Shown here: piece after piece, positions 1-64,000 of the stretch | How positions within the stretch are numbered: the first letter of the stretch is position 1 | Layout: the number at the start of each line of letters is the position of its first letter | From: Halichondria panicea | Taxonomy: Eukaryota; Porifera; Demospongiae; Suberitida; Halichondriidae | Length of the DNA stretch: 64,000 bases | NCBI RefSeq assembly: GCF_963675165.1 | Contig: NC_087391.1 | Location: forward strand, 1,569,001-1,633,000 | Direction of reading: 5' to 3' | Position numbers and translations under genes: made by a program | The notes under the pieces: generated by a model | What the model was told of the DNA's origin: nothing | The model's input: the letters and a program-made list of their open reading frames with translations, nothing else | Databases searched by the model: none

Positions 1-58
1 TTTTGTGCTATGCATTAACCCAAATTTGGATTGTGTTTGTTAATTGATTGTTTGTCTT

Positions 59-600
59 TCTGCTGCAGATTTTACTCTCTACACTGCTTTCTCTACCCAT
101 CACTGCCCCGCTGTACCAAAAAAGCACGAGATAACTATATTAAACGACGAAAAAAACCAAAATAATTCTGCTTTTATAATTTTGTGCTTATTTTCCAACC
201 AATAATTATATCATTTATTCTTAAATTGAAGCTAAGTGACAAAAACAACAAGAAAATAATGACCACAGCATATTATACTTTATATTTTCTAACGGCCCGG
301 TTCAATGTATATAGCACGAAATTTCTGTTTTCGAGGGTTAGCAATCCTCCACCAAAATTGCTCCATGACATAGCAACAGCGGATGCAACATGCATTGACA
401 TATATACCCTAACGTTGCATTGACATACCCATATAGTGCCAACGAAATGTTTTTCCATGAAAGTTTAGTGTCTCAAAATGTCACGCTATACAGTATATTT
501 CCTTAAGCGGTTCAGTGTGAGCATTAAGCTCATGCAGGACGTTAGTTTGTGTCTGACTATAATTATAGCATAAATCCTGCACAGAACATAGAGACTTCCA
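59..600 (-). pseudogene. Decayed extra copy of the STX5 terminal exon and 3' flank
   Basis: Bases 59-180 match 25432-25556, the 3' flank of STX5, in the same orientation. Around 215-260 the minus strand keeps a recognisable version of the STX5 membrane-anchor codons (VVI-F-LLFL-like). Around 515-600 it keeps the start of the same exon (a QTNV...AHTE-like reading). Unrelated sequence separates these blocks and the reading frame is lost. I infer a duplicated, decayed 3' end of STX5; the functional exon is at 25959-26118. Confidence 0.6.
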
Positions 601-874
601 TGTATCTATATTTAAGCGACTTCACAAGGGTGTCGTAACAATCTTTCTTGCTCAGGCAATATCTATAGCACAACGTAATTATACTAATATACCTCAGGAT
701 GCATGCATGCATGCATGCGTGGTACTCAGCCTTCGGGCTTCAATTCAGTGCAATATATACCATGCATACGTCCCTCGTGCCCATGTTATAACTATACATA
801 TTAACACTTTAAGAACAATATAGGCAACACTAAAACACATGCAATATAGCACAGTCAATCATAATGTGCAACCT

Positions 875-1853
875 ATATACTGGTTGTATAGAAAAGTGAG
901 TTCTCTCACTTTTTTCAGTATAATGGTATAACAAAATAAAATTGCTGCTCTTTGATGTACTGAGCTAGGTACATCAAACACTGACTCAGTGCATGGACTG
1001 CATATATAGTGCATATACCCTTTTAGAAAAGTTATAGTGCCAAGTGAATGAATCTAATGCACAGGACATGATATAACAAAGCTGTATAATGTTAATGTCA
1101 GGTCGTGTAATCCTCCTGCAAGAGGAATGTACAGTTAGCATGGCTTCAGGCACATACAGTTACTGAGTTAGTCTTCTTCGCAGGCGTCTAATGAAGAAAA
1201 GGAGGCCTATATATACTACTGACTGTTTGCGCATGCGCAAAATTATTGTAAATTTGTATCAAGTCGTACACAGAGCTATATATATAGCTAGACACAGAGC
1301 TGTAGGTTTGTTGCAGCAGCTATGATGAAAGTGTTCGCTTCATTGTTTTCTCATTTATTGTTTTTGTCGCTTAGTTTCAATTTTATTGACCAAATCTATT
1401 AATAATTCAATCTGTTTGCTAATGTGCATTGGTTGGGGTGTAGCTATAGTGAAGTGAATGAATAATAATCGTGGATTGTAGGACAGCTGTACAGGTTGCA
1501 AGTTGTACACACCCATGCAATAAAGTAAGCATGATTTACAAGAACATGCACGGCCTCAACAATTAGATTCAGTTTTCCCCACAAAATTGACATTGTGCAA
1601 CAAATACCGTAGCTGGTTATTTTTGAGGATTGACCCAGAAAAACGAAAATTTAGTGCCTCGAAAATTAGGGTACATGCAGCAATGCTAGACTGGCGGCGA
1701 CAAGCGCAAGCGACTGGCCAACTGCCTATATAAGTCACTCGTCTCAGCGGAAGTGTATAGATCATATGACACTACCAAACATGCATGTAGATAATGTGGT
1801 TAAATTTTGCTATGAGATTTAGCTACTATATATTGAATTCCCTGAAGTGTAAG
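875..1853. repeat. Dispersed repeat, copy A (about 1 kb), containing a syntaxin-5 tail fragment
   Basis: This block aligns nearly base for base with 15075-16067, with only scattered substitutions and small indels. Inside it, 1321-1514 is similar to the reverse complement of about 25770-26035, which is the end of the STX5 last exon plus its 3' flank (ATGATGAAAGT...TTTTTGTCGCTTAG). The part before this, about 1170-1320, resembles the end of the inverted-repeat element at 20190-20769 (GCGCATGCGC, CACAGAGCT). It looks like a composite mobile or duplicated unit. The 69-codon minus reading frame at 1556-1765 recurs at 15768-15977 but has no recognisable product. Confidence 0.8.
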
Positions 1854-2664
1854 TGCGGTTACAATTACAGGGCTAATATGATGTTGAGCAATCTGATAGG
1901 CTGCAATGCTCATTGCAGCTGAGACGAGTGACTGATAGGAAGTTTGCCAGTCCCTCGCGCTACGCATGCGAGGGGCTGTCACCGCCAGTCTATAGCAATG
2001 CATGGACTATAAATACAATTCCACCCCGACATCGATCCAATTATCCTTAAATATCCTCCCCATTCTGACGAGCTATCAGTGCAGTGCATAGAGTTTTTAA
2101 TTTGATTCCTGCCAGCCAGTATAATGCAAGCTATATACATATATAGCACCGCTGAACTATATACTCTACAATTCAGATACGCAAATGTTCTTTTCTCTTC
2201 GAAGGCCGGTGAAGGAGGCTAAATAAATACCTTTCTGCATGCAAGTACACGGCAAAATTTTCGATGAACTGAAGTCTACAGACTAGACCTATATACACCC
2301 ATGTTTTCATTTATGATATTTAGTTTCTCATGCAAGACATTTCGAAAACACCATTATATTGTATTTTCACTGCAATAATTATACTTGAGGTGCCAATTTA
2401 TAAGCCATAATTTTCAAATTCCCTTGTAGCCCTGAGGTGCATGGCAAAAGTGCACGTCAGTATATAGGTGGGAAATATTATAGATTAACACTACATGGCG
2501 AGAGGCATTAGCACAGCTTACAACACTACCGTAGCTCGTTATAATTAGTTGACTTCTTTCTCTATGCTTATAATACAAAAACAAGACTAGATATAGTATT
2601 GAATTTCACCCATATTCTATTATAATTATGATGCATATAATTATCATTATAGCTGTGATATCGT
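1854..2664. other. Intergenic, repeat remnants
   Basis: No convincing gene is visible. Bases 2062-2167 are similar to 16382-16470, so relatedness between copies A and B resumes after a non-homologous stretch. The motif GAAGGCCGGTGAAGGAGGCT near 2201 is the terminal sequence of the inverted-repeat family seen at 20190-20769 and 44048-44417. Confidence 0.5.
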
Positions 2665-3980
2665 TTAAATTTTGCAATTAGCATTACGAGGTAGGTGTAT
2701 TAATTCCTGAGCCCTAACATGAGCTATGTAAGCTACATTGCCAGGTGGATGAACGATTGTTGTTCCTCCCAACCTTCCAGCTGTAGAATGAATTCCAACC
2801 GATGTCGTCAGGGTTGGTCTACAAGCAAATTTTGTCTCCGGTGCCGTCCAGAATTCTTTAACTTTGAGTAAACGTGTTATATTTCCGTCTTTCAAATTTG
2901 ATAACGGTTGTGTTAAGCCACAATCCGGAAAATATTTGAGCCATACAAATTCAGCTGATACTTGATTGTCCTCAAGGAAAAATTGATTGATGTAGTCATG
3001 TATATTAGTCTTGTTAGGTAAACGTGGGATAAAAAAGTCATCAGTATCTAAAAAGAAGGCAAATTCAAACACTTCTCAATAGTGATACATACAATCATGA
3101 TAGTTTAGAAGTTGTGAGTGGTAGTAAATCTGTGATATATCGAAATATGTTTTGCGATTCTCTACTTTCAGGAAACCTTCTTGAATATAACTTTCAACAA
3201 TTTTGAGATTTTCATTGTCACTTATAAATTGCTCTTCAACATATAATTGAACCAAATCAACTCCAATAGTCTTCTGATATTTCAGCCACTCACTTAACCA
3301 AGGTGGTTTGCCAAAGCAGTTTGTACAAACAACAACTTTGTCTTTATAGTCATCTCTACGTGCAGGGTATGTAATGTCAATAGTACTTGTTATTGCTTCT
3401 TTCGAGTTTGGAAGTGGACGGTAACGCACAAAAGCGGTGCTGTTTTCATGGAGTTCAAGATCGTAACAATCAATCATTACTTCCTCATGAGTAAGTTTTG
3501 GGTAATGTTGAGTAATCCACAGAAAGTAAAGAGTAAAATCTTGAAAGTTTTAGCGTTAATGGAATCAGCACCACAGCCTTCATTCAATTAACCCATGTTT
3601 GCGTATTTCCATAGAGACCTCTGCAAAAATCACTACTGTGTTAACGGAATGTTTGCGACCATTTCTCGCACGTGTGTCAATGTATGCTGATCAAATAACC
3701 ATAGAAGAATAGACATCTGACCCTGAATGAACTTGTTGGGTTAACACTACCTTTTGCTCCCAAGTACCATTAGAAATAACTTCTAATCTAGTAACCTTTT
3801 GCTTCGGAGTACCTTCTATTTGTGGTGAGCTTTTAGTATATGAAGTAGCATATGTATTTGGAGCATATTGATAGATATAGATGACACCGACCAAAAGAAG
3901 TACCAATGAAGAAGATCCGTAAAAGTCCTCTTCAACTTGTTATCAATCATAATTATCCTAAAATCTACAACGTTCTTTTT
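2665..3980 (-). pseudogene. GT92 (DUF23) family glycosyltransferase, apparently broken
   Basis: Read on the minus strand, the segment has the order of a GT92 enzyme. It starts with a short cytoplasmic tail and hydrophobic anchor (about 3850-3960), followed by an SAYIDTR block (3670-3690), typical of the family's YSAYxDxR start. A VVVCTNCFGKPPWLSEWLKY block and QLY follow, then FFLDTDDFFIP at about 3030-3065, the DxD-type site. Family members are type II Golgi enzymes that transfer galactose or related sugars. Lesions: TGA at 3691-3693, 3580-3582 and 3076-3078, all in the main frame and inside or next to conserved blocks; two TAA around 3550-3558; and a frame change at the anchor near 3905. 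The loss of the segment normally between SAY...R and the VVC block also suggests decay. No intron boundary removes the stops at 3691 or 3076. Confidence 0.75.
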
Positions 3981-3992
3981 GCAGCAAGGCCG

Positions 3993-4140
3993 AATCATTA
4001 TGCCTTGGTGCGCATGCGCAAGCGAGGTATACGGTAGTGTGTTTGTGTGTGTGTGTCTGTCACTCTGTGTCTGTGTCTGTGTAGACTACAGCTGCTCAAG
4101 GATGAATCAAGTGCAAGTAAGAGTTTCTATGGTTAGGCTG
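3993..4140 (+). repeat. Fragment of the 'CATTATGCC' repeat family
   Basis: ATCATTATGCCTTGGTGCGC, a GTATACGGTAGTGTGTTTGTG stretch and CAGCTGCTCAAGGAT recur in order at 22499-22991 and 63474-64000. Here the first about 150 bp are present, with a GT-rich expansion at 4037-4083. An inverted piece of the same family's middle (AGGCTGCAATGGCATTCCAA) lies at 4439-4460. Confidence 0.75.
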
Positions 4141-4224
4141 ACTATTGGGTACTACCTGATTCTTCCAGGTACTACCTCAAAAAAGAAATTTCCCACCTAT
4201 TACAAAGTATTAAAACGTCAATAA

Positions 4225-5730
4225 AAAGCAATAAAGTAATTGGCAATAGTGTGCAAAAAATAATAAAATGTGAGTGCAAAAAGCTATAAACTGCATACAG
4301 AAATAAAATGTGAGTGTAACAGCCTATAAATTTAAACTGGGTACTGCTCAGCCATATTTTCTAAAAGTTTTTCGAGTAAATCCGATGCTCCAAACCTTCT
4401 TCTCCACAAAAACTCGATAGGATACGTGCTCTTCTGAAAAGGCTGCAATGGCATTCCAAGTAAGCAAAACAAACATTAATTTGTAGGTAACCATTCCTGG
4501 CAATTGAAGGCCACAATAATGTTGAATAGCATCCCATTATTGTTTCGAGCATTCGAAAGCAGCACTGCCATGTTAGTAGTTTGGTCAGCAGTACTTCACT
4601 TCAACATCTAGTCAAACACGTCTCCAAGATACATGCGTACATGTAAAGTGGGCTGTCCAGCACACATTCATGTATATGAGTTGATACTTCCCATCATTTG
4701 CTGTTTCCATTGAACCCAGCAACCATTCACTCGAATCTAGAAAACAAAGCAACAAAAATTGCAGCTCTAAAGCAAGTATTCTTTAACAGAGAAGTGGATA
4801 CAACAAAATATAGTAACATACGATACTATCGAAGACAGGTATATTTCGTCACTTTTCAAACATAATACTTGGTACATGCATTCTTTATACATTTTGTAGG
4901 CTAAGGAAAAATTACTAGAATAAAACGCTCCATCTAGCTAGTCTCATCCACAAAGCAGATTTGTTTCACTACACGTTTAAATTAAATGTATGAACGTACA
5001 TGTATGTAAATAGGATGTTTAATTATGACAAACAGGGAGGAAGAGGAAAAAAAGAGGTGCAACGAATGCTCTGAAGTAAAAGAAGATTGTGGTTTGTGTC
5101 AAACATGCAAAGACATATTGGGGGCAGTATATGCAAGAAACAATGATTATAGAAACTGCGTTTAAACAGTTAATACGTAACTTAATCATTGATACTCACC
5201 GGCACAATGCAGGCATCTTGTAACCAAGACAATCTTCTCAAAGTATGTGTTGTACCTCTTTCTCTTTTTTTCTCCCTGTTTGTCATACTCATTTATATAT
5301 CTCATGCATTTACATGCAGATACATTCATACATTAAAGCGTGTAGTGAAACAAAAAATTTACTGCTTTGTGGCTGAGATTAGATGGACTCAGGAGCGTTT
5401 TCTTCCAGTAATTTCTCCTTAGCCTACAAATGTATAAGGAAATAATTATAATGTTATGGTACCAATAATTGGAAAAGTGACGACATACCTGTCTTAGTGC
5501 TTTTATTCGCATGTTGTCCTATTATTCATTGTGATTCGTACAGTGATTAATCGCGTATCAGTAATTGCCTTGACGACCACACGTTCGAATAACGGCCGTG
5601 GCAAATTTTTTTTACTGAAACTGCAGCTAAAAATGTCCTTAAAACTGCATCACAAACGATTAACAATCAATAGTAAGGCTACTCGTGCAATATGGGATTA
5701 ATAGCACGAGGATACTAATTGTCTAATCTC
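4225..5730. other. Long gap with no firm gene
   Basis: Upstream DNAL1 exons would be expected here but I could not find the leucine-rich-repeat start of that protein. About 5540-5725 resembles 21125-21290 (GCATCA...GGTTACTCGTGCAAT...GATTAAT), so a repeat has entered just before the first DNAL1 exon I can read. The rest is AT-rich with no coding signature. Confidence 0.4.
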
Positions 5731-5732
5731 AT

Positions 5733-6368
5733 ACAACAATATTGAGAAACTGAAAGGCATTACAGTGCTCGCTAAGCTAAAGGTATAGTCAGTTGCTTTG
5801 GTGTGCATGTGTTTGTGGGTTTGTTTTGGTATTTGTGGTTGCTTGCATGTAGTGTGCATACAGTAACTTGGCTGATAATTGCAACTTGCCTCAGGTGCTG
5901 TACATGCATGTCTAACAATAATGTCAAAGAATGGAGTGAATTCCAGAAGCTTGGTGAACTACAGAACTTGAGGACCTCGTATTTGTAGGTAAGAACAAGC
6001 TAGGCGGTATGCTATGATTCACCAACCCAATGCCATTGCCTGTTTTTAACAAAGCCCGTGGTTTTGGAAAATATTAAGTTGGTGAACCATAGCACACCGG
6101 CTAGCTTGTTCCCTAACCCACTAACCGCAGTTGAATATCATGCATGGAGTTGAATTGGTGATAATTATAGCATACTGGCTAGCTTTGTGCTCGTACCTAC
6201 AAATACATAATTATGACATAGTATGGCCATACAGGCAATCCCCTAGAGGAGAAGCACTCAGGTGATGGAGACTGGAGGGAGCAGGCTCTCAAGAGAGTGC
6301 CCAAACTGAAGAAGTTGGATGGAGTTCCAGTGGTAGGTCAAGCAGACGATGAGGAAGAACAACAATAA
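5733..6368 (+). CDS. DNAL1: Dynein axonemal light chain 1, 3' exons, with frame lesions
   Basis: Three exons encode the C-terminal third of the outer-arm dynein light chain LC1, a leucine-rich-repeat protein that binds the motor domain of the gamma heavy chain in cilia and flagella. Exon one (to 5782) reads [12 protein letters not shown]...KLK. Exon two (5895-5988) reads [23 protein letters not shown], then LEDLVFVG. Exon three (6235-6368) reads [29 protein letters not shown] and an acidic tail ending in TAA. In exon two the three blocks sit in different frames: a CATG duplication near 5903-5908 (TACATGCATGTCT where TACATGTCT is expected) shifts the frame, and a missing base near 5967 restores it. 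Upstream exons are not visible. The family assignment is strong; integrity is doubtful. Confidence 0.8.
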
Positions 6369-6413
6369 CTATTAGACTCCCAAATTGCTTATATTAAATA
6401 GATCTACACTTAT

Positions 6414-6617
6414 TTAATTTGTGCTATCTGTCTGGATGCTTTTATTATCTGCTAGAGGAGCTACACTGAACTGAACTTGTATTGTTTTACCTTGCACGTT
6501 CTTTCCATCAGGTCCAGATGCACTGTTAAGCATTGCTCTAGGAATTTTCAGTATTCCAGTGACTAGCCTCGAGTCTTTCATTATACACCGGCCGCTTTCC
6601 TTCACTGCTGCTTGCAT
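6414..6617 (-). CDS. Small hypothetical protein (67 aa)
   Basis: An uninterrupted frame from ATG (6615-6617) to TAA, with ordinary amino-acid composition (MQAAVKESGRCIMKDSRLVT...) and no low complexity. I do not recognise it. It is convergent with DNAL1, with 45 bp between the stops. It could be a small gene, the last exon of a larger minus-strand gene, or chance. Confidence 0.3.
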   Translation of the reverse strand: MQAAVKESGRCIMKDSRLVTGILKIPRAMLNSASGPDGKNVQGKTIQVQFSVAPLADNKSIQTDSTN

Positions 6618-6737
6618 AATTATGGTAGATCTATGTATACGTAGCTAGCTTGTACTGCACGACTTAGCCCCTCCCAACACACCCATTCATATAAATATAA
6701 ATTTGGCATATGGGCATGCGCACTAAAGCATTTATAG

Positions 6738-7069
6738 ATACCGTATAGCGGGTATATTTCGAGGGTATAAATGTTCGCGGTTTTCGCGGATTGAGCCTCT
6801 ACCGCGAAAATTTATACCCACAAAAATTTATATCTTTATTGAATAGTAGGCGTGTTCAGTATTATTGACCACACCTATCGACAATAAGAGGTGCCTCACC
6901 GTTATAGGCTAGGCCTGGATTCGAGGCTAACGGTGTGGTGGTAACAGCTGCATGTTGATGTGCGCATGCGCCAAAAGGCTGGAACTCAGACCACGAAAAT
7001 AAAATCCGCGAAATCCTTTGGTCCATCCGCGAAAATTTATACCCTCGAAATATACCCGCTATACGGTAA
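6738..7069. mobile_element. Inverted-repeat MITE, TACCGTATAGCGGG family
   Basis: The left end ATACCGTATAGCGGGTATAT and right end ATATACCCGCTATACGGTAA are inverted copies. The inner bases are also complementary over tens of bases (TTTCGAGGGTATAAAT against ATTTATACCCTCGAAA). It carries no coding frame and lies about 40 bp beyond the GALNT stop, so it is probably transcribed as part of that 3' end. Relatives are at 18806-19014, 24186-24364, 24670-24992, 26154-26280, 40208-40492 and 54486-54606. Confidence 0.85.
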
Positions 7070-7109
7070 TAGACAGTAGTTGTAGTTGATTTTGTGATGG
7101 AGCAAACAT

Positions 7110-10100
7110 TTATGTTGATATGACAAAATCCCATTCAATAGAAGTGTCTGTATTGTGTTCAGTGTCACATTGTACTAGAGTGAGGTGCTGCTCATTGCTA
7201 CTGGTAGCACAGCGTCGGGTTGCAGTGTGCACCAAGAGACCATTAGACTGGAGCTGGAAGCTTTGAGCTGTCCTGAGAGTTACACCAAGGCACAGAGTTC
7301 GCTGCTTGACACCTCCCTTGGAGTACATAGACTATACGACTGCAGGACAATAAAAAAAGAAAAACAAATGATCAACATCAGTCTGCTGTTGAGCAACTTT
7401 ACAGGAGACAAAATTACACAAACTTGTAGATGTGGCATATGGCCTCAAATTCACCTTCAACCTTTTTCAACCAGCTGAGTCAGCATTTTTGTCTCCATCT
7501 TGTATTACATCTTTTGTTAGTTTAAGAATCGTAGTAGTGTAAGCCTATCATTGCTATACCTGCTGCTACATTAAGACAGGAGTCAAAGAAACAAGGAAAG
7601 TGCAGCAACAACTGGATGTTTGTGGTTAACTTAGTTTCTGGCTCATTGCTTCGAGTGTGACTATGCTACTCACTTACTGGGTATTGTTAGCATCATCTGC
7701 TACTAGTATAGAGTGCTACAATCGTTTGCATGCAGCCTTCTGGTTTTAGCTAGGATAGCTACTTTTCATGCTTTTCTCTGTAGGTTTCCGTATTTCTTTT
7801 CTCCGTGCACACACATTCCTCCATTTAATTATGGTGTTACTATACAGTTAGTGTTTACCTGTCCCTTGACAGACTTGTCTTTGGTTGGGGAGCACTGACT
7901 GAGGACCACTGGCTGACTAGCAAATGACCTCCTAGCATCCAGGCACAGACCACTGCCAATGGTGCGCAGTTGACCATAAGTGAAGTCTTGAATTGGTGGA
8001 GCACTGTAAAACAAATAATTCCATTGCATGTTGTACTTACATGTAGCACGCATGCATCATGACCTGACATGTGATTTATGTGAGATATCTATAAGAAAGA
8101 GAAGGAACATAGTGTACTCACCTAAACTGAGGGTAGATGTTATCCAAGAACCATTGAAAATAACTTGCAATGCAACTGCTCTCTCAACTCTTGTTTCTCT
8201 GAAATACTGAATGAACACAAGATAAGTAACATTGCTTCATTACTATTGTATGGGTTGAGTGTGTGCATGGCTAGTATAATAGCTATATACTTACTCTCCA
8301 AAATCCACCTTGAGATTCTGCTCATAGTAGTACGGCTTGTAGGAGTCCATCCAGACCTCAACAGTGCGCCTAATGTTCCTATAGGCAACCACACAAAAAT
8401 ACTAGTTCAATACAACCCATTTCACTTCACTTGAAGCTAGCCTCGAGACCAGGCCGATCAAAATACGGCCTGGTCTCTATTGCATGGGTGATAGTGCACA
8501 TGCGCGAACTGAGTCAAGAATCTGGGTGACTCGTTATACTTTAGTAAACCTTTGTAAAATTAAACCGTAAACTAGTTTGTTTACTAGTTTCTTTCCGTAT
8601 TAATTTTAACAAATACTTGTCTCCTCTGAAGCTGTGGCTTATGCTCTCTATTGCGTTGTCGAGAAGACTTGCTGGCTAGTCTGAAGCCAGAAGAAGCTCT
8701 CATTTGTACAGAAACCAAGTTCAAAACATCACGACCATCCAACCATCATAGAGGGCCTCTTCTGGTTTCAGACTAGTGTGCAAGCCTTCTCGACAACACC
8801 ATAGAGTGCCACAGCTAGCTAGCTAGGCTATAAAGCTTCAGAATACATATAATTATAGTAGATAGTACGTGGGCGTGTATGGACCACGCCTATGATTAAT
8901 TACACATGCAATAGGTGCCAGGCCGTATTTTAATAGGCCTGCATGGATTCGAGGCTACTTGAAGCAGGAGTTGCTCTCAAAGAAATGCTATACTTCAATT
9001 GACTGATTGACCTCAAATGTATAGTAGTAAGTGTAGCTATAGCCCATGCACTGTGTAGACACTGTAGTGGATATAGTGGCAGGGTGACTTGCACCTTCTC
9101 TCATGAGGTTGGCATTTAATTCAATTAAGGGACTGAAGAGGTGTACTACAAGCTAATTGTTTTTTATAAAGCTTCAAAAATTATACTGATTACTTACTCA
9201 CTACACTATAGTATCTGGTTGTAGCCCAGGATTCGAAACACTTCAATGGATACACTAGCTGAAGATCACCCCTCACCTTGTAACAGTACTGTGGTACGAG
9301 TTCCCCTCTCCAAACGAGTATGGCATGGCTGACCGGAAGATGTGTCCAACATGAGAACAAGGAATGATCTCCATACTACCTCCACACATCCACACTCGCA
9401 GGGATAGCTCTGTGTGTGCATGCATGGTGGTCATAAGAGATTATAATAATTATACAGTATAAGCTAGGACAACTCTGCATGAGATAGAGAGAGTGGAATG
9501 CTGTAAAATACAAGATTGTATAAGGGGGAATTCTTAAGATAAAAAGTTATAGCATGATGGTTGTTGCCACTATAGCAAAATTAAGAAGCCAGCTGTTATA
9601 TAGCTAATTGAGACAGACTTACTCACATTCTCTCCTCCCCATATCTCCATCTGTCCATCATACAGACCAATGTGCTCAAACCATGTCTTGTCCACTGCAA
9701 ACAGCCTTCCAGCAATTGCAGGGGTCCTGCAAACCCCACCAGAGGGGGGGGGGGGGGGTGGTTATATAGTATGCCTGCATGTCTGGGTGAAGTGTTTGGC
9801 TAGTTTCCACCCTCACAATGCATATGTGGTGGTGGTGGTGGTGGTGGTGGTGGTGGTGGTGTATAGCTAGACATGCACGGTTATATACAACTAGGTGTAT
9901 GGGTGGCTGGTACCTGATGGGGTCCACTGGTGATCGTGATCGCATCTCCTTAGAGGACATTGTGTCCCACTTGAAGTGAAGGTTGGACCCAAAACCACCT
10001 GCAGTGAGAGAACCAGTCAGAGCAGCTACATGCATGTACAAAACAATGCTAAGTATATACAAACAACAAATATTAATGTAGTGAATCTATTGCACTATCT

Positions 10101-10846
10101 ATATCATGTTGTTTCTGAGATGTAGCATTGTTTTGTTACAGGCAATCAATTCTACTGTGTTTTACATACAGGAGGATGGTTTTATCACTTGTCCCTTATA
10201 TAAACTCCCTATATGACCTCAATAGATGGTAGGGGATGCCCTGGGGGAATTCATAGGGTAACTAAATGTAACCCACCTCTGACCACGGGGCTAGCCAGTG
10301 TGTAGCTCATGTCGTCTTTGTTCAGAATATCAATAACTGGTGAAACAACGTGAGACGAGTTCTGTAGCACAAAAGAAACACACGTCTCTAAGAGGTGTGC
10401 ATGATATCTACACCATCGGTATAATAACACAATGTCCAAAAAAGTCCAGGCTGCATAGTTGGTTAAACTCTTAAAATGCTTTTCCTATTGGTAGGCACTA
10501 CTCACTTCCTTGATCCGACTGAGGAGAGGTTCTAACCATCCCTGAGTGGCCTCACAATGGCTGTCCAGGAATAGTACCACTGGACCAATGGCTTGTTCAG
10601 TTCCAATAATCCGAGACTTTATGAGACCATGTCTAGATTTCATACGGAGCAACTTCACTTTAGGAATGGCTTGCAACAGTTCACCATCTTGTGCTGTAGG
10701 GCAGATAGTTAGGTCATTGATTCAACTACAATAATAGCATTACGATCACGGCTGAAATCATCCACTAAAATGATCTCTTGTATTAGCTTTGGAGGGCTTC
10801 TGTTCAGCACACTACACACACACACACACACACACACATCAGTCAC

Positions 10847-10883
<37 letters not shown>

Positions 10884-12290
10884 CTATGCACACACTCCAA
10901 GGCTTGTTGCTTTTACCTGACTATTGTCCTGAGGAGAGCTGATCGAGCTTCATTATGGAAGCAGATGATGACACTGGTTGGAGGGAGGTTGTCTTGTTGA
11001 GCAGCAGGGGAGCTCTTACACCTACATGCAAGTGTGGGGGAATATGTCCTTATCTCTAGAAATGAAGCCATCAAGAGCAGACAATACAAACCACATATCT
11101 GTCAGGACGGGTAGCATCGCTAACTATCTGGTTGAACTGGAAGCTCTTCATAGCATCACCTTTCACTATCTTCTAAGCACCGAGATATGACTCCATGTCA
11201 AAATCACCCAGTACAGCAATTGATTGAGGCTTCTTCTCCAGTGGACTGCTAGTGGGCTGCTTACCAAACGGTCCAACTACCTTGTCCACAAGAAGCTTTC
11301 TCTGCTTGCCACTGTCCCTTGATTCTTGAGCCATTTTCATTCGATTCTGAAGTTTTGGACCTAGTGATTTTCTTTCCTCTTTCAGTCTGATCTGAACGAG
11401 TGGATCGTTTTTATCGGAGGGTATCTTTCATTTGATATTTCTACTACTAAGTGATTTCTGAATATCAATTGCAGCATGTTTTCTAGCCAAGTCAGAATCT
11501 ATGAGGTCCTTTCAAAGGTCAGCTCTTTTCTTCATATACTGGCGATTGAATTCGTCACCATCATTGGTCCTCTTGCCTGGTTGCTCTAGTTTATGTGGTG
11601 CCCTATACGCGTATGCAGGAGAACATTGTCTACTAGCACTGACTCAGCCTTGTGATTCACTAGTGGCTGTGAGGGTGAGGCAGTACGCAAGCTCAGGAAT
11701 GTGCTGTATTCTTAAAGGGTCAATAACTTTGTATGCACAGTCACGCAGTGCTGAATATACACCATTCATTATAGTTATATCCAAAATAATTTTTATAGGT
11801 AGTCAAAAGATATGCGTTAATTAATTAATGAGAACGTTGCCAAGTTCAATACATAATTATTAATAAGCCAAGAAATCACCCTCCTTTAGGATATCATACA
11901 TCACATAGTCATGCTACTATTGAGCAATGGCTGAGGCCTCTTTGCATCGAAGACAAAGGGATAGAGTTAATCAGGTTAGGGGACACCACTACCACTATCT
12001 CATATCAGGGTTCTGTTAATTGTCCTGGAGTGTGAGCGGGAGCATTGTAATACAACGCTCTGCTCACACTCCAGGACAATATAACAAGCCATTCAGACAT
12101 CAGCTACCACCCATTTAGTACATTCATAATCCAGCTAGAGCTACTGCACTGACCTTATCCACAATGCCCTGAGGGATGTCTGACCGGTTGTTGATAAACA
12201 GGAACACTCCTGCAACTACACAGAGCCCCAAGATGACCAGGACAGGCTTCTTAGTAGCACGTCTGGTCCACCGTATCTCCACGCTGAGCT
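7110..12290 (-). CDS. Polypeptide N-acetylgalactosaminyltransferase (GALNT), frameshifted
   Basis: Type II Golgi enzyme that adds GalNAc to Ser/Thr to start mucin-type O-glycans. Exons run from a signal-anchor at about 12170-12290 through a charged stem (11180-11420) to 10917-11020 ([20 protein letters not shown]). Next are 10744-10811 (ILVDDFSRD), 10506-10693 ([18 protein letters not shown], the DxH metal site), 10277-10361, 9914-9998 and 9623-9726 ([27 protein letters not shown]). The catalytic part ends with 9277-9409 ([16 protein letters not shown]), 8295-8378 and 8122-8206. The ricin-type lectin exons are 7859-8003 and about 7110-7325, ending IEWDFVIST. Oddities: in exon 8122-8206 one extra base in the A-run 8157-8160 breaks CKLF/QWFLDN; an in-frame TAG sits at 11173-11175 unless a tiny intron removes it; no ATG precedes the anchor exon. 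The lectin is shorter than usual. Intron 8379-9276 holds a transposon. Confidence 0.85.
8437..8956. mobile_element. Non-autonomous hAT-like element in a GALNT intron
   Basis: The element starts near AGCCTCGAGACCAGGCCG and ends CGGGCC-poor GGATTCGAGGCT, giving AGCCTCGA terminal inverted repeats. It is flanked by an 8-bp direct repeat ACTTGAAG at 8429-8436 and 8957-8964, the target-duplication length typical of hAT transposons. A second inner inverted pair (GAAGCCAGAAGAAGC against a GAGGGCCTCTTCTGGTTTC stretch) lies near 8683 and 8751. There is no transposase frame. Confidence 0.75.
9746..9860. repeat. G-run and (GGT)n microsatellite
   Basis: A run of G residues at 9746-9759 and a (GGT) array at about 9827-9860 lie in the intron between two GALNT catalytic exons. 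The poly-histidine and poly-valine readings of this stretch are repeat artefacts. Confidence 0.9.
10813..10879. repeat. (CA)n microsatellite
   Basis: Two CA arrays separated by a short spacer fill most of the intron 10812-10916 of the GALNT gene. Confidence 0.95.
11430..12150. other. GALNT first intron region with a palindromic hairpin
   Basis: The segment between the GALNT stem exon and its anchor exon shows no exon I can support. Bases 12020-12082 form a strong inverted repeat: TTGTCCTGGAGTGTGAGC pairs with GCTCACACTCCAGGACAA around a loop of about 25 bases, probably a small foldback element. Confidence 0.6.
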
Positions 12291-12461
12291 GTGATGGCTA
12301 GAGCTATTCTCACCTAACTCCACTGTGGTTGGCTAGCTAGCTAGTAGCTCAAAAATAACAACACAAGTGGAGGAGGGGCTTGTACATGCCACTCCCATTA
12401 TTTGCAGCAGAACCAGACCCTCCCACCTTCCTAATTTACGCAGCAACTAGCCCCTCCCACT
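12291..12461. promoter_or_regulatory. Shared upstream region between divergent GALNT and ARSA genes
   Basis: Only about 170 bp separate the first recognised GALNT exon (minus) from the ARSA start codon (plus), so the two genes probably use one bidirectional promoter. I see no TATA box or known operator; the stretch contains repeated CCCCTCCCAC-like C-rich words at 12373-12460. Confidence 0.4.
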
Positions 12462-14844
12462 ATGGCTAAAGCAAAACAAATGGAGTGTATCAGCAAGATT
12501 AGTTGCTTCTTGATCTTGTTGCTGGTTACCTTTGGAGCAGCTAGGGTGGCAACCAAGCCTAACATCATACTCCTCTTTGCAGATGATGTGAGTTGAACAT
12601 TGAAAAAACTGTCCTCTCTATTGATGGTTTGGTTCCATTCCCTTCATGCAGCTTGGCTATGGAGACCTGTCTGTGTATGGCCACCCCACCTCCAGCACCC
12701 CTAACCTGGACAAGATGGCCTCCCAAGGACTCCTCTTCACTCAGTTCTACTCAGCCAGTCCACTGTGTAGTCCATCACGAGTTGCTCTGTTGACGGGCCG
12801 CTACCAAACACGCAGTGGAGTGTACCCTGCAGTGTTTGCATCTGGAAGTGTGGGAGGTATTTTTGTAATGTATTCAGCAGCACACAGCTTCACTGTCATG
12901 CAGGTCTTTCACTGAATGAGACCACCATAGCTGAGGGATTAAAGGATGAGGGATATACCACAAGCATTGTTGGAAAGTGGCATCTAGGAGTAGGCAAGGA
13001 CAATGAGTACCTACCAACAAGACAGGGCTTCGACTCTTATCTGGTACGCATTTTCGATGTGTACTGGTGTTTAATTAATTATTACAGGGGATACCATACT
13101 CACAAGACATGTGTCCATGTGTACACAAAGTGTGCTTCTATCCCAATGTTCCCTGCATTGACAAAGCCTGTGAAAATGGTTGGTATACATTTTCAACTGT
13201 CAACATTGTAAATGACTTTCTGTATAGGGAATGTTCCTTGTCCACTCTTCCAAAACGAGAACATTGTACAGCAGCCAGCCGACTTTCTCCAGCTTATGCA
13301 AAACTACTTGAAAGGAGCTGAATCGTTTATTAAAACTTCTGCTGGTGAGTAATTACTTCTACACACAGGTATCATTTTCTATTTCCTCCAGATAAGAAGA
13401 CTCCATTCTTCTTGTACTTGGCCTTCCAACACATGCTCCTCAGTTTGCTGGCAAGATGTTCACTAACTCGAGCATAAGAGGACAATTTGGTGATGCTCTC
13501 AATGAAATGGACTGGGCAGTAGGCCAAATATTCCAGTACATAGAGGAGGCTGGAGTCAAGGACAATACGTTCATTTTCTTCACTGCTGACAACGTGTGAG
13601 TAAGTATACGTACCTCCTAGAGCATCTATTATCATATTGCAGACCATCTTTGGCGAGGGAGATTTATGGAGGGAATGCTGGTCCCCTGAGATGTGGGAAA
13701 TATTCGACCTGGGAGGGCGGTCACAGAGAGCCTGCCATCGCTTGGTGGCCAGGCAAAATTAAACCAGGGAGAACAATGGAGGTATTATTGCACTGTTCCT
13801 ATGTACGTAGTTGAGCATTTTTCAACAGCCATAACTTCAGTACCGTTGATCCGCAATGTAAAATATATATAAAAAGAGATCTTATAAATGATGTGTTCAA
13901 ATAAAAGTTGGTTGGAAACATTATTTTTGTTTTTCGCCCTTGGACCATTGTATTGGGCCGAAATTATCATGATGGTAAGTTTTTCATTGAAAGCACGGAA
14001 CTCAAATTATGGCGATTGAAAGCGTTCCCGAGCTATAATTAACGGGAGGAGAGGGTTTACAAGTTTCCCTAACCTCCTGCTTGTACAGGTAGCTGCTACA
14101 GTGGATGTGTTCCCTACTCTAATGAACATAGTGGGAGGAAAGATACCTGCAAATGTGACAATGGATGGAGTGGACATGGCCCCAATCCTCTTCAATGATG
14201 GCAAGGTATGATTCACAGCATGCTAGTTTGCTTGGGTACGTATATAGATTAAGATCTCGCTCATTTCTTACAGAGCAACAGAGACTTCTTTATTTTCTAT
14301 CCTGGTGATCCAAACAAGACTCTCGGTATATTTGCAATACGTTGGAAGGAATACAAAGCTCATTATTATTCCCACGGGTAATCACTGTACCTAGCCACAT
14401 GCAATACTTGACTGACCCTGTGCATGCAGTGGACTATGCACGACTACTCACCCTGATGTTGTGTGTCGGAGTAATTACACACTTCATGCCTACGACCCTC
14501 CTCTTCTTTATAACCTTCACAATGACACGGGTGAGATCTACAAACTGAATGTCAAAGAGTACAGCGATGTCATGAAGCAAATTGAAACAGTGAGTTGTCT
14601 ATAGTGTAACCCTTGTGCTATATTTATGGCTGTATAGCATTATGGTAGGAATCTTCCCACTACTCATGTATATATGCAGTTGAAAAAGACCTTTGAGGCT
14701 GACATGGTGTGGGGAGAAAGTCAGATGGGCCGAGGGCAGAGCCCAGAGCTGGAGCCATGTGCCAGGCCTGGCTGCACTCCCTTCCCTCTATGCTGTACAA
14801 CTAGTTCTTTCCTACAACAGGACATGAGCCTAGCTCTAATCTAA
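12462..14844 (+). CDS. ARSA: Arylsulfatase A-like lysosomal sulfatase, frameshifted
   Basis: Desulfates sulfated glycolipids or glycans in the lysosome. Exons: 12462-12587 (signal peptide, then [10 protein letters not shown]), 12652-12856, 12904-13043 (GKWHLGVG), 13088-13178 ([11 protein letters not shown]), 13228-13344, 13392-13595, 13643-13781 ([20 protein letters not shown]), 14089-14205, 14274-14377, 14430-14589 and 14680-14844. Exon 2 carries LCSPSR, where Cys81 is the residue converted to formylglycine, followed by LLTGR. The C-terminus [13 protein letters not shown] matches arylsulfatase A rather than B. Oddities: near 13433-13440 a stretch expected to read [12 protein letters not shown] lacks four bases (two CA units), throwing the frame; the usual TADNG metal-site motif reads TADNV across the 13595/13643 junction. 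All other junctions keep frame. It is a recent pseudogene or carries sequence errors. Confidence 0.85.
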
Positions 14845-15074
14845 TCACTCTAGCTGTGGACAGATCTAGCTAGATAGGTAATTTGCATAATTTTGTTAAT
14901 GTTGTTGAGTAGTAGCTTAGAAATAGAATGCATGCATATAAGGGTGTCTCTCGATCTCCTAACTCAACTGACTCACAAAAATGACCATCAAGACTCAAAC
15001 ATCCGCGCCGCGCCGCGTGTCAAGGTAATGTTTTAGACACACATTCCTTAGGTCAAAGTTCAGGAATGTGCGTG

Positions 15075-16067
15075 ATATACTGGTTGTACAGAAAAGTGAG
15101 TTCTCTCACTTTTTTCAGTGTAATGGTATAACAAAATCAAATTGCTGCTCTTTGATGTACTGAGCTATGTACATCAAACACTGACTCAGTGCATGGACTG
15201 CATATATAGTGCATATACCCTTTTAGAAAAGTTGTAGTGCCAAGTGAATGAATCTAATGCACAGGACATGATAATAAAGCTGTATAATGTTAATGTCAGG
15301 TCGTGTAATCCTCCTGCAAGAGGAATGTACAGTTAGCATGGCTTCAAGCACATACAGTTACTGAGTTAGTCTTCTTCGCAGGCCTCTAATGAAGAAAAGG
15401 AGGCCTATATATACTACTGACTGTTTGCGCATGCGCCAAATTATTTGTAAAGTTTCTGAAATTTGTATCAAGTCGTACACAGCTATATATATAGCTAGAC
15501 ACAGAGCTGTAGGTTTGTTGCAGCAGCTATGATGAAAGTGTTCGCTTCATTGTTTTCTTCACCATTTATTGTTTTTGTCGCTTAGTTTTAATTTTATTGA
15601 CCAAATCTATTATTATGAATAATAATTCAATCTGTTTGCTAAATGTGCATTGGTTGGGGTGTAGCTATAGTGAATAATAATCGTGGATTGTAGGACAGCC
15701 ATACAGGTTGCAAGTTGTACACACCCATGCAATAAAGTAAGCATGATTTACAAGAACATGCACGGCCTCAACAATTAGATTCAGTTTTCCCCACAAAATT
15801 GATATTGTGCAACAAATGCCGTAGCTGGTTATTTTTGAGGATTGACCCAGAAAAACGAAAATTTAGTGCCTCGAAAATTAGGGTACATGTAGCAATGCTA
15901 GACTGGCAGCGACAAGCGCAAGCGACTGGCCAACTGCCTATATAAGTCACTCGTCTCAGCGGAAGTGTATAGATCATATGACACTACCAAACATGTATAG
16001 ATAATGGGTTAAATTTTGCTATGAGATTTAGCTACTATGGAATTTACTGAATTCCCTAAAGTGTAAG
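15075..16067. repeat. Dispersed repeat, copy B
   Basis: Near-identical to 875-1853 in the same orientation, including the syntaxin-5 tail fragment at 15525-15720 and the shared GCGCATGCGC segment at about 15427. Copy B keeps a few bases lost from copy A in the syntaxin-derived part, so neither copy descends simply from the other. Confidence 0.85.
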
Positions 16068-17274
16068 AGCTACGACGTTGCTATTCAACCAGCTTGTTCC
16101 TAAGGCATGTAAGTCGGCGTGTGTAGGGTCAGATTCTGCATAACCCTTTCCTTGCCATTCGTGAAATCTGGAACAGGAGCGTCTTTAGGTCGATCAATTA
16201 GTGTGGATCCGGCCTCACCACGCCTCCAAGTCATTCTATTAGTCTAGATCCGGCTAGCAATTCTAGCTGGGACTCCCAGTTCTAGCTCCTTTTGTTTAGC
16301 GTGTCAGAGACTGGGAGAAGATGATTGGCACTCCCTGGCTCCTTTGGATGTACAGCTGTCCAGATCCCTAGAACATACCCTCCATTCTGACGAGTTATCA
16401 GTGCATAGGGTGCTTACTAGATTCTTGCCAGCCAGTACAGTTCAAGCTACACACAGCACCGCTCAACTATTCTCTACCCCATTATCTAGCTAAATCTGGT
16501 CCAACTAGACAGCAGACACAGCTAGTTAATTCAGTAAAGCCAGGGGTAGCCCTACTTCTACGGTTGTTCAGTACCCACGGTAACAATTCCTCTGGGCTGG
16601 GCTAACTAGTTGAGCCACGCCTCCCAATTCTCAAGGCTAGGTACATGTCTCTGTCTAGCTGCTTCTTCAGCTTCTTGCTCAGTTTTGTGGCTTAGAGAAA
16701 GGCCAGCTACTCAGGGGGAAGAGTCCAGATGAAAGTCTGGCAGCCAGGTGACGTCCAAACGGTCAGTTATTCTTTCCACCAACTTTTTAATCTAGTCTAG
16801 TCCTGCTTGCACTGCTACTACTACTGCTGCCTACTGCTGCTACTCTTCCTAGCTAGTCAAAGGTTTCTTTTTTTTTTTTTTTTTTTTTTATAACTACATA
16901 TGCACAAAGAGACATCAAAGCTTACATCAAAGGACACAGATTTTTAGCCTACTTGACTGATAAGGCGGTTACCTAGACTACAGTTTGTTTGTCAGGGAGG
17001 AGCTCACATACAACTTCATCTAATTCATCATAACGATTCCTTACCCATTGTTGTAATTTCTACAACAGATTGCCAAGGAAAGAGATAACGCTGTTTGTTT
17101 TTGCTTACTGTGGTGCTAAATCGTTCGAAAATCCGTGTTCGAAGTTCCATTGTTTACTCTATATGTATATGTCTAGGGGCCCACCCGTACCCTAATCGAA
17201 TCCAAGATAGGAGGTACTAAGGCACTAGGCCTATATATATAGGTACAGGTAAGGTACGTACGTGTGTCCTTGCC
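16068..17274. other. Upstream region of Fringe paralog 1
   Basis: No gene is recognised. 16382-16470 is related to 2062-2167. A poly-T run lies at 16867-16889. The rest has stop codons in all frames and no similarity that I can see to the neighbours. The promoter of the downstream gene must lie here, but no clear element stands out. Confidence 0.4.
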
Positions 17275-20200
17275 ATGGCAAAGAAGAATTGTAAACTGTG
17301 GTTGGCATGTGTAGTAGTAATATTACTACTGATTGTTCAAGGCTATTTTGTGGCAAAGCTTCTGAGCTCCAAGATTCCTAATCGAGAAAGTTTGACATTT
17401 GTACAGAAATCGGACATTTCCAAGAAAGACTACGTAGATGTCGATCACAAGGCAACTCAAAGAAACGAATTAGTAGACACTAAACCTAGGGCTGTTGATC
17501 GAGCAAATACGGAAAAAATGGTCGGTGGATTACCACAGAAAAAAGCAGCTTTACAACACCACCATTTAAAAAGACACCACTTAAATTTCTTAGCAGAGAA
17601 TCTAGATAATAAGGGTCCTGAGCCCTTAGTAGAAACAGATGACACACTGACTCCACGACCTTTAACTGCTAACGAACAAGCTGGTAACAACATACTTTTC
17701 ACATTGAGGACCACAAGGAAATTCCATGAGAAAAGACTGCCAGTTTTGTTTGATACCTGGCTCACTACAGTCAACACCAGTAACGTATTCCTGGTCACAG
17801 ATGGAGGAGAAGATAAGAAATGGAAAGGGAGAGCTGGTATGGATGTTTTATGTTGTACGTAATGGTTATTACATGGCATGCAATGAGTGCCACAAACAGT
17901 TTATTGGCCCAGTAGTAGCTAGTGTCCTAAAATATCTACTACAAATGTACTACATATACAAGGGCCAATAGTCCGTTTGTGGCACAAACAAGGCCCGAGT
18001 TCACATCTACTACAAGGGCCAATAAACTGAATTGCCACGTAATAACTCTTAGACTGGAAACCACTCTCTTTTTGGGGGGAAAGGAGTGGCCAGCTGCCGT
18101 GTTGAGAGTTTCCCGTTGGAATGCAATTAGTACAAACCACAAAAGAATGCGTGGGGTACGTGTGATATTACTTTCCTAACAGCTAGACCACCAGTGATGC
18201 GTTATAATTGAGGCTTATATTAATTATTGTGTACAGTAATAGTTAGTGCGGTGATGGAACATGAGCATTTGTGACGTTTGCATTCTTGTGGGAACATGAG
18301 ATTCTTCATGCGCACTGGGACAACTCTCAACACGGCAGCTGGCCACCCTTCCTTGGATGGTAATGTTTCATCTAGTGGGGGGGCAGGGGTGAAACTTCCC
18401 CCCAAAATGTTTGTATAATGACGTTATTACTGTCTGTGATGTGCAATATTATATTATAACTAGATTTACTGTGATGCACTAGCATGTAATAGAGGGTGTG
18501 GACAACAAAAATGTTGCGGCGTGCGCAAACCTCCCCCCAAACTTTTAATCCTAGATGAAACCCTGATGGTAATGTTTCCAAAGGTCATTTTCCCACATAC
18601 ATGGAGCTGTAATTATTGGCACTGCATTTCCTTTGATCTCCGAGGTCAAAAGGAAACAAATAATTATAGACAGTCCTCCGTATAATTATATATATCTTTT
18701 GCATTTGTATAGGTTACATGTAATATCATTTACACGTACTTATGCAGGACTCAAGTACATCGATGTTCCTTGCCGTGCATCATATCAAAGGTATACAAAC
18801 AACTACCGTATAACGGGTAATTTTCGTGGGGGTAAAAATTTGTTCAACTCGAAAAATGGTGGTTTTAGTGAGTAAACATTTCGTTTAGTCTCAGTTGCCT
18901 GCACTGCATTCCTACGTTCCGGTAAGCCACGCCTACGTTATAATTTCGTGGAGGTCAGCTTGCCCACGAAAATAACGAATATTTTACCCCACGAAAATTA
19001 CCTGCTATACGGTATATAAATTGATGTTGCACTTCTCTGCTATTATAGGAGCAGGATGTATAATTATGAGTGTGCTTGTACAACTGGACAAAATTTTTGC
19101 GGTTTTCGTGGTTTAATCTCAAACCTCGAAAATTTTCAATATTGAAAAACCTCTCTACTGAGGGGTGTGGTCATTTGAACCTCTATTCTCGAAAATAAAA
19201 TAAAAAAATAATGTTTAGTGTAAGTGAAACTTAGTACCTCGAAAATAACCCGTTATACGGTATATGCAGATATGACCTTTGCTGCAAGGCTGGCACTGAG
19301 CTGTCCCTGATGTTCAGAGATGAGAACCTCCATTATGAGTGAGTGTATAGTATGTCCTTTCAGGTAAATATGGTTTGGTCCTTGTCGCTTAGGGCAAAGA
19401 GTGCTATGACGGATGATTAGTCATACCAACCTCACCATACACTCAGGTTTATCATTGGGATTCCTTATAAGTGTTAGTGCTACTACGCTAAGGGGTGGTG
19501 TTAATTGAAGCTCTAAAGAAAATATTTTTATGTGGGTTTTAAATTTAATAATCACATTTTTATATATGAATCTCCTTCTCTCCCTTTAGTTGGTTATGCC
19601 ATGTTGATGACGATATTTACGTACTGTTGAAGTCTTTAGTTGAGCAGCTGTCAAAGTTCCGCCCAAGAGAAGAACCAATTTACTTTGGACGCTCTGGATC
19701 AGCTTGGACTAAACCCAGAGCTGTGATACACGGGGCAAAGTACGGGAAGCCTGGACAAAAGTATCACTTTGCTGTTGGTGGGATGTATTGTCTAAGTAGA
19801 GCCATGCTGGAGCTCGCCGAGCCTTATCTAGTGTGAGTTACATTATCATAGATAGAATGGTTAGTCCATTTCGGATCCATGTAGTACTCACTGTGGGCGT
19901 GTGCATTAAGTTTGATTTCTTTTTCCAGCAACGCTAACACTAGAGCTAGGCCTGAATGTGTGTTTAATTGTTTATAGCAACACATTCCCCTACTTTATCT
20001 TAGCTATTGTATCATAGCTCTGGGCTAGAACTGCATGCCTATTGCCTCCATTCTTCAAGCTGTTAACACTCATAACAAAATTTGCTGTGGATTTGTTGGG
20101 CCTACATTAAATTTACACTTGCTGTATTTACCACAATACTTTTGCTACATGTGCAGAGGTGGGCAAGAGTTTGCCTATATACTGCCTCCAGCCTCGATCC

Positions 20201-23200
20201 CAGGCCGCACTTCCCACTTCACTTAGGGAAGTGGGCCTGGTATCGACTGCTTGCGCATGCGCTAATATCCCCCGGTATCTGGGGGCTTTGGATAACATCG
20301 TATATTCTCAGTAAAACTATGACATCACAACGAAGGGAAGTGGATTGAAGGAAGTAGATAGAAAGTTCGATTGAAGGTTTCTAGCCCATCGGATAGCATT
20401 CTCTGATAGCTACCCTTAGCCTGCTATGTTAACAAAAGACTCACAGCCTGCAACAGTGTGGATGACGATCGTCTGAAAGGAGTGAAAGCTGAGACAAGAG
20501 CCTATATGGACAGGCCACGCCCATTTAACACTATCTTTGGTGAAAGTCTACTATACTACTGCTACTGGAAGAAAATAGCAGTACAACAAACCTACACAGC
20601 TCTGTCTCTAGCTAGCTAGCTATATAGCTCTGTGTATGACTTTTAAGATATTTTCTCTGATGAATCCAGTATTATAGGAAATTTTACGGGAAAAAAATCC
20701 AATAATTTGGCGCATGCGCAAGCAGTCGATAGCAGGCCTTCTTTTCTATGAAGGCCGGTGAAGGAGGCTACCATTCTTCAAGCTATTAACACTCATAACA
20801 AAATTTGCTGTGGGTTGGTTGGCCTACATTAAATTTACACTTGCTGTATTTACCACAATAAATACTTTTGCTACACGTGCAGAGGTGGGAAAGAGTTTGC
20901 AAAATCTTGCAGCAATACTCTAGAGCCAGAAGATGTGACTGTGGGCGTAGTGGTAGGTGAGTAACATCCACCGTGGTACATGTAGATCACTGTATAATGT
21001 ACTGTACTAATGGTTTATAGCATATGCACGTATATATACATTGTATATTGTGTACATGCAGTTATACACTAATCCTAAATAATCGTATGATGTACTGCAC
21101 TGGAATTCCTACTGTAAAGCAGTGCAATTAATAGCGTATCACACCCGGAGCAGTTGCATGTCGTCAAGCAAGTTAATTGCACGGGGATGTTTTCAAATGA
21201 TGGCCGTAACAATTAAAACTCGGGAAACTGCATCAATACTATGGTTACTCGTGCAATGATTAATAGGGTTAATTATAACTCGATCAAAAATCATAATACA
21301 GTAGAACCTCGATTATCCGGACACCTTGGTTCCAGAAGCAGGCCGGATAAGTGAATATGCCGGATTATCGAATAGATAAACCACGCCTTGATCCACCCAC
21401 TTTATTGATGAATAGCAGTACCGCATGTTGTCTGCGCATGCGCAAAAGAAAAGCAGGCATGTCTCCATGGTAACAGCTGCAACGCGCATGCGCATTTGAG
21501 GGACACGCCCATTTTCTGAATTATAACTGCCAAGCCGGATAATCGAGGTTCCGGATAATCGAGGGCCGGATAATCGAGGTTCTACTGAGGTAAATAGCAC
21601 AAGGCAAATTAGGCCATTGCTTAATCCCATACTGCACACTTAACTAATTACGTTATGTTGTATATATGTGGCAGGCTAAAACATTCTAAGGAGCAAGCTA
21701 CCCCCTTTTTCGCAAGAGCAGTTTAACTTTTGGCTCAATGGGCTTGATTATTGAAGTGTCAGGTACTGTATCTGGTGTTTTAATGTCAGTTTTGACATTA
21801 TATTCAAATGACCGTATAGCTGGTTATTTTCGAGGATTGACCTCAACGTCGAACCTCGAACATTTAGTGCCTCGAAAATTGGTTTACTTTTGGTTGAATG
21901 ACCTCTCTACTCCAGGGGTGTAGTCATTCTCAATCCTCAAAAATAAAATCCAGGACATGTTCAGTTTCAGCGATCCGCCAAAATCTAGTGCCTCGAAAAA
22001 ATGAAAGCACGCCGGTGCTGGATGCCTTGGTGGATGTGTCAAAGCTACATAACATAAAGCTACTAGATTGCTAATACACGATAATAATTATGATGAGAAC
22101 ATTTTTGCATTGATTTTTCTGCATGCATGCACATAGTTGGGCGGAGTCCAACCAACGCGAGTGCCTTGTGATTATCTCCAACTCCCTCAATTTATTATTC
22201 GTACGTATATTCACAACGATAATTCATAATTGTAGGAGTGTTACTGAATCAGAGTCTGTCAAGAACGGCGATGATATACACCCACGGATTGGAACTATGG
22301 AAAGAGACAAAGAGGTTCCCAAAGGAGCTAGACAAAAAGGTATGACATACAGGAAAGGTATATAACCTTCTTGAGAGTTCCCCTCACAGTACCGTATACC
22401 GTATAACTGGAAATTTTAGTGGGTATTTGATTTGGCAGATTTTTACTGAAGATCGCCAAATTTAACTGCCAAATTAAAGTTTTCTAGTGGACACAACGTC
22501 ATTATGCCTTGGTGCGCATGCAGGGAGGTATACAGTAGTGTGTTTGTGTGTAGACTGCTACAGCTGCTTAAGGATCAATGAAGTGTAAGTGAGAGTTTCT
22601 ATAGGCTTCTAGTCACGTTTTCAATTAGTGGATTTGCTTCGTTCTCGAGTTATGCCTAGTTTTGCTTACTTGGAATAATTATTATTGCATAGCAAACCTT
22701 ATCCATGGAATGTTACTACTCCACTTAGTAGTTAGCTCTGCACTAGAACACTAGCTGCAAGAGTGAGAAGAGAGTTGCAAGGCTCTACTGATGCAGCATG
22801 CAACCATTAATTTTAGACTTTATACTTTGGCATCGTCTTTAGTCACTATTTGAGTTTCCCTGTGATTACAGATGCAGCAAAATTACCGTAAGAACATTAT
22901 GATGTCTGTGTGTATTAGCAATAGCTATATAGTATCTTTATGTTATGTAGCATCCACCGAGTTATCAGCACCCGCGATGCTTTCATTGGTGTAGTAGCCC
23001 CGCCTGAGACACCAAATTAAAAAACCGCCAAGTCTGTTCAAATGGCTCATTTGCCAAATATAATACCCGCCAAGTACCCACCAAAGTTTAGTATAGCAGA
23101 GGTAATAAATAATAAATGGAGTATAAATTTAGTTTTTGCGACAGTATCCATTATTATTTTTATTATTGAACACAATTTTCATGGCTTGTGAAATCTGCGA

Positions 23201-23769
23201 AATCCGTATCGCTTATTATGACATCATGTACATGCTCATTGTGGTCAGACATCAGTGGATTGTACTACTGTTGTATATACAGTCAATGCCTGGGTAATAC
23301 AGTGTCACCAGGATGTAGTCGATATAACTGATATCAGACCGATTCAACCAAAGCACCGCCCACCTACCTATTAGCTTGAACTGGAGTGCATTGATGCGTG
23401 GTAAAATCCAATGCAGTCGGGTAGAATCCTGCAATCAGATTGGTCCATTAGGTAATGATCCTTGAATTTTGACATTATTACACAATCAGCAATAAGTAGG
23501 TTATTACGTCATGCCCCGTGCTGTACTGCTAATACAACTCTTGCCCTCGGGCTCGGGTTGTATTAGCTGCTTCCCTCTTGCATGAGTAATAACCTATATA
23601 CGTACATGTGTAGTACTAACATAATTATGTTATGGTAACATCATTGTTTTAACCACAGATTGCTTATGCTTACGGCTGGGGTGCAGTTCATTGGGGTGCG
23701 CCCGCACAAATCAACCATATCGTTGTGCCTCAGGCCCTCTACTCTATAAAAGAAGACCAAACACAGTGA
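17275..23769 (+). CDS. Fringe-family beta-1,3-glycosyltransferase, paralog 1
   Basis: GT31 Fringe-type Golgi enzyme; characterised relatives add GlcNAc to O-fucose on Notch EGF repeats. Exons: 17275-17836, 18748-18790, 19270-19338, 19590-19832, 20883-20956, 22236-22339 and 23659-23769, closing at 401 codons. Start: MAKKNCKLWLACVVVILLLI, a short tail and signal anchor (residues about 8-27), then a stem. Motifs: NILFTLRTTRKFHEKRLPVL, LVTDGGED, YDLCCKAG (Fringe SCKMA block), WLCHVDDDIYV (DDD metal site), YFGRSGS, FAVGGMYCLSRAMLELA and YTHGLEL. Exons of 69, 243 and 74 bp are identical in size to paralog 2. The model ends EDQTQ-TGA, but CA|GTGAGC at the stop is also a good donor at exactly the position where paralog 2 splices to a further exon (FKSIHCHIYP...). 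I could not find that exon downstream, so the C-terminus may be truncated. Introns contain several MITEs. Confidence 0.9.
18088..18346. mobile_element. Foldback element in a Fringe-1 intron
   Basis: GTGGCCAGCTGCCGTGTTGA at the left and its inverse TCAACACGGCAGCTGGCCAC at the right bound a segment of about 260 bp without coding potential. Confidence 0.75.
18366..18566. mobile_element. MITE with CATCTAG...CTAGATG ends
   Basis: It begins TTTCATCTAGTGGGGGG and ends CCTAGATGAAACCCTGA, with C/G-rich subterminal tracts. The same architecture recurs at 26561-26736 (AGGGTTTCATCTAGG to CTAGATGAAACCCTG) and, more degraded, from 53624. Confidence 0.75.
18806..19014. mobile_element. MITE, TACCGTATAGCGGG family
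   Basis: Left end TACCGTATAACGGGTAATTT and right end AATTACCTGCTATACGGTAT are inverted. A partial second copy (CCTCGAAAATAACCCGTTAT) ends at 19261. Both are inside a Fringe-1 intron. Confidence 0.8.
20048..20889. repeat. Duplicated intron-exon junction flanking a 580-bp MITE
   Basis: 20048-20180 (CCATTCTTCAAGCTGTTAAC ... GTGCAGAGGTGGGCAAGAGT) is repeated at 20771-20900. The second copy contains the real acceptor and start of Fringe-1 exon 5 (20883). In the first copy the exon is broken after about 20 bases. The element 20190-20769 lies between the copies, with AGCCTC/GAGGCT ends and an inner TATCGACTGCTTGCGCATGC inverted pair. Confidence 0.85.
20190..20769. mobile_element. MITE with AGCCTC termini and GCGCATGCGC inner palindrome
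   Basis: The ends AGCCTCGATCCCAGGCC and AAGGCCGGTGAAGGAGGCT are imperfectly inverted. Inner blocks CGACTGCTTGCGCATGCGC and GCGCATGCGCAAGCAGTCG are exact inverses. The same family is at 44048-44417 and contributes to repeats A and B. Confidence 0.8.
21299..21587. mobile_element. Tigger/pogo-like MITE
   Basis: Terminal inverted repeats CAGTAGAACCTCGATTATCC and GGATAATCGAGGTTCTACTG. The CAGT-GAACCTCG start resembles pogo/Tigger termini. The left flank is TA, the right flank is not, so the target duplication is degraded. It carries no transposase. Confidence 0.8.
22391..23100. mobile_element. Nested insertion: CATTATGCC-family element inside a MITE
   Basis: The outer pair is ACCGTATAACTGG...GGGTATTTGATTTGGC at about 22398 and ...AATACCCGCCAAGTACCCAC...AGTATAGCAG at 23055-23100. 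A copy of the CATTATGCC family (22499-22991), ending CAGCACCCGCGATGCTTTCA, sits between them. The copy at 63474-64000 ends with the same CAGCACCTGCGGTGCTTTCA sequence. Confidence 0.65.
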
Positions 23770-25958
23770 GCAACACATGCATACCATGTACAGTAAATGA
23801 GGACATTTTGGGTGCTTGTTTCTGATTAACTATTGAATTTGGGTACTTAGGTCGTAGTTTTAAATTTGATGTTAAAGCTTCGATATCGAGCAAAAGCTAA
23901 GTAGCTAAAAAGCTCAAACCTGCACGTTGGCCTAGATGTACACGCGGTTTTGACTCGAGGCTCTAGACTTACTAAACCTTGCAGAGGGTTTGCACTTCAG
24001 TGCTCTAAGTTGATTATAGGCACCAGTAACTGTATACTAGCTATTTCAGGGAGCACATGTAGGTAATGTACTGTAATGTCTCGGAGTGGTGCTTATAACC
24101 GTCGATCTGGAAGTGTTCCATCTTCTAGATAGTGGATCGAGTTCGAGAGTAATGGATTCTTTAGTTGCTCTTCTCTGAAAGATATACCGTAAGCAGGTTA
24201 TTTCGCGAGTGTACATTTTTTGCGGAAATGCCTTTAGAAAGGTTTTCCCTTAGCAGCCTTTTTGCAGCATGCATGCAATATTAAAATTCGCGGTTATAAT
24301 GTTCGCGGTACATGCTTAATCCATGAAAACCACATATACCCTCGAAATATACCCGCTATACGGTATATTCATGGGAGGTATACATGTACATAAAATCTAC
24401 AAGTGTCCCTGAGTAGTAGCCAACCTAACTTCAAAGGTGTATGTAGTACTTCAGTTTACCTGAGACAATCTTCCGGATTACATAATAATTATTTACATGC
24501 ACTGAAACTCATATTTGCAGTGTAACTCGTACATTACTCGTAGTCGTACACATTTTGAACTTGTTGGCATCTCCTTTTTAGCAACTATCATGAATCATAA
24601 TTATGGTTGACTCTTTTCACGTACCTATGTAAGGATGCTGAAAGTTCGAAGTCCATAATCCATAATTATTACCGCCGTATATAGCCGGTAATTTTTGTGG
24701 GCAAGCTGACCTTGATGGAAATTTTACTCATGACATGGTACGTAGAAAGTTAGGGCTTAACAATGACATCTGATTCTAGCTAGTCGTTTGTGTTCAACGT
24801 TCAAAGCTGTAGTTATGTGGGGGGTACCTCGAATAAAGGCCGTGTGTAGTTAGCTAGCTGCCAACGGTGTGGTTTACTGGAAAACATGCAAGTGCATCTA
24901 ATGAAACAAACAAAATTGTGACTCATGAAAATCACAGCTGTTCAAGTTCAACGAATTTTTTACGCCCCACGAAAATTACTTGCTATACGGTAATGGCTGA
25001 AAGCTAATGAACAGTGTGGATTTGCAGCTCTTTTCTCATGCAGCTACCAATTTAAATAGCTAACGTTCTAGTGCAGAGCTAAAAACAGTGTCTAACTATT
25101 AAAACTCGGAAAAAGAAATCAAAACAACACAGACACACACACGCACGCACGCACACACACAAATAAACACCTTGCGCACCCGAGGCATAATTATGCCAGG
25201 GTACAGGGACGTACATCAGAGCGAATGAATGCAAATTGCCCTACCAAACCCTTCATTAAGTTGTTTACTATAAAGCTGGAGGTTCCATTGTATTCTGTTC
25301 TGTAGGCTCAACTATAATTATTGATATATTCAACTGTTTACGTGTACACATAATTATATTACATGTAATTAATTATGCATACAGGTGCATGTAACATGTA
25401 CACCATTCAATGTATTAATTGTATCATTAATTCTGCTGCAGATTTTACTCTTTACACTGCTTTCTCCACCCAACACTGTCCACCTGTATAAAAAAAGGCA
25501 CAGGATAATGTTAAATCACGAAAGACACCAAAATAGTCTTGCTTTTATTATTATTTTTGGACGAATTTTGCCTCATCATTAAATTAATCATCGATTATTT
25601 GTTTATAATTTTTATAAAGACTAACATAATTATAATTGTATTTGTAGTCCATTGCTATATATACATGTAGCAACAATATTTGCAGTGGGGTGGGATGGCA
25701 AACTGGTACTGAGGCTACGTATGCATGCATGTTCGCAAATTAAGCTGTAATTATAGTGCATGGCCATGGGTGTATACAATTACATGCAATTGCAACCTGT
25801 ACGGCTGTCCTATACAATCCACGATTCATTCACTTCACTATAGCTACACCCCAACCAATTAGAACATGTTAGCAAACAGCTAGTATCGATCATGCATTAA
25901 ATTATCATTCTGCATGCATGGTAATACATTGTAATAGATTTGGTCAATAACATTGAAA
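23770..25958. other. Region between convergent Fringe-1 and STX5, MITE-rich
   Basis: TACCGTATAGCGGG-family elements at about 24186-24364 and 24670-24992, recognised by CTATACGGTA ends. 25432-25556 is the 3' flank duplicated at 59-180. CA-rich repeat at 25133-25161. A terminal Fringe-1 exon was looked for and not found. Confidence 0.55.
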
Positions 25959-28900
25959 CTAAGCGACAAAAACAATAAATATGATGAAGAAAACAATGAC
26001 CACAGCGAATACTTTCATCATTAGCCAACGGTTCGAGGTAATTCCTTGGAAGTATTTGAGCAGTTCAGTGTGAGCAGCTTCCACGTTGGTTTGTGTCTCA
26101 CTCACGTTAGCATCAATCCTGTACAGAATAGAGACAGTAATAATTATTCCATGTACCGTATAGCGGGTTATTTTGTACGTATTGAAGAGCATCATACATT
26201 GAAAAGCATCATGAAATTATTCTACCGCAATAGATTCAATGTCACTATCCTGAGTTGTATGAAAATTACCCGCTATATGGGTGTCATAACAATCTGCTTA
26301 GGCAATAGTACAGCATAATTAAATAGGTTACCTATACCTGAGAAAAAAGAATGTAATATGAAACGTATACCAAGAAATCTATACCTAGAGAAAAAGAAAT
26401 GCAATGAAACGTATACAAGAAAAAAGAATGCCTACATCTATATGCATGTGTAATGTAGAGAAAGAAAAAATGCAATGCTAGAGAAAAGAATGTATAATAA
26501 TTATTACATGGAGGCTATTTCCAAATTACAACCATAATTATGGCCTACCGCCTACCATGCAGGGTTTCATCTAGGATCAAGTTGGGGGGGGGGGGGTATA
26601 TATTATATGCTAAGCACATCACAGTAGATCTAGTTACATATTGCACATCATAGACATGCATGCAGTACTAACGTGGTGATGTCATCATGTGTGGGGGGGA
26701 GGTTCACCCTTCCTCCCCTCCACTAGATGAAACCCTGCCTACTAGACTAATTTAATTAAAACCACTTGTATTTATACACAGACTCTAACGAAGGTCATGA
26801 ATTTACAATGACACAGATACTAAAACTTTCCTTCACTGATGTGGTTTGCTATCGTTATTATATAGTGTTGCTTAAAAGAACATTAATTATATTAACCGTA
26901 CTTGGATGGACTGCGGGCTAACATTACCTTCGAATACTAGCCCTGTGATAGGATCAATTTATACTCGTCCGGGACAAACATTTTTTACTGTCTTTTATGC
27001 TTACAAAGCCTACAGCAAATAGACTCAAACATTAGTCTTCAAACCAGTTCAACACACTCATTGGACCGGCAAAGTGAGCTGTATATCAATCAATTCAACA
27101 GTTACCATTATGCACGTAGTCACTACACAGAAAATCACTAACTACTTTCTATGAAGACAGGTGTGTTACCCCAGATAATATAGTTCTATTATACCACCAC
27201 TAATTGATCTATCTCTTTGACGGCTGCAAAATCCGGCATAGTCTTGCTCTTTTTGTAGTATGCATTGTGCACTGCATGAATTGTTGCTAGGGGGAGGTCC
27301 TTTTATAGTGCTGCAGTCATGTGGTATAAGTCAGATATACCACACCTACGAGGAAGATATGCACCCCATATATCCTCTGCTACTATGGTTACTCCGAAGA
27401 GTATGTAACCACGGTAGCGGAGGATATACTGGGTACATGTCCTCCGAGTATACTTGTTTAGACAGAGACACATAAAGTTGCAAAGCATAGATACAGTCAG
27501 TGCCACACCATCAGAGAGCATAACGGTACTAAGCATCTTACCTGACAACTTGCTCCTCTTGCTCCTTGACCATCTCTGCCAGCTGCCTGAAGATCGAGCC
27601 TAGCTCAACAATGGTCGAGTGGATGTTGTCCATTGCCTCTGCCCGCTCTTGAATGTATGTATCCTGTATGCAGAGGGTGGGAGCTAGTAGTTAATAGGTG
27701 GGATATTAAGTGTGTGAACATTAATACACCATGACTGTGTAAAAACTGCATGTTTAAAATCCACTTTAGAGCATCGAAATGCTAAATCCTCGGCAGTTAG
27801 ATATGGGGTGTCATTTATGTCAAAACACCATGACTGTGTAAAAACTGCATGTTTAATGTAGATGAAAATCCACTTCACTGTATCGGTCTAAATCGGTCTC
27901 ACATGTTAATAATTTGGTCTCACGCTTTATTAAATCGGTCTCCCCCTTTCCTAAATCCGCCTCCCAATTTACTAAATCGTTGTTCCGATTCATTTCCTGC
28001 AGCTGCTAACCCTCGGCTGTTGACATGACATGAATAAGTATAGAAACCAGAGGAGTGTTATACAATAATAAAGAAGCAACACAAACCACAATTTTAGCGT
28101 TCTACTTTAGGGGCCCTTTTCCACTGATCCTGGTAAGCCATTATGTGAAAAGCAGTATGTATGAGCATACATGAAGCAGCGTCTAACACGGGCAATAATA
28201 GATAGCAATAAGATTTGCGAGCTAGGATAAGTACAGCCACACGGCTTTGAAAACCGCAGTGCCAGACCAACCATATGTAATGGAACTAGGAACACAGCAG
28301 AGTCAGCAAAGACGCCTGAGGTGTTACAAATAGGGTAGTCTAATAGTAAAATCTGCAAAGAAACCTGGAGTTATCTCTCAGAACTCCTGTAGTGCACATG
28401 TGAATAGCGTGCCTGGAACTACAGTATAGCCATACTTAGCTAGCCTGTAGAGCCAACGTGCAAGGTAAGTTTCTTATCATTTGCTTGCTTGTATTCAATG
28501 ACGAAACTTTAACATAAAAATCTGCTAGGAGATAATTATGCTGTAAACGCAGTGCTATGGCAGCTAGGTGAGCAGACTCAAATATATATAAACAGACATA
28601 ATTATACGTAAAGAAGAGACAGACTGACAAACCAATGCATACTACTATAACCCGTGGCCCCCCACGCTACTTGGCACCCACATATACATGTTATTATATG
28701 TACAGTGCATGTGTCTTTTATAGTTACCTGCTGTTCTAGAAGCTGCATCTGGTTGTGCTGGTCTTTAGACAAAGAGTCCATGTCTATACTGACACTGCCA
28801 TTGCGATCACTTTGCATCAACACAGAGCCACCTATGCCAATAAAAATGATGGACTAGTGATTTAGAGATGTGCACACACTTGTACTGGTGGGTGGTTTGG

Positions 28901-31900
28901 TACGAACCACCTCTTGAAAAAATCACCACTTCGTTTATCGCATCATAAAGAGGAAAATTTGTGTGCTGAATTTAGATGAGGATTGAAAACAGCGACCACT
29001 GATCACTTCGAAAATTTGGGGCCCATCCACCAGGTAAACATTACAAGCGTTAGAAGCTACCACTGACCTCCCAATGCCGGAGAGCTGGTGAGTGACGTGG
29101 ACACGGTTGCTGATGAGAACTGCTCTCTCCTCTGCTTCTGTTGTTTCAAATTCTGTCAAGAACAAGACATAATCATCAAAAGATGGTTCCCAAGTGCATG
29201 TGATTGAAATACATATGAATGCAGGTGCACAGTAAAAGTACATTTTCACAAAGCACCACGGGTACTGATGCTTCGGTGGAAGCATAGATTGAAGAGTTAG
29301 AGGGATAGGAGACAGTTGGTATTTTCGAACACGTCCGCGCTACGCTGCGGTTCGAGGCCATCACAACAATACCTATTTAATTCTACACCCAGTGCATAAT
29401 AAACTACAAGTAACTGTGCTTAGTCCGTGCAACTCACTTATATTTCAAGGTCTATACCTATTGTAGTAGTCATAACCAGCACGCTTACACGTTACATGTT
29501 CCATTAGCTCTAAAACAGCCTTGGGAACTTATAACTTTATTGGAAAGTATCTTTTTACTGGGTGTGGTCAGTCATTAGCAAGTACTACACGTGGCTCATG
29601 GACTAGGCGTGTTATAAATTGCTGAAAGAGATGATGTCTCGAGGAAACACAACTTTCTTATTTGAGGGAGTTACCCGGCATAATAGCCTCGTTCATAGGG
29701 CGTAACGCGGATAGTTTTCGAGGCTCCACTGCAGATTCAAAGTAAAATCATCACGTGCACCACTCCGTTTCCTATCCCTCTAACTCTTCAATCTATGGTG
29801 GAAGCTACATGAATAGTTTGCACGCAGGGAATGATGAAATGAGTAGGAAATGATCGACCGTGATGTTGCTAAATGATGTTCAAAGTTCAAAGCAACAACA
29901 CGTGGTAGACTGAATTGGGAATGTGCATTGATGCGATAATTGATGCAATGGCTGCTCATAGATATACATGTAGGCAGTGGAACTTTTACAGCTCCTTTAT
30001 AACTCTGGCAACTAAAATAGCAGGGCTCTACTGCAGAGACAACTACTAAGTAGAATAGTTACAGATATTCCACACAAGGGTAGGTCTAAGCTGAGACTAA
30101 ATGGCCTTCCAAGTAAGTAACTCGAGAACTAAGCTTTAGTTTGCAAATCAAATCTGACTAGAAGCGTCTAGAAGTTATCACTTGCACCTGCATTGCAACG
30201 GTAGAGCCGTTACATCAGAAATACACACACAGACAAACACACTACCATATACCTCGCTGAGCATGCGCGCCCGGAGCATTATAATTCACACACAATCTAA
30301 ATGACCTACGCCTAGGGTGATACATATGGTTGTTGCCAAGCTACATACTACCATAGATTGAACTCTTCAATCTATGATACTACACAGCTTTTGGGAATGC
30401 TCTACAGGTACACCTCATGCATTACCACAGCACTATATGTACTAACACCCACCTCTGTTCTCACTTCCAGCACTCCTTTAAAGTCCTTGGACAGGTCCAC
30501 TAGTTTGCTCTGAAGTGAGACCACTACGGAGGATGAGTGAGAGCGCATGTGCTTTGTCTCTCCGTACGACTGGCTCTTGACTCTCTGTTGCAGATCAGCA
30601 ATGTCAGAGTTGAGTTTAGAGAGGTCTTGCTTTATGACTTGCGTCAGCTCCTGGATCTCAGAGGTGGGGTCTCCAAACAAACTCCGCCCTCTGGCCACTG
30701 TGGGGAAGGAGCAAAGGAAGGAGGAACCATTTGACCTTAGTTAATTAAGGTCACTAATTAGTTTTTGTGAAGCTTCGCCTGCAGTGCATGAATGATGCAT
30801 AGGCTATGCTTTATGCCAAAATGTGTATTAAGCCATAGCAACTCAAAATGTCTATTTCAAGTAGAGGTCATCTTTAAATCTTGCCAAATCGGTATAAGAG
30901 GGATAATAGCTGGCCACTCCTAGATGGGCGTGGCCCATGGTTAATAGGTCACGCCTATTTAGGCGGATACCTGTTCAATAACTTATTGACAGATTTCACA
31001 CACCTACTAAATGTTACATGTAGCTCAGCCTGAAAGCATTCTTATTGTTTGTGGGCCGTTCAAACTAAAGGCCAGAAAACGTACCATAGCTCTATGGAGG
31101 TCCAAACTGAAAAAATACCTAGTCAGCCTTAGGGTTAGGGCTAGGGTTACGGTTAGCCAGCCTTACCATTTATAAAATAATGACCTAAGGCTAAGCCCCT
31201 GGAAGCAGTGCATCAACCTTACATTCAGTGAGCTTCTCTAGTTTTGTGCAAGTACAGCTGATGTCATATCCAATTCGCCTAGAGGAAAGGAGGAAGGCAC
31301 ATGATGAAACAATGCAATCCCATAGAAATTGATATAATACCAGTAGCTCCTAAGAGAGTTGGTGACTTACTTTGCAGCCCTCATCACTTCTGAGGGTTTG
31401 AGTGATCTTTGCCTCACTGTCTTGTTAGGAGACTGTAGACAAACACATACATGTACTCGTATGACATAGATACACATACAAGACTCGAATTACGATCAAT
31501 GTATATGTTTACACTATTATTGGGGTGTACACGAGAAAATCAAACCTCTTCGAATACATAATTAAGACAAAACTACACAATCAAGATACACCTACATGTA
31601 TACCACGGAATCTTGTCTATTGTGGTCACACCAAACACGTTTATACCAGTACTGTTTCTGTACTCACCTGATAAGACTGCAAGGAACTAACTACTGAGGA
31701 GAACTCGGCCGTTCTGTCTCTGCCAGTTGTCATTGTGTCCAATATTGGTGTGGCGGTGGGTGTGGTCTGAATGAGGGGCGTGGAGTACGTCTGTGTAAGA
31801 GCAGGGCTTGTGGAGTCAGCCTGATAGATTGTTTCCTGAGATGGATACTGACGACGCCTGGAGCGAAGACTAGCCAGCGTGTTTTCTGTAAAAGATATAT

Positions 31901-32030
31901 AAAGAGAGTAGCTATGAAATTTGACACAGCAGTATAAAAGTAGACACAAACTAGACCTTATTAAAGAAACATAACTGTAGATCAATCTACACTACACTGA
32001 TTTGATGTGTGTACCTGGTAACTGGATAGT
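25959..32030 (-). CDS. STX5: Syntaxin 5, Golgi Qa-SNARE
   Basis: Target SNARE of ER-Golgi and intra-Golgi fusion. Exons read from high to low: 31668-31885 (contains MTTGRDRTAEFSSVVSSLQS, the conserved N-terminal STX5 block), 31371-31432, 31223-31278 (TKLEKLTE), 30453-30697 (LFGDPTSEIQELTQVIKQDL), 29068-29152 (low-complexity linker), 28728-28831 (MQLLEQQ), 27542-27663 (SNARE helix: ERAEAMDNIHSTIVELGSIF, RQL with the zero-layer Gln) and 25959-26118 (NVEAAHTELLKYFQGITSNR, then the C-terminal anchor ending FVFVA). Every junction from 31885 downstream keeps frame. An upstream exon probably ends near 32010 (TLSSYQ before GTACAC), but its start codon and phase are not resolved. It is divergent from the METTL21-like gene. 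Introns carry several transposons. Confidence 0.93.
26154..26736. mobile_element. Two MITEs in the last STX5 intron
   Basis: 26154-26280 has TACCGTATAGCGGG at the left and ACCCGCTATATGG at the right (TACCGTATAGCGGG family). 26561-26736 has AGGGTTTCATCTAGG and CTAGATGAAACCCTG ends. Between them lies a short tandem of AGAAAAAAGAATG/GAAACGTATAC units (26335-26500). Confidence 0.75.
27180..27480. repeat. Repeat shared, inverted, with 57220-57480
   Basis: The block containing GCTGCAAAATCCGGCATAGT, AATTGTTGCTAGGGGGAGGT and CCTTTTATAGTGCTGCAGTC reappears as its reverse complement at 57230-57430. Here it also contains an internal inverted pair around GGTTACTCCGAAGAGTATGTAACC. It lies in an STX5 intron. 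27724-27766 is partly duplicated at 27825-27875 (CACCATGACTGTGTAAAAAC). Confidence 0.8.
29284..29797. mobile_element. Inverted-repeat element in an STX5 intron
   Basis: ATAGATTGAAGAGTTAGAGGG at the left and its inverse CCCTCTAACTCTTCAATCTA at the right bound about 510 bp with internal GTTCGAGGCC/TTTTCGAGGCT sequence. A tiny relative (CCATAGATTGAACTCTTCAA) is at 30353-30381. Confidence 0.75.
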
Positions 32031-32220
32031 GTGCTAACAGGATCAGAGAGTTTTTTGCTGCTTGTTTGGATCTTGTGTAGCTAGCCTCTTGTTATTGAAT
32101 TGTTGACGTTGCATAATGAGGTCATTCATTCTATTTAATGCACATTTATTCTAATAAGAGCTCGAGTTACTTTGTTGAGTCCAATAGCTTGTGCTTTGCG
32201 CTTGCTAGTATGTTGTATAG

Positions 32221-33523
32221 ATGTCTGGACAGTCAATGGGGCCATCTAAACTGTTTATAATATCTATCATCATCTTCATCGAGCTACTAGCACCAACATT
32301 GGAATCAAAGCAAGAAACAGCAATCAACGATACCACCATGCAGAACAAGTACAACAGTCATGCAACAATAGATGAAAGAGACTGTATACCGATCAGTGAG
32401 GAGAAGGGAAGCTCCTGTCATCAAGTGGTCCTCTATCAGCCAGTGTTCCCTGTCTTGCAACAAGACGAGCGACAGTTTGATATTGTAGGCAAAAAATGGA
32501 TTATCCGCCAGCAGTGGGACCAGATAGGACTCTCAGCTGTCATCTGGGAAGCGGTAATGAAGTAGTGGACTCTGTCTGTAGTACACATGTCATCACATGA
32601 GTGTATGAATTGTGCTCATATAGGCCTACATCTGCATGCCTTGTGTTTCTAAGCTGAGCTAGATATACTGAGTAGATCTCTACTAGTGTTATGAGACTGC
32701 AGTGTACATCATGCTATATCATTATGGTACTGTGACGCAGCTAGTGTGCAGTCATGAATTCCCCTTTGTATTCATGCCCAGGCGATTGCTCTAACTGAGT
32801 ATCTCGAGACACAGGGGCCTTCTCTGCTGACAGGACGGAGTGTGATGGAGCTGGGAGCTGGTACAGGCTTAGTCGGAATGGTGGCCAGTTCATTAGGTGA
32901 GTGTCGCCAGCTGTACGTATAATTATAGATCTATAACAATTTATAGTTGTCATTACATTGCCTAGTCAATTTTTATTCTCAAGATATCTCAATCTACAAT
33001 TTCACCTTGGTAGTATATAAATTTTTGACGTTTAGAGTGATGATAATAATACACTCGAGCTGGATGATATAATAAAGGGACATGGGTGGTTTTGAGCTAT
33101 AATTATGTTATTTCTTACTCAGGTGCTCAAAGGGTTGAGATAACAGACAAAAACATAGCGTCAGCCCGATCTAATCTAAAGTTGAACAGTGAAAATATCC
33201 AGAGAAATAGTGTGAGCGTCCTGGAACTGGAATGGGGAGTAACAGATCTATGTTCATTCCAAGCTCCTTATGATGTCATACTGGCAGCTGATGTGATTTA
33301 CATTGAGGACACATTTCCTGCTCTCCTGGACACTCTTTGGGAGCTCAGCTCAAATGAAACTCTGATTCTACTCTCTTGCAAGAGACGTTACGATCGAGAC
33401 GACAGATTCTTTGAGTTGGCTGAGAAAACACAGCAATTCAAGTATGAAATCATTATGAGATGGACAAAGTCAGACAATGTCACAATATATCGCCTTGTTA
33501 AAAACTTTGTAGATACAAAATAA
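32221..33523 (+). CDS. METTL21A: METTL21A-like protein-lysine methyltransferase with an N-terminal hydrophobic segment
   Basis: Exons 32221-32553, 32782-32896 and 33123-33523 join in frame to 282 codons. The catalytic part matches METTL21 family class I SAM methyltransferases: IIRQQWDQIGLSAVIWEA, then SVMELGAGTGLVGMVA (SAM-binding motif I), VEITDKN (acidic loop), YDVILAADVIYIEDTF (the DxxY region) and TLILLSCKRRYDRDDRFF. METTL21A methylates Hsp70-type chaperones; substrate here is not deducible. The protein is about 65 residues longer than METTL21A at the N-terminus. The extension begins MSGQSMGPSKLFIISIIIFI, a hydrophobic stretch that could be a signal anchor. A later in-frame Met (codon 41) would remove it. 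Convergent with ChaC (stops 74 bp apart). Confidence 0.85.
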
Positions 33524-33596
33524 TAGTGAAAGCTTTGTCAATTGTCTATAGTCTGTAACAGTACAGTATAGTAAGAGCACGCAATAATGAAAGCCT

Positions 33597-34396
33597 TTAG
33601 CTACAGTAGGAGCATGCACATAGTTTCTCCTTGCCATCAGTTTCATCCAACTTTCTCTTTTGTAGCAACTCCTTTATTTTAGCCTCCAACTCGCACAAGT
33701 GTGTGTCTTGAATGTGTGGTGCAATCCCTCTCATCCCCTTAGCTAGCTCCATGGCGTACTCGACATTGCAACCACTGGGACCTCTAGAGTTTACAATCTG
33801 CTGAGCTAGAGCTCCCATTTCTGTTGGACCCAGGTAGCTTGGATTCGTCTCTGTGGCAATGTACACTAGAACCTTCATTGTGGGCTGGTGGTTTGGAATA
33901 GCAGGGAAGAATTCCACTTGGTGAGTTTTATAGCCGTCAATTTCTCTTTTATCTAGGTAGGCCATTGTTTCAGAGACATCTTGTGGTTTCACTTTGTATG
34001 CAATGCCCCATGTCCTGTCTTCCTGAATTTAATATTGATACAACGTTAAAATGCCCTACGGGAAGGCTAAAGCCGTACGTACCTTTGATTGTACTAGAGT
34101 TACCACTCTGCCAGGCTGTATGGATTGAAAACATAGACATTATAATTTTAGTGTTTGTGGAAGTCGTACAATGTAGTAGATCTATATAGGTATAATTTAA
34201 ATATGTCATGCTAATGTACAGCTTTCGGAGTGCCTCTGTGGTCGGTGCTCCCCTGCCAGAACCTCCTGGAAAATCCACACACATAGCCCACCACCTTCTC
34301 CTGGTAGGGAAAATTGACCTTCCATATTAGAGAACCATAACCAAACAGCCACACAGGCTCTGTATTTGGCACTACATCCATCTGTGCTCCACTCAT
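33597..34396 (-). CDS. CHAC2: ChaC gamma-glutamylcyclotransferase
   Basis: Cytosolic enzyme that cleaves glutathione to 5-oxoproline and Cys-Gly. Exons 34220-34396, 34083-34115 and 33597-34022 join to 211 codons. Motifs: [12 protein letters not shown] (substrate loop), [35 protein letters not shown] (catalytic Glu), TNPSYLGP and [17 protein letters not shown]. The compact size and the order of motifs favour ChaC2 over the stress-induced ChaC1, but that choice is inference. The tail ends in a Cys-rich CACSYCS. Confidence 0.9.
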
Positions 34397-34489
34397 GTTC
34401 TTCTGTGTCTGCTGGTACGGATCGTGTCTGCTACATCATATCATTTGGCTTTCAAATAAATCCGCCCTCATAAAAGACCTGCCTCACCA
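34397..34489. promoter_or_regulatory. 93-bp bidirectional promoter (ChaC / ARV1)
   Basis: The start codons of the divergent ChaC (34396, minus) and ARV1 (34490, plus) genes are 93 bp apart, so both promoters and both 5' leaders share this interval. No TATA box is visible. Confidence 0.55.
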
Positions 34490-35945
34490 ATGGAAGAAGG
34501 CAGTACCGATACCGGTACTAGTGTCTCCTCAGTGTGTGTGGAATGTGGTGAGAAGAATGACCAGGCTCTATACAAGAAATTCACTGGAGGAGCCATCCAG
34601 CTTTCTCAGTGTGTAAGATAACCTCGCATGCTGTATGAGGAGTGTCACTTTGTATGGCATGGCATTCATTGACATTGTTGGTATAATCATTTAAAACTTA
34701 TCTTGTGCGTAGGTCAAGTGCAAATGTGTGCTGGACAAATATGTGGAGTTTGATGCGGTGATACTATTGTTGGATATTCTCCTGCTCAAGATCCAGACGT
34801 ATCGCCACCTCATCTTTAACTATGGCCTCACCACCTCCTTCCTCACCAAGTTCTGTGTCCTCCTCATCCTCTGCCAAACCTATATCCTCACATTGGTGTA
34901 TAGTACATCTTGATGGCTGGTCAATAAAAGGCCGGAACCTATAGACAATGTCACTGTGATTTAATCGATTGTCCTATCCTACCGATTGCATGCATTTCCA
35001 ATCATTGTGTGAGCGTCTCTGTATGTATTCCTGTATTTGATGCTGTACTTGTTGTCTTGACAATACGTATGTGAACATTCCAAACTCCGCAGCCTGGGTT
35101 TGAATGATGCCTCCACCCTTACACTACAGGTCCACTTCCATTCTTTGCTCTTACAATCCACAGCAGGTACTATAATATAGCTCTTAATCACTGCTTGTGG
35201 GTAAATATATCCTCAGCACAGTTTGCTGTACTTGTACCGTCTACTGTATTATTTCCTAGAATTGGCATGTCTTTTGGCTGTCTCTTTTCTACTTGTGAGG
35301 GTTTTCTGTCCTGTCTCTGCTAAGTGAGTCTTTAACTCACAGTATGCAAGTGTGTATTACCTCCTCCTTCAGCAACACGCTTAGTGGTGTGTTTCGAGCA
35401 GTGGTCATCTCCAGTTTTGGTAAGCTGACCTCGGTGGCAGCTGTCGTGTGGACGGGGGACTACTTCTTGTGGTTACCCACTGTCCTCGTCCTACCTGCCC
35501 ACATCCAGGCTTTCAGAGGTCAGCTCCCATTCTGATGAGAGTGTCTGATGTTTGTTAACAAATAGCGATGGGGTAATAATTATTTTCCCTAGTGTATTGC
35601 CAAGGAGGTATTGTAAAATCCCTCATATAAATTATCCTGTACATGTGTGTACGTGTGTATTACAAATTATCTAGTCTTCTTGTGATCCCACCCCGGCTGT
35701 GAACCTGCTTGTTTTTGCCTGTAATCTACGATGTAATCTACGATGTGATCATAATCATGTATTTTGATCTAGTATAATTATATACATTATTGTCTGTTTA
35801 CCCTGTTGCTGTAGCTCTCCTGGACGTATCTCTGTCCCGGGCCTGTGCGATAGTATTACTACAGAGTGCCTTTATGTATTACGCTGACTACATCCTCAAC
35901 CAGTGGAGAACACACATACTTATGTACTTGTTAACATTACCCTAG
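34490..35945 (+). CDS. ARV1: ARV1 lipid-homeostasis protein
   Basis: ER membrane protein needed for sterol distribution and GPI-anchor synthesis. Six exons (34490-34612, 34713-34895, 35130-35166, 35260-35323, 35343-35518, 35815-35945) join to 237 codons. The N-terminal zinc-binding Arv1 homology domain is clear: VCVECG at residues about 16-20, then QLSQCVKCKCVLDKYVEFDA across the first junction. DAVILLLDILLLKIQTYRHL is the first membrane segment. SSFGKLTSVAAVVW is the conserved SSYGKLLLIPAVIW block and HIQAFR the last family signature. Two further hydrophobic stretches follow. Convergent with Fringe-2, 209 bp between stops. Confidence 0.9.
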
Positions 35946-36154
35946 CTATAGCCTCTACTAGTACCTAATTAAGTTCATTTTGTGCCGATTAGTGCACCTG
36001 ACTCATGCACGATCATAATTTTATTATGCAATTGTAATTTTTGCTGCAAGATTGAATTAGTGAAAATTGGTGAAAAATTAATTGTGAACACAAAGTACTC
36101 AAAACAGACAAAAATAACTACATGACATAACTGTATTGGCTAACAAACTTTTTA

Positions 36155-39100
36155 TCAGCTATCTGATGTTTTAGGTCTATAGGTATTAGGAATTTTTTTG
36201 CCTCTACGGAGCGCTTTTTGTTTAATAGTATTTTGTGTTTCTTCTGGTCTCGGTTTATTTTTATGTTCAGCGTTAGCTTTTTCTCCAGTGGAGACAGTCT
36301 CAAAGTATCCCGACCTGATGATCTCACAACACATGTACGTCTCCCAGGCACAGACACAGGTATGCTTTCCCTCTTGTTTTCGTTTTTCCCTGGCTTCAAC
36401 GAGGAATCTTTTCTGGTCAATACACCAGTGAAGGGTTGGGTAGATATGGCAGTGAATAGACTTGAACCTGGAGGAAAAGAATGACAAATTAATTATTATG
36501 ATAGTTGATTGCAAAGGACATGACATGTTGATTACACCTTCCATTTGGTATAGTTACAGAGTATATGCATTGCATGCTTTTAAAAGTATACGTCATTACA
36601 GTCTAAACTATATGATGTGCTTGTCAACCTACTGTGTGAGATCCTCGTCGATACTGAACAGTGCCCCGGGGACAAATACTACGTTAGGCACAGGCATCCA
36701 AGGAGCACCAGCCCCAAACCCATTGGAGAACGCTATCTGCGTAAACAAGAAACATTGGCTGATTTACACGACATTAAATTCAAACAAACTTTTACAAATT
36801 ATGACAAAAACAATGGTCACTCGCAAACAAATTTCATTGCAGTATGAAACACTGGGTGTACATAATTATATTCACCAAAGAAACAACGTTGACGTCATTA
36901 TCTCTCCTCTTACCATGTCTCTGATGTAGGGGGAAGGTGTAGAGGTGAGCAGGTCCAATCCATGGGTCCAGATCATCTGTGTGTGGGTGAGTGGCTTCCT
37001 CAGTACTGCACCTGTGAGCCGTAAACAATTAGTACCAATGCCTACAGACAGAACTTTGTGTTGCTTCTAAAGCCTAATTCAATGACAATCACTTTTCTCT
37101 AAGTATACATACAACCACAGAAATTCGTTACTGTTGCTTAGAAGGAGAACAATAATACATATGAGTGCTACAAGTGTGTAGCCGAGAAGCCACCATTGCT
37201 CATTATCACTCCCAATTGTACGTAACAGCTGCTCACCAGTGACTAGTCCCACTGTGACGTCCTCAGGCATTTGCGTCTTGCTACAAGACTCGTTAAAGGC
37301 ATGGCAACCACTGCAGAGATCAATGGAGTGAAAATGAACGTGTATACTTTCTTGCCGTATAGATTTAAGGTAATCAAAACAATAGTTGTAATGACTAGTT
37401 GAATAATTATAGACTTTGAGTGAGTAGCTATTTACTGTTAATACAAGACGACACTCACACTAGATAAGTCTTGGCGAGCTCCAACATGGCTCTACTAAGA
37501 CAGTACATTCCTCCAACAGCAAAGTGATATTTTTGTCCAGGCTTGCCCAGTTTTGAGGTGATGTTGACAATGCGAGGAGAGTCCCATTCAGAGCCAGACC
37601 TTCCCAGATACACAGGGTCTGTGCGAGGGTCGAACTTAGAGAGTTGCCGGGCCAACGGTGGTACATGCACATACATGTCATCATCAACATGGCATATCCA
37701 GCTGTGTGGGTGTTGAGAGAACACAGATGTACTAATTGTTTGTGTACACGCTGCAGTGATAACATAATTATGAATCCTTACACTGAGGTTCGAACTCATA
37801 CAAATGAACTCACTCAAAGTGCTTATTCTCAGGCTGAAACATTAGCTCCAGCTCCACTCCTGCCTTGCAGCACAGGTCCACTCTGTGAACAATAGCACTA
37901 CTAACTTCCATATACAGCTGCAATAATATTTAACAATGACTATTTACCAATGCTATGAATTACATAATGAATGCAAACACGGATCATAGAAGCTGCACAC
38001 TTACTTTAAGCCCACAACCATCTATAATAGTTATTGAGGCCACATTTTGGCCTTATAATTTTTAGGAAGATGAAATGTGAGCAAAGGGGCTGCATTTCAT
38101 AGTACAGATAATTACACAGACTTTGTACCCTATCTACGTACAAAAACAACTCACCTGTTGTGGGTGTGTCCAGACTTGGCATTGATGTAGTGCATGCCCA
38201 CCTCCTCCAGTTGCTCCGCTAGCTCACTGTCTTCATCATCCGTCACCAGGAACAGCGACTCGGGATACAACGTCATCACCCACGTCTCAAACATCACCCC
38301 CAGTCTCGTTTCATGGTAATCTTTCGTCGTTCGTATGGTGAACATAATGTTTCTACCTTGTTCTTCGTGAGGGGTAAGTTTCCGCATCTTTTTATTTGAG
38401 CATTCGAGTAATTCTTCAACAGAACCACTGCAAAAGTCTTTTAAGAATTGAGTGAGATTGCTGCTTCTGCCTAGAGATTGAATACGGGCCACATAGTCTC
38501 TAATAGAGACTCCAGATTTCAGGCCAGGGATTTTAAGCGATTGACGGTATGAATCCATGGGATTGACTCGAGCTAAAAGTGATTTCAGTTTACCACTTGT
38601 TTTGATTATTTTCAGTTGATGTTTCTCCCAGTTTTTCATTAGCTCTTCATTCTTACCTAGTTCTATAGATTCTGATTTTTTTGACGGACGATTCAAAACT
38701 CGACGTTTTTCTGTGGTGGATACATCTATATATCGTACTGTAGCTCGCCTTAAACCAGTGAATTCCCTACTAAAGTCATTAGGAGGCTTCTCTTTTGTAT
38801 CTAGCCCAATATCTTGTTTGTACTCCATATGACCGTCGTCGTGCAATTCATGTTTGTTGTCGTGCAATTCATCTTTGTCGATAGGCAATTCATCTTTGTC
38901 GTAGTGCAATTCATTTTTGTCCTGGTGCGATTCATCTTTGTCGTGATGTTTAGGAGCTTTTTCCAATTCGTCCATACCTTCTTTGGACTTTTTTCTCTGC
39001 ACTATCGTCTCCTCGAAAGCATCATCAGTTAGATTTTCATCATCGTCCATTTGGGGAGACTGTTTTACGGACCTCATATTTGCAAGTGATACATCGGCTG

Positions 39101-39296
39101 CTGCTGGAGAATCCTCAAAGTCTTGCAAACTTCTCGGGTGATGTTTTGGTTCCAGTAATGATGCATGTACAAGCCTGGGATGATGCACTGAGGGACTGAA
39201 ATAATTGAAGAGAGCAGAGAGAATGAAGAGTTGGGCTATCAGAGTCAAGAGCACAATGGCCATCATACCCAGCACGCCGTTCCTTTTGAGCCTCAT
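36155..39296 (-). CDS. Fringe-family beta-1,3-glycosyltransferase, paralog 2
   Basis: Exons 38155-39296, 37814-37882, 37459-37701, 37237-37310, 36914-37011, 36633-36736 and 36155-36467 close at 680 codons. Residues 1-32 are a short tail plus signal anchor (MMAIVLLTLIAQLFILSALF). A very long charged stem of about 290 residues follows, including a 7-residue DKDEL-like repeat (38832-38948). The catalytic part has NIMFTIRTTKDYHETRLGVM, LVTDDED, DLCCKAG, WICHVDDDMYV (DDD site), YLGRSGS, FAVGGMYCLSRAMLELA, MIWTHGLDLL and FKSIHCHIYPTLHWC, the Fringe C-terminal signature. After that signature comes an unusual basic tail of about 80 residues. Donor CA|GTAGGT at 36632 places a splice over an apparent stop, giving the final exon. 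Paralog of 17275-23769 with the same exon sizes and phases in the core. Confidence 0.92.
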
Positions 39297-39580
39297 CTTG
39301 AGAGTTTATTTTTAATACCTAAGTTTGGATTGAGATATAAAAGTTGCATCCATGAAAGAGACTAGAAAATATAAACATCTAGACTCTGTATGAACACAAA
39401 TATAGAAAGAGCCAGTAGTAAAATTAAGGCTGGTAGTATATTACCTTACCTAAAGATTCGTGTACAGTGTGTGATCTGATCTGACAGAACTGACAGATCG
39501 AAGCTTTATGTCCTGGAATCTCTTGTCAATAAGGGAAAGGTCGATAAACCAACAAAAATATCAAATGAATACTATTAACT

Positions 39581-39886
39581 CTTCAATTAGGCATTCCTTC
39601 ATTATTATTGAATGTGGGGTATATATAGCTCAAGGAGATAAGCTACATGTACATGTTTACAGGAAAATATATTTTAATGACTCTTCAATTAGGCATTCCT
39701 TCATTATTATTGAATGTGGGGTATATATAGCTCAAGGAGATAAGCTACATGTACATGTATACAGGAAAATATATTTTAATGACTCTTCAATTAGGCATTC
39801 CTTCATTATTAGTGAATGTGGGGTATATATAGCTCAAGGAGATAAGCTACATGTACATGTATACAGGAAAATATATTTTAATGACC
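39581..39886. repeat. Three tandem 102-bp repeats
   Basis: Copies begin at 39581, 39683 and 39785 (CTTCAATTAGGCATTCCTTC ... AAAATATATTTTAATGA) and differ at only one or two bases. Because 102 is a multiple of three, a plus-strand frame stays open through all copies as a 34-residue repeat. The position between SLC39A9 and Fringe-2 and the lack of any family match argue for non-coding DNA. Confidence 0.95.
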
Positions 39887-42567
39887 ATGAGAATGAAAAG
39901 CATTGAACAAAAGAGGTAAGAATGCTCCAGATACTAACCAAACAAGTTCTGTTTTACTCAGTTTCCCGCCATTACTATTAGCCTCTCCACCGGCAGAGCT
40001 ATTGACGACCTCATTGAGGACGTGGACAGTGGAGACGTACAGGAATGTGCCGGCTGAGAACAGCATGGCTATGCCAGTCAGAGGGAGGTGGACAAGGTAC
40101 ATCACCTAGAAGTAGTATGTTGGTGTGGGTAAGATGTAATTACTATTCAGAACTGGTGGCAAATCAGTAAGCATAATTATGGTAATGGTCTAAGATACAA
40201 GATAACTACCGTATAGCGGGTAAGTTTCGTGGGGTAAAAAATTCGTTCAACTCGAGAAACGGTAGTTTTCGTGATAACTACCGTATAGCGGGTAAGTTTC
40301 GTGGGGTAAAAAATTCGTTCAACTCGAGAAACGGTAGTTTTCGTGAGTAAAAATTTCGTTTAGTCTCGTGGCTGCACGGCATTCCTACGTTCAGATAAGC
40401 CACGCCTACGATAAAATTTCGTGGAAGTCAGCCTGCCCGCCCACGAAAATAACGAATAATTTACCCCACGAAAATTACCCGCTATACGGTATTTAAGAGT
40501 AGCTTGTTTAAGTAAACGAGCCACGTGATGAACAAACTTATGCTCTGTGTTCAAAACAAAATCATGGTAAAATTACAAAAAAAACAGTCTACAAGACAAT
40601 ACGTTAGTTATGTAAATGTACGCGAGAGTTGTTAGGCAAAATCAACATAATTATCGTCAACAATAAGGGCCTCTATATACACTCAGTCAAAATTAATGAG
40701 TGTGCAAACGTGACTCACGATAGTAGTTATTTATTCACTCACTTTAACGAGTCCAAAGAAAGAGACGAAGGAAGCGATAGGAGCAGCTAGAGAGAACATC
40801 AGTAAATGCTTCTTTGCCGTGTATTTATCGTGGCCCTACATACAGTACACCATCATACATAATTATATCCAGGCTGACCTCACAAACTGTATAATCACGC
40901 ACACCACACATACCTCGTGAATCAGGAATGAGGTGAAACCGAATGCAGCTGGAGCCTATAGAGGAATATCCATACGGTGGTCATGTGACTATAAGCAGTA
41001 ACGCCACACCTTGTGTAGCATGATTGCTAAGAAGATGACGAGCTCGACGTCAGCTTTTGACAGGCCAGCAGCTGCTCCTAGTGCCAGACCATCAGCTGGG
41101 AAGGTAGACATCACATGACTCATACAGTAAACTACCATTTCAATGCGAAATAAATAAGCAAGATTTTCATGAATGCATGAGAACAACACTACCGTCACAA
41201 AGGTATACATAATATTGCGTTGCATGTAAATTAGAGACTCACCTGCTGCATGTACTACAAGTCCAATGGTGGCTGTCATCTTGTGTCTGCTGTGACGAGC
41301 ATTGCCATTGGCTCCATTCTCAGCATCTGAGGAGAGGGGAACAAAACACTGAGTGAGAGAATGACCACCATGGTTGATTATTTCCTAGAATATGACCTAT
41401 TAAATTTCTGAATCACTGAAAGTATTAATTGTGTTTGGTTTTTGATATACTGCAAGGACACTAGTGGAATAGCTTCGGCTACTAATCATGCAACAACATA
41501 TAAAGTAAAATGACTGAGCTAAAGTATCAGCAATTGTAGAGGACGGTTAGAGTGGCTGTGATACCGCATAACACAGTTTCAAATTTAAACGAGGACTATG
41601 TAATTAGAAGTTTACAGAAACATAGCACTACAAGTGTACCTAGAAACAAATACCTCAATCACCAAGTGTTTCTAGACTACCATAATTAATGAATTACTGG
41701 ACATTTGCTTCAACGACAACACGGTGACCACCCCCTCCCCTCTAGCTCATGTACCTGGAATTGAATGGGCGTGTCCCCCACTGCACTGATCTATGAGTAG
41801 CATGAACACAAAGCCCAGTATTAGGGAGAACCCCATCATGAACTGCAGCTGGTCTGTCGAGTACAGCCCCTCCTCACTGCCTGGTAGAGCACCCTCCTCT
41901 GATAAGGCTTTGATTTTCCGAACATGAGCACTGTTAGGGATAAGGTTATTGATTGGTCCTTCGTCGGCCGAGCGAACTTTCAAGGAGAGGTCGGAGAGAT
42001 CGGATTCGTGGGTGTGTGAGTGGTGGTTGTGATGACTGTGGAGTGCTGTGTGTGTGTTTAGGGGAGGGGGTGAAGAGGGATAGAAGATACGGTTCGTACA
42101 AATCATGCGTGATAAATAAATATTAGGAGTCATTCACAGGAGACGAAAGTCGGAGATGACACATAATGATCATAATTATACATACCCTCTCCAAAGAGTG
42201 CCTCCATACCCTCCGGTATGATCACAATCAGAGCCGTCCCAATAAGCAGACCAGCTCCAAATGTAGTCACTTTCCTTAGTACTCCCTATATATATATATG
42301 GGACCAGGAGTGGATTATGATAACATAAACAGTACTGACACATAACATCAGGCTTAAAACAATGCTATAAACATTGGTATAAATGCAGTTTGTGTCTATA
42401 TGTATACTCACAGCTGAGAGAGACAGCCCTAGGGGTATCAATGTGTGTAGTGTGTGTCTAGGTGTACTCACAGCTGAGAGAGACAGCACTAGGGGTATCA
42501 TTCCTGAGACATAGCAGCCAAAGAACATGGAGAGAGATAACAGCACCAATCTCCAGAATCCGTCCAT
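39878..42567 (-). CDS. SLC39A9: Zinc transporter ZIP9
   Basis: Golgi/plasma-membrane zinc importer. Eight exons (42472-42567, 42186-42285, 41755-42045, 41243-41326, 41010-41095, 40914-40955, 40743-40835, 39878-40105) close at 339 codons. TM1 is [21 protein letters not shown]2 contains [20 protein letters not shown], with the conserved PEG. A His-rich cytosolic loop ([12 protein letters not shown]) precedes TM3 ([17 protein letters not shown]). TM4 carries [17 protein letters not shown], the HxxxDG metal motif, and TM5 IMLHKAPAAFGF. The C-terminal [20 protein letters not shown] block is diagnostic of ZIP9. It precedes Fringe-2 in the same direction. Confidence 0.95.
40208..40492. mobile_element. 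MITE, TACCGTATAGCGGG family, with an internal tandem duplication
   Basis: ACCGTATAGCGGGTAAGTTT occurs at 40208 and again at 40279 with about 60 bp duplicated behind it. The right end is AATTACCCGCTATACGGTAT. It lies in the last SLC39A9 intron. Confidence 0.85.
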
Positions 42568-42900
42568 ATCTTACCGGTATTCAACAGATTCGCCAGTTTG
42601 GAATCATTGTTTAAGGTAGATCAGATATTGTGTATCACTCACTCTTGCTTCTGGATTTACATGCAATGATTTCAATTTTTCATGTTTTATTAGTTAATTA
42701 GAGCAGAGATAATCTCTGATGAGAACCGTTCTATTCCCTTCTACTTCAAAATCTTGCATGACACCCTGACTCAATACAGTCATATGTACATGCAGTGTGG
42801 ATATAAAAGGCAATTTTAAAAAATATGGGCGGGAAAAACAACTTGTGCTTGAAAAAAAATCAGCATTGCCAATGTGAGGAGATAAATGTTGTAAGCAAAG
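42568..42900. other. SLC39A9 upstream region
   Basis: 333 bp between the SLC39A9 start and the stop of the upstream minus-strand gene. It holds the SLC39A9 promoter; no clear motif is visible. Confidence 0.4.
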
Positions 42901-44008
42901 TTAAAACATTGAGTCCAGCTCTGCGGCTAGTTCATCGTGTCCAACAGATTGGCTGCGTAGTGCTTTAAGGAGTTCCTCGTGTGATATGTTACTTGATTTG
43001 AGTCGAATGCGAAGTATATCTCTGAGACGGTCCCCATCGTCAGGTCTCTTGTTCTCGATGCTCTCAAGATCTACGCAAGGGAGGCCCAGACAAAGGCCCA
43101 GGTTGAACCACTTGTCCTTGGCAGGATACAATTGCTCCAAAAAACGTAGCAGGTCTGTTTCTTTCACTGTAATTAACATGTAGATATTGATGATGCTATG
43201 GATGGCATGGGAACATTATTTTACAGATTTCGTTACATGGGTAAAAAAATCCAATTACCAGGCTGGATGTCAGGGCGCTTGGAAGCTGGTGTTACAGGAG
43301 TTGCTCCAGTGTCATCTCTATTTCTTTTCCTACAAAGGACATCTGTACATGCATACAAACATTAGATTATCAAGGTAAACATAAGAAGACCGGTACACAT
43401 ATCTAATAGTTGAGCATGCCATTACTTGTGTCCTGGCTAGTAGTAGCCTCGTAATCTCCATTGGAATCATCTGCCATTTTTTTGGAAATCGAAATGAGTT
43501 CCTTGAGATTCTTGTCACGACATTGCTCCTCATACTTCCTCACTAACGTCTCGGCAGCATATTCTTCACGTGGTGGTAATGTCACTGACAACTTCATGCT
43601 ACACTTTTTATGAGGACAACACAAATTGTTCTTTATCCCCTCTATAATGCACGTGCAACAAAATAGGTGGGCGCATTTTGAAGCTATCGGTTGTTTCCAT
43701 GCACTTTTGCAGAGAGCACAAAATACATCTTCCTTGAAGATACTCGGATTAGCCCAACGGCAGATGTATAGCAAGTCAGCCCAAACGTCTGCTTCCATCA
43801 CCCAGAACTTGGAGTTGATCATCCTGAAGACTAGATCCATTGGAAGACTCCATTTTGAATGCAGGGTCTTGAGGAGGGCAATTAGTTCACTTAGTGTGAT
43901 TGACAGGAACATTTGAGCATTTTGAAGTTTGAGTATGCGAAGCTGAGATCTTTTTAGTCGCTTTTGTTCAGTGCCACAATCACATGTACATGTAACATGT
44001 CCATCCTC
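42901..44008 (-). CDS. RING-finger plus death-domain protein, C-terminal exons
   Basis: Exon 43403-44008 encodes a cysteine-rich start (CTCDCG), a helical segment and a RING finger: FCALCKSAWKQPIASKC, AHLFCCTC, then NNLCCPHKKC, the C3HC4-like ligands of an E3 ubiquitin ligase. This frame ends at TAG 43403-43405. Exons 43259-43329 and 42901-43166 follow, the latter with a death domain (LLRFLEQLYPAKDKWFNLGL, CLGLPCVDLESIENK, ISHEELLKAL). Joining 43329 and 43166 keeps frame; the exact RING-exon donor that links them (candidate at about 43435) does not resolve in phase, so RING and death domain may belong to one protein or to isoforms. The RING exon begins in phase 0 directly after the transposase-like exon ending at 44539. 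Likely role: apoptosis or innate-immune ubiquitin signalling (inference). Confidence 0.65.
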
Positions 44009-44047
44009 CTGAGACAAAGAAGAAGACAAGTATATTGAATTGGCTAA

Positions 44048-44417
44048 AGCCTCACTGTTGCTATGATTATATAGATAGAGCAGAGAGGGATTAGAAACGG
44101 AAGTACCCTCGAAGTACCATCCACGGTTTTAATCGAGGCTTAACACGAGGGCTAACATGAATAATTCATGAGAATTGTTTTGCTGTCTGTAAGAAGTCCA
44201 CAAGCAGTTTTGCTGCTAAACATCATTCGTTTCATACAGCTCTGTCTCTAGCTAGCTATAATAGCTCTGTGTAATGACTTTCAATACTTTGTCAGGATAT
44301 TTTCGTGATAAATTCAGTATTATAGGACATTTACGGGAACAAATATCCAATAATGTTGCGCATGTGCAAGCAGTCAGTAGCAGGCCTTCTCTTCAGGGGA
44401 GGCCAGTGAAGGAGGCT
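44048..44417. mobile_element. MITE of the AGCCTC/GCGCATGCGC family
   Basis: AGCCTC at the left, GAGGCT at the right, with CAGCTCTGTCTCTAGCTAGC and GTGAAGGAGGCTA segments shared with 20190-20769. It sits in the intron between the transposase-like and RING exons. Confidence 0.75.
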
Positions 44418-44538
44418 AAGGTACTATATAGGAACACAAGCATGAAAAAGCGCTCTGTGTACCTCTAGCTATTTCACGACAATCAAGCATTCTCGTTCTG
44501 TAATCAAATATTTGTATACAGTACATAGTACAACATAC

Positions 44539-46010
44539 CCAGTCCATAATAGTCCGGTTCATTCTCATTTCAAAAGTACTTGATCCAAAGTGAACACGTT
44601 TTGGTATGTGTGCGAGTAGCTGGTGATTGAAAGATTCGACCCAGAACGTGTCACGACACTGCAAATAAACACAAGGCATGAATAGTAATCATAGTAATTA
44701 AATTAACATCCTTACTTGACAGTAAAACGGCGCATTTCTACAGATAAGAGTATCTTTTAGTCCTGCCTTACAAGCTTCAATGGCAGCAGGATCCTCAAGT
44801 TTTATCTTGGTAGGGCTGTCACCTAGATGCTTGAATAGTGAGCTTTTGTCACAATCCTCGTGCTCGTCCTGCAAACGCTTAGCCTTACGTTTGTCAGATA
44901 ACTCTGGAAACCAGGTTTTTCCTCTACCCTTTTTGGTACCAACTGCTATTTTCGCCATTTTCTTTGCTACATTTTTGGTGCCTGCAAATACACTGACTTG
45001 GTATTACAGAATGTACTTTGTTATCACTTACCGTTCCAGGTGTTGTACGAATTGAGATCATCAGCGACATACTTCTTCACTACAGGTTGATTGTCATGCT
45101 TTACTTCAACAACATTGAGACCTACACATACAACAAAATACATACACACAATGAATAAACAAACGGCATGGGGAATTTGATACCTTTTTCCAAAGTGCGA
45201 GGAAAAACTATTTTGGTACATGCAACTTTTCGAGTCGGTGCACAATTATGTTCGGTGTTGGACCCATTTGAGCAGCCAACAATTCTTTTTGCACTAATAA
45301 CGGTTAGATAACAAGTGTTACATAACAGACATACCTTCTTGACAGACAAGGAACGGTGATATTATACTCATTGGCTGTAGAGTCGTGGGGAGCATCTGTT
45401 ATTACCCATTGTTGATAAAGTACACTTGTTTCAAATACGATAATGGCCAGAAAAACATTTTCCTTGTTATCAAGTGTTGCGTTCACTTCCTCAATTGCAT
45501 TCAGCATGGATGACTTGGCACACGCGTCCACGTGTCCTCCTTTGTTACATACCATAATCACACAATGTTAATTATTAAGTGTAATAAAAAGTCCAAACAA
45601 ACGCACGTGAAGTAATGTATCGAGCACCGACTTTTCCCAAGCCGGCGGCATTGCCACTGAAGTGAATGCACTGACTTGGTAGAATTCCAGCACACGTGAA
45701 AGCATGAACGATCCTGGAACAAAGAGTCAAAAGTAAATAAAATAATGAACAAACTCACTTCTGGTTGACAATGTATCGTCCACCCTGTGTTCGTGAGCTA
45801 GCCCACCACTGACGCCTTCCGCTAGTGTCACACAAAAATTCAATGCGGAGGACATGCCCCTTCTGCAAAAAATTAATTACGGACAGTCATGTGAATTATG
45901 AGCAACGTACCTGCGAATATAAACTGGTGCAGAGACGGTGAAAAGTAGTTTGCTCACAAATGAACGGGAACTGGTCGTCACTGGCGTTGGCATTGCCAGT
46001 GAACATTCCT
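44539..46010 (-). CDS. Transposase-like exons upstream of the RING exon
   Basis: Consecutive minus-strand exons, all with good GT-AG borders: about 45900-46010 (FTGNANASDDQFPFICEQTT), 45760-45850 (HVLRIEFLCDTSGRRQWWAS), about 45600-45720 (CIHFSGNAAGLGK), 45335-45545, 45184-45293, 45032-45121 (YVADDLNSYNTWNG), 44716-44981 and 44539-44658 (CRDTFWVESFNHQLLAHIPK, RVHFGSSTFEMRMN, IMDW). The FWVESFN...PKR-HFG...RM...DW pattern is like the C-terminal catalytic-fold remnants of DDE-type transposases that appear as multi-copy genes in marine invertebrates. That family link is from memory of the pattern, so moderate. The open exons and conserved splice sites suggest a spliced, possibly domesticated gene; the 5' end near 46.0 kb is divergent from PNPT1. 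Confidence 0.55.
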
Positions 46011-46320
46011 GAACAATAAATCATACAAACTTTTTCCCACGAGCTGACACAAACCTGACTTCTCCAACATTTGTTATACAGTGCAGTATCTATATTAGTT
46101 GGGCATGACTTTATGTTCAGAGTCGGGGCAAAATCTGTCAGGAAGGCTAAGCTGCCAGTTCTACAATATGTCCTAGATCCTGATCCAATCGATGTGTCTA
46201 CCACGTGGGCTAGATTTGCACACATGCGCGAAAATGAGAAACTCCTCCTAGCTGGGGCCAGACCACTCCTTTGGCCTCCAGCTGTGTAAGGTCGAAGGTC
46301 ACCCACGTGGCATAAAATTA

Positions 46321-49300
46321 ATGTCAATGGCTTTATGCAGTCGTAAGAACTTCTACCCTTCTTTTTGTTGGTCGTGCAGGCAGCTATGGAGGAGTAAGGC
46401 TGGATTGAGGTTGCTAAGAAACATAGGAGGTGAATTATCTGACAACCCACTAGCTCATTTCGTTCGTTTTCTATCTCCGAACACAAGTACTCTACCAGTT
46501 CGATATGTCCACACCTCATCCCAGTCATGCAGGGACAGTTCTGTATCCACCGAAGTAGGAGGAAGGTGTGTACAGATACGAATAGAATTCACAAAATACT
46601 AGTGGTCGCTTACTAAATAGCCATTTCGTTATTTTTCTTTCAGCTCCATAAATTTCTCCACTGGGAAGTTTGCCAAACTGGCCTCAGGCTCTGCTCTAGT
46701 GGAGGTATGCATGAGCCTGTATTGTTTTTAGTGGTTATGTGCCTATAATTATGTGTTAGTGTAAGGTTGGAGTAATTCAATGAATGTGTCCTATTCTGTT
46801 CTGCTCAGAGTGGGTCCACCAGTGTCCTAGTAACGGCTGTCAGTGAGTACAAAGCAGATTCGTCAGCCAGTTGGCTACCATTGCAGGTAGTATTTGTTTT
46901 AATTCGTCATAGTCTATGAAATAATTGATTGGTTAAAGACTTAGTTCACACATCTTGATAGAATAACCATAATGGTGGAAAATTTCGTTATTTCGTATTG
47001 TAGAGCATCATACTAAAGTCATAACTACGAAATTATTCCGTTCAACATCACTATCCTGGTATTTAAAATACTAAATGGGTAGTTTATACTAAAATTTGAA
47101 CCAACGAAAATTACCCGCTATACAGTAGCTACATGCAATAATGACAGCATGTACATGTACATGTATGTGCATGATAGAAAGTACCATATATCTTCATTAT
47201 CCATGCTCCACTGACTGTTGCTAGGTTGACTATCGAGAGCGTGGTTCTGCTACTAACAAGATTCCTCAGACCTTCTTCAGACGAGAGCTGAGGCCCTCCA
47301 CTAAAGAATACCTCGCCTGTCGCTTCATTGGTCAGTTAAAAAAAGTATTAACACTTATATTTATTTGAGGTTTCTTTAGATCGCTCCATTCGACCATTAT
47401 TTCCGAATGGCTACTACTACAATACACAGGTTGGAATGCTCGTATCCATCCATACTGTGTAGTGTCAGCTGTACTGTGCTCCTAGATCATCTGTAATATG
47501 CTGGCAGTGGACGGTAACGAAGACCACGAGATCCTGGCTGTCAACGGAGCAGCTGCTGCTCTCATGCTTTCGGACATTCCCTGGAATGGGCCCATCGGTG
47601 AGTCAATAGCCAGCTGCTGTAGTCGTAGTCAGAGGGAGGGTTTGGTTGCTATAAGTGATGTCTTACTTAAGTGACATCTTTGCAAGGAGCGATGCACTAA
47701 CTGTTCTTTCACTTTTCAGGTGTGGTACGAGTTTGTTTAATGGATGGCAAGTTCTGCATTAACCCCTCAACTAGAAAAGTAAGGTTGTGATTCTACTTGA
47801 ACTACGTTGTACTGTTACATAGTGTGCTTGTCAACCTCTGTAGCAAAGCGCTTGCCAACTGAACTTGATTGTGGCCTGTACGAAAGACAGAATAGGTGAG
47901 TGGTGTTTGCACTGTTGTACCCATAGTAACTGATGTGGACTAAGAGCTTACATATGTATGTATTAAGCACCCGTACTTTGTACATGTATTGCTTACTTAC
48001 ACGGTCCCCCTCCCCTACTCAGTCATGGTGGAGGGCAGCGGAGAGGAGGTACCAGAGGACATGATCTGTGAGGCTGTTCACTTTGCACTCAGTGAGGTGA
48101 GAGCTTATAAACTACTGCAGACTACAGGACGCAGTTATGATTATTGTAGAGATGTCTATTTTGTAGTCAGAAAGTCACAGGAAACTTGTATGGTTCATAT
48201 ACATGTAATGATCGACTGCATTGACGTTCCAGGCCCAACCTCTGCTAGAGTCACTCTCTGAACTGGCCCAGCATCGTAGAGTACCAACCAGAGAGTCTCA
48301 TCTTTTCCTGCCCTCTCAGCATGTGCTTGATACCGTGAGAAGGTCAGAACTTATCCAATATCTGTTTTCATTGCAAGGGAGTGTATGTAGAGCTCTATGA
48401 AAAGTGTTGAGTACCAGATAGAGACCTGATATTGCCAGATAATGGTAATCACACTTTTGTCCATGCACCTTAAGCTTGTGCCGAGAGCAGCTAATGACCA
48501 TCCTGTGTACAACCACTCACTCTAAGATGAGCAGAGATGAGCAGCTGTTCTCGTTATTGGATGCCACCAAGAAAATGTTGGCAACAGATGAGTTGGTGGA
48601 TGTGAGCAGAGTGGGAGATGCGTTCTGGGGCAATGTACATCATTGTATGCAGGAGCTGGTTCTGGAGAGAGGGATAAGGTACAACATTGAGATAGAAGTA
48701 CCTGAGTGTATGCACTACTTACCCTCCTTATATCCCGTTGCTATGCTGTTGCTATGTGCAATATGCAGCATAATGCACTGTATCTCATATTCTGCACTGA
48801 CCGCAAAGCCTTGAGGGATTAAATGATCATGATATACATGGCAAGAGCCCATAAAGGAGAGAGAGTGTGTAACTTACGTGTCTGCTACAGTACGGGCAGA
48901 TTCTAAAACCGCTACTATAAATAGAACTGTGGTCACGTGCGATTACATTCCATACACATCACTGTCACATGCAGCAGTGAGCGATTTCAAGAATTGTACT
49001 ACTTATAGTAGCGGTTTTTGATTCTGCCCGGTCTGTAGTGGGCGGGAGTTACACGCTCTTGACATATATTTAAAATAAATGCTGCATAGCAAAGGCTTCC
49101 AGTATTGTCCAGTTCTTTACTGTCCGCTTCAGCTTAGGACACAGTCGTATTCGTACTCGTTGAAGGCATCGTCGGAGTTGGCCGTTAATTGGGGAGTGGC
49201 TGTTTTGCAGGGGAGGAACTGTTTGCAGGCTGCAGCAGAGTTTGGGGTGGGGCTGCTTGAGTTGCAACTTGCATTGCAGCTTTGGGGTGGGATGTTTTGC

Positions 49301-52300
49301 AGTGTTGAAGGTTTTGCAGGGGTGGGGCTGCTTTACTCTTGTCTAGCGAGGTCCGAGGAGCCCGACGTTTTGTGAGTCAAGCCATTCGTTGTGCCAATGA
49401 CAGCAATGTTGAATGGTCAGATACTGGTGTCTTTGAGCAGAGATGCAAGCAGCTGGAACTAGTCTCTTTCAGCTGGGGTGTATTTTGTGTTGCTAGGGGG
49501 ATATAAACTAGTTATGACACATGCACTCGGGATGCATGGTGTATATTGCACTCAGCCCTCGTGCTTTAGTGCAATATACACCATACAATCCCTTGTGCCC
49601 GTGTTATAACTATTACATACCCCACACCCCACACCCCATACCCTGTTCATACCCTGTCCACCCTCTACACCCCACCCACATATCAATCCCTCTACACCAC
49701 ACACATCCCATACCCTCTACACCCCACACCCCACACCCATACCCTCTACACCCCACACCCATACCCTCTACACCACACATCCCATACCCTCTACACCCCA
49801 CACCCCACACCCTTACTCTGTTCACCCTCCACACCCACCCTGTACTCTGTTCACCCTAAGGCCTCTACACCCCATAACCCTGTTCATCCTCTACACCCCA
49901 TAACCCTGTTCATCCTCTACACCCCATAACCCTGTTCATCCTCTACTCCCCACATCCAGTTCACCCGGCACCCTAAAACAATAATGCTACATAATTTGCT
50001 CCGATTATTCCTTTTATTGGCTTTTCAGATTAAACCTACAGTATGTCTATACTCTCCTTTCTTTCACACATCGCCTTTGTGTCCTCACACACAGATGTGA
50101 TGGTCGTGGGTTCAATGAGCTGAGGAACATAGAGTGTGAGGTGGACACATTCAAGCCGCTTCACGGGACAGCTGTGTTTCGTAGGGGGGAGACCCAGGTC
50201 CTCTGCACTGTCACCTTTGACTCTCCAGGCTCAGCTGTCAAGGCAGACATACTGCAAACATTACTAGGGTGAGAAGTTCTTTATTTGTAGTTTCAGAAGA
50301 TTATAAGTTATGGCCACTCAACAGAGGAGGTCCGACATGCGTGTACGTATTTGGCCTGTACACTATCACGTGACCACAATGACACTAATGCACTGAACTT
50401 GTAGTGATTTGTGCACGCATGTCGGACCTCCTCTGTCCACTCAAAGATCATCACATGTACACGTAGCATAATATTATGTGATTATATGCCGCCAAATACG
50501 CTACTAACACTTTCTCTGCAGTGCTCAGAAGACCAGCAGCTTCATGGTACATTATGAGGTAAAAAGACCCATTCAAAGTGCTATAGCCACAATACTGTGA
50601 CATACTTTTCCTTCAGTTCCCGCCATTTGCGACAAACTCTATTGGAAACTTCATGAATCACAACAGGAGAGAAGCTGGACACGGTTAGAAACTAGAAGAG
50701 ATCGAGTTGTCTTTTGTTACACATACAATACTTTTGTACTTCAGAGTGTTAATTAAGTGAAGGTCACCTAAATATGTTTCTTTGTTGCTGGACAGGTGCC
50801 CTTGCCGAGAAGGCTCTTACTCCACTCCTTCCCAAGAACTTTCCTTTTACAATCAGACTCAACTCTCAAGTGCTCGACTCGAATGGTGAGCCTGTCGACA
50901 ATCTAAAGTGTCCCTTTCTCAATAATTTTATGTTTTTACACGCAGGCTCTAGTTCCATGGCTACCATATGTGGAGGCAGTCTTGCCTTGTTCGATGCAGG
51001 TGAATAGTATGTATACATGTACCTTCTGTGTAATGTTGCTGGCATCTTAATGTGCTTTGCGATTTAATTGACTCCCCCCTAACTTGGTTCAGGTGTTCCG
51101 ATGCCCCGCCCAGTAGCAGGTGTGGCTTGTGGTCTAGTGAGCAGGACACACCCCGAGACTAGGGAGATTGACCAGTACCAGATCATCACTGACCTACTGG
51201 TGTGTACTGTATGTCATAATCAATACCCAATCTTCTGTGTTAATTTAGTTAGTATATGTATACGGTCGCTGAACTTAAATTGATCGTGGAAGTGTTGTTC
51301 ATGGCGTAGATAAAAGTTTTGTCTTTTTTTCCAACCACACTGCAAGATGCAACCTTCAATGCAGGGTATAGAGGATGCCAATGGAAACATGGACTTCAAA
51401 GTTGGGGGCACGAGAGAAGGTGTCACTTCAATACAGGTCAGATGACAGTAGTCACGTGACAACCGTTTCACGTAGCAAATTATTCGGATATAGATGGATG
51501 TTAAGAACGTTCTTGGAATTCCTTTTCATATTTTCGAGGAAGCCCTAATAAAGTCAAAAGGTTAGCAGTCTGTTAGCCCCCTACTGAGACACTCACCTAC
51601 ACACCCTCACACGTATGCCCACCCACACACACCCCTCACATGTACGCCTACACCCCATTGCAGCTGCTCGTTTCCAGGTGCTGGACATTATGGACGAGTG
51701 TCTGTCAGCTCCACGAGAAGAACTAAAGAAGAACAGACCAGCACAGAGTAAGCTAAGATTATGGCAGTTGTACACATCAGCTACTGTATAGCCTGTAGGT
51801 GGAGCCTGGTCTAAAAATTGTGAATTTTGTGGATCAAATTACAGAGGCAGCCGTACTTTTATTATAATTATTGTACACCCACAAATTTTGCAATTGAATA
51901 GGTATATTTTGAGGGTGTAAATATCCGCGATTTTTGCTGATTAAGTATGTACTGCGAATATTTACATGTAAAACTGCGAAATCCTTTCTAATGGTCTCTC
52001 CGCAAAAGTTTATACCCTCGAAATAATAATACATACTTGTTAAAAATGCTAAATCCCTGCTGTGGTATGCAGATACCTCTTCTCATCACTACACACATAC
52101 ATGTACTCACATGCACACACACACACACACGCATGCAGCCGTGATGGAGGTTGCTCCGGACAAGCTGGGTCGTCTACTAGGGGTGGGCGGTCATCGTATG
52201 AAAGGCGTGGCAGAGGACACTGGTACCACGTTCCAGGTTTTGGGGGAGGGTCAGGTCTCCGTGTTTGGCCCCTCCCAGGAGGCTGTCGATGAGTTTATAG

Positions 52301-55300
52301 AGAAAGCAGACAGTTTCCTCAAGGAAGACGTGAGTGGTAGAAAAATTTATACGATCTTTTTGTAGTAGCTACGTGCACTAACGTTAGTCTAGTGCCATGG
52401 CTAGAAATCGTTCTTGGTTTGGGCCTAAATTTCAAAAAATGTTAACCATTAATCTGAATTTTTATTTTTATTTTATTTGCTCCAGCTTCTAACTAACTGT
52501 TGGTTGGTCATCCTCAATCATTTCATTTTCCATTTCTCGCTCAACCCAGGAACAAATTTTTGAGATTGGCTCTGTGATTAAGGCGAAAGTACTGGAGGTA
52601 CGAGAGATAGGACTAATGGTGGAGCTGTCCCCTCGCGTCTACACTCTGCTGCACATCTCCAGAATCAGTCACGACTTTGTGAGTGGAAGCGTTTGAGTCA
52701 CCATAATTATAGTGTAGCTGATCAAAGTATATGTACTTGTACGTTTGTTGGCAGTTAGTAATAGATACATGTAGGTGCAACCACTACTGACAATAGAGAC
52801 AATTAAGTTGAATATAACGTGAATGTGGTGAAGAGCTACTAGCATGTATTCTGTCTATATGTATGAAAGTCGTCAGCTGTGAGTAAAATTCGTACGAACA
52901 CATAATTTATTCAGATTACATCGTCATGTATGGGTATGTGTTCTGTAGATCATGTGACAGGACAGCTTTGTTCTACGTAATGTCAGTACCTCACACTCCC
53001 TCCTTATTCTTGCAGATAACGCATCCCTCTCAGATCGGTGTGGTAGTGGGAGACACAGTGAACGTCAAATACTTGGGCAAAGATTTCCTGGGAAAACACC
53101 TCGTCTCAAGAAAAGCACTCACGGAGCCACCCCCCAAGCCAGATGTTGTGCGTACCATGCTAGTAACTAAGTTACAGTGTACTTAACAACTTCTAGGTCT
53201 TGTATATTTGCAAGTATTGAACGTAGGTAAATGTATGTAGGTACAATCAGGAGCCCTATTTATGGGCTCCTGGTACAATGTAGATGTATCACATTCATTG
53301 TTATCCTAAAGTAAATAGAATATTGTTAGTTCTGTGTACTGCATGTACACAAGTATGTAGTAGACAACAGTATGCGATGCTTGTACCATGTCTTAGTAGT
53401 AGCCCATTCTAACATTGCTCTCTTGTACACTGTCTCTTTGCAGGCCCAGTCGAGCATGTTCAGCGTTGGTCAGGTGATCCAGGCCACTGTCAAGGAGCTG
53501 GTGAGCTTTGGCATCGTCATGGAGCTGGCCCCTGACGTCTCCGGGCTACTACACATCAGGAACCTAGACCACGCCTATGTGAGTTAATTAAGTAAAGTGC
53601 AAAATTACATCGACCACCATCAGGGTTTCATACAGGATCTTTAGCAGGGAGGGGGTTCTGGGGTCCTTCCCCGAAACATTTTTTGATGGTTATTCGAGGT
53701 GCAATGTGTTTCAAACCATAAATTTTCTCTATTAATGTATCATATTTCTAGGGGGGGGATTTTGGCTGGGGGTAGGAAATCCCAGGGCACCCTCTCTCTG
53801 TATTAAATCCTGACAATGCATTTTTGGCAGATAAGTTTGAGGGCTGATAAATGTCTAGTAACCTTTTACAGGTCAGCCGCACACAATCTGGAACCTGGAA
53901 CAGTTCCATCACTTTAGTTTGCATCACTTTAGTTTGCATCTGAGCCCAACCCACCAAATTAGCTTGATGTTATCGCCGCCCCCAATGAAGTGGCTATGGC
54001 TTGTAGAGATGGGCGTGGGTCAATGGCTGTGCACAAACTAATCATCGATTTTATGCCTTGCTGCTGCCTCGATGGAAGTATGTGTGGCCTCTAAAAGCTG
54101 CACTCTGGTCAACTAAGCTGCTTTAGCAAGCATGTAGACTATTGTAGAGCTTGTGTCCACTTGTGAAGTGCCTGTGTAACACAAATGGCTTGCTGCTTCC
54201 TCTTCGAAAATATTCTATGGCTACCAAGATAGTCCAGAGGGTCTGCCAATAGATACTACTCAGTCCTACATGCTGTATAGCTTGTTTTAAACCTCTTTTT
54301 TTTAAGTGTCCTAATTGAACAGCTCAGCAGAACTTCAAAGGATAATCGGATTCATGATACTATCCAATCTGCCACACAATCCAATACCATGCAACATTCA
54401 CAAGTTGATAACACGCTCCCTCCCAGATTGTTGTTGTAAAATTTACAACAATTTGACCGGCAAAGGGGTAAAGGGGTTATTCAATTACCGTATAGCGAGT
54501 TTACTTTTAATACTGGAAATAAAATAATCCCAAATTTTCGAGGTACAAAGTCAAATCCGCAAAAACTTCAAAAATGCGTGCTTCGAAAAAAACCAGCTAT
54601 ACGGTACATCCTTTAACTTTGTTGTTGTCATGAATTCATTATTATTCTGTAGATTCGTCAGACCTCTGATCTTGGGTTTAAGCCTGGTGACATAATCCCG
54701 GTGCAGTACATGGGCATCGATAATGTGGGTAGACACGAGGTGTCTCGTAAAGCCCTCCTCTCCACACCTCCTCAGCAGAAGGTCAGTTATTACAATTTCT
54801 GCGTAAACAATTAAATTATCGTAAAGGTGTGCATGTGTAACAGTTGTGTACAAGGCTTTGTAACAAAGAGCTCTGTCCATGTAGCAAGGATGTTGTTGTT
54901 CAGTGTTTCATCCCCAGATGCGTTTTGAGCCGGGTCAGGTGATCCCAGCAACAGTCAAGGAGGTGAGAGACATTGGGGTGATGTTGGAGCTGGCTCCTGA
55001 CGTCAATGCTCTACTGCACATCAGGAACCTGCAGCATTCATTTGTGAGTGTACTTATTTCTTAATCATGACTTCTTAGAAGCCATGTGCAAAGTCGACAA
55101 ATTGGTCCTGTTATAATACGTGTTTAGAAATGTTGCTTCTATATCCTGGTTAAGACATTTTTTTTAGGAACCTATTAATTATATTGTATTGCCATGCAAT
55201 GTATTACGTTCTTAGAGTTTACTAGGAAAACATGTGTGCACTGTATTCATTTGCATCTATTCTTCCTTCCCTGTCCCTACAGGTCCGCCACCCCTCTCAG

Positions 55301-55474
55301 CTCGGTTTCAAGCCCGGTGACAAGCTATCTGTCAAGTACATGGGTAGTGACGAGAAGGGTCGTCACATGGTCTCTCGTAAAGCACTCTTACCTCCACCTG
55401 ATGTACCTGACGCCGCCGGCATGACCAACAGGACTGTGGTAGAGGAGGTCACCTCTACGGTAACAGAACAATAG
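46321..55474 (+). CDS. PNPT1: Mitochondrial polynucleotide phosphorylase with three S1 domains
   Basis: 3'-5' phosphorolytic exoribonuclease of mitochondria. Twenty-seven exons from ATG 46321 to TAG 55472-55474 join with matching phases to 978 codons. N-terminus: basic, Arg/Leu-rich ([20 protein letters not shown]), a likely mitochondrial presequence. RNase PH domain 1 (about residues 100-250): [48 protein letters not shown]. Helical linker (250-380). RNase PH domain 2 (385-600): [80 protein letters not shown] domain 635-698: [20 protein letters not shown]. Then three S1 repeats at about 699-785, 786-873 and 874-978, each split over two exons with the intron at the same place. Human PNPase has one S1 and 783 residues, so the extra length is the two added S1 copies. 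Confidence 0.95.
48838..49064. mobile_element. Foldback element in a PNPT1 intron
   Basis: CGGGCAGATTCTAAAACCGC at the left pairs with GCGGTTTTTGATTCTGCCCG at the right; outer CAAGAGC/GCTCTTG also pair. No coding content. Confidence 0.75.
49613..49975. repeat. C-rich minisatellite in a PNPT1 intron
   Basis: Irregular tandem units of the type TACACCCCACACCCCATACC and CATAACCCTGTTCATCCTCT fill the intron between exons 11 and 12. Open frames here are by-products of the repeat. Confidence 0.9.
50320..50437. mobile_element. Short palindromic element in a PNPT1 intron
   Basis: ACAGAGGAGGTCCGACATGC is exactly inverted as GCATGTCGGACCTCCTCTGT about 75 bases later. Confidence 0.85.
53624..54606. mobile_element. 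Repeat-filled PNPT1 intron between the halves of the second S1 domain
   Basis: 53624-53815 is a degraded copy of the AGGGTTTCAT MITE (starts AGGGTTTCATACAGGATC, ends ATTAAATCCTGA). 54486-54606 is a TACCGTATAGCGGG-family MITE (ACCGTATAGCGAGTTTAC to CAGCTATACGGTA). No exon is seen between them. Confidence 0.7.
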
Positions 55475-55971
55475 TTATAGAGGAGGAGTAATAATTTATT
55501 AATTTATTGTTTGTATACTATCAGCTATTAAATCACACCACCTCTTCAGAGGGCTTTGCAACAATTTTGTAATGCTGTTAAACTTAAACTTGAACTTGAC
55601 ATACCGTAATATTATTTATTATTAGAGCATGATGTACGAGCACTTTTAAAATGAATGGTACATCACACAAAACGTTGCTAATACCATTGGTACTGCCTAG
55701 TAATAAAAATTATATTAATAGTGTACCAATGGCAGATTATTTTCAGGCAGCTATAGATATATCTATATATAGCTTTTTGGCAATCTGAATTAAGGGGGTT
55801 TCCCAGGGAAATACCTGGCCATAAAAAAGCAAAGGCAAGTATTGAGCAGCTGTAGATCTATATTAAGTTGGCCTGATAATTGTGTACTCTTGATCGATCC
55901 TCAACCTCAGCGCAGCCAAGACTTAAGACATCAGATTCAAGACCAGCTGCCATACTGCACGCAATTAAAGG
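55475..55971. other. Region between PNPT1 and the RNF213-like gene
   Basis: About 500 bp, AT-rich, with an ATAGATATATCTATATATAG near-palindrome at 55752-55772. It should contain the PNPT1 poly(A) signal (AATAATTTATTAATTTATTG area) and the next promoter; neither is certain. Confidence 0.35.
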
Positions 55972-58900
55972 ATGTCGCAAACATCTGGTGGAGACAAGTG
56001 GTGGCGTTGCACCAATCCTGTGTGTAGTCATCCTCCTACCATTCCACTATCGGTTGGAATTGCCTTTAAAGTATGTCCCTTCTGTACAACAGCTCAGCCA
56101 AGCCAAGAAGCCACGTCCCAGAGAAGCAAGCTCAGACAAGAAGTCGCTGAGTCTCTGCAAAGACCCCCCCTCCATCTTGAGGCTGACCTGGTAGAACGAG
56201 CATCAAACCTTGAACTTTCCACTCCTAATATCTCTGAAATCCAAACCCAGGGATCACTGGAGAACGCTAGTCAAACCTCGTCCACATCTCGTAACGTACC
56301 GCAAGTACAGTTTTCCCCCGAAGGAAATGTAACTAATGCTAAGACGACGGTTGAATCTCACAGTTCTCAACAAAAACCCTCCAATGACCCACCAAGTGCT
56401 CCTGGAGAAAAACCCACACCAGGCAACAATGGCCCACCTGGAGAAACCCCCAAACCAGACAGCGGCTCACCTGGAGAAAACCCCATACCAGGCCCTCCAG
56501 AAGAAAACCCCACACCAGGCCCTCCAGAAGAAAACCCCACACCAGGCCCTCCAGAAGAAAACCCCACACCAGGCTCTCCAAAAGAAAACCCCACACCAGG
56601 CTCTCCAAAAGAAAACCCCACACCAGGCCCCCCAAGAGAAAACCCCACACCAGGCCCCCCAAGAGAAAACCCCACACCAAGCCCTCCAGGAGAAACCCCT
56701 AAACAAGAGAATACACCAGACAACAATGATACATCTGGTACTCCTGGAAAAGACTACATCCCAGGAACCACTGATAACCCAGCACCTCAATCAAACCATG
56801 AGGCCTCAGGAGCAGAAAACAAGGATAGCCACCCAACTGGAAACCCAAAGGTGAGTTGTTTTTATGTGGTATTTTGCTCTGTGTAAGTTTGACTCCTGTG
56901 GTTTTCAAAGTAAGTGATAACCCAGAAACTTGGTTCTTGGTAATCCATAATGACTTTTACTATACAATGTAGCCTTTCAAGAGCTTTGTCTTAGTTCTAG
57001 GAAAATAGAATGTCATATGGAAGCAATGATTATGGCTTTCACAAGAACTATAAATATAGCTATATGAACTTGTGCATGCATGGGAATGATGATACATGTG
57101 ATTGGACGGATACCTATACATATGTACATGGTGTGGCTTACATGGCACTTAATACAGTTGACTGCCCAGTGCCCCACCCCACTGACACCACCCCACTTAT
57201 TATCACAACTTATTATCATACGCTGAGTACGTGTATAGGATATACCACACCTAAGAGAAGGATATATGGGGTGCATATTCTCCGAGTAGGTGTGGCATAT
57301 CTGACTTATACTATGTGACCGCAGCACTATAAAAGGACCTCCACCTAGCAACAATTTAATTCACGATGCAGACTGCAAAAAGAACAAAACTATGCCCGAT
57401 TTTGCAGCTGTCAACGAGCTAGTTGAGCAATGCTTCGACTCCTACAGATGCTAAGAGCTTCCTTAGTCCAAGCGTTGACCATTCGACGTCCCTTACTGAA
57501 GTTGCAAGCTCTTCTTGGATAAAATGCATTTAAACCACGCCCATGGACCCATGGAAGCTTATAGCTATCTTGTTAGAGAGCAGCTGCCATGTTTCTGCAT
57601 TCGCTTTGAGTCTTAGTACCGTCAAGCATGGCTTATAAAAAAACTATAAAACAACTTGAAAAACTGTGCATGCCTGGGGCTGTATGCTACAGCTGTTGGC
57701 CAATGAGATCAATTAGTGGTAACGGAAGTGTGGTATAAGGACGTATAATTATGCATGCTTTTGCTACTGATTCACATGCAGGGTTTACAAGATGACCTCT
57801 CAGAGTCACAAAGTCCTCTGCATGTACAACGTGAACACTCCACTCCGGATAGTAATACGAGGGGTCCTGTTTGCCTTTATTGCGAAAAGCACCTACTTAC
57901 ACCTACGGCTACGACGTGTGCAGGCTGTGGACACTTGCACAGAGCCAGTATTAAACTTACACCAAAAGAAAGTATTACTGCCAGTGAGCATAATGTTCAA
58001 GAAACTAACCATCCAAGCAGTGGAATAGATACTCAAGACAAGCAGAGCAAATACCCTACTGTTTTTGGAGCTTATTCATCTGCTCAGGTACTCTCTTTGC
58101 CTGCTGGAACCCAATGTTCAAGTAGAAATCAAGAAGCCTCCTCCGAAACAAGTGATGATATACTGAAACGAAAGCGTAATTCTTCTTCAGATGGGACCAA
58201 CGAACAGTTAATAAAGCATATCAGGACAGATGATATGTCCGATCCAGGGGCTGCTGTTTCTGATGGAAAGAATGAAAGTAGCAAATCACCTGAAACAAAA
58301 GCTCTCAACCCTTCGCAAGATTCTGATGTAGGTTGTATTGTGTATATGCATGGTTGTAGCCGCAACATAATTTCTTTTATTATAGGCTAAAATGCAAACT
58401 TACAAAAAAGATGATTCTCCTGGAAATCTAGTTTACCCCAAAAAAGGTAAAAAGTCTAAAAAGAAAAAGAAAGGTAAGGATAAGCATCCTGGAACTATGT
58501 CTGAAGAACAGTCTGCTACACCTGACGTGGGGTATGTCAAAGTTTTTATGTTTAGTTAATCCTGCAATACGTATGTGTTTAGAATCGTGTCAAGGAATCC
58601 AGAAGTCACTGTCAACCTAATTTTCCACGTGATCATCCCAAAACAGTTCTGGGAATGGGATGATCAATCGTTTGTGTCTCTACGCTTTGGAAACGATGAG
58701 TTGGGGTCTTGGGAGAAAAATTGTGGTGATTTTCACATATCGTAAGTCAACTAGTATAAATTATTTTTCTCACATTCATTTTCAAATTTGGCAGACATGT
58801 CACTGAGAGCTTCCTTGAAGTGACTGGTCAATTGGAACTTAGTGTTCAGCTGTTAGAAATTAAAATTCCATACAAGTATGTTGTGTTCACCGATAAGTCT

Positions 58901-61474
58901 CGGACAAAAGAAGACGGGTGGTATGAGTTCATTCGTTTGGCTGAAAACAAACATGGAGGAGATCCGAATAGAGTACTCAACCTCACCGAGAGAGCAAGAA
59001 TTGATGAAAGTATAATAATTGTGTAATGTAAGTAACATGACCAGTATGTATGTGCAACACTGCAGGTGTGTACCATCAGTATGATAGCATGGTGTTCCCA
59101 AGGGATGCACTGATAACAAGGGGTCTTAGTGAAAGAGTTATATCCGGTGTGAAAAATTTGTTCCCTTGGTGGAAGAAGGATGAAGCAATTTCAAAGGATA
59201 ACCTTGAAGTTCCTGAATATCACATAATATTGCAAAATTGTCTCATGTTCTACATCGATGCTAGTTATAAAGGAATCATTTCTACTGGCCAATTTTCAGA
59301 CTCTATTCCTATTACAATGGTTGTTCAAGGAATTTATCACATCTTCACTTGTTTGCTTGAAAGTCAGTTTACACACGATGATGGTCCTCGGATTTTTTCC
59401 TTTAAACCATGGCTTAAAAATCAACCGTTACAAGAGGTATATTGATTGTTGAATTTGTATGATGCGAAATTTATTCTATTGTTATTTAGGCCATCGTTCG
59501 TGTATTAAATTCTGCCATACTTCCAAATGGAGAAACCAAGCAGTTGATGTGTGCTATCTTCATCTTGTCGTGCATATCAGAATTGGATATTCCATTCTAC
59601 ACTCAAGGTTTTCAAAGTCTCTCTTCTAAATTACTAAGGTTGATGTGTGCATATGGAGAAGAGGATGGCTTTACTGAGAAGTGGTCAGAGTTAAAGCAAG
59701 TTTTCAAAAACGGGAGTAACAGGCACGTAATTTTGTTATAATGTATAATTCATAGTGTATATAATTCTAACTCATAAATTATTAGGAGACGGATTGGTGG
59801 GATTGCTGGTCGTATGTTGAAGTACATTTCTGAGCAACAAGCAACAAATTTAGAATGGATGTACGGCTTACCTCTTCATAACTTTTTGATGGAAAATTCA
59901 GAACCATTTGACAGTATTAATTCAATGAGTGTGGATGTTCTTATGAATAACTGGAAGAAATTGGCTCATATTCTATTAAGTATCAGAGGAAAATTTGCTG
60001 GAAATCGTCAGCTCGCGTAAGGCACTGAGTTTTACTGCACGTTATTTATGTTTGTTATATGCAGGTTTATGCAGTACTTTCCAAGTATGTTCTTCCTCAT
60101 GAAGATGGACCCTCTCACTTTTCAAGCATTTGTATTCATTTGCCCTGATCATGAGCTTGGCAGTCTTTTTGCTTTGATTTCGCCGCATGTTGCTACTACG
60201 TGGGTCTTATACCTTCTTCATGAGTTCCGTTATAGACCATCAACCAAAGATGATGTAAGTCATGTATATACCGTGCTCTACCGAGATTACACCCACCCTA
60301 ATTGCATGCTACAAAGCAGCTATAGGCTTAATTTCGAAAACAGTTAGTTTTGCCTCGAAATTAAACCCACTCATTAAGGAATAAGTCTTTGTCTCATGCC
60401 TGCCAGCTCTTGTATTTCTTGAAATACAATGAATATACATCAATATGCAACAATATGGTAATGCATGGGTAAATAGCTAGGTATAAAGAGTATTATTATT
60501 ATAAAGATTCTGCATCAGAAGGTTGTTCTTTGTAACTGTCTTCAGAGAAGATTGTCCTTGTCTTTGTCTCTTATACGAGTAAGTATTAGTATAATTATAT
60601 CTATATAGCTATTATATCTAGCTATATTCAGAGCTAACCAGCTTACACAATAAATTATAAACAGCTAAACCTTTTCTTGACAACTTGCTCACTGACAACT
60701 GCATCACTTTTCCTGCATGGTGGGCGTATTCTCGAGGCAAATTAGCCTATGTAGGAACTTTTTATACTCAAAAGTGGGAATGGGCGTAATTTCGGACGTG
60801 GGCGTAATCTCGGTAGAGTACGGTATATACTTTTTGACATCAGCATTTCACTGAATTCTTAATACTATATTTAGGCAACAAAGTTGGCTAGCTGGCTGAG
60901 TGTAATCCAAAAGAATATCTCTTCAAATCTCGAAAGGTTTATATAATTATTATGTATATGTATGTGCATAAATTTAGTTTTATTCATGTTGTAGTGATCT
61001 ATTGCATCTCATGGAGTCGACAGTTCTCCTTTTCAAGAGATGTACTGCCAGTATGAAGAGCTCTGATGATCACTGTTTACAACTTCTTAGATCTGTGATT
61101 TCAAATTCTCTAGAGTCTTTTTCCTGCTACAGCTATGTCCACACTGCTAATAATATGTCTATTATTCAAACAAAAATTGAAGCAATTCAGCAACTGCTCC
61201 AAAGTTGGCTCTCTTCCCATGAAGTAGTTGGAGGAAACATGTTTGGCTACGGCCCACAATATCGAAAAAAATTCCTGTTGAAGAGCCGTGTTGAAGTAAA
61301 GGTAACTCAATCATATTTATTTATTACCCTGCCAACTTAAATTCTGTGTTATGTACATGTACGTTACATATATAGATTTGGAAGTGCTTTCTTTCCGCAA
61401 AGTGTTCTAGCAATGAAGTGGAAACTAAATGGCAACAAGCAATGGAAGTTGTTTTGAAGGGGCGATTGAGTAAG
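55972..61474 (+). CDS. RNF213: RNF213-like protein, N-terminal part (3' end not in window or lost)
   Basis: Twelve exons join in frame to 1146 codons without a stop: 55972-56850, 57782-58327, 58386-58531, 58583-58741, 58795-59009, 59066-59436, 59490-59722, 59786-60016, 60065-60254, 60875-60936, 60995-61301, 61376-61474. RNF213 is a giant cytosolic AAA+/E3 ligase in lipid-droplet biology and pathogen ubiquitylation. Matches to its N-terminal arm include ELSVQLLEIKIPYKYVVFTD, EDGWYEFIRLAEN, VYHQYDSMVFPRDAL and a Lys-rich KKGKKSKKKKKGKDK stretch. Two zinc ribbons lie before this: WRCTNPVCSHPP with VCPFC in exon 1, and CLYCEK...CAGCGH in exon 2. Exon 1 also encodes a 9-residue tandem repeat (PGPPEENPT, 56459-56700). 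No AAA+ or RING part is present; the next exons would lie beyond 61474, where a transposon remnant begins. Exon 59490-59722 appears to use a GC donor. Confidence 0.8.
56459..56700 (+). repeat. 27-bp coding minisatellite (PGPPEENPT repeat)
   Basis: About nine units of CCAGGCCCTCCAGAAGAAAA plus CCCCACA, with variants GSPKENPT and GPPRENPT. The period is a multiple of three and all six frames stay largely open, so long alternative frames in this stretch are artefacts. Confidence 0.95.
57220..57480. repeat. Inverted copy of the 27180-27480 repeat
   Basis: ACTATAAAAGGACCTCCACC, TAGCAACAATTTAATTCACG and AACTATGCCCGATTTTGCAG are the reverse complement of the block in the STX5 intron. It lies in the first intron of the RNF213-like gene. 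Confidence 0.8.
60265..60829. mobile_element. MITE with TATACCGTACTCTACCGAGATTAC ends
   Basis: TATACCGTGCTCTACCGAGA at the left and TCTCGGTAGAGTACGGTATA at the right are inverted. The element almost fills the intron 60255-60874 of the RNF213-like gene. It is a different family from the TACCGTATAGCGGG MITEs. Confidence 0.85.
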
Positions 61475-61717
61475 GTTAGTTGCATAACCCACTGCCAATC
61501 CTAGGTTTTATTTGTATGCATGTAATCATAACTACAGCTAGGTCTGCGATTTCATTGTTTAGCTCATTTTGCCTGCTCAAGTTGTGAAATTAATGTTATT
61601 CATAGCGTTTCTAATTACTTGCAAGTGAATTTTTCAATTATCTGCAAGTAGCAATTTTACCCTCTCACAGAAATATAGCAGAAATTAATACTCGCTGAAA
61701 TAATTATGTCATCTTAA

Positions 61718-62581
61718 CCCTTTCCCAGCTTTAATTAAATATTAAAACAAGAAAATACTACATATTTTTCTTTAAAAATGCGTATCTCATGAACCATACA
61801 TTGAAATCACTCGTAACTATTTCCTACAGGTAGCCCAGACCCCGGGGGTATCTTGATACCATCATCGTTACCTAGCAACAGACCACCCCCAACTAATTAG
61901 CTATTGTTTATAAACATTCACAATTATGTACACAAACAATATGCACTAAATAAGTGTTCTCACGGTGACATGGTTCAATCAGGATTTGCAGAAACTTGTC
62001 TATGAGGTAGTATCGGCAGACGCTCTTTTCCCGGGAAATGTTTTCTTCACCTACACACGTTTACAAGTTCAATGGTGGCTCATGATGTCAACTGCTGATG
62101 TAACTAGCCTAAACAAACTTATATTGAAGCTAGGAAGAGTACAGATGCTACTCTATAGTTACTTACCAGGTCCAGGAACTTGATCCGTCTCAAGAGCTTC
62201 ATGAGCTTCTTCCTCTGGCTCTTTATTTTCTAGCTTGAACTCTGAGGAGTAGCTTCCTATCTGGTTATGATCCCAGTCACTCCCCTATGACTCAACAGGG
62301 CCATAGGCATCGATATCCTCACTGTCTAGCTGCACTAGAGCCTCGCTAAGATTATGATACGAAGATCTTGTAGCAATTATCAATTGGTCACTTTTCTTTT
62401 GACAATACTGTATGAAGCGTACCTCGAGGCAGCACAATGAAAATGCCACGTGAAAAAAAAAGCTCAATGTGCATGTGCTGGTACCTACAGCGTATGCATA
62501 GCTTCAACACAGCCCGCACACTCATTTTTTGAAAATTAACAGTAGCCATAATGCCTATAGGCGGCTAAAGCGGTGAAAGGA
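61718..62581 (-). mobile_element. PiggyBac-like element remnant
   Basis: TTAA at 61714-61717 and 62582-62585 flank ends CCCTTTCCCAGCTTTA and TAAAGCGGTGAAAGGA, which are imperfect inverted repeats. TTAA target duplication is the hallmark of piggyBac transposons. On the minus strand, 62175-62370 encodes an acidic stretch (LVQLDSEDIDAYGPVES, stop, GSDWDHNQIGSYSS...EEEAHEALETDQ), like the acidic N-terminus of piggyBac transposases, interrupted by a TAG. No catalytic region was recognised. Confidence 0.55.
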
Positions 62582-62799
62582 TTAAAGTATGTGAAGTTTG
62601 GGAAAAGCGGGTATAATTTTTGTGGTTGAGCAACAGTTCATGGGATATATTTTTGTGGCTGCGTGCATGCAGGTAAAGGTTTTTTATTCGTGGGTAAAAT
62701 AATATCACAAGTATTCAATCCACAAAAAACTACAAGATTTTTACCCCCTTCCCTAAAAATTGCCTGATAATTATGTTGAAGCCATAAATTACATAATAG

Positions 62800-62932
62800 T
62801 TAGACACTGTTTTGGAGGTGTGTATGGGATTTAGAAGCCCAAGGCACTGATTTAGTATCCCGAGCGTAGCGAGGGTACTACAAGTGGCTGAGGGCTTCTA
62901 AATCACATGGACACCGACAAACAGTGTCTAAC
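62800..62932. mobile_element. Small inverted-repeat element
   Basis: GTTAGACACTGTTT and inner GATTTAGAAGCCC pair with GGGCTTCTAAATC and AAACAGTGTCTAAC. Confidence 0.7.
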
Positions 62933-63473
62933 TCATTTAGATACTAGTGTGCATGCCCAAACTGCTTTACTACAATGCAATTACTTGACAACGGAATACT
63001 AGGTATACTAAGTCCCATAGTATACCTGCTGCACTTTTCCCATGTACTTCCCATGTAGATCTTATCAACTAGTGTCTAAAGTTTATTATTATACCTTACT
63101 CGTACTATAGCCTCGATCCCAGGCTCAAGAAAGAATAGAGGTAAAGTTAAGAAAAGGAGAGCCTGGTATGCGAAGTCACGTGCATGACGGTAGAAGGGTA
63201 GAAGGGTAAAATTGAGCGTGGGCAGGTAGACGTTGAGATATTGGACTGTCCACCTCGATCTCTTTGACTAATAAACTTTGTGGGCAGGACTGTACTGGTG
63301 ACATGCATGACCATAGACTTGGAATTGGCAAGCAGTTTATGTGTTATATAAGCTTGCTAGCTATATTTGCTAGTACTAGATTGTCTAGATCTAACTAGAT
63401 TCTACTATTTATATTCAGTTTTGTTGTGCCATGCTGAGCTAGATTTGCTAGATCTGCTAGATTAATAGCTTAG
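62933..63473. other. Intergenic/intronic, no gene seen
   Basis: Contains TAGCCTCGATCCCAGGCTCA at about 63109, a fragment matching the terminus of the AGCCTC MITE family, and AGATCTAG-rich DNA. No exon was supported. Confidence 0.4.
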
Positions 63474-64000
63474 TCATCATTATGCCTCGGTGCACATGTG
63501 CAAGCGAGGTATACGGTAGTGTATGTGTGTCTGTGTAGACTGCTACAGCTGCTCAAGGATGAATGAAGAGTTTTTATAGGCTTCTAGTCATGTTTACTTG
63601 GATTTCAATTCATGGATTTGCAAAATAATGCTTCGTTCTCGAGTTATGCCTAGTTTTGCTTACTTGGAATGCCATTGCAGCCTTTTCAGAAGAGCAGTAG
63701 CCAAACTTGTTTACCAAGTTTTGCTACTCTACTTAGTATAGTTAGCTCTAGCACTACAACACTAGCTATTGGTAGCTGCAAGAGTGAGAAGAGAGCTGCA
63801 AGGCTCTGCTGATGCAGCCATTAATTTTAGACTTTAACTTTTGGCATCAATCATTTTTAACAACAATCATGGTCGATCATTACCCATGCATGTACTCTTC
63901 GAGTTGCATGCAGCAAGTTCATTATGTAGTAGCTTTATGTTATGTAGCTTTGGCATCTCCACCGAGGCATCAGCACCTGCGGTGCTTTCATTTATCTAGG
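63474..64000 (+). repeat. Longest copy of the CATTATGCC repeat family
   Basis: Shares the ordered blocks CATTATGCC..GGTGC, CAAGCGAGGTATACGGTAGT, CTACAGCTGCTCAAGGAT, CTTCGTTCTCGAGTTATGCC and CAGCACCTGCGGTGCTTTCA with 22499-22991. No coding frame; it runs to the window edge. Confidence 0.8.

Follow-up and report, generated by a model that had tools for sequence, protein, structure and literature searches.

The PNPT1 gene of the sponge Halichondria panicea encodes a PNPase whose KH domain is followed by three tandem S1 units, each specified by a pair of exons. On the reading that we consider likely as a whole, this is the sole PNPT1 found, a mitochondrial exoribonuclease in which the S1 exon pair has been duplicated, giving a constitutive trimer with nine S1 domains and a longer RNA-capturing tail.

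The gene occupies positions 46113–55474 of the forward strand of the window (the whole 64-kb stretch of DNA that was analysed), where 28 exons with GT-AG borders yield a closed frame of 1014 aa. Splicing was done manually, with GT-AG borders and a consistent frame as the criteria; the least secure parts of the model are exon 1 and the start codon. Exons 1–12 (46113..48678) specify an N-terminal extension that may be a mitochondrial presequence, the first RNase PH domain and the helical domain, as judged from the model, Pfam and the human alignment. The catalytic second RNase PH domain is carried by exons 13–21 (50095..51747) on the basis of the model, Pfam and the mapping of catalytic residues, and the KH domain with its GVGG loop by exon 22 (52139..52329), as indicated by the model and the PNPT1 alignment. 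The S1 units follow on the same + strand: the first and second halves of unit 1 (U1) lie in exons 23 (52550..52678, 129 bp) and 24 (53016..53147, 132 bp), those of unit 2 (U2) in exons 25 (53444..53578, 135 bp) and 26 (54653..54781, 129 bp), and those of unit 3 (U3) in exons 27 (54918..55043, 126 bp) and 28 (55283..55474, 192 bp), the last of which also encodes the C-terminal tail and the stop codon. Introns 23–27 measure 337, 296, 1074, 136 and 239 bp, and 3′ of exon 28 poly(A)-signal-like motifs are present at 55527 (ATTAAA) and 55702 (AATAAA). Elsewhere in the gene, introns 12 and 13 contain inverted repeats at window positions 48885–49038 and 50321–50436 that look like small MITE-type elements, with arms of 43 nt (86%) lying 68 nt apart and of 26 nt (96%) lying 64 nt apart, respectively; intron 12 also holds a C-rich minisatellite (window 49616–49952) with units of ∼22–29 bp and 74 bp.

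The spliced protein matches the Pfam families RNase_PH (twice), RNase_PH_C (twice) and S1 (three times). That one chain holds two RNase PH domains is evident from PF01138 (163.8 bits) and PF03725 (50.5 bits), each in two stretches, whereas the helical domain PF03726 scores 18.6 bits against a cut-off of 24.6 at its expected position, in alignment with human PNPT1. The KH_1 match falls slightly below its cut-off (20.6 versus 21.5 bits), with the GVGG motif aligned to the GPGG of PNPT1. Each S1 unit exceeds the Pfam cut-off of 22 bits on its own (27.9, 30.2 and 24.1 bits). Among solved structures the closest is mitochondrial PNPT1 9njb (671 bits, E 3e-200, residues 111–816), and the top-scoring chain under any name other than PNPT1 reaches 443 bits. 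The entries 9njb and 9kjt, both labelled PNPT1, mitochondrial, are taken by us to be human. The sequence-only reading had called the gene a PNPT1 with a KH domain and three S1 units of two exons each; the identity is borne out by the Pfam domains and the 9njb match, and the architecture by the gene model and Pfam.

Similarity to the human enzyme extends to the active site. With human numbering anchored on the residue numbers given in PMC12599292, R445, R446, S484, D538 and D544 correspond to R507, R508, S546, D600 and D606, identical at five of five positions; an excerpt of the same source gives R446, S484, D538 and D544 as essential and lists R445E,R446E as a mutant, and PDB 3u1k is likewise described as human PNPase (PMC8836086). 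The two proteins are colinear over residues 111–816 and their S1 domains share 37–44% identity, but human PNPT1 has one S1 behind KH where the H. panicea gene has three. Homology suggests that the encoded PNPase would form a trimer and act by phosphorolysis. About 110 residues precede the PNPT1-aligned part of the protein, and the enzyme is probably mitochondrial.

In a search of the 131-Mb genome with the PNPase core, 17 of 18 matches lay inside the PNPT1 gene and the remaining one, on C10, was weak. This search ran exon by exon and scored only the best candidates, among which a second PNPase gene was not found. Another S1 array of the PNPT1 kind was not found in the genome either, the only one of seven matches outside the gene being a partial copy on C6. 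This copy (G000:C6:6027729-6027906; L021 4730–4907) spans 178 bp corresponding to window 53043–53220 with 97.2% identity, comprises the final 105 bp of exon 24 and 73 bp of intron 24, and contains an in-frame stop; it is a recent, dispersed, DNA-level copy and possibly repair filler.

The KH-S1 tails of E. coli PNPase are mobile and act as a clamp on RNA as it threads to the core (PMC8294330), and the S1 domain of human PNPase is reported to be required for stem-loop RNA binding (PMC8836086). On the mechanism that we propose, the gene product would be a mitochondrial, trimeric, phosphorolytic 3′-5′ exoribonuclease whose C-terminal S1 was copied as an exon pair, probably twice, to give the order KH-S1-S1-S1, with the six S1 exons spliced constitutively into one protein such that each trimer would present nine S1 domains. 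U1 would stay in the usual place beside KH, at the channel mouth. U2 and U3, joined by short linkers that contain proline, would lengthen the mobile RNA-capturing tail, which, much like the beaded S1 array of ribosomal protein bS1, would deliver the 3′ end of the RNA into the KH pore. The array is colinear with bS1 residues ∼189–424, and bS1 (6h4n/6bu8) has tandem S1 domains of similar spacing (233 residues versus 235 in the array); bS1 is however without a PNPase core, and the H. panicea units cluster with PNPase S1. Members of the bS1 family carry an S1 array unfused to a nuclease, whereas here the array and the PNPase core that precedes it share one frame.

The E. coli numbering of the S1 RNA site was set on the PNPase of Amphritea, partly by way of the E. 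coli sequence. The numbers, for which 36 of 84 bacterial S1s were aligned in the relevant columns, are those given in PMC6832287, and Amphritea supplies a gamma-proteobacterial PNPase. H34 and D64 are kept in U1, U2 and U3, R68 is represented by K, R and R, F19 occurs only in U2 among the units, and F22 is absent in all three, much as in human. Over 80 residues the net charge is +1 for U1, −1 for U2 and +4 for U3, so that the unit with the best RNA-site columns, U2, is yet the least basic. An extra residue ahead of the second half of the S1 domain is common to U1–U3 and human; it also occurs in one of five plasmid-borne bacterial PNPases, that of Parabacteroides, and is not peculiar to the units and human.

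A longer RNA-capturing tail is, as judged from these sequence features, the likeliest effect of the extra S1 domains. Weighing against the overall reading are the absence of F22 from every unit and of F19 from U1 and U3, the slightly acidic character of U2, the sub-cut-off scores of KH_1 and PF03726, and the poor results with the SUV3 models given below. Alternatively, the extra units could dock mitochondrial partners, SUV3 or others, with RNA affinity little changed, a possibility that we consider doubtful. In its favour, the column of human PNPT1 D713 has Asp in U2 alone, with S in U1 and Q in U3 according to the alignment, and motifs of a SUV3-type helicase are encoded in the same genome; a single Asp in a single column is nevertheless weak evidence, and the presence in all units of H34 and D64, with a basic side chain at R68, fits RNA contact. 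The SUV3-type locus lies on C2, where it was recognised by its helicase motifs, and the usual partner is therefore probably available in the organism. The SUV3 model PF12513 gave sub-threshold pieces only, and PF18147 had no match in this genome or in any control genome. Between the helicase motifs and the C-terminal pieces of this locus (G000:C2:8141000-8149000, L141) there appears to lie a same-strand open frame of 359 aa with a CARD match of 22.0 bits, near the cut-off of 23.9, which may be a nested gene or an unusual fusion.

With a lengthened tail as the preferred reading, U2 would perhaps take over the partner contact. An extension of this idea, which we regard as unlikely, is a division of labour in which U1 would serve as the gate beside KH, U2 as RNA site and bearer of the partner Asp, and U3 as an outer RNA hook. 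On this scheme U2 would have regained most of the bacterial-type RNA site (F19, H34, D64 and R68) and would be the only unit to retain the Asp that, when altered in the human enzyme, disrupts assembly of the degradosome; U3 would be the least changed and most basic unit (+4). If true, the nine-S1 crown would be a degradosome able to capture and feed structured RNA in a manner beyond the reach of one-S1 enzymes, and would parallel the longer tail in seed-plant mitochondria.

Whether all three units enter one protein depends on splicing. The lengths of exons 23–27 are all multiples of three and their phase is 0-0, so that any subset could be skipped in frame; the gene could then give rise to a series of PNPases that differ in S1 number from one to three, the ancestral one-S1 form included, through omission of exon pairs or termination beyond exon 24. 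The exon 24 donor (GTGCGT) is the weakest of the five of exons 23–27 and sixth weakest of the 27 in the gene, and read-through at this site adds 12 residues before a stop. Isoforms would also be favoured by the poly(A)-signal-like motifs inside intron 25 (ATTAAA and AATAAA) and intron 26 (ATTAAA). Against this, the splice sites of exons 23–28 are within the range of the whole gene and thus otherwise ordinary, and introns 23–27 (136–1074 bp) pose no steric bar between exons. Mutually exclusive exons are usually adjacent single exons, unlike the present copies, which consist of paired halves, the last pair bearing the stop of the full frame. Given introns of sufficient length, splice sites that are ordinary apart from the exon 24 donor, and constraint on the units, constitutive inclusion of the predicted S1 exons is the simpler and most likely reading, and alternative use of the exon pairs appears rather improbable.

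The three units have diverged extensively. Pairwise identity among U1–U3 is 43–59% for protein and 54–65% for DNA, with 35–46% of aligned nucleotides differing, and the introns are unrelated, the six pairs compared giving matches of 9–23 bp at E ≥0.09 or none. Between units dN/dS is 0.28–0.43 with dS >1, illustrating a depletion of nonsynonymous change that is significant in Fisher tests on rounded counts (p 0.0013, 1.3e-5 and 6.7e-6). The S1 units are old copies under constraint. An assembly artefact had been named as a finding that would overturn the array, and mis-assembly is rejected because the units are too divergent. A tandem mis-assembly behind the array, or pseudo-exons within it, is thus very improbable: the 97% copy of the 178-bp exon 24/intron 24 piece on C6 indicates that local copying does occur in this genome, and the splicing of the S1 exons is predicted, but units that differ at 35–46% of nucleotides, unrelated introns, six S1 exons that are all open and in phase, and constraint on the units speak against it.

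The origin of the array was examined by maximum likelihood in a tree with 93 S1 domains: 84 from bacterial PNPases, U1–U3, that of human PNPT1, and five further S1s encoded in the same genome. U1–U3 fall in one branch (100/88), with the human PNPT1 S1 next to join (100/97), and these are separate from the 84 bacterial PNPase S1s and the five other S1s of the genome. This grouping argues that the array arose inside PNPT1 and, with a single outgroup to judge by, after the human lineage had split off. Within the array U2 and U3 are paired (100/92), the own branch of U3 being nearly nil (0.04). The tree is built on 77 columns for its 93 rows, the bootstrap stopped slightly short of convergence, and the other S1s of the genome form long branches. 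Given so few columns, and because a topology joining U1 with the human S1 passes the AU test (p-AU 0.256), we regard the sequence of the two duplication events as likely but unproven. Unit by unit, identity to the human S1 is 44% for U3, 41% for U1 and 37% for U2, and the human S1 aligns to U1 by position in the full-length search and to U3 in the array-only search. An exon pair between phase-0 introns was probably copied internally in two rounds, with U2 and U3 as the younger pair, and the exon-pair duplication previously proposed, here of a phase 0-0 pair, is supported by both the tree and the unit comparison. Acquisition of the added S1s from another S1 protein (bS1, RRP5 or that of a symbiont) rather than by copying within PNPase can be dismissed as extremely improbable, as bS1 is the best phmmer hit of the whole array (77.9 bits versus 50.6 for PNPT1) through a score that comes from several domains in a row, whereas the single units cluster with each other and then with the human PNPT1 S1 (100/88, 100/97) in the tree, which is without bS1.

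Among 85 bacterial PNPases, 84 have one S1 domain and one has none (L085, the frame of which ends at 530 aa). The set consists of the best 80 of at least 585 profile-matched loci plus five plasmid-borne PNPases (plasmid-borne L022 was left out), two of its frames (L060 and L092) run off their contigs, and the S1-count profile was built from the five plasmid-borne PNPases and the window's own units. A first scan of genome contigs with the window protein as query gave no match to PNPase relatives; a search of viral contigs gave none. The bacterial enzymes have the core, KH and S1 in common with the sponge gene at 34–40% identity, but carry a single S1 in 84 of 85 cases as opposed to three in H. 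panicea. Metazoan PNPase is described as having KH and one S1 domain (PMC9181182), as is the human enzyme (PMC12599292). The earlier contrast with one-S1 enzymes therefore stands for bacteria (84 of 85) and human, but not for seed-plant mitochondrial PNPases, for which an excerpt of PMC9181182 reports an additional S1 ‘as determined by bioinformatics’; the text places it ‘at their N-termini’, yet gives the tail as KH-S1-S1. Compared by this description, the seed-plant enzyme is likewise mitochondrial with an extra S1 in its RNA-binding tail, but belongs to a distant lineage and has two S1 domains rather than three. Because the lineages are distant, the plant addition is presumably independent of the H. 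panicea array. PMC9181182 was the sole report of an added S1 in PNPase, and no report of a three-S1 PNPase was found, among the partial texts returned by an open-access literature search.

H. panicea PNPT1 is a modest variation on a known enzyme, with a three-domain tail. The array constitutes a natural experiment on the role of the PNPase S1 tail, in that one-, two- and three-S1 forms of one enzyme become directly comparable, and the constrained S1 copies together with the seed-plant parallel suggest selection on tail length in some mitochondria. Apart from the PNPT1 gene, no silicatein signature was seen in the 30 of 77 peptidase C1 matches for which a locus was available. Seven C1-like matches, each a long single open frame, lie clustered at G000:C8:493345-521186, and one of them (L120) has Ser instead of Cys in the CGSCW motif.
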